Below are positions 1 to 33,867 of a stretch of 33,867 nt of DNA, one piece after another. A program made the position numbers and the translations under genes. Within the stretch, counting starts at the first letter, position 1. The number at the start of each line of letters is the position of its first letter. The stretch is from Candidatus Omnitrophota bacterium (lineage in GTDB: Bacteria > Omnitrophota > Gorgyraeia > Duberdicusellales > 4484-171), in the NCBI GenBank assembly GCA_024542985.1, contig JAMXCX010000014.1, positions 1-33,867 of the forward strand, written 5' to 3'. The notes under the pieces are model-generated. The model was not told where the DNA came from. It did not search any database and saw only the letters and a program-made list of their open reading frames with translations.

Positions 1-2462
1 CAAAAGCAATGCTAGAGAGCCAACTCAAAATTTTAGCTGATGCCAAGCAGCGCATAGAAACTAAGCTAAGGGTAAGCATAACCAGGTTAACCAACGAGTT
101 ATTACTGGTTCGTTCCCGCTTAAGCCAGGAAGTTTTTTCTTTAAAAAGAGCAGAGAGTAATTTAAAACTCCGGCTTGCTTCTGAGAAAAAAGAAAAAACA
201 AAAGTCCAAAATCAGCTCAATTCGCGAATATCGGCCTTAAAAAACAGTTTTTTTTCTTTGGAGCAATCAAAACAGAATATTCAAAAGCAGCTCCAAGAGG
301 CTAGAGCTAAAGGTATAAATTTAGAGAAATTAAGAAAAAAAGGCACAGCAGAGCTTGAGGCTAAGTTATCCCGGCTACGCAGCAGAAGAGTTCAGATAGA
401 AACCCAGCTTAAGGGTGAAATAGTTTCTTTGCGGGGGGCAAAACAGAAACTAGAAAATGAATTAGTATCTTTAGAACAGGTTAAGAATTTAGCCGAAACA
501 AAATTAAAGTCAGCCTTGGACAGTTTAAATAGAGAAAAAGTGTATTTACAGTCGCGCTTGGAAAGTGAACTGATTTTGCTAAAAGAAGCAGAGAGTAAAT
601 TAAAGAGCCAGCTAATTAAGGAAAAAGCTCAAAGAGCCCAAATTGAAAAACAGTTAAATTCTCAGATTGCCTTGCTGAAGGAAGAGCAAGCTAAATTAAA
701 TGAAGAATTAAGGCTAGTAAGGAATGAAAAGAAGGCCATAGAGTCCCGGTTGAGTGACGACGTAAGTCGCCTTAAGAACGAAGGAATTTCTTTTAAGGAT
801 GAAATTGCTGCCCTGAGGCAGGCTAAAAAAGACAGAGAAAGAGAGCTATTGGCTCAACTAAAACTCTTAACTAGGCAAAAGAATAAAATGTCAGAACTTG
901 AGTCATTCCACCAAAAAGCAAAAGATAATTTAGCCCGGGGCGAATACTTATCAGCCCGGCAGTATCTGCAAAAAGCCCAGGACAGGGTTAGGGAGGAAGG
1001 AGTAAATTCAAGTGATGCGTGGCAAGATAACTCTAACAGAAAAAACCAAAAGAAAATACAAAGGTTTTACCGGATAGCCGAAAAATACTACTCAGTCAAA
1101 GACTATGACAATGCTGCCGATTTTTTTGAAAAAATATTAGATATTGACCCTTACAGCAGAGAGGCAGCAAGATATTACCAAATATGTCTTCAGAAAATAA
1201 TGCAAAGAGAGCAGCAGGAGCTCTCACTAACTTCAAGACAGAAACCAGTTAGGTTCCGGAGTCAGAAGCAGAAAAAGAATAGGATAGGGCAGGTTAAATC
1301 TTTATATAAAGAGGCTAAAGGTTATTTTAAATCAGGTGAGTATATCGAAGCTATAGTAATATTTAGAGAAGTCAGGGAGCTAGAAAAGGGCTTTCGTCCG
1401 ATTTATAGTTCCTATGCCCAGGAGTATATACAACGGGCTCAGCAAAAAATTAGAGAACAAGAGCAATTATTTATTCAAAAGCAGGCTGAAGAAGAAAGAA
1501 TTCAAAGGCAAGAGGAGCTTACCGGGAGAAGGAGAGAAGAAAGGCTAATGCGACAAGCCCAAGAAAGAAGAAGGCTAAGTCAGTTAGAAGAAGTTTATAA
1601 AGAGGCTCATGAAACTTACTTAGATGCTAAAGATAAATTCGAGGAAGCAATTGAATTAAAAGAAAGATTAGAGATAAAATCTTCAAGCCAGCCACAAAAA
1701 TACCAAGAATACAGAGATCATTTCATTCAAGAAGATAAAGATTACGCAAAATATTTAAGGACCAGGAAGTCTAAAAAGAGAAAAGCAAAATCAAATAGAC
1801 AGCCCAAAAGTAGCAGGAATCTTGCTGATGAAGAATTTAGCTCTTTTGGGCAAACAAATCTTATTGGCGTAACTCCTAAGACTTTAGAGTATGCAATCGG
1901 CCAAGGAGATATTTTATATATACATGTCTGGCAGGAAGAAAGTTTGACTCAAGAGGTGGTTGTCCGGCCTGACGGAAGAATATCAGTGCCTTTGGCCGGA
2001 GACATCCAGGCTGTAGGTTTAACTTTTAAACAGTTAAAAGACAAGCTTATCTTTAGTTTTAAAGAGTATGTTAGGCAACCGATGGTTTCCGTATCACTTA
2101 GGAAGTTAGGCGGGAAAAAAGTCATTATTCTAGGAGAAGTAAGAAGGCCGGGAGTTTATTCTGTGACTGGCAAGAGAACTCTTCTTGAGGCAGTTGCCTT
2201 AGCCGGTGGATTTACTCCCCATGCTGTTCTTTCGAGCACAATACTTATAAAAGGCGGTCTGCGAAATCCCAGGGCTAAAAGAATTAATTTATCGCGGGCT
2301 ATTATTAGAGCAGATAGAGGCCAGAATGTTATTTTGCAGCCGGAGGATATTATCTATATTCCCAAGAAGTTTATTGCTAACATCAACTATGCTTTGACTC
2401 AAATTCTTGGACCTATCATACAAGGCACATCCGCGGCTTCAGGAGTGGATGAGCTTCGCTAA
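1..2462 (+). CDS. Coiled-coil/TPR protein fused to Wza-like polysaccharide export (Poly_export + SLBB) domain, 5'-truncated by window edge
   Basis: Open from the window edge (no in-frame stop before the ATG at 9). N-terminal ~300 aa is charged coiled coil, the middle is TPR-like (YYSVKDYDNAADFFEKILDIDPYSREA), and the C-terminus 'YAIGQGDILYIHVWQEESLTQEVVVRPDGRISVPLAGDIQAVGLT...VIILGEVRRPGVYSVTGKRTLLEAVALAGGF' is typical Poly_export/SLBB. Confidence 0.9.
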   Translation, partial: KAMLESQLKILADAKQRIETKLRVSITRLTNELLLVRSRLSQEVFSLKRAESNLKLRLASEKKEKTKVQNQLNSRISALKNSFFSLEQSKQNIQKQLQEARAKGINLEKLRKKGTAELEAKLSRLRSRRVQIETQLKGEIVSLRGAKQKLENELVSLEQVKNLAETKLKSALDSLNREKVYLQSRLESELILLKEAESKLKSQLIKEKAQRAQIEKQLNSQIALLKEEQAKLNEELRLVRNEKKAIESRLSDDVSRLKNEGISFKDEIAALRQAKKDRERELLAQLKLLTRQKNKMSELESFHQKAKDNLARGEYLSARQYLQKAQDRVREEGVNSSDAWQDNSNRKNQKKIQRFYRIAEKYYSVKDYDNAADFFEKILDIDPYSREAARYYQICLQKIMQREQQELSLTSRQKPVRFRSQKQKKNRIGQVKSLYKEAKGYFKSGEYIEAIVIFREVRELEKGFRPIYSSYAQEYIQRAQQKIREQEQLFIQKQAEEERIQRQEELTGRRREERLMRQAQERRRLSQLEEVYKEAHETYLDAKDKFEEAIELKERLEIKSSSQPQKYQEYRDHFIQEDKDYAKYLRTRKSKKRKAKSNRQPKSSRNLADEEFSSFGQTNLIGVTPKTLEYAIGQGDILYIHVWQEESLTQEVVVRPDGRISVPLAGDIQAVGLTFKQLKDKLIFSFKEYVRQPMVSVSLRKLGGKKVIILGEVRRPGVYSVTGKRTLLEAVALAGGFTPHAVLSSTILIKGGLRNPRAKRINLSRAIIRADRGQNVILQPEDIIYIPKKFIANINYALTQILGPIIQGTSAASGVDELR

Positions 2463-2480
2463 GAAGCATAAGGAGATGTT

Positions 2481-4400
2481 GTGACTCAGTATGAATTAAA
2501 TTTAAGAGACTACTTAAGAATTTTCCACAAGAGAAAATTTATTATCATGGCAGTATTTATTATTATTACTGTCAGCAGTGTAGTCTTTCTTCAAATGCAG
2601 CCGGCTGTTTATGAGTCTTCAGCTACTATTAAGATAGTAGAGCGCCAAAGTATAGCCGGTTTACTTACCGAATGGATTGTTTACGACCCGGCAGATATGA
2701 TGGCCTCTCAGACTAAAATAATTAAGGGTTTTCCCGTTATGAGGAAGGTAGCTTTGGAGTTAGGTTTGATAGACGAGGAAACTCTTCCCCCAGAGGTCGA
2801 TAAGGTGGTGGTAAGATTACAAGATAGAGTAGATACAATGAGGATTGAGAAAACTAATATTATTAAAATTACTGCAAAAGTTAGTAGACCGAAAGTCGCT
2901 ATGGATTTAGCCAATACGGTGGCCAGAGTTTACATAAAAGAGAATTTGCTGGAAAAGAGAAAACAGGCCTCAACTGCCCGTCAATTTATTGAAGAACAGA
3001 TAGGCCAGTTAGGGATAAGGCTGCGGGAAGGAGAGGATATTTTGAGAGAATTTAGCGAGAAAGTGGTTGGTATCAAGTTGGCTGAGCCCTTGCAGAAAAA
3101 AATAGTTGATTTACAGTTTGAGTTGACTTCTCTTTTGCAGAAATATACCGAAAAACATCCTTTTGTTTTGCGGGCCAAGGAACAAATTATTGATTTAGAG
3201 GAGCAATTAGAAAGCTTTGCCGGCGCAGACTTAGAGTACGCAAGACTCAAGCGCGAAATAGAGCTCAATAGGAATCTCTACAGCATGCTTAAAGAGAAAC
3301 TAGCGGAGGCACGTATTACTGAGGCCCAGAAAGTTGGTAATGCATCTATAGTTGATCCGGCAGTTATGCCCCTAGGTCCTGTATCGCCTCAGAAAGTATC
3401 AGGAATTATCTTGAGCGCTATGGCGGGTTTAATTTTAGGTGTAGCTTTAGCTTTAATATTTGAAACTTTAGATACTTCTGTAGGAACAATAGAAGATGTA
3501 GAGCAACTGCTTAATTTACCGATTTTAGGTGTTATACCTTCTGCTTCACGTCAGCTTATAGAGGGGAAGAATGTCTTAGCCAGGCTTAAAGATAAAATTT
3601 TTCGCGTTAAGGAAGTATCTGCTAATGAAGATAAAGTGCGTTTAATCGTTCATTATGAGCCTACTTCTCTTATTGCCGAAGCTTACCGTAACATTAGAAC
3701 AAATCTTCAATTTACACCTTCTAAGAAGTGTATTCTTATTGCAAGTGCCAGTCCTCGAGAGGGAAAAACTACGATTCTAACTAATTTGGGATTGGCTTTT
3801 GCCCAGAAAGGCCTCAAAACTCTTCTGATTTCCTCTGATTTAAGGCGGCCGGCCATAGCTAAGACCTTTGGCCTAAAAAGGGAACCGGGCTTAAGTGAAT
3901 TTATCTCCAGTTCAGCTAAAGTCTCTGATTGCCTTAGAAATATTTCTGATATCATGATGGGTGATATTCCTTTAGAGGATGTAATAAAATCTCCGGGTTT
4001 AGGAAACATATGGATTCTTCCTAGTGGACACATAACTTCTAATCCGGCTGAGCTTTTAGAATCGGCAAAACTGCCAAATTTAATTGAGGAACTTAAACAG
4101 GAATTCGACATCATTCTCTTTGATTCTCCGCCTTTGCTTTCCATAACTGACGCTAGTCTCTTAGCCCCTATGGTAGATGGTGTTATATTATGCTATGAAA
4201 TTGGTAGAACAGCAAGAGGCGCTCTTCTTCGGGCTAAGAATCAGTTGGAGCTGGTGGGCGCCAATATCTCAGGCTTAGTTTTGAATCACATTGCGCCGCA
4301 AACTGAGACGATTGAATCCTACCCTTATTATTCCCGATACAAATACGAATATAGCCAAGAGAGTGAACAGGCTAAGGAAAGCAAGGCAAAAGTAGGGTGA
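2481..4400 (+). CDS. Wzz-like chain-length determinant fused to BY-family tyrosine kinase (CpsD/CapB/Wzc type)
   Basis: GTG start. N-terminal TM plus Wzz region, second TM near aa 310, Walker A 'ASPREGKTTILTNLGLA', Walker A' 'LLISSDLRRPAIA', Walker B 'FDIILFDSPP', and Tyr-rich C-terminus 'ESYPYYSRYKYEYSQES'. Confidence 0.95.
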   Translation: MTQYELNLRDYLRIFHKRKFIIMAVFIIITVSSVVFLQMQPAVYESSATIKIVERQSIAGLLTEWIVYDPADMMASQTKIIKGFPVMRKVALELGLIDEETLPPEVDKVVVRLQDRVDTMRIEKTNIIKITAKVSRPKVAMDLANTVARVYIKENLLEKRKQASTARQFIEEQIGQLGIRLREGEDILREFSEKVVGIKLAEPLQKKIVDLQFELTSLLQKYTEKHPFVLRAKEQIIDLEEQLESFAGADLEYARLKREIELNRNLYSMLKEKLAEARITEAQKVGNASIVDPAVMPLGPVSPQKVSGIILSAMAGLILGVALALIFETLDTSVGTIEDVEQLLNLPILGVIPSASRQLIEGKNVLARLKDKIFRVKEVSANEDKVRLIVHYEPTSLIAEAYRNIRTNLQFTPSKKCILIASASPREGKTTILTNLGLAFAQKGLKTLLISSDLRRPAIAKTFGLKREPGLSEFISSSAKVSDCLRNISDIMMGDIPLEDVIKSPGLGNIWILPSGHITSNPAELLESAKLPNLIEELKQEFDIILFDSPPLLSITDASLLAPMVDGVILCYEIGRTARGALLRAKNQLELVGANISGLVLNHIAPQTETIESYPYYSRYKYEYSQESEQAKESKAKVG

Positions 4401-4433
4401 GCTAGAGCTGTCTTTTGAAATAAAAGGCTGCAC

Positions 4434-5843
4434 ATGAGGATATCTAGTCTTGGCTCTGATATCTTTAACGCGATAAGTATAGAGGATAACTTGATGATAA
4501 TTAGAAATTCCCAAAGCAGTATAATAATAGCAATATCTCTGGTATTTTTAGCAGTCATAACAGCTTTGGGTATTTTTAAAATTCCGCTTAATTTCTTGGT
4601 AATCGGCATTATAGCCTTAAGTGTTTTTTTAATAGCATTTTTAAATACCGACATTGCTCTGGGTATTTTAATTTTTTCTATGCTTTTATCGCCCGAGCTT
4701 AAAATAGCCCAAGTTCCTGCCCGGGCGGTAGTCGTACGCCTGGATGACATTCTGCTCCTTGTAGTTTTTTTGGCCTGGATTGCTAAGATGGCGATAAACA
4801 AAGAACTAGGCTTGTTAAAGTTTACCCCCCTTAATGCTTTAATGATTGGCTATATTGTGGTTTGTTTTATTACAACTAATGTCGGAATTTTAACCGGCCG
4901 TATTAACCCTTTAAAGAGTTTTTTCTATATCGTCAAATACGTTGAGTATTTTTTACTTTATTTTTTATTTACGAATAACCTAAGGGATAAAAAGCAGATA
5001 GAGAATTTTTTAAAATGTTTTTTAATAACCGGTTTTATTGTTTGTATTTACGGAATTACTCAGATTGGCGTTTTATCCAGAACAACTGCCCCTTTTGAAG
5101 GTGTGAAAGGTGAACCTAACACTTTAGGAGGGTATTTGCTTCTGTTATTCGCTGTTTGTATGGGCCTTTTTTTATATAGCCCCTTGCGTAAATGGAGGCT
5201 TACAGCCGGAATATTAGCTTGCTTGGCCATTCCGCCGTTTATTTTCACCCTTTCAAGAAGCAGCTACTTTTCTTTTATTCCAATGTATTTAGTATTAATT
5301 TTTCTTTCCAAAAAAAAGAAGTTATTTCTTATCACGACACTGATACTGATTCTTGTTGCTGGCCCGTTCCTCCTGCCGCAGGTAGCGACAACGGTTACTA
5401 AGCGAATAGAGACAACATTTGATAGGGGCATATCCTACAGATATCTTGGAAAAGAAATATCTTTAGAGGAGTCCGCCGCTTCTAAAATTGAAAGCTGGAA
5501 GATAGTTTTAGGAAAGTTAAAAAAACATCCCTTATTAGGATACGGAGTTACCGGAGTGGGCCTTGTTGATTCCCAATATCCCAGGGTGCTTGGTGAGACA
5601 GGAATAATCGGTTTTTTGATATTCATAATGTTATTAACAAGAGTTTTTAAAAGAACTTTATATAATTTTAGTAATATTAACGATGAGTGGGGGCAGGGTT
5701 TAATTTTAGGATTTTTTGCCGGTTTTATTGGTTTACTTTTTCATTCTTTTGGTGCCAATACTTTTATTATTGTGCGCATTATGGGGCCATTTTGGTTTCT
5801 AGCAGCTATAGTAATGGCCTTGCCGGAAATAACGAACCCTTGA
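4434..5843 (+). CDS. O-antigen ligase/polymerase (Wzy-like) integral membrane protein
   Basis: 469 aa polytopic protein with Wzy_C-like region 'FTLSRSSYFSF...KKHPLLGYGVTGVGLVDSQYPRVLGETGIIGFLIF'. ATG at 4494 with upstream AGAGGA is a better-supported start. Confidence 0.85.
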   Translation: MRISSLGSDIFNAISIEDNLMIIRNSQSSIIIAISLVFLAVITALGIFKIPLNFLVIGIIALSVFLIAFLNTDIALGILIFSMLLSPELKIAQVPARAVVVRLDDILLLVVFLAWIAKMAINKELGLLKFTPLNALMIGYIVVCFITTNVGILTGRINPLKSFFYIVKYVEYFLLYFLFTNNLRDKKQIENFLKCFLITGFIVCIYGITQIGVLSRTTAPFEGVKGEPNTLGGYLLLLFAVCMGLFLYSPLRKWRLTAGILACLAIPPFIFTLSRSSYFSFIPMYLVLIFLSKKKKLFLITTLILILVAGPFLLPQVATTVTKRIETTFDRGISYRYLGKEISLEESAASKIESWKIVLGKLKKHPLLGYGVTGVGLVDSQYPRVLGETGIIGFLIFIMLLTRVFKRTLYNFSNINDEWGQGLILGFFAGFIGLLFHSFGANTFIIVRIMGPFWFLAAIVMALPEITNP

Positions 5844-5921
5844 GCGATTATTAGAATATTAAAATAATCGATGCAATGAGCCTTTAAAGTATTGCAAGAG
5901 GCTAAATAAAACATTGTTAAG

Positions 5922-7355
5922 ATGTCTGTAGCTAAAAAAGTAGCAACAAATACTCTTTTTCTAATTTTAGGGAAAATTGTTACTATTTTTGTGCAGATAA
6001 TAATTATTAGTTTATTGGCCCGGTATCTTGGTGTTTCAGGTTACGGAAAATACGCTTTTGTTTTTGCCTATCTATCTTTTTTCCAAGTTTTATGTAACGC
6101 CGGTCTCGATAGTATATTAGTTAGAGAAATATCTCGCGAAAAATCTTTAGCTGCCAAGTTAATCGGACTGGGAGTTATTATAAGATTTTTTATTTCAGTA
6201 GCAGCATTTTTATTGGCAGTTTTAATAATTACTTTATTAGGGTATCCGCAGGACATTACTAAAGCTATTTATATTTTATCGTTGATTTTACTATTTAGTT
6301 CCTTGCGGACTCCAGAATTAATCTTTCAAGTTTATTTAAAATCACAATATCCAGCTTTGATCAATTTGCTGACTAAGTTTTTAACTCTCGGATTGATTTC
6401 TCTTGCTATCCATCAGAAGGGAAACTTAATTTTTATTATTTGGATGATTCTAGCTGCAAACTTAGCTAGCAATAGCGCCGTAATAATTTACTCAAGAAGA
6501 TTCGTTGTGCCTAAATTTAGTTTTAACTTAAATCTTTTTAAACGGGTTATAAAAGAAAGTTGGCCGGTTGCTCTTACTGCCATCGCTATCACTGTTTATT
6601 TTAAAATCGATACTATAATGCTGTCTTTTATGAAGGGTGATGAAGCCGTGGGCTATTACAGTGCTCCTTACGGCATAATGGCAACTTTAATTTTTATTCC
6701 CGCAGCGTATGTTACTTCAATTTTTCCTGTAATATCGGAGTATTTTAAATCATCGGTTGATTCTCTTACTAAAGTATTCAAAAGGTCATTTAAATATCTT
6801 TTTACCCTTGCTTTACCTATTGTGGTTGGAGGAGTTATTTTATCCGGCGATATAATTATTTTTGTTTTTGGAGATAAATTTTACTCTTCAATTAATGTTT
6901 TTCGTATTTTAATTTTTGCGATGGGCATTATTTTTATAAGTAATTTGGTAACAAATGTTATTATTGCTACCAACAGGCAAAAGATAAATCTTTGGCTGGT
7001 TTTAGCCAATGTAGCTTTAAATATATCACTGAATTTAATTCTTATACCGCGCTGGAGTTATATCGGGGCCAGCATCGCTACTGTTTTCACTGAAGGCCTA
7101 GGTTGCAGTTTAGCTCTTTTTTTAAATTTAAAGTATTTTAAATTACGATTTTTTTCTAAAAGATATCTTAATATCTTAAAACCATTTTTAGCCGCAGCAG
7201 TAATGGCTGTGGTAATTTTTTGTCTTCATGCAGCCCACTTTTTAGTTATTATTCCTATTGCTGGTTTAGTCTATATAGGAGCATTATTTATATTTCGTTG
7301 GTTTGATAAGGTAGATTTGTCTTTATTTAAGGAAATCTTAAAAACTGCCCGATGA
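5922..7355 (+). CDS. Polysaccharide flippase (Wzx/MATE-like, MOP superfamily)
   Basis: 477 aa with ~12-14 predicted TM segments. N-terminus 'VATNTLFLILGKIVTIFVQIIIISLLARYLGVSGYGKYAFVFAYLSFF' is characteristic of Wzx. Confidence 0.93.
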   Translation: MSVAKKVATNTLFLILGKIVTIFVQIIIISLLARYLGVSGYGKYAFVFAYLSFFQVLCNAGLDSILVREISREKSLAAKLIGLGVIIRFFISVAAFLLAVLIITLLGYPQDITKAIYILSLILLFSSLRTPELIFQVYLKSQYPALINLLTKFLTLGLISLAIHQKGNLIFIIWMILAANLASNSAVIIYSRRFVVPKFSFNLNLFKRVIKESWPVALTAIAITVYFKIDTIMLSFMKGDEAVGYYSAPYGIMATLIFIPAAYVTSIFPVISEYFKSSVDSLTKVFKRSFKYLFTLALPIVVGGVILSGDIIIFVFGDKFYSSINVFRILIFAMGIIFISNLVTNVIIATNRQKINLWLVLANVALNISLNLILIPRWSYIGASIATVFTEGLGCSLALFLNLKYFKLRFFSKRYLNILKPFLAAAVMAVVIFCLHAAHFLVIIPIAGLVYIGALFIFRWFDKVDLSLFKEILKTAR

Positions 7356-8719
7356 AAATATTATTATTAAATCCTCCTATTCTGGGAATTGATAAACCTC
7401 CCGTTCCTCCCTTAGGTATTTCTTATATAGCCGCAGTTTTAAAGAAGAATAATTTCATAGTAGACCTTATAGACCTAGACTTAGAAAGGGAAAAATTTAA
7501 AAATATTTATGAGATTATGGCTTCTTATAGACCCGATTTGGTCGGCATTAGTGGATTGACCATCCAGATGGAAAACGTATATTACATAGCTAAGGTAATA
7601 AAAAAAATATCGAAAAAAATAATTGTAGTTACTGGTGGACCTCATCCATCATCTTTGTCAGAGCAGACTTTAAAAGAGGCAGGCGGAAATATTGATATAG
7701 TGGTCGCCGGCGAAGGCGAGTTTACACTTTTGGATATTGCTATGGATAAGCCTTGGGAACAGATAGAAGGAATTTTATATATTAAGGACGGTAAAATATA
7801 TGGGAATAAAAAGCGAGAACCTATTTCTGATTTGGATTCGTTGCCATTTCCGGCAAGAGATATGCTGGCAATTAAAAAATATCGAGGTTGGGGACCTTTG
7901 AGGGAAAGCCCTACTACTCACTTAATAGCTTCCCGGGGTTGCCCTTTTGATTGTATTTTTTGTTCAGAAACAGCAGTTTTTGGCAGGAATCACAGAAGAA
8001 GAGATCCCAAAAGAGTTGTGGATGAGATAGAACACCTTATTAAAGAATACGGTATGCGAGAGGTTTCGTTTTATGATGATTTATTTACTCTTAACAAAAA
8101 ATGGGTAATTTCGGTATGCCACGAAATTATTAAAAGAAATATAAAGCTTGATTGGAAAGCATTAAGCAGGGTTGATACCGTAGACTATGAAGTTTTAAGT
8201 TATATGAAAAAAGCTGGCTGTCGGATTATATTTTACGGCATTGAGTCGGGATCTCAAAAAATTTTAGATAACATTCGCAAAAGTCAAACTGTCGAACAAA
8301 ATCTAACTGCAGCCCGGTTAACTAAAAAAGTAGGCATAGAGATGTTCGCATTTTTTATGATTGGTAATGTTGGTGAAACCCAGAGTACTATTTATCAAAC
8401 GATAAAGCTGGCCAGAAGGATTAAGCCAAGATATTACCAATTTACCATTGCTAGGCCCGATCCCGGATCTTATTTATACAATGAATACATTCAAGAAATT
8501 AACGAGAAAAATCTTTCTTGGGGGGAGTACTATGCTTTTCCTGATAATCCGGCTAAGATGATTGTAGTAGGATCAGAGGTCAGCAACCAAGAACTGATTA
8601 TTTTTAGAAAATTAGCCTATATGGCCATGCGCCCAATGTCTTTGATTAAAAATCTCATCAAGGCAGCAGTAACTTTTAATTTAAAGCAGGTAAAACGGAT
8701 ACTGAAAGTTTGGTTTTAA
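7352..8719 (+). CDS. B12-binding-domain-type radical SAM protein
   Basis: N-terminal B12-binding-like fold (NPPILGIDKPPVPPLGISYIAAVL...TGGPHPSS...AGEGE) and CxxxCxxC motif 'SRGCPFDCIFCSE'. ATGA overlap with the upstream stop. Confidence 0.93.
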   Translation: MKILLLNPPILGIDKPPVPPLGISYIAAVLKKNNFIVDLIDLDLEREKFKNIYEIMASYRPDLVGISGLTIQMENVYYIAKVIKKISKKIIVVTGGPHPSSLSEQTLKEAGGNIDIVVAGEGEFTLLDIAMDKPWEQIEGILYIKDGKIYGNKKREPISDLDSLPFPARDMLAIKKYRGWGPLRESPTTHLIASRGCPFDCIFCSETAVFGRNHRRRDPKRVVDEIEHLIKEYGMREVSFYDDLFTLNKKWVISVCHEIIKRNIKLDWKALSRVDTVDYEVLSYMKKAGCRIIFYGIESGSQKILDNIRKSQTVEQNLTAARLTKKVGIEMFAFFMIGNVGETQSTIYQTIKLARRIKPRYYQFTIARPDPGSYLYNEYIQEINEKNLSWGEYYAFPDNPAKMIVVGSEVSNQELIIFRKLAYMAMRPMSLIKNLIKAAVTFNLKQVKRILKVWF

Positions 8720-8735
8720 TTAAGGGAGATTACCT

Positions 8736-9515
8736 ATGAGAAGTGCTTCCAAAGTAGCAATTATTACCGGCATAACAAAAGGAATTGGTAAGGTAATAGC
8801 TTTAAGCTTTGCTAAAGAAGGAATGAATTTAGTTGGTATTGCCCGTAATAAGGACGATGTTGACAGAGTTTTAGATGAGATAAGGCAGGAGTTTAAGATA
8901 GATACTCTGGGCCTAGGCGTAGATGTTTCCAAAAGCCAAGAGGTTGATAACATTTTACCGAAAACCTTAGAGAGATTTAATAGCATAGATATTTTAGTTA
9001 ATAATGCTGCAGTAGGTAAATTGGATTACATCATCGACTCAAAACTAGAGGATTGGCAAAATATTATTGATGTAAATCTAAAAGGTGTGTATTTATGCTC
9101 CAAGACTGTTTTAGGACAGATGATTAAGCAAAAAGGCGGCAGGATAATTAATATCGCTTCCATTTGCGGCCTAAAAGGTGTCCCAAGGTATGGTATATAT
9201 TGTGTTTCAAAATTCGGTGTTGTGGGTTTTACTGAAGTAATGGCTCAGGAAGCAAAGGAGCACAATGTTATAGTTTCGGCTGTTTGCCCTGGTATTGTTG
9301 ATACTGGTTTTGCCGATAATAGTAATTACGCCCTTACAAGCCCTGGTAATATGCTAAAACCTGAGGCAGTTGCTAAGCTGGTGCTGCATTTAACAAAGTC
9401 TTCTCAGGCTTCCCAAATTTGTGAGATTTATCTTAAACCTAAAAATAGAATAGAGAGACTGTTAAAAATTAAACAGCGAAAAACAGTAATTAAGAGGATC
9501 AAATATTTATGCTAA
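8736..9515 (+). CDS. Short-chain dehydrogenase/reductase (SDR)
   Basis: 'ITGITKGIGKVIA' Rossmann motif, 'NNAA', 'YCVSK' (YxxxK). SD GGGAG upstream. Confidence 0.93.
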   Translation: MRSASKVAIITGITKGIGKVIALSFAKEGMNLVGIARNKDDVDRVLDEIRQEFKIDTLGLGVDVSKSQEVDNILPKTLERFNSIDILVNNAAVGKLDYIIDSKLEDWQNIIDVNLKGVYLCSKTVLGQMIKQKGGRIINIASICGLKGVPRYGIYCVSKFGVVGFTEVMAQEAKEHNVIVSAVCPGIVDTGFADNSNYALTSPGNMLKPEAVAKLVLHLTKSSQASQICEIYLKPKNRIERLLKIKQRKTVIKRIKYLC

Positions 9516-10942
9516 TTCTAGTTAATCCGCCAAATCCCCCTGGTAAAGTATCAAATAAGGATATGATGGGCGGGTTAGGGCAGTTATATGAAGAAGGTGC
9601 CCCAAAGATTCCCCCAATAGATATCCCTTATACTGCCGCCTGCCTTAAGCAAAAAAATATACCCGTCGAGGTTATTGATTGTTTGGGGTTAGATTATGAT
9701 TCTGATGCTCTAATCCTGAGTCTTAAAAAAAAACTAGTAGATAATGAAAAGATAAGTATAGCATTACGTACCTCTTTACCGACTTATTGTCATGATATGG
9801 AGGTGGCTCGCAACATCAAACAGCAAACTAATGCTCAATTAGTATTTTTTGGTCCCCAGGTATCTCTGTATCCTAAAGAGACAATCGAGAAAAATTTTAT
9901 CGATGTTGTTATTATTGGTGAACCTGAGTTTATTTTTGTAGATATATTTTTAAAGGGCCTTAAAGAAACAAGGGGAATATGGTTTAAAGATGAAAGTGGC
10001 CAGATTATTCGTAATGCCGCTGGTAGAAAAATTGAGGATTTGAATCAATTACCCATTCCTCTTTGGGAATTAATGCCCTATAAACAATATATTCTTCCTG
10101 AGCCCCAATTTCCCAATATCAAATCCTTTTTACCCATACTGACTTCCCGGGGTTGTCCCTTTAATTGCGGTTATTGCCCTTACCCTTTAATCCAAGGCTG
10201 CAAGTGGCGGACACGTTCAGTTGAAAAGGTAATCGAAGAACTAAAATATATCGTGAATAATTTAGGCATAACTAATGTCCTTTTTCGCGATCCGGAATTC
10301 ACCCTTGATAAAAAAAGAACAGCAAAGCTTTGCCAGGAAATAATAAGAGAAAAGTTAGTTTTTTTCTGGCGCTGTGAGACCAGAATTGATACTCTTGATG
10401 AAGAACTTATCGAGAAGATGGCTGAAGCCGGATGCCGGGGCCTAAACTTAGGGGTTGAATCAATTTCTCCTAAAACCTTGAAAAGAATGGGAAGAAGCAG
10501 TTTTAATCAACAGCACTCAGAAACTATTATTGATTGTTGTAGAAAGAAGGGTATAAATACTTTTTGTTTTTTTATTATAGGTTTACCAGGGGAGGACAAA
10601 AAAGATATATTAAAGACTATAAAATTTGCTCAAAAGCTTGACCCTTCTCAGGTTCAGTTTACTTTTGCAATTCCTTATCCGCAAACTCCTTTAAGGAAAT
10701 GGGCCCAAGATAATAATTTTATAGAAGATGAAGATTTGAATCATTATACTGGTTATATTCCTGTTATGAGAAACGAGCATTTAACTGTAAAACAATTAAA
10801 GCGAATACACAACTTTGCTAATAAATGGGTTGGATTAAGAAAAAGTCAAAAAAAACAGAGGATAAGAAAGTTTGGTTTTATTCAGGCTGTAAAGGAATTA
10901 TTAAAAGAGGTACTCTTTTGGTTTAAGCAGTGGTTTGTGTAA
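9509..10942 (+). CDS. B12-binding-domain-type radical SAM protein
   Basis: 'TSRGCPFNCGYCPYP' CxxxCxxC. N-terminal 'NPPNPPGK...IPYTAACLKQKN' and 'GEPEF'. Overlaps the SDR stop by 7 bp. Confidence 0.92.
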   Translation: MLILVNPPNPPGKVSNKDMMGGLGQLYEEGAPKIPPIDIPYTAACLKQKNIPVEVIDCLGLDYDSDALILSLKKKLVDNEKISIALRTSLPTYCHDMEVARNIKQQTNAQLVFFGPQVSLYPKETIEKNFIDVVIIGEPEFIFVDIFLKGLKETRGIWFKDESGQIIRNAAGRKIEDLNQLPIPLWELMPYKQYILPEPQFPNIKSFLPILTSRGCPFNCGYCPYPLIQGCKWRTRSVEKVIEELKYIVNNLGITNVLFRDPEFTLDKKRTAKLCQEIIREKLVFFWRCETRIDTLDEELIEKMAEAGCRGLNLGVESISPKTLKRMGRSSFNQQHSETIIDCCRKKGINTFCFFIIGLPGEDKKDILKTIKFAQKLDPSQVQFTFAIPYPQTPLRKWAQDNNFIEDEDLNHYTGYIPVMRNEHLTVKQLKRIHNFANKWVGLRKSQKKQRIRKFGFIQAVKELLKEVLFWFKQWFV

Positions 10943-10954
10943 AAGAGCAATAAT

Positions 10955-12127
10955 ATGAGAATACTGCAAGTATGTGATTATTATCAGTATTTAGGAGGAA
11001 CCGAGACCTATATTATTAATCTTTCCCGAGACTTAGAAGCCCAGGGTCATAGTATTTCTGTTATGTACGCAATAAAGACAGATAAAACTTTTTTTTCTGA
11101 TAATCGAGGAGAGCATTACTTTGCGGCTATAATGGTAGATGAAAAATTAAGCCTTAATCAGGAAAAAGAGATTCGGGAAATAATTGACAAGGAAAACCCC
11201 GATATTATCTATATACATAATGTGTTTAATTCTTACTTGATTGATAAATTGTCTAAAATGAGGCCGGTGGTTCGATTTATACACGACCACAACATTTTCT
11301 GCCCCAAGGGAGATAAATTCCTGGACTTAAAAGGAAAAGTATGTCCTTGTGCTTGTGGTATCTCTTGTTTTTTTAATGCTTATATTAATAGATGTCTTCC
11401 CAGAAATCCTTTTAAAACTATAAGATTGATAAGACAAAAAAGGAGACAGGCCGGTATCAATAAAAAAATAAACATTATAGTTGCCAGTAATTATATGAAA
11501 GGTTGCCTTATCCAAAATGGATTTTGGTCTGCAAAAATAAAAGTCATTTCTTACTACACAACGCCTATAAAATATGATCAAGTATTTTTTAAAGATTTTC
11601 TGCTGTTTGTGGGAAGGGTTCATAAGACAAAAGGCTTGCAAATTTTGTTGCCAGCGCTGGCTAAATCTTCTTCCAATATTAAGCTGGTTGTTATAGGCGA
11701 AGGAAGGTATATGGATGAAGCTAAGAGTTTAGCTTCAAAATTGAAGCTAAAGAATAGGGTTAGTTTTTTGGGCCAGCTTTCCCAAGAGAAAATAGTAGAG
11801 TATTTTGTTGATTGTTTCGCTTTAGTCATATCTTCTCGGTGGCCAGAGCCGTTTGGAATAGTTGGCATTGAGGCTATGTCTTATAAAAAGCCGGTTATTG
11901 CCTCAGACGTTGGCGGTATTTGCGATTGGCTGGATGATAATACCAATGGTTTTTTAGTGGATAACAGCGATGCAGAAAAGTTAGCTGAAAAAATCAAATT
12001 TCTTTATTATAATAAAGATAAAGCAAAAGATATGGGCCAGGAAGGTTACAAAATTTTTCAAGATAAATTCTCAAAAGATACACATATAAATAATCTCATA
12101 GGATTTTTTAATGAATTAAAACAATGA
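10955..12127 (+). CDS. Glycosyltransferase family 4 (GT4)
   Basis: GT-B fold: 'LFVGRVHKTKGLQILLPAL', 'VISSRWPEPFGIVGIEAMSYKKPVIASDVGGI'. Confidence 0.93.
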   Translation: MRILQVCDYYQYLGGTETYIINLSRDLEAQGHSISVMYAIKTDKTFFSDNRGEHYFAAIMVDEKLSLNQEKEIREIIDKENPDIIYIHNVFNSYLIDKLSKMRPVVRFIHDHNIFCPKGDKFLDLKGKVCPCACGISCFFNAYINRCLPRNPFKTIRLIRQKRRQAGINKKINIIVASNYMKGCLIQNGFWSAKIKVISYYTTPIKYDQVFFKDFLLFVGRVHKTKGLQILLPALAKSSSNIKLVVIGEGRYMDEAKSLASKLKLKNRVSFLGQLSQEKIVEYFVDCFALVISSRWPEPFGIVGIEAMSYKKPVIASDVGGICDWLDDNTNGFLVDNSDAEKLAEKIKFLYYNKDKAKDMGQEGYKIFQDKFSKDTHINNLIGFFNELKQ

Positions 12128-13263
12128 AAATAGGCATAGATGCAAGAATAATTCTTTATCAAAGGCGGGGCGGGGCTCATTATATTTATAAATTGCTAGA
12201 AAGCCTTTTTGCAATTGAGCAGGATAATAAATATAGGATTTTGTTCAGCTATTTTCGCGGAGCTGATAAGAGCGTGATTGATCATTTTAAAAGGAGCAAT
12301 GTAAAGACTAAAGCGCTGAGAGTCCCTAATCGAATTCTTACAACTTGCTGGGAAAAATTTTCTTTTCCTTCTATAGAGTTATTATTAGGCAAACTTGATG
12401 TATTCCACATACCTTATTGCCATCATTTTATTCCTACGTCAACTGAATTGATAGTCACTATTCACGATTTAATTCCGTTACGGTTTCCCCAACATTTTTC
12501 AAAGAGGTCGCTTGATGGTTATACGAGGATGCATCGTAAAGTTTTAAAAAAAGCGAAGTTAATAATAACAGATTCTCAAAATTCCAAAAATGACATTGTA
12601 GAACTTATGGGGATTGATGAAAAGAAAATAAAGGTTATTATGCTAGGCGTTGATGAACGATTTAAGCAAACTGGTGATAAGGAAAAGGTATCCCGATATT
12701 TGAGTAAGTATAACATTAATAGTAAATATATTCTTTTTGTGGGTGGTCCCAGTGAGAATAAAAACGTAAGTGGGTTGCTTAAAGGTTATAAAATTTTCAG
12801 GGAAAATTCTTCACAGAATCATAAGTTGGTTTTAGTTGGGAAAAAAAGCTGGGGTTATAGCAAGATAATCGAAGAGGCCAAGGATTTAGGTTTAGAGCGA
12901 GATATTATCGTTACCGGTTACGTTTCCGATGAAGATCTAGTTTATATTTATAACGGTGCAGATTTATTAGTCCATCCTTCCCTGTATGAGGGTTTTGGCT
13001 TTCCGCCTTTAGAGGCCATGGCTTGCGGGGTGCCGGTGGTTGCGTCCGATGTTTCCTCTATCCCCGAAGTAGTCGGCGATGCCGCCATTCTCATTGACCC
13101 TTATAACACAGAGGATTTAGCTCAGGTTATCATAAAGGTAATAGATGATTCATCACTTCGTCAGGAATTAACTAAAAAAGGTTTACAAAGAGCAAAGGAT
13201 TTTTCTTGGGAAAGGTGTGCCCGGGAAACCCTGGCTGTTTACCAACAAGCGGCTAACAGCTAG
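12124..13263 (+). CDS. Glycosyltransferase family 4 (mannosyltransferase-like)
   Basis: 'MKIGIDARIILYQRRGGAHYIYKLL', 'VHPSLYEGFGFPPLEAMACGVPVVASDVSSIPEVVGDAA'. ATGA overlap with the upstream gene. Confidence 0.94.
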   Translation: MKIGIDARIILYQRRGGAHYIYKLLESLFAIEQDNKYRILFSYFRGADKSVIDHFKRSNVKTKALRVPNRILTTCWEKFSFPSIELLLGKLDVFHIPYCHHFIPTSTELIVTIHDLIPLRFPQHFSKRSLDGYTRMHRKVLKKAKLIITDSQNSKNDIVELMGIDEKKIKVIMLGVDERFKQTGDKEKVSRYLSKYNINSKYILFVGGPSENKNVSGLLKGYKIFRENSSQNHKLVLVGKKSWGYSKIIEEAKDLGLERDIIVTGYVSDEDLVYIYNGADLLVHPSLYEGFGFPPLEAMACGVPVVASDVSSIPEVVGDAAILIDPYNTEDLAQVIIKVIDDSSLRQELTKKGLQRAKDFSWERCARETLAVYQQAANS

Positions 13264-13277
13264 TAATAAGTGCATTT

Positions 13278-14411
13278 ATGGCAAAAGTAAACATATTGCA
13301 TATTACTCCCGGCTTAGCTCTCGGTGGTGCTGAGCGAATGATGCTGGCTATGATTAAAGGTTTAAATAAAGAAAAATATAATATTAAGCTCTGTTGTTGG
13401 CGTGGCAGCCGGGAATTAAAAAACGCTATTGAAAAAGCAGGTGCAGAAGTTATAGACTTAAAACAGGAAGATGGAAACATCATAAGGGTAGTTTCTAAAA
13501 TGCGAAGAGCAATTAAAGAGCATAACATTGAATTAATTCACACTTATTTATTCGATGCTGATTTATGCGGCTTTCTAGCCGGAAAAACAACCGGGGTGTC
13601 AATTATTGTTTCAAGTGTACCTAGCTTTACTTTTTTGTGGAAGAAAAAGCACCAGTTGCGTTATAAATTTCTATCATTATTTTTTGATAGGTTTATTACG
13701 ATTTCGGAGGCTATCGCTAAATTTATGGTTAATAACTGTAAGATTAGTCCTAAGAAGGTAACGGCGGTTCATGCAGGTTTTCTAGATGAATTTAATCGTC
13801 AGACTGATGCGGCGACTGTTTCCGACATGAGGAAAAAATTTGCTTTAACTGAGAACAATTTGGTTATTGGGACTGTTGCCCGTTTAGATTCGCGCAAGGG
13901 TTATTTTTATCTGCTTGACGCAGCATCAAAAATCATAAAAGACTATCCTGAAGTTAAGCTCATTTGTGCTGGCGGAGGCGAGATGCAGGCGGAATTAGAA
14001 GAGTACGCTAGGAAATTAGGAATTGAATCGGAAGTCATTTTTGCTGGGACCGTTAATGATGTGCCTAATTTTTTAGGTTTATTAGATATCTTTACTTTAC
14101 CTTCATTAGACGAAGGATTAGGCATAGTTATACTGGAGGCTATGAATGCCGGTTTAGCAGTTGTGGCTAGTAATGTCGGGGGAATACCGGAAATGGTTGA
14201 TGAGGCAGAGACTGGTTTATTAGTTGAGCCGGCAAACGCAGAAGCTTTAGCCAACGCTCTTATAACTTTAATTAAGGATAAAGATTTAAGAATAAAAATG
14301 GGAGAGCTTGCTAAACAGAGAGTAAAGCGATTTAGCTCTCAGGAAATGACACGTAAGTTAGAGGAAATTTATGACTTTTGTATTGAGAGGAAATTAAAAG
14401 GGGGGCAGTAA
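13278..14411 (+). CDS. Glycosyltransferase family 4
   Basis: 'ITPGLALGGAERMMLAMIKGL', 'VARLDSRKGYFYLLDA', 'LPSLDEGLGIVILEAMNAGLAVVASNVGGIPEMV'. Confidence 0.94.
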   Translation: MAKVNILHITPGLALGGAERMMLAMIKGLNKEKYNIKLCCWRGSRELKNAIEKAGAEVIDLKQEDGNIIRVVSKMRRAIKEHNIELIHTYLFDADLCGFLAGKTTGVSIIVSSVPSFTFLWKKKHQLRYKFLSLFFDRFITISEAIAKFMVNNCKISPKKVTAVHAGFLDEFNRQTDAATVSDMRKKFALTENNLVIGTVARLDSRKGYFYLLDAASKIIKDYPEVKLICAGGGEMQAELEEYARKLGIESEVIFAGTVNDVPNFLGLLDIFTLPSLDEGLGIVILEAMNAGLAVVASNVGGIPEMVDEAETGLLVEPANAEALANALITLIKDKDLRIKMGELAKQRVKRFSSQEMTRKLEEIYDFCIERKLKGGQ

Positions 14412-15397
14412 TGGCGGATAAAAATAGAATACTAATTACCGGAGGCGCCGGGTTTATCGGTTCGCATTTATCAGAATTGCTTCTAGCCAAAGGCAAAAAG
14501 GTAACTGTAATCGATGATTTATCCACAGGAAGTAAGGACAATATGGTTCACCTTTTGGAAAATGATAATTTTACTTTTGTTGAAGGTACAATTTTAGATG
14601 AAATAACAATGAAGAAATTGATTGAGAACGCAGATGAAATTTATCACTTAGCTGCGGCTGTGGGCGTTAAGTATGTATTAGATAATCCCATTAAAAGTAT
14701 TCATATTAATTCTCGGGGAACCGAGATAATTTTAGAATTAGCCAGCATTGATAAAAAGAAGGTGCTCATTGCCTCTAGTTCGGAAGTATATGGTAAAAAT
14801 CCTAGTTCTGTTTTTCCCGAAACCGCAGATAGCATTTTAGGGGCGACTAAGATATCGCGCTGGAGTTATGCTTGTGCTAAAGCTTTGGATGAATTCTTAA
14901 GTTTTGCTTATCATCAAGAAAAAGGTATGCCGGTAATAGTAGTAAGATTTTTTAATACAGTCGGGCCGCGTCAAAGCGATAGGTATGGCATGGTAATACC
15001 GCGTTTTATTTCTCAGTCTTTGCATAATTTGCCTCTTACCGTTTATGGTGACGGCCAGCAAACCAGGAGTTTTACTTACGTAGGAGATGTTGTAGAGGGC
15101 GTTGTCGCTCTCATGAGCCATCCTGATGCTATTGGTAATGTTTTTAATATTGGCAATCCTCATGGAATAACCATTGAAAGTTTGGCGCAAAAGATAAAAG
15201 AAAAAACAAATTCAAATTCAGAAATAGTACGCATACCTTACAACCAGGCTTATGGCGAAGGTTTTGAGGACATGCGCCATAGGGTTCCGGATATTACTAA
15301 AATTCATAGCTTGGTCAATTTTACCCCTAAGGTCAGCCTTGATGAAATTTTAGAAAGAACAATTGAATTTGTTGAGGGAAAAGAGAAGAACGTCTAG
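14411..15397 (+). CDS. NAD-dependent nucleotide-sugar epimerase/dehydratase (extended SDR)
   Basis: 'ILITGGAGFIGSHLSELLL', 'SSSEVYG', 'YACAK', 'RFFNTVGPRQ', 'RSFTYVGDVV'. TAATG junction with the upstream gene. Confidence 0.93.
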   Translation: MADKNRILITGGAGFIGSHLSELLLAKGKKVTVIDDLSTGSKDNMVHLLENDNFTFVEGTILDEITMKKLIENADEIYHLAAAVGVKYVLDNPIKSIHINSRGTEIILELASIDKKKVLIASSSEVYGKNPSSVFPETADSILGATKISRWSYACAKALDEFLSFAYHQEKGMPVIVVRFFNTVGPRQSDRYGMVIPRFISQSLHNLPLTVYGDGQQTRSFTYVGDVVEGVVALMSHPDAIGNVFNIGNPHGITIESLAQKIKEKTNSNSEIVRIPYNQAYGEGFEDMRHRVPDITKIHSLVNFTPKVSLDEILERTIEFVEGKEKNV

Positions 15398-15460
15398 TCT
15401 TTAGTATGACAATAAAATGTTATCATTTTATGAATTCCGTTCTATTAAAGAGAGGCTTTA

Positions 15461-16597
15461 ATGAAAAAAATGAATATATTATATATTGCCAATAAGGGTT
15501 ATTTTAAAGGCGGCGGACAGGTAAGCTTATGGAATCTTGTCAGGAGAATCAATCCTGATAAATTTATTCCTCATTTTATCTGTCCTTCTCAGGGTGCTTT
15601 TTTTGATACGCTTACCAGAGACCAAATAAGCGTTGATATCATTTCTTACCCGCACTTTAAGACTCTTAACATGTTTGCCGTGTTGAAAGCAATCTCATTG
15701 ATAAAACAGATTGCAATAGAGAAAAAAATTGATCTGATTCATGCAAACGGCCCTAGAATGAATTTATTATCCGGACTAGTTGCTAAAATTTGCAAGATGC
15801 CAGTTGTTTGGCATGAGCGTACCTTGGTTGAGAAAGGTATGTGGGACAGTGATAGATTTTTTTCTTTTTTAGCTGATAAAATTATTTGCAATTCTGACGC
15901 TATACGGGAGCGGTTTTTAAAAAATGGTAAGATTCATAAAAAAGTTATAACTATTATAAATGGTGTTGATACCACTTTATTCAATCCTCACGTAGACGGC
16001 TCTTCTGTGCGCAGGGAATTTAATATCAGGGATAACGAAATTGTTATTGGCATGGCCGGCCGAATTGAACCCAGCAAGGGCCAGCTTTGTTTTCTTAAAG
16101 CTGCCCGAGATTTAGCCTCTAAGTATAATAATTTGAAATTTTTAATAGCTGGCGGCATCTTTAGCGAGTGTCCAATCAATTACAAAAGGGAGTTGGAAGA
16201 ATTTATTACTAAGCATAATTTAGAAAAAAAAGTGATCTTTGCCGGTGTAAGAAACGATATGCCTCAGATTTTGGCAGCAATGAATATTATGGTTTTAGCT
16301 GCTGATGCTGAAGCCTGTGGCCGGGTTCTCTTTGAGGCAATGGCTTGCGCTAAACCAATTGTTGCCACTAATACCGGCGGGACACCGGAGATAGTTATCG
16401 ATAAAGAAACAGGATTATTGGTCCCTCCAAAAAATAGCAAGGCTTTGGTTAAAGCCATCATTGCTTTGCTTGACGATAAGGATTTAGCCAAACAGATGGG
16501 GGTAAAAGGAAGAGAGAGGGTTGAAAAGTATTTTACTATCCAAGAACATGTGAGAAAAACAGAGGCGGTTTACGAGGAAATTCTTAATGGATGTTGA
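15461..16597 (+). CDS. Glycosyltransferase family 4
   Basis: 'GMAGRIEPSKGQLCFLKAA', 'ADAEACGRVLFEAMACAKPIVATNTGGTPEIV'. SD GAGAGG upstream. Confidence 0.93.
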   Translation: MKKMNILYIANKGYFKGGGQVSLWNLVRRINPDKFIPHFICPSQGAFFDTLTRDQISVDIISYPHFKTLNMFAVLKAISLIKQIAIEKKIDLIHANGPRMNLLSGLVAKICKMPVVWHERTLVEKGMWDSDRFFSFLADKIICNSDAIRERFLKNGKIHKKVITIINGVDTTLFNPHVDGSSVRREFNIRDNEIVIGMAGRIEPSKGQLCFLKAARDLASKYNNLKFLIAGGIFSECPINYKRELEEFITKHNLEKKVIFAGVRNDMPQILAAMNIMVLAADAEACGRVLFEAMACAKPIVATNTGGTPEIVIDKETGLLVPPKNSKALVKAIIALLDDKDLAKQMGVKGRERVEKYFTIQEHVRKTEAVYEEILNGC

Positions 16598-17486
16598 TGA
16601 AACAAATAAAGCATCGGTGGGTTTTGATTACGAATCCCATGTTTGGGGAGATAGCGATGCCTTAATACGTATAGAAGAGAGAAGGCATTCTTGCCTAGGC
16701 TTGAAGCGATTTTTAGAAGTTATAAAAAATAAAGATAGCAGGGTAATGGAAATAGGCTGTGGTACAGGAATATTTTTAAGAAGCTTAAAATCTTACCGGC
16801 CCGATTTGGAACTTTCTGGTTGTGATATTAGCTGCAAAGCGATTGATTTAGCTAAGGCAAATAAACAATACAATATTGATTATAGAGTAGCTGAGGCCCA
16901 AGTTTTGCCTTATGACGATAACAGCTTCGATGTCGTGGTGATGATGGATGTGCTTGAGCACCTTGATGATATGGAGACGGCCTTAAGAGAGGTAAAAAGA
17001 GTGTTGAAAAATAGAGGTATGTGTCATCTTTTAGTTCCTTGCGAAGTTAATCCTTTAACTTTGCACTGGCTGATGTGGAAAATAAGATTGGGCCACAACC
17101 TAAAAAAGAAGTATGCCGGCCATATTCAAAGGCTCACCAGCAAAAAAGTGCGTAAACTTATTAATGATAATCAATTTAGCATAGCTAAAGAAACTTTTAG
17201 TTTTCATGGTTTAGGCCAAATTAATGATATTTTCTTTGATTATCTTCCCCGCGTATTTACCAAAAATAAAATTGACCAAGATAGGCGAATCAAAGCTCAA
17301 ACCGCTAAAGATAAAATTATACGCAGCATAAACGAAAGAGGCCTGCTGTTGACTTTTTGGCTCATGCTGGGGCGAATTATTGAAGTGGCAGCCTTTTATG
17401 AATCAGAAATTTTAAAATATTTTCCTGTGGCTGTGGGTTTGCATATCACATCTTATAAGGGAGGGCTAGGTGAAAATAGGAATTGA
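16587..17486 (+). CDS. Class I SAM-dependent methyltransferase
   Basis: 'VMEIGCGTGIFLRSL', 'LPYDDNSFDVVVMMDVLEHLDDMETALREVKRVLK'. 11-bp overlap with the preceding GT. Confidence 0.92.
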   Translation: MDVDETNKASVGFDYESHVWGDSDALIRIEERRHSCLGLKRFLEVIKNKDSRVMEIGCGTGIFLRSLKSYRPDLELSGCDISCKAIDLAKANKQYNIDYRVAEAQVLPYDDNSFDVVVMMDVLEHLDDMETALREVKRVLKNRGMCHLLVPCEVNPLTLHWLMWKIRLGHNLKKKYAGHIQRLTSKKVRKLINDNQFSIAKETFSFHGLGQINDIFFDYLPRVFTKNKIDQDRRIKAQTAKDKIIRSINERGLLLTFWLMLGRIIEVAAFYESEILKYFPVAVGLHITSYKGGLGENRN

Positions 17487-18567
17487 TGCCCGGGAAATTC
17501 AAGATAAGATGACCGGAATAAGCAGGTATCTTACGGGTTTCTTGAAACATATATCCTCGAGCCCCCATGAATATTTTCTTTATTATTCGCAGGTTCCGCA
17601 AAACAAGTTAAACTATCCCAAAGCACAGGTTAGAATTCTTAAGGGTAAGCAATTTGTCTGGGACCATATTTTATTACCCAAGGCTTTGGCTAAAGATCAT
17701 ATAGATTTATTTTTTTCGCCTTATTATAAGAGACCTTGGTCTTTAAAGTGTAAATCTATTGTTACAGTACACGATATAAATCCTTTGTTTATTAGGAGCT
17801 ATTCTTTTTTTTATAAGCATTATTTTAAAACTATACTGCGACGCTCTTTATCTTGCGCAGATTATATTATGGTTGTTTCTCGTTACGTTAAAGATGAGCT
17901 AATAGAATTATTTAATGCTGATCCTGAGAAAATAATAGTTAACTATAATGCCCTTGATAAAAGTTTTATTACTGCTAATAGCGATGCATTTGAGAGTCGT
18001 GTTCTGGAGAAATATAAGATAAAAACAGATTATATTTTATATGTAGGTAACCTTATGCCTCATAAGAATGTTTCTTTGTTAATTAAGGCTTATTCAGGCC
18101 TACCGAAGGGCTTAAAAGATAAATATAAGTTAGTTATTGCCGGAGGAAGAAACTGGACCTATCAACAGCAGCTAGAGTTGTCGAGAGAGTTGGGATTGGA
18201 AAACAGTATTATTTTTGCCGGCTTTATTGATGATGAGGCTTTGGCGTCGATATATCGCAGGGCAAGTTTGTTTGTTTTTCCTTCTCTTAGGGAAGGTTTT
18301 GGTTTTCCGCCGCTTGAGTCTATGGGCTGTGGAATACCAGTAGTAGCCTCTAGGGCTACATCTTTACCGGAAATTATAGGAGATGCTGGCATCCTGGTTA
18401 ATCCAAGCGATGTTGGAGGATTTACTAAAGCGATGGAAAAAGTCTTAAATGATGAAAGCCTGCAAAATGAATTAGCCGAGCGAGGCCTAAAGAGAGCAAA
18501 GGAATTTTCCACAGAAAAGATGGCCGCGGTATTGTTTAGTGTTTTTGAGAAACTTTCATACGGTTAG
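17470..18567 (+). CDS. Glycosyltransferase family 4 (mannosyltransferase-like)
   Basis: 'MKIGIDAREIQDKMTGISRYL', 'VFPSLREGFGFPPLESMGCGIPVVASRATSLPEIIGDAG'. GTG start overlapping the methyltransferase end. Confidence 0.94.
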   Translation: MKIGIDAREIQDKMTGISRYLTGFLKHISSSPHEYFLYYSQVPQNKLNYPKAQVRILKGKQFVWDHILLPKALAKDHIDLFFSPYYKRPWSLKCKSIVTVHDINPLFIRSYSFFYKHYFKTILRRSLSCADYIMVVSRYVKDELIELFNADPEKIIVNYNALDKSFITANSDAFESRVLEKYKIKTDYILYVGNLMPHKNVSLLIKAYSGLPKGLKDKYKLVIAGGRNWTYQQQLELSRELGLENSIIFAGFIDDEALASIYRRASLFVFPSLREGFGFPPLESMGCGIPVVASRATSLPEIIGDAGILVNPSDVGGFTKAMEKVLNDESLQNELAERGLKRAKEFSTEKMAAVLFSVFEKLSYG

Positions 18568-18577
18568 GACTTTTAAG

Positions 18578-19624
18578 ATGGCCAAACCAATAAAACAACC
18601 TCTTATTGACTATAAAGAAATTACAGCTTTTTTAAAATACAAATTTCCACAGGCTAGCAATATAATATTTGAAAATATTTTGATAAAGGGCGATAGCCTG
18701 GTAGTCAAAGCAGACCTAAGATACAACAAAGGTAAGGTTAGAAGATTATGGGTAAAAATTGACAAAAACTTCTTTGATGACGAAGAAAAAGCTAGAAAAA
18801 TAGCAGAAGACTCTTATCATCTATTAAGCAAGTTATATGATGATTTTTCAGGAGAGGATAATTTTGCTATAGTAAAACCTTTGTGCTTTTGGCCGCAATG
18901 GGCAGCGGTGATTACCGAAGATGCTCCTGGTGTGCCTTTAAGTAGTATTGTTTATAAATATGTTTTTTCTTTAAATAAATTTGGCGGTCATAATAAAAAA
19001 AGAGTTACCGAAATTTTATCAAACTGCGGAAAGTGGGTCGCTAAGTTTCAAGAAACTACTGGATTAGACAAAGAGCTAAAAGGTTTTGAGCTGGATTTTT
19101 TGAAAGATGCCGAAATCAAAAGAGATTTATCTTTTCTAAAGTATGTAGGCGTTAGCAAAAAGACCACCGAAGTTTTGAGAGACTATTTATTTAAACATCT
19201 TCCTTTTGTTAACGGATTGACGCAAAAGGGGGTTGGCTGCCATGTTGATTTTTCTCCGCGTAATATAATTGTCGGCAAAAATAACAAAATCACACTTTTG
19301 GATTTTGAAAAGTTTAGCTACCGCTGGCCATATGATAATTTGGCTATATTCATGGTCTATCTAGACAGTTTTAGGAAATATCTTTTAGTCGATAAAAATA
19401 AGTTAGAGAATTTAAAGGAGTTTTTTTTACAAGGTTATAAGAGCAAAACGCAGCATAATATTGATGAAAAGATCTTACATTTTTTTTACACACGCTATAT
19501 GCTGATAATGGTAGCCAATGAGCTCACATTTGTTAAAAAGCGAAAACCTTTTATACGCTGGTTAATTTTAAACAGGATGAGGTCCATATTAGAGTTTTGG
19601 GTTAATAAAAATATACTCCGGTAA
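18578..19624 (+). CDS. APH-family (aminoglycoside phosphotransferase-like, protein-kinase-fold) protein
   Basis: Catalytic loop 'GCHVDFSPRNIIVGKNNKITLLDFEKFSYRWPYDNLA' fits HxDxxxxN...LDFE. The track start at 18539 overlaps the previous gene; ATG 18578 with TAGGAC upstream is preferred. Confidence 0.8.
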   Translation: MAKPIKQPLIDYKEITAFLKYKFPQASNIIFENILIKGDSLVVKADLRYNKGKVRRLWVKIDKNFFDDEEKARKIAEDSYHLLSKLYDDFSGEDNFAIVKPLCFWPQWAAVITEDAPGVPLSSIVYKYVFSLNKFGGHNKKRVTEILSNCGKWVAKFQETTGLDKELKGFELDFLKDAEIKRDLSFLKYVGVSKKTTEVLRDYLFKHLPFVNGLTQKGVGCHVDFSPRNIIVGKNNKITLLDFEKFSYRWPYDNLAIFMVYLDSFRKYLLVDKNKLENLKEFFLQGYKSKTQHNIDEKILHFFYTRYMLIMVANELTFVKKRKPFIRWLILNRMRSILEFWVNKNILR

Positions 19625-19639
19625 AATAAAAAAGGCACA

Positions 19640-20506
19640 TTGGGTATGGAAGAAATCGGACAAAAAGGGTCCTCACAGTTTTGGATTCATGGAATCAAGC
19701 GTGGCGAGGCAATGGTTAGTTTTCTAAAAAGTAAGATAGGTTCCTTAGAGGAGAAGGAAGTATTAGACATTGGTTCAGGAGCCGGCGGTATAAGTATTGT
19801 TTTCGCCCAAAAATGTAAGAGGATTGTCTCTTTAGATTCAGGCGCTGATAATGTAGAATTTATAAGACAGCGCCTAGAGGAAAAAAATATCAAAAATATT
19901 GAATTATTATTAGGGAACGCTATCAAGTTGCCTTTTCACGATGAAGAGTTTGATATTGTCATTCTTAACGGGGTCTTGGAATGGATTCCTTATACAAGAG
20001 GTAAGGAGCCTTTTTCTTTGCAGTGTAGGGCCTTGGCTGAGGCCTTCAGGGTCCTGAAGAAGAGGGGCTTACTTTATTTAGCTACGGAGAACCGTTGGTA
20101 TCCATTTAATTTTTTGCGTGATCCTCACGTCCACATTCCATTCGTGTGCATGCTGCCGCGTAAAATTGCTAATTTTGTTTCTTTTATTTTTTCCAGAAAA
20201 CCCTATGAGAATTTTATTTATTCTTATTGGAAATTAAAAAACTTAATTAAGGAATCCGGTTTTTCAAGAGTAGACATCTATGCGCCTCTAATTCATTATC
20301 AGTATCCGGTAATTATCAAAGATTTAGAAAAAAGATGTTCTTTAAGCAAAGTGGATAGAGATAATTTATATTTAAAATATAGCAAGATGAAATTAACCAG
20401 GTGCCTTAAGATAAAAATTTTCTTTTTGAGAATAGTTTTCTTTTTGAGAATAACAAAGATGTTTATTCATGGTTTTTTAGTTCTTGGCTACAAGAGTAAC
20501 AGCTAA
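19640..20506 (+). CDS. Class I SAM-dependent methyltransferase
   Basis: 'VLDIGSGAGGISIVFAQKCKRIVSLDSG', 'LPFHDEEFDIVILNGVLEW'. TTG 19640 or ATG 19646 start. Confidence 0.9.
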   Translation: MGMEEIGQKGSSQFWIHGIKRGEAMVSFLKSKIGSLEEKEVLDIGSGAGGISIVFAQKCKRIVSLDSGADNVEFIRQRLEEKNIKNIELLLGNAIKLPFHDEEFDIVILNGVLEWIPYTRGKEPFSLQCRALAEAFRVLKKRGLLYLATENRWYPFNFLRDPHVHIPFVCMLPRKIANFVSFIFSRKPYENFIYSYWKLKNLIKESGFSRVDIYAPLIHYQYPVIIKDLEKRCSLSKVDRDNLYLKYSKMKLTRCLKIKIFFLRIVFFLRITKMFIHGFLVLGYKSNS

Positions 20507-20511
20507 TTAGA

Positions 20512-21699
20512 ATGACAAAGAAATTAAACATTTTAATGATTGCTGATATATTCTTTCCTGATGTAAGAGGTGGCTCGGGAAGAGTTGTCTTTGAGGTAAG
20601 CAGAGGGTTGGCTAAAAAAGGCCATAATTTGACTGTTTTAACCCGCAGAAAGGATAAGAATTTATTACCCGACGAAGAAATGCACGGGTTTAAAGTTTAC
20701 CGGTACAATATTGGCTCAACTCATCCGGCCGGTTTTCTATTTTCTTCTTTAAAAAATACCTATAAACTAGTCAAGTCATTATCAAAAGACATTAGGTTTG
20801 ATTGTTTAATTCTCAATCAACCCTTATCAGCTTTAGGGGCGCTTATGGTAAGAAAATTTAAACATATTCCTAAAATATACTTTTTTCATTCTTCCTGGCC
20901 TGAAGAATATCATACAAAGAAACAAAGAAATGATATAGGCTTAGTCTTAAGAAGGTGGATAGAAAAAAAAGTTTTGAGCAAGAGTCAGATGGTAATACCA
21001 GCAAGTAAATATTCCAAAGATAAGATTAAAAGATTATACCCTAAGTTATCTTTAAATATTAAAATCATACCCAACGGTGTTGATGTCGAAAAATTTAAAC
21101 CCACCAATAATAAGACAATAATAAAAGGTGAGCTAGATATTGCCCTAGATAAGAAAGTTCTTTTTACGGTCAGGAATTTGACTCCTAGGATGGGTTTGGA
21201 GAGTTTAATAGAGGCGATGGTTAAGGTGAAAGAAGACCATAAAGATATTTTACTTATTATTGGCGGTATAGGGCGCCTTAAGCAACAGCTAGAAACTCTT
21301 ACAGCCAGTTTAGGTTTAGAAGATAGCGTTATTTTTACCGGTAACATAGAGGAAAGCGATTTGCCTTTATATTACAGAGCAGCGGATTTTTTTATTTTGC
21401 CGACAAAAACCTTAGAGGGATTTGGTTTAGTAACTTTGGAGGCCCTTGCTTGCGGCATACCTGTTTTAGGGACACCTGTAGGGGCTACAGTAGAAATTCT
21501 CAAACAATTAGACGAGAGATTGCTTTTTAAAGGAACTGACGCTGGCTCAATGGCTAAATTAATCAGTGAATACCTGGGAAAACCCAAAAATCAAATTAAT
21601 GAATTAAAACAAAGATGCCGGCAGTTTGCGGTTGATAATTATTCTTGGGAAAAATTAACATCCAGTTTAGAAAAAGTATTAACAGACGTTCTGTCGTGA
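20512..21699 (+). CDS. Glycosyltransferase family 4
   Basis: 'FFPDVRGGSGRVVFEVSRGLAKKGHNLTVLTRR', 'LPTKTLEGFGLVTLEALACGIPVLGTPVGATVEIL'. Confidence 0.95.
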   Translation: MTKKLNILMIADIFFPDVRGGSGRVVFEVSRGLAKKGHNLTVLTRRKDKNLLPDEEMHGFKVYRYNIGSTHPAGFLFSSLKNTYKLVKSLSKDIRFDCLILNQPLSALGALMVRKFKHIPKIYFFHSSWPEEYHTKKQRNDIGLVLRRWIEKKVLSKSQMVIPASKYSKDKIKRLYPKLSLNIKIIPNGVDVEKFKPTNNKTIIKGELDIALDKKVLFTVRNLTPRMGLESLIEAMVKVKEDHKDILLIIGGIGRLKQQLETLTASLGLEDSVIFTGNIEESDLPLYYRAADFFILPTKTLEGFGLVTLEALACGIPVLGTPVGATVEILKQLDERLLFKGTDAGSMAKLISEYLGKPKNQINELKQRCRQFAVDNYSWEKLTSSLEKVLTDVLS

Positions 21700-21723
21700 T
21701 ATTGAGCAGTATAGTAGGAATAT

Positions 21724-22896
21724 ATGTCTAAGATTAAGGTATTACATATTCATACCTTACCGGTTATAAGCGGTTCAGGAATTAATACTTTTCTAACTAT
21801 GGATAGGCTTGATAAAGATAAATACGAGGTGGAATTTGCCTGTAAACCCGGGGGGAAACTAATAGAATTGGTTCGAGAGCGAGGGATTGTCTTTCGGCCG
21901 GTTAATCACTTTGTTATGCTGGTGAGCCCCTTTAATGATTTAGCAGCTTTATTCGAGCTGATTTTTATTTTAAGGCGCAACAAGTATGATATTGTCCATA
22001 CTCATAATTCTAAAGCCGGCTTTATCGGTCGGTTAGCAGCTAAAATCGCCGGGATTACGATTATTGTTCATACTATTCATGGGTTTGCTTTCCATGATTT
22101 TGAGAAGCCGCCGCGTCAAAAATTATTTATTTTGCTAGAAAAACTTGCTGCTTGTTTTGCTGATAAATTGATAACTGTATCCAGGTCGCTTAAAGACTGG
22201 GGTTTGAGTTTAGGTATAGGTAAAGAAAATCAATATGTTACTATTTATGATGGCATTGAAATTGATAAGTTTAACTCAGGTTTTAATATTGAAAAAAAGA
22301 AACAGGAGCTTGGAATAGAACCGGAAGATTTCGTAATCGGAGTTGTGTCTAAGCTATGGGAAGGTAAAGGGCATGGGTGTATAATAAAAGCTGCCAAAAT
22401 GGTAGCTGTCAAAATACCCCGGGTCAAATTCATCTTTGTCGGCGAGGGTTATTTGAGGCAGAAGTTAGAGGAACTAACCAAAAGGTCAGGATTAGATAAG
22501 CATATCATTTTTGCTGGTTTTAGGAGTGATATTCCTGAAATTACTTCTACCTTTGATGTGGCTATTTTAGTTTCTTTGTTTGAAGGTTTAGGCCGGGTGT
22601 TACTCGAAGCAATGGCAGCAGCGAAGGTGGTTATTGCCACAAAAATCGGCGGTATTGTGGATATTGTTGATGACGGTCAAACCGGAATATTGATTAAACC
22701 CGAAGATCACCAAGCTTTAGCCGAAGCAATAGTAAAATTGCTTTTAGATGATGATTTACGGATTAAAATGGGCCAAGCCGGCCGAAGGAAAATTGATACT
22801 AAGTTTAGTGCTAAAACTATGGTTAATCGAATCGATGAAGTTTATCGGGAATTAGTTGTTAAGAAAGCATTTCCTAGAAGAAGTGCACGCAGGTAG
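21724..22896 (+). CDS. Glycosyltransferase family 4
   Basis: 'IHTLPVISGSGINTFLTM', 'THNSKAGFIGRLAAKIAGI', 'VSLFEGLGRVLLEAMAAAKVVIATKIGGIVDIV'. Its 3' end is duplicated at 23950-24030. Confidence 0.95.
   Translation: MSKIKVLHIHTLPVISGSGINTFLTMDRLDKDKYEVEFACKPGGKLIELVRERGIVFRPVNHFVMLVSPFNDLAALFELIFILRRNKYDIVHTHNSKAGFIGRLAAKIAGITIIVHTIHGFAFHDFEKPPRQKLFILLEKLAACFADKLITVSRSLKDWGLSLGIGKENQYVTIYDGIEIDKFNSGFNIEKKKQELGIEPEDFVIGVVSKLWEGKGHGCIIKAAKMVAVKIPRVKFIFVGEGYLRQKLEELTKRSGLDKHIIFAGFRSDIPEITSTFDVAILVSLFEGLGRVLLEAMAAAKVVIATKIGGIVDIVDDGQTGILIKPEDHQALAEAIVKLLLDDDLRIKMGQAGRRKIDTKFSAKTMVNRIDEVYRELVVKKAFPRRSARR
22807..22858 (+). repeat. 52-bp direct repeat, copy 1 (inside the 3' end of the GT4 CDS)
   Basis: agtgctaaaactatggttaatcgaatcgatgaagtttatcgggaattagttg, identical to 23970-24021 (offset 1163 bp). 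Degenerate similarity extends from 22787 to ~22867. Confidence 0.98.
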
Positions 22897-22939
22897 TTAT
22901 TTGCCTAGCGGTAGTAATTGAGTAGGAGGTAAGAATATT

Positions 22940-23917
22940 ATGAAAAAAGCTCTGATTACAGGTATTACCGGACAGGATGGCTCTTATTTGGCAGAATTTT
23001 TATTAAATAAGGGATATGAGGTTCACGGATTAGTACGACGCGTGGCCTTAGAAGATCCAGATTATCTTCTTAGCCGGATACAACATGTTATTGATAAGAT
23101 TAATTTACATGTTGGTTCTTTGGAAAGCTATGCAAGCATATTCAATACCGTGGAAAAAGTAAAACCGGATGAGTGCTATCATCTGGCTGCGCAGAGTTTT
23201 GTTAGCTATTCATTCGAAGATGAATTTTCTACAATTAACACCAACATCAATGGAACACTCTACGTTCTGTCGGCCATAAAACAAAAAGCATCGCATTGTA
23301 AGTTTTACTTTGCCGGTTCAAGTGAGATGTTTGGCCTAGTCAAAGTAACGCCCCAGGATGAAAACACTCCTTTCCATCCTCGTTCTCCATATGGAGTTTC
23401 TAAGGCAGCTGGATTTTATATAACCCAAAATTACCGTGAAGCGTATAACATTTTTGCCTGTAGCGGTATGCTTTTTAATCATGAGTCGCCTCGACGAGGT
23501 TTTGAATTTGTTACTAGAAAGATTAGCCGGACAGTGGCAAAAATTAAGCTTGGCATGAAAGAGAAGTTAAGATTAGGTAATTTAGAGGCAAAGAGAGATT
23601 GGGGCTATGCTCCTGATTATGTAGAGGCGATGTGGCTCATGTTACAACAGGATAAGCCTGGTGATTATGTAGTTGCAACTGGCGAAACCCACTCCGTAGG
23701 TGAATTTGCTGAATCGGCATTTAACTGTGTTGGGTTAAATTGGAAAGATTATGTAACAGTAGATAAAATGTTTTACCGCCCATCGGAAGTTAATCTTTTG
23801 CAAGGAAATTACGAGAAATCTAGAAAAACTTTAGGTTGGGAACCAAAAGTTAAATTTGCTGATCTTGTTAAGATGATGGTTGAGTCAGACTTGGAGGCTT
23901 TGAAAAAGCATAAATAA
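22940..23917 (+). CDS. gmd: GDP-mannose 4,6-dehydratase
   Basis: 'ALITGITGQDGSYLAEFLLNKGYEVHGLVRR', 'HLAAQSFVSYSF', 'GSSEMFG', 'SPYGVSKAAGFYITQNYREAYNIFACSGMLFNHESPRRGFEFVTRKI', 'RDWGYAPDYVEAMWLMLQQ'. SD AGGAGGT upstream. Confidence 0.95.
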   Translation: MKKALITGITGQDGSYLAEFLLNKGYEVHGLVRRVALEDPDYLLSRIQHVIDKINLHVGSLESYASIFNTVEKVKPDECYHLAAQSFVSYSFEDEFSTINTNINGTLYVLSAIKQKASHCKFYFAGSSEMFGLVKVTPQDENTPFHPRSPYGVSKAAGFYITQNYREAYNIFACSGMLFNHESPRRGFEFVTRKISRTVAKIKLGMKEKLRLGNLEAKRDWGYAPDYVEAMWLMLQQDKPGDYVVATGETHSVGEFAESAFNCVGLNWKDYVTVDKMFYRPSEVNLLQGNYEKSRKTLGWEPKVKFADLVKMMVESDLEALKKHK

Positions 23918-23948
23918 AGTGATTCAAGGCTAATTTTCACTAGCAAAG

Positions 23949-24044
23949 TGGAAAATCGATAATAAATTCAGTGCTAAAACTATGGTTAATCGAATCGATG
24001 AAGTTTATCGGGAATTAGTTGCTAAAAAAGGAGTAGCGGAATGA
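23949..24044 (+). pseudogene. C-terminal remnant of a GT4 gene paralogous to 21724-22896
   Basis: Reads WKIDNKFSAKTMVNRIDEVYRELVAKKGVAE* in frame, against RKIDTKFSAKTMVNRIDEVYRELVVKK in the intact GT4. The remnant's TGA overlaps the ATG of the next gene (ATGA at 24041). In-frame TAA at 23931-23933 just upstream. Confidence 0.85.
23970..24021 (+). repeat. 52-bp direct repeat, copy 2
   Basis: Identical to 22807-22858. Confidence 0.98.
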
Positions 24045-25111
24045 TTAATTATGGATTACTTACTAGCGTTTTTCTAATTTCTCTGTTAGCTTCATTTTTA
24101 CTTACTCCCTTGGCAAAAAGTATTGCTTTAAAGCTTAATATAATGTCTCAGCCGGGAGCAAGAAAGATTCACGTCAGCGCAGTTCCTTATTTAGGAGGTT
24201 TAGCTATTTACTGTGCTTTTGTTATTGCTCTTTCGATTATATTATATTTTGATCATTCATTGAAAGCAGAATCCTGTAAGCAATTTGCCGGTATTCTTGT
24301 TGGGAGTTTATTTATTGTTGCTTTGGGGCTGTGGGATGACATAAAAGATATCAAGCCTCGTTTTAAATTAATCGGTCAGATTATTGTTGCTTTGATACTA
24401 TTTAGTTTTGGCTTACGGATAGAAGTTCTAAGTAATCCCTTCTCCGGCGGCCTAATACATCTTCCTTTAGCAGTAAGCCTTGTTTTCACCTTGTTGTGGT
24501 TTTTGGGATTAATGAATGCGATGAATTTGATAGATGGTTTAGATGGCCTGGCTTGCGGCATAACAGTAATAGTGAGCGGCGCGCTAATTTTTATTGCTTT
24601 ATACTTAAACAATTACGCAAATGTTTTTCTTTTAGCAGCTTTAGCCGGAAGTTGCCTGGGTTTTTTGCGCTTTAATTTTTACCCGGCTAAGATTTTTATG
24701 GGAGATTCCGGCAGCATGTTTTTGGGGATGATTTTGGCTTCGGTAGCCTTAATCGGCTCGCAGCATAAGGCAGCCACAGCAGTTATTTTACTTACACCTT
24801 TAACCGCTTTGACCATACCAGTTTATGACATATTTGCAGCCCTGCTGCGGCGAATATCAAAGAAACAACCGGTATTTAATCCGGATAGAAAACATATTCA
24901 TCATCGCTTGCTGGATTTAGGCTTAAGCCAGCGGCAAATAACATTATTTTTTTATTTAGCAACTTTCTATCTTAGCGTATTTGCATTTTTGTTTGTGCTT
25001 ATACCTGAACAGTACGCGCTTGTGCTTTTAATTTTGCTGGCTTTGGGGTTAAGCATAAGTTTACTGGTAGTTACTTTCATTGAAAGTAAACTTAGGCTTG
25101 TATGCAAGTAG
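24041..25111 (+). CDS. Undecaprenyl-phosphate sugar-1-phosphate transferase (WecA/TagO/MraY family)
   Basis: 'PGARKIHVSAVPYLGGLAIY', 'LGLWDDIKDIKPRFKLIGQI', 'MNAMNLIDGLDGLACG', 'FNFYPAKIFMGDSGSMFLG', 'PDRKHIHHRLLDLG'. Confidence 0.95.
   Translation: MINYGLLTSVFLISLLASFLLTPLAKSIALKLNIMSQPGARKIHVSAVPYLGGLAIYCAFVIALSIILYFDHSLKAESCKQFAGILVGSLFIVALGLWDDIKDIKPRFKLIGQIIVALILFSFGLRIEVLSNPFSGGLIHLPLAVSLVFTLLWFLGLMNAMNLIDGLDGLACGITVIVSGALIFIALYLNNYANVFLLAALAGSCLGFLRFNFYPAKIFMGDSGSMFLGMILASVALIGSQHKAATAVILLTPLTALTIPVYDIFAALLRRISKKQPVFNPDRKHIHHRLLDLGLSQRQITLFFYLATFYLSVFAFLFVLIPEQYALVLLILLALGLSISLLVVTFIESKLRLVCK
25071..25089. repeat. Perfect 9-bp inverted repeat (ttactttca-t-tgaaagtaa) at the 3' end of the WecA-like gene
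   Basis: Directly readable palindrome 22 bp before the stop codon. Confidence 0.8.
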
Positions 25112-25227
25112 GACGTATTTATATTTTGGGGTAAAGTCCCTTGTGATATAATATTGTATAATTGAAACTAGCTTGAGAAATCAACTATTCCTGAGCAGGA
25201 TGAAAATCACAGGAAGGAGCCAAGGAA

Positions 25228-26043
25228 ATGTATAAAGAATATTGGGATTTGACTCATAAACCCTTCGAAAATACTCCCGACCCAAGGTTCATTTACTATT
25301 CCCCTCAACACGAAGAAGTATTTTCCCGTCTTCTTTACGTAATAAAGGAAGGTAAAGGTGCGGCAATGTTGACCGGAGTTTTTGGCTGCGGCAAGACCTT
25401 AATAAGCAGAATTTTGCTTAAAGAGCTGGATAGCAGTATTTATAAAACCGTACTCATAACCAATCCTTATTTAACTTATGAAGAGTTCTTAATGCATATC
25501 TGTTACAATTTGGGCTGTAAAGATTTGCCTGATACGAAATCGGAAGTTCTTGTTAATGTTGTGCTGCAAAGGTTGAACGAGGCCTTAATAAACAACATGC
25601 GCGATGGCAAAAGAACAGTTGTTATTATTGATGAGGCTCACGTGATTAAAGACAGAAAAGTTTGGGAAGAAATAAGGCTTATTCTTAACTTCCAATTGGA
25701 AGATAAATTTCTGATTACTCTTTTACTCCTGGGCCAGCCGGAGTTAGAAGAAGCAATGGATATCAATAAACAATTTTCGCAAAGAATTGCCATTAAGGGC
25801 CATCTAGGCAGTTTCGACGACGATGATGCCAAGAAATATATCCGGCACAGGTTATCTGTCGCCGGAAGAGACAAAGACCTATTTACCGAGGATGCCTATA
25901 AAGAAATATTCAAGAAATCCGGAGGCATACCCCGCCGGATAAATAATATTTGTGATTTAGCTTTGTTGTCAGGATTTGGCTTAAAAACTTCTCTAATCGA
26001 TAAAGATATAATCAAAGACGTATCTAACGATTTAGGAAATTAG
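25228..26043 (+). CDS. ExeA/GspA-like AAA ATPase (similar to the ATPase of exosortase/EPS loci)
   Basis: 'MYKEYWDLTHKPFENTPDPRFIYYSPQHEEVFSRLLYVIKEGKGAAMLTGVFGCGKTLISR', Walker B 'TVVIIDEAHVI', C-terminal 'SGGIPRRINNICDLALL'. SD GGAAGGAG upstream. Confidence 0.92.
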   Translation: MYKEYWDLTHKPFENTPDPRFIYYSPQHEEVFSRLLYVIKEGKGAAMLTGVFGCGKTLISRILLKELDSSIYKTVLITNPYLTYEEFLMHICYNLGCKDLPDTKSEVLVNVVLQRLNEALINNMRDGKRTVVIIDEAHVIKDRKVWEEIRLILNFQLEDKFLITLLLLGQPELEEAMDINKQFSQRIAIKGHLGSFDDDDAKKYIRHRLSVAGRDKDLFTEDAYKEIFKKSGGIPRRINNICDLALLSGFGLKTSLIDKDIIKDVSNDLGN

Positions 26044-26124
26044 ATATTTAGTTTTTTGGTTGGATTTTACTAAAAATCCAATGATATTTCTTTGGGGAAT
26101 TAGGATATAAATTATAGTAAACTA

Positions 26125-26153
26125 TTGTTTTTTGCCTAAAAATAGGTTATATT
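26125..26153 (+). promoter_or_regulatory. Candidate sigma70 promoter for the 64-aa protein gene
   Basis: TTGTTT - 17 bp - TATATT. Confidence 0.4.
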
Positions 26154-26207
26154 TCTACTAGGGGTATAAAAAAAAGCATGAGGTTTTTGGAAAAAAGGAG
26201 GTGAAAA

Positions 26208-26402
26208 ATGGAGAAGGCAGTCTGTGTTTTTATGATTTTTGCTTTCATAAGTCTAATTGTTGGTATAATCTCAAGGCTAACGTTAACTCCTGTCCCGTTC
26301 GTACCGGGAACGCTTGAGGCAGGTTCCTTGCTAAATTTTGCTAATACTTGTCTTTTGTTTGCTATTGCCCTGATGCTGAAGATTAAGAGCTGTAAGAGTT
26401 AA
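26208..26402 (+). CDS. Small (64 aa) membrane protein of unknown function, two predicted TM helices
   Basis: Excellent SD (aaaaaaggaggtgaaaaATG). MEKAVCVFMIFAFISLIVGIISRLT...LLNFANTCLLFAIALMLKI. Confidence 0.75.
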   Translation: MEKAVCVFMIFAFISLIVGIISRLTLTPVPFVPGTLEAGSLLNFANTCLLFAIALMLKIKSCKS

Positions 26403-26436
26403 ATAATTATAAGTTTGCAATTTAGTGATTACTAGG

Positions 26437-26492
26437 CCCCAGGCTATAATAACTGGCTCTAAAAAAAGAGGCAGAAAGTAGCCCGGGGTTTT
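26437..26492 (+). ncRNA. Candidate structured RNA element or complex terminator
   Basis: Outer stem ccccaggct/agcccgggg (one A-C mismatch) enclosing inner stem ctggctct/agaggcag (one G-G mismatch, A-rich loop), followed by TTTTAACATTTTT. Confidence 0.45.
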
Positions 26493-26578
26493 AACATTTT
26501 TAGGCATAAAATCATTATCTAAGTTTCAGTATATATTTTTATCCTAACCCAAAGCTATTGCTTTGTTATATTATTTTA

Positions 26579-26606
26579 TTGATTAAATACAGCCAAGGAA
26601 TATAAT
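26579..26606 (+). promoter_or_regulatory. Candidate sigma70 promoter for the TrmH gene
   Basis: TTGATT - 16 bp - TATAAT. Confidence 0.45.
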
Positions 26607-26702
26607 GTTTCTACGCAATAACCAAACATTCCAATATACTTTTGGTGTCTATTTTTAGCTCAGCTAGTGATTATCAGGCATATTCTTGAGCAGGAGGGCC
26701 CG

Positions 26703-27458
26703 GTGACTAAAAAATCCTTTATTCTCTATGGCAAAAATTCTGTTTTTGAAAGGCTTAAAAGCAATTCCCAAAGCATAAAAAAGTTATATTTAGAGACAGA
26801 TTTCAATACACCCCATATAGAAAAGCTTATTAAATCAGCTAATGTCCGGACTGAGCGTGTTTCTCGAAAAGTTTTACATAAAATTAGGCCGGCTGGGCCC
26901 CTGCAAGGTATTGTTGCTGAGGTAGAAAAATTCGAATACGCAGACTTTACGGAATTGCTTAATAAGGCTGGTTCGAAACGCCTTTCTTTTATTTTTTTAG
27001 ATAGAGTTTTTGATCCTCAAAATTTAGGAGCTATAATTCGAACCACAGCCTGTTTTGGAGGATTCGCTATTGTTATACCGAAACATAAGGCTTGCGAAGT
27101 TACCGAAACCGTACTCCATGTTGCCGCCGGAGGAGAAAACTTTACACCGGTAGCTATGGTTTCTAATCTTAGCAATGCTTTGATAGAAGCAAAAAGATGC
27201 GGTTGGTGGATAGTTGGGGCAATAGTCACCGAAGGCCAGGATATTGGCAGGGTTAACCTGCCTTTTCCTTTGGGTCTGGTCTTGGGTTCTGAAGGCCGGG
27301 GCGTGCGTTATGGCATAGAGAAACATCTAGATGTAAGGGTACAGATTCCTATGGGAGGAGCGCCTCTTTCACTCAACATAAATTGTGCTTGTTCGATTTT
27401 CTGTCATCAAATAGCTAAGCAGAGGGTAAGTAGCCAGAGAATAGTAGGGAAAGCTTAA
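26703..27458 (+). CDS. TrmH/SpoU family RNA 2'-O-ribose methyltransferase (RlmB-like)
   Basis: 'LYGKNSVFERLKSN', 'FLDRVFDPQNLGAIIRTTACFGG', 'LVLGSEGRGVR', 'VQIPMGGAPLSLNINCACSIFCHQI'. Track start 26667, but GTG 26703 is preceded by AGGAGG (26692-26697). Confidence 0.93.
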   Translation: MTKKSFILYGKNSVFERLKSNSQSIKKLYLETDFNTPHIEKLIKSANVRTERVSRKVLHKIRPAGPLQGIVAEVEKFEYADFTELLNKAGSKRLSFIFLDRVFDPQNLGAIIRTTACFGGFAIVIPKHKACEVTETVLHVAAGGENFTPVAMVSNLSNALIEAKRCGWWIVGAIVTEGQDIGRVNLPFPLGLVLGSEGRGVRYGIEKHLDVRVQIPMGGAPLSLNINCACSIFCHQIAKQRVSSQRIVGKA

Positions 27459-27579
27459 GATATGGCCCCAAAGGTGATTTTGGAGATCCTTCAGAATTTA
27501 GCCGTAAACTTCCCCAAGGCCTTATAGGGCAATAGATTAAGAAGATTAAACCCAAATTTGTATTTAAAACCGGAAGCTT

Positions 27580-27601
27580 ACAGCTTAAAGCTTAAAGCTG
27601 T
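27580..27601. repeat. Short inverted repeat acagctt-aaagctta-aagctgt
   Basis: 7-bp perfect stem, 8-nt loop, intergenic. Confidence 0.7.
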
Positions 27602-27606
27602 CTTGG

Positions 27607-27636
27607 TTGACTTGATTTATTAAGATATGGTATACT
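27607..27636 (+). promoter_or_regulatory. Candidate sigma70 promoter for the PAS/HD-GYP gene
   Basis: TTGACT - 18 bp - TATACT. Confidence 0.55.
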
Positions 27637-27652
27637 TTTTAAGTGTAGGTCT

Positions 27653-27670
27653 ATATCTATCTATAGATAT
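27653..27670. promoter_or_regulatory. Possible operator: 8-bp inverted repeat atatctat-ct-atagatat just downstream of the promoter
   Basis: Perfect palindrome 16 bp downstream of the -10 element. Confidence 0.35.
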
Positions 27671-27746
27671 CAAAAGAGGATAGGGCTAAAAGCAGCAGTT
27701 TTAAAGGCATTTCTTAGGCAAGACTAAGGTATGATTTTGTAAATTC

Positions 27747-30700
27747 ATGAAGGATAAACCCGATAAGACTAAAGAAGAACTTTTAAGTGAGCTGGAAAGT
27801 TTGCGTCAGAAACTTGCAGAATCGCAGATAGTTGCGCGTCAACGAAATTGGGCAGAGCAAAGATTAAAAGAAAGCCAGGAGCATTTCAAGAGATTATCTG
27901 AGCTTACCAATGAAGGCGTTGTTATTCATGATAAGGGAACAATTCTGGATGCAAATCAAACTTTTGCTGATATGTTTGGTTATCCAATATCTGAGTATTT
28001 TGGAATGGATCTTTTTAAGTTGGTAAGCCCGGAATCTCAGGATTTGGTACATAATAATATCGCTGCTAACTATGAGGGCAAATATGAAGTCATAGCTATC
28101 AGGAAAGATGGCTTTACTTTTCCCATTGAAGTTTACATCAAGATAACTCACCATGAAAACAGGAAAGTGAGGGTTGCAATAATACGGGATATTACTGATA
28201 CCAAGCGTAGAGAGGAAAGGCTTCGTGCGATAAATAAGTGTTTTTTAGAATTCGGCAGTGACCTTAAGGAAAATATTAACCGGATTGTTGCTTTGTGCGG
28301 TAAGTCCTTAGGTGCTGATTGTGCCTTATATAGCTATCTTGAGGAAGATATTCTTTATTCGGTAGGACAGTGGAACGCACCGCCGGATTTTAAATCGTCT
28401 GATAATTGTGACGGCCATATTTGCTATGACGTCATTAAAAAGGCAAGCGATAAAATTGTATTTATTCCTGACTTGCTTAAAAGTCCTTATGCTAAGACTG
28501 ATTCTAACGTAACTAAATACGGATTACAAACTTATGTTGGTATAGTTGTTAAGTCAAGGGGTCAGGCCATAGGTGCTTTGTGCGTATTGTATAAAAGAGA
28601 ATTTACTCCTAGTGAAGAAGATGGAAACCTGATGCAGATTCTTGCTTCGGCCATCGGAATAGAAGAAGAGCGCAAGCGCGCCTATGAAGCTAGAAGACAA
28701 AACATCGAGCTTTATCGCAGTCTTGTTAGGACTTCTCCGGAAGGTATTTTTTCCTACGATGTAGACGGCAAAATAATTATGGTGAATCAGCGAGCAGCAG
28801 CAATATTTAAATTGGAAAACAAGGAAGAAGCTATCGGCAGAAATATTTTTGATTTTGTTGCTCCCCAAGATAAGCAACGGTCAAAGGAAAATTTGCTTAA
28901 AGTTATGGAAACCGGCAGCCTTCTTAATAAGGAATACAATTTGCTTAGAATTGACGGAAGCGTTTTTATAGGGGAAATCAGCAGTTCAGTTATCAAGAAC
29001 AACAAAGGTAATATAACGGCTTTGATTGGTACAGTTAGAGATATTACCCAGCGTAAAACTTCCGAGGAGACAATTAAAAAGAGCGAAGGGTTATTGTCAC
29101 AGGCTCAAAGGTTGGCTCATATTGGCAATTTTGAATATACCCTACCTGCTAAAAATATATTCTGGTCTGAGGAGCTATATAATATCTTTGGCTATAACCC
29201 TAAGTATGCTCCTCCGACTCTGGATGAATTTTACAAACGGGTCCATCCCGATGACCGTAAAAAGCATAATGCTGCCTTTGAGTCAGCGATATCTAAGGGT
29301 GAATCTTTTGGTATAAGTTACCGGATTGTCATGCCGGACAGTTCATTAAGATTCTTAAACGTTATCAGTGAGATGGAGTCTGATTCTGAGGGAAAACCCT
29401 TACGTCTGGTAGGGACAATCCAGGATGTAACTGAACAAAGAAAAACTGAAGACAAATTAAAGATGAGTGAAGAAACACATAGAATGTTAGTGGATAATAT
29501 ACCCATATGCTTAGCAGCTATTGATAAAGATGCTAAGTTTACCTTATGGAATAAATCATTTGAAAAGATGTTAGGATATAAGGCAAACGAAGTAGTTGGT
29601 AAGTTGACACCTTTTGATTTGCATGAGTCTAAAGAGGGAGTTGACAAAGTTCTAAAAACTGTCGTTGAAAAAGGTATCTTTGACGGAGAGATAGTTTATA
29701 TTGCTAAAAATAAAAAAAAGATATTGGCGCATCTTATTGTTGTTGCCAAGAAAGACAGTTTAGGAAATATTATCGGTTTCCATAGTTTTGCCGAAGATAT
29801 AACCGTGCAAAGGACAATAGAAAAGGTAACTATGTTTACAAAGTTTGTTTTTGATAATATGGGTGATGCCGCTTTTTGGATTACTTCTGACGCTAAAATT
29901 GCTTATGTCAATAGTGCTGCTTGTCGCCTTTTAGGCTATTCTCGCCGAGAGCTATTAAAAAAGACAGTCCATGACATAGATCCAAATCTTCCTAAGAAAG
30001 TTTGGAAACAAAGATGGCAGGAAGCTAAACAAAAAAAGACTGCCGTTATTGAAACTAGCTTTCGTACCAAAGAAAAGGATGTATTCCCGGTAGAAATTAC
30101 CGGTAATTACATGCAGTATAATGGCCAGGAATATCTTTGTGCTTTAGCCCGTGACATAACTGAACGAGGACGCATAGAGCAAGTTCTTCGTACAGCTGAG
30201 GAAGAAAGGACTATGATTTTGGATAGTCTTTCTGAAATTGTAGTTTATCATGACACCGGAATGAATATTGTCTGGGCCAATAAAAAGGCAAGAGAACTTA
30301 TCGGTTCAGTATCCAAGAAATTAATAGGCTATCATTGTTACAAGGTGTGGTATAAACGTAAAAGTTCTTGCCGGGATTGTTCGGTGAAAAGAGCTTTGAG
30401 AACCGGAAATGCTGAGCAAGGAGAAATTCTTTTACCTGACGGAAAATATTGGTTTATACGTGGGTACCCGGTCAAAGACAGCAAAGGAAAAGTAATTGGT
30501 GTGGTTGAGGTATCCTTGGATGTTACCGAGAAAAAAAACATAGAAAAGGAACGCACAAAGAGCGTAGAAAAATCAAGAAGGATTTTAGAAGAAACAGTTG
30601 TGGCCTTAGCAGCAACTGCTGAAAGAAGGGATCCCTACACTGCCGGGCATCAGCGCCGGGTGGCGCAATTAGCTTGCGCTATAGCGCAGGAATTGAAGTT

Positions 30701-31160
30701 GCCAGAAGAACAAAGTAAAGGCTTACGCATGGCAGCAATTATCCATGATGTAGGTAAGGTTTATGTACCGGCAGAGATATTAAGTAAGCCCAGCCGTTTA
30801 ACGGACCTTGAATTTAGTATTATAAAAACTCATCCTCAGGTTGGTTATGAAATTTTAAAGCCTGTTGAATTTCCTTGGCCGGTGGCTTTAATTGTATTAC
30901 AGCATCAAGAGAGAAATGACGGCTCAGGCTATCCCAATGGCATCAAAGGCGAGGATATTTTACTTGAGGCAAAAATTTTGACTGTGGCTGATGTCGTTGA
31001 AGCTATGGCTTCTCACAGGCCTTACCGGCCGGCACTAGGCGTAAATAGCGCTCTAAAAGAGATACAAAACAATAGAGGCATTCTTTATGATGAGAAAATT
31101 GTAGATACATGCATTAAAATATTTAGGAAAAAAAAGTTTAAGTTTGAAGATAGTAAATAA
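27747..31160 (+). CDS. Multi-PAS/GAF sensor with C-terminal HD-GYP phosphodiesterase domain
   Basis: Repeated PAS motifs (GTVRDITQRK, GTIQDVTEQR, SFAEDITVQR, ALARDITERG, EVSLDVTEKK) and a GAF region (aa ~165-305). HD-GYP: 'DPYTAGHQRRVAQLACAIA...AAIIHDVGKVYVPAEIL...QHQERNDGSGYPNGIKGEDI'. Confidence 0.95.
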   Translation: MKDKPDKTKEELLSELESLRQKLAESQIVARQRNWAEQRLKESQEHFKRLSELTNEGVVIHDKGTILDANQTFADMFGYPISEYFGMDLFKLVSPESQDLVHNNIAANYEGKYEVIAIRKDGFTFPIEVYIKITHHENRKVRVAIIRDITDTKRREERLRAINKCFLEFGSDLKENINRIVALCGKSLGADCALYSYLEEDILYSVGQWNAPPDFKSSDNCDGHICYDVIKKASDKIVFIPDLLKSPYAKTDSNVTKYGLQTYVGIVVKSRGQAIGALCVLYKREFTPSEEDGNLMQILASAIGIEEERKRAYEARRQNIELYRSLVRTSPEGIFSYDVDGKIIMVNQRAAAIFKLENKEEAIGRNIFDFVAPQDKQRSKENLLKVMETGSLLNKEYNLLRIDGSVFIGEISSSVIKNNKGNITALIGTVRDITQRKTSEETIKKSEGLLSQAQRLAHIGNFEYTLPAKNIFWSEELYNIFGYNPKYAPPTLDEFYKRVHPDDRKKHNAAFESAISKGESFGISYRIVMPDSSLRFLNVISEMESDSEGKPLRLVGTIQDVTEQRKTEDKLKMSEETHRMLVDNIPICLAAIDKDAKFTLWNKSFEKMLGYKANEVVGKLTPFDLHESKEGVDKVLKTVVEKGIFDGEIVYIAKNKKKILAHLIVVAKKDSLGNIIGFHSFAEDITVQRTIEKVTMFTKFVFDNMGDAAFWITSDAKIAYVNSAACRLLGYSRRELLKKTVHDIDPNLPKKVWKQRWQEAKQKKTAVIETSFRTKEKDVFPVEITGNYMQYNGQEYLCALARDITERGRIEQVLRTAEEERTMILDSLSEIVVYHDTGMNIVWANKKARELIGSVSKKLIGYHCYKVWYKRKSSCRDCSVKRALRTGNAEQGEILLPDGKYWFIRGYPVKDSKGKVIGVVEVSLDVTEKKNIEKERTKSVEKSRRILEETVVALAATAERRDPYTAGHQRRVAQLACAIAQELKLPEEQSKGLRMAAIIHDVGKVYVPAEILSKPSRLTDLEFSIIKTHPQVGYEILKPVEFPWPVALIVLQHQERNDGSGYPNGIKGEDILLEAKILTVADVVEAMASHRPYRPALGVNSALKEIQNNRGILYDEKIVDTCIKIFRKKKFKFEDSK

Positions 31161-31342
31161 ACTTGTATTTTAAGATTTTAACCGACCGGATTTCAGCACT
31201 TAGCTATGGAATTTTTTCTATGATACGTTTTATAGTCAATAGTCAATTTTTAGACCTCAGATTCTGACAGCCATTTCTATTCCTTGGGCAGTCTTAATAA
31301 TTTATGAAAATCACCTTTTTAGGTTTAAATAGCTATCATTTT

Positions 31343-31370
31343 TTGATATATTTTTCAACATTTTTATGAT
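31343..31370 (+). promoter_or_regulatory. Candidate sigma70 promoter
   Basis: TTGATA - 16 bp - TATGAT upstream of the 31475 CDS. Confidence 0.35.
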
Positions 31371-31474
31371 AACATATAGAGCGGAATAGAAATTATGCTT
31401 CGGAATAATTAACAAACCTAGAAATTGATTAGTAATATTTTAGAATTAAAGAAACAACTCAAGGGCCTTTTTTT

Positions 31475-32119
31475 ATGAGAAATAAGCAGGTTGTTTTAGC
31501 TTTAGCTGTATTATTGATTTTGTCATTTTTAGTTTTTGCCGAGACTATTGTTTTAAAGTCCGGTAAAGTGGTTAAGGGCCGGATGCTGGATATGACTGCT
31601 GACAGAATAGAGATAAGTGTGGCCGGGAAAACAATAAGTTATAAACTTGAAGATATAAAGAGTATTGACGGGAAAAAATTTAGATTACCGCCTAGGATAG
31701 ATAGAAAAAAGAGTATTGTTAAAGAAAAGTCTTATTTTCCGGAAGAAAAAGAGTACCCTCCTAAAGAAATTTTATTCGGCCCCAAAAAGAAAACAAGAAT
31801 ATCCTTGGATAAAAAAACAACTTTAAGCCCTCGAAGAGCTAAAAAGGGTACACTCAATCAGGCTAAAAGTTATTTTCAGATAGCCTATATTCATGCTTCT
31901 TTAGGGGAAGATAGCCAAGCAAAGGAAAATTACAAAAGGGCTTTAGAAGTTGAACCCGATCTTGGCCAAATTTATCTTGAAGAAGGTGCAACCCAGCATT
32001 TTTTAGGCAATCGTATCGAAGCCAGGGAGAACATACTAAAAGCAATAGAGTTATTTAAGTTCACTAAAGATTTTCAATACCTTGAAATAGCAAATGACTA
32101 TTTGCAGAAACTCTATTGA
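31475..32119 (+). CDS. Secreted TPR-containing hypothetical protein
   Basis: Signal peptide 'MRNKQVVLALAVLLILSFLVFAE', N-terminal beta domain 'IVLKSGKVVKGRMLDMTADRIEISVAGKTISYKLEDIKSI', C-terminal TPR-like repeats. Confidence 0.8.
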   Translation: MRNKQVVLALAVLLILSFLVFAETIVLKSGKVVKGRMLDMTADRIEISVAGKTISYKLEDIKSIDGKKFRLPPRIDRKKSIVKEKSYFPEEKEYPPKEILFGPKKKTRISLDKKTTLSPRRAKKGTLNQAKSYFQIAYIHASLGEDSQAKENYKRALEVEPDLGQIYLEEGATQHFLGNRIEARENILKAIELFKFTKDFQYLEIANDYLQKLY

Positions 32120-32368
32120 TTACAGCCTTGGTTAATAAGGCAAATTCACCAGCCGTTGGAGCCAATCGCAAAATTAAAACAAATATCTTTTAAAATTTAA
32201 ATTCTGGATTATTACCGGTGTTTTTATAATTCAGCTAAAAAATTTTAGCTATTGCATTGATAGAACTGCATTAAATAAGATGTTTTTGTGAAAACGTTTA
32301 CAGCTAAATCCAAAAACCCTGGTTTTATGTGGTTTTTCTAAAGAGCTTTATGGTATCCTTTTCTTAGA

Positions 32369-32424
32369 GGTTGATAGTTCGACTGCGCTCACTATCAATC
32401 CTGAGCATAGTCGAAGGGTTGATT
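32369..32424. repeat. Complex palindromic element (A-B-A'-B'-A'')
   Basis: ggttgatag | ttcgactgcgctca | ctatcaatcc | tgagcatagtcgaa | gggttgatt. B/B' pair over 14 bp with 2 central mismatches, and A' can pair with A or A''. Confidence 0.8.
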
Positions 32425-32485
32425 TCATTGCTTATTTTGCTTTTTTAGAGGAAATATTGCAAAAATGAGGGAGAAGTGAGATTAG

Positions 32486-32887
32486 ATGCATAAGTTGAAG
32501 GTATTATTAATAGTATTCATTTTTTTATTCTTGGTTTGTCTTAAAGGTTTTGGTCAGTATGCTGATTTGGTCGGCAAGTGGGTGAAGATTAACGGGCCTT
32601 TGGGCTGGCGAATTTTAGGTGTTGCTTTAGATGAGAATACTTGTGATGAATTAATTCTTATGTCTCGTCACGCCGGCAGAATTAATTTTGATAAAACTCT
32701 GGATTCCTTCAACGTACTGAGGATAAAGAACCACACCCATGCTGTTGTTATTGAAGTAAAGCTTTTTGAAGGCAAAGCCAAAGTTTTGCTTCTTAGCGGC
32801 ATGTATGAGGGTATGTCTGGTTGGGTACCTCTAGAGTGGCTGGATGGTAATCAGGAACGGCCGGCCCTTGCTAAAACCATACCTTAA
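32486..32887 (+). CDS. Small secreted hypothetical protein
   Basis: 133 aa with N-terminal signal 'MHKLKVLLIVFIFLFLVCLKGFGQ', then a beta-rich domain ending 'GMSGWVPLEWL' (SH3-like impression only). Confidence 0.7.
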   Translation: MHKLKVLLIVFIFLFLVCLKGFGQYADLVGKWVKINGPLGWRILGVALDENTCDELILMSRHAGRINFDKTLDSFNVLRIKNHTHAVVIEVKLFEGKAKVLLLSGMYEGMSGWVPLEWLDGNQERPALAKTIP

Positions 32888-32896
32888 AAAAGCCTG

Positions 32897-32922
32897 TCCC
32901 GATAAATCGGGATAATTTTTTT
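32897..32922 (+). terminator. Rho-independent terminator
   Basis: tcccga-taaa-tcggga followed by taattttttt, immediately downstream of the 32486-32887 CDS. Confidence 0.75.
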
Positions 32923-32934
32923 ATACCCTGTCTG

Positions 32935-32963
32935 TTCAAACACAAACCGTTTCTTGCTATAAT
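32935..32963 (+). promoter_or_regulatory. Candidate extended -10 promoter for the cyclophilin-like gene
   Basis: TTCAAA - 17 bp - TATAAT with TGC directly upstream of the -10. Confidence 0.45.
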
Positions 32964-33037
32964 TTTATCTTTATTGGCTGAATAATACTTCCTTTGCCGG
33001 GATAATTTGATATAATCTAAAAAAAGGGGGTAAAGCC

Positions 33038-33409
33038 ATGAAGGTGTCATTTAAGACCGATAGTGCCGAATTTGAAGTTGAATTTAATGATTCTTTAACT
33101 GCCCGGGAAATTGTTCAAAAATTGCCGGTAGAGTCAACGATTTCTACCTGGGGCCAAGAGATATATTTTGATATAGGTTTTAAAGCTTCAGCCCAAAAAG
33201 CAACTATGGAAGTTAGTAGCGGAGATGTAGCCTACTGGCCTCAAGGGAAATGCCTTTGTGTATTTTTTGGACCGACCCCGGATAGCACAAGCCAGGAACC
33301 TGTACCGGCCAGCCCGGTGGTTATTGTGGGTAAAACAAAAGCTTCCGGAGAAGATTTAAAGAATATCCAGCTAGGTGAGAAAATATCTGTTAGTTTGGGT
33401 GGAAAATAA
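33038..33409 (+). CDS. Cyclophilin-like domain protein (TM1367-like, Cyclophil_like family)
   Basis: 'FNDSLTAREIVQKLPVESTISTWGQEIYFDIGF...VSSGDVAYWPQGKCLCVFFGPTPDS...PVVIVGKT' matches the family pattern. Confidence 0.8.
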   Translation: MKVSFKTDSAEFEVEFNDSLTAREIVQKLPVESTISTWGQEIYFDIGFKASAQKATMEVSSGDVAYWPQGKCLCVFFGPTPDSTSQEPVPASPVVIVGKTKASGEDLKNIQLGEKISVSLGGK

Positions 33410-33491
33410 TTGTCCCGATTCTGGAAAACCTTAGGGATAAAAGCCTGGCTGGCAGGGATTCTCCCGATTTTTCTGAGTAGAGATTTAAAGA

Positions 33492-33867
33492 GTGAAAAAA
33501 GTGGCAGCATCCTTAGTGCATATCTCAATAAGAATTTTAGTCTATTTGGCAGTGTTCGCAGGCCTGCTCTTTCTTTACGTTAGACACCTTGAGTCAAAAA
33601 GTATATTTTTCCCCAGCAAAGTAATTGAAGCTATTCCTTCAGAGTTCAATCTTGCCTTTGATGATGTTTATCTATTAACAGCCGATAGCGTGAAAATACA
33701 CGGCTGGTTCATACCTTACGACGGAGCAAAATACACATTATTATTCTGCCACGGCAATGGCGGCAATATTTCCAATCGTTTTGATAAGATATTTTTCTTT
33801 AGGCAGCTTAAGCTTAATATCCTTATAATTGATTATCATGGTTATGGCAAAAGCTCTGGTAAGCCTT
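33492..33867 (+). CDS. Alpha/beta hydrolase, 3'-truncated by window edge
   Basis: Not in the ORF track (open at the edge). GTG 33492, in-frame TAA at 33486. Translation VKKVAASLVHISIRILVYLAVFAGLLFLYVRHLESKSIFFPSK...DSVKIHGWFIPYDGAKYTLLFCHGNGGNISNRFDKIFFFRQLKLNILIIDYHGYGKSSGKP: N-terminal TM, HGNGGN oxyanion-type motif. Confidence 0.85.
   Translation, partial: MKKVAASLVHISIRILVYLAVFAGLLFLYVRHLESKSIFFPSKVIEAIPSEFNLAFDDVYLLTADSVKIHGWFIPYDGAKYTLLFCHGNGGNISNRFDKIFFFRQLKLNILIIDYHGYGKSSGKP

Follow-up and report, generated by a model that had tools for sequence, protein, structure and literature searches.

An AprD4-type radical SAM protein and its proposed SDR partner in an Omnitrophota Wzx/Wzy locus: a probable module for deoxygenation of a surface-polysaccharide sugar

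A 33,867-nucleotide stretch of an Omnitrophota genome (contig JAMXCX010000014.1, hereafter the window) carries a polysaccharide locus in which two radical SAM genes (rSAM1 and rSAM2) flank a gene for a short-chain reductase (SDR). The SDR and rSAM2 are most likely a deoxygenation pair of the AprD4/AprD3 type predicted to act on a sugar of the glycan, a reading based on the position of rSAM2 within the AprD4 clade and on a linkage to SDR genes like that between AprD4 and AprD3. The fuller model, in which the cassette modifies a surface-polysaccharide sugar before export, with rSAM2 and SDR carrying out the deoxygenation and rSAM1 a separate step, is considered probable, though well short of assured. 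It rests on gene anatomy, homology, clade membership, fold, conserved residues, SDR linkage and synteny. The initial annotation had proposed that a matched rSAM/SDR set in the Wzx/Wzy locus might build an uncommon sugar, and synteny and family membership support that proposal.

In the reaction that we infer, rSAM2 would convert SAM to a 5′-deoxyadenosyl radical, which would take a hydrogen atom from the carbinol carbon of a vicinal diol of the sugar; the neighbouring hydroxyl would leave as water to give a deoxy-keto sugar, and SDR with NAD(P)H would reduce the ketone, for the net removal of one hydroxyl. A cobalamin-dependent radical step by rSAM1, possibly a C-methylation, would act on the same repeat unit, and GT1 and Wzx would handle the modified unit afterwards. 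The identity of the sugar and the type of acceptor (nucleotide sugar or lipid-linked glycan) are putative, as is the reaction.

The three open reading frames are real, and their profile matches place them in the radical SAM, classical SDR and radical SAM families, as initially annotated (Table 1). Their tight coupling, directly after wzx and before the glycosyltransferase (GT) series, was likewise borne out: wzx overlaps rSAM1 by 4 nt and SDR overlaps rSAM2 by 7 nt, while gaps of 16 nt and 12 nt separate rSAM1 from SDR and rSAM2 from GT1. Upstream of the cassette are genes for a Wza-like export protein, a Wzz/tyrosine-kinase protein and a Wzy-like protein; downstream are seven GTs, a GDP-mannose 4,6-dehydratase (gmd) and a WecA-like initiating transferase, and the surrounding locus also contains two methyltransferases and an APH-type kinase. 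The latter, an APH/choline-kinase-like protein within the GT series (18539-19624), could phosphorylate a sugar of this glycan. An ATPase (25228-26043) and an export protein (9-2462) of XrtA/PEP-CTERM type, both below curated cutoffs, lie at opposite ends of the locus and hint at an exosortase-type exopolysaccharide system. An Rfam search of the window returned no match.

Table 1. Genes of the conserved block, with window coordinates and principal matches
Gene	Product	Coordinates	Strand	Match
wzx	wzx-type flippase; opens the conserved block	5922..7355	+	PF01943 6e-34
rSAM1	cobalamin-binding-type radical SAM	7352..8719 (455 aa)	+	PF02310 2e-25, PF04055 4e-21
SDR	classical short-chain reductase	8736..9515 (259 aa)	+	PF00106 1e-57
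rSAM2	AprD4-type radical SAM	9509..10942 (477 aa)	+	phmmer to 6fd2 6e-45
GT1	GT4-type glycosyltransferase	10955..12127	+	PF00534 3e-41

The closest solved relative of rSAM2 is AprD4 (PDB 6fd2), a radical SAM enzyme that serves apramycin biosynthesis as a 1,2-diol dehydratase; the two align over residues 3-446, the next phmmer match being at 2e-17. The AlphaFold2 model of rSAM2 (pLDDT 94.3) also matches 6fd2 best (Foldseek 1e-35, TM 0.79/0.83), followed by TsrM (3e-23). Identity to AprD4 is about 26-28%, and the two proteins fall in separate subclades. The AprD4 profile NF033070 scores 195.5 of the 500 bits of its cutoff (1.5e-57), so rSAM2 is a wider relative and not an AprD4 equivalog; the HpnJ profile, at 199 of 578 bits, also misses its cutoff. 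Because the two profiles score alike and below cutoff, the tree and the fold have to decide between them.

One scan of GTDB genomes yielded 60 relatives of rSAM2, among which those from Streptoalloteichus tenebrarius, S. hindustanus, Saccharopolyspora hirsuta and a Streptomyces are AprD4 or close to it (genes in the high-GC actinobacterial loci were read by frame). In the trees, which are quick searches, a branch with SH-aLRT 99 separates all 43 proteins bearing the motif C-x3-C-x2/3-C-[PA]-Y from the rest; when annotated HpnJ and BchE are added, the clade is recovered with SH-aLRT 96, and HpnJ, BchE and rSAM1 lie outside it. Members of the AprD4/rSAM2 clade come from many bacterial phyla and from some archaea. 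A search of a plasmid collection with rSAM2 found distant relatives only, which served mainly as HpnJ/BchE controls. Twenty-five positions that are near-invariant among 34 relatives are kept in rSAM2 and are also present in AprD4, including the cluster cysteines, the tyrosine after the third cysteine, FRD..F and WxCET; the relatives were gathered with a scan pattern containing W.CET, so conservation of that motif is no independent evidence. By common descent, by fold and core residues and by the presence of a partner SDR gene, rSAM2 groups with the AprD4-type radical SAM diol dehydratases and is a putative 1,2-diol dehydratase of a sugar.

For HpnJ, a hopanoid-associated radical SAM protein, a sugar headgroup has been suggested as the substrate. 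The main rival to deoxygenation is that rSAM2, with its AprD4 fold, performs another radical reaction on a sugar: a dehydrogenation, an epimerisation or a ring rearrangement like that proposed for HpnJ, after which SDR would finish the product. Its low identity to AprD4 and the equally high score of the HpnJ profile would allow this, and related sugar-acting radical SAM enzymes such as DesII, with TDP-quinovose, can carry out dehydrogenation in place of elimination (PMC11434129). The reading is nevertheless rather unlikely, given that the near-invariant positions of the clade also occur in AprD4, that HpnJ groups with its relatives in a clade of its own, and that the pairing with an SDR matches AprD4/AprD3.

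The partner of AprD4 is the NADPH-dependent reductase AprD3 (PMC5461906). In the window, SDR displays the TGxxxGIG and YxxxK motifs in alignment. Of the 43 clade members, 28 have an SDR gene no more than 400 nt away, a count that leaves out L086, where an SDR gene directly follows; the corresponding figures are two of 18 control rSAM1-like genes (Fisher 1.6e-4) and 12 of 51 other radical SAM genes of the same loci (Fisher 6e-5), values that are descriptive because the clade members are related. The partners are classical SDRs in the window and in loci L046, L047, L051, L073, L075, L078, L086 and L099, and extended SDRs elsewhere; none was found near the clade member in L056, L067 or L077. The SDR of the window is 19% identical to the one beside the AprD4 gene (L099), no closer than SDRs are generally. 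In L073 (8438-10207, Tumebacillus avium), the SDR that follows the AprD4-clade gene is fused to an APH-type kinase domain, possibly as part of an aminoglycoside-like pathway in this Bacillota strain.

Both radical SAM proteins had initially been annotated as B12-binding. The description holds for rSAM1, which combines a B12-binding domain with a radical SAM core and so belongs to the cobalamin-dependent radical SAM proteins, but not for rSAM2, in which no PF02310 match at E 0.001 and no GG.H loop was found. The radical SAM motif CxxxCxxC of rSAM1 reads CPFDCIFC, and the protein keeps the SxL-x25-GG.H signature, which rSAM2 has lost; the GG.H loop is typical of cobalamin-binding domains and occurs in 17 of 18 rSAM1-like proteins as against none of 34 members of the clade of rSAM2. 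Ten of those 34 have a weak PF02310 match, and the clade may therefore descend from cobalamin-binding ancestors. These weak matches, with the PF02310 domain of rSAM1, are what could be said for two cobalamin-dependent C-methyltransferases jointly making a branched or C-methyl sugar, a reading that is highly improbable: rSAM2 lacks the domain match and the loop, and its closest solved relative, AprD4, does not methylate. For rSAM2 this reading was rejected on the grounds that it has no B12 domain and belongs to the AprD4 clade. The initial annotation favoured two cobalamin enzymes catalysing C-methylation or rearrangement; that chemistry fits rSAM1 only, and rSAM2 and SDR point to deoxygenation.

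The AlphaFold2 model of rSAM1 (pLDDT 92.6) has TsrM, AprD4, MgmA and OxsB as its nearest folds, none of them close. Naming a reaction for rSAM1 from profiles or fold was abandoned, all matches being below cutoff or about equally distant; for the same reason, C-methylation as the separate cobalamin-dependent step is a guess. The genome contains a cobalamin riboswitch and no match to CobA/CobO/BtuR, a combination that would fit the use of cobalamin not adenosylated by that enzyme. Among 97 related genomes of the phylum, 51 have at least one B12-type radical SAM protein at E 1e-60, with up to nine per genome, several of them in tandem; the paralogous set is thus very large.

The block of five genes is more than a chance arrangement, since two other genomes also have wzx, rSAM1, SDR, rSAM2 and GT1 in this order, the encoded proteins being 40-65% identical to those of the window. 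In L046, from an Aminicenantes MAG, the identities are 59, 65, 55, 60 and 49%, respectively; in L047, from the family of the window, they are 40, 56, 48, 51 and 40%. The genome of L047 (G214) provides the best match for wzx, SDR, rSAM2 and GT1 among 285 genomes of the phylum and for rSAM1 among 97 relatives. The neighbouring wzy (42%) and wzz (36%) of L046 are less conserved than its cassette. Identity of the cassette is higher in L046 (JAUWVG010000018.1, 1-12057) than in the genome from the window's own family; as L046 is on a 13.8-kb MAG contig, horizontal transfer and mis-binning are both possible.

Within the subclade of rSAM2, the second radical SAM protein is of the rSAM1 type in the window, L046 and L047, of another type in L049 and L051, and of a 620-aa type in L048, L050 and L057. 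None was found in L052, L054 and L055, where a minimal pair of rSAM2 homologue and SDR indicates that the pair is separable from rSAM1. L055 is a locus of Pseudanabaena biceps strain O153. The rSAM2 homologues of L048 (1582-3330), L050 (7001-8725) and L057 (7001-8677) are longer, at 558-582 aa, with about 100 extra residues at the C-terminus; a Wzt_C ABC protein is encoded on one side of them, and an extended SDR and the 620-aa protein on the other.

In the window, L046, L047 and L056, the exporter gene next to the module encodes Wzx; in L048, L049, L050, L051, L053 and L057 it encodes a Wzt that has a Wzt_C domain. Counting genes up to 3.7 kb away, a Wzx or Wzt gene accompanies 12 of the 13 subclade members. 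The thirteenth, L054, has glycosyltransferase-like and nucleotide-sugar genes around it. No Wzx/Wzt-type exporter gene was found in the 1.5-kb flanks of the 18 rSAM1-like control loci. Such surroundings weigh against the idea that the cassette serves a different pathway (hopanoid, tetrapyrrole, lipid or small-molecule natural product) and is merely located in an exopolysaccharide locus. The idea draws on sub-cutoff matches of both radical SAM proteins to the HpnJ and BchE profiles and on the origin of AprD4 itself in an antibiotic pathway; with Wzx and GT1 co-varying with the cassette and no squalene-hopene cyclase (PF13249) match in the genome, which is 88% complete, it is quite improbable. 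Homologues in hopanoid or chlorophyll contexts, named at the outset as the finding that would count against a glycan role, were looked for, and the objection did not hold: the rSAM2 subclade is one of glycan loci, no squalene-hopene cyclase was found in the genome, and HpnJ and BchE are outside the clade. Assignment to the HpnJ/hopanoid group also fails on the HpnJ score (199-220 of 578 bits), and a hopanoid or chlorophyll role was rejected from gene context, tree and the missing hopene cyclase.

Since AprD4 acts on an assembled glycoside and the module sits beside an exporter gene, a lipid-linked glycan is favoured over a nucleotide sugar as the probable substrate, and the exporter linkage suggests that the enzymes may modify this glycan once it is assembled and about to be exported. 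The growing end of O antigens can bear chemical caps, which are recognised by Wzt_C domains (PMC9445017). A bolder extension, which is doubtful, would make AprD4-type deoxygenation a widespread edit coupled to export: removal of a terminal hydroxyl would stop elongation and mark the chain, and the deoxy terminus would be recognised by Wzx or by the carbohydrate-binding domain of Wzt. Methyl and phosphate caps are known from O antigens, and a deoxy terminus would, if so, be their radical counterpart.

A search of the available literature found no report of radical SAM deoxygenation or dehydratases in polysaccharide loci. The conserved set beside polysaccharide genes suggests that many microbes have deoxy sugars in their surface glycans, formed by a route previously known only from the biosynthesis of an antibiotic. 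If the model is right, there is a new PLP-independent route to deoxy sugars of glycans, AprD4 represents a single branch in a far larger family of which a good part edits surface glycans, and the substrate range of that family is directly testable.

Among known systems, TsrM and the OxsB/CysS/TokK class share the PF02310 plus PF04055 architecture and a similar fold with rSAM1, but at 14-22% identity they are too distant for a reaction to be assigned. HpnJ is of the same broad radical SAM class as rSAM2, and its profile scores close to NF033070, but it differs in its separate clade, its motif CTFCLWPQ and its hpn gene context. A 2017 account (PMC5461906) names AprD4 as the sole known radical SAM dehydratase. 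Differences from AprD4 are the cysteine motif (Cx3Cx2C in rSAM2, Cx3Cx3C in AprD4), the context (a polysaccharide locus instead of an antibiotic cluster), the additional cobalamin-type radical SAM protein of the cassette and an SDR only distantly similar to that of the AprD4 system. The likeness extends to full-length homology, fold, clade, cysteine cluster, CPY, FRD and WxCET; both proteins are without the GG.H cobalamin loop, and both have a reductase gene nearby.
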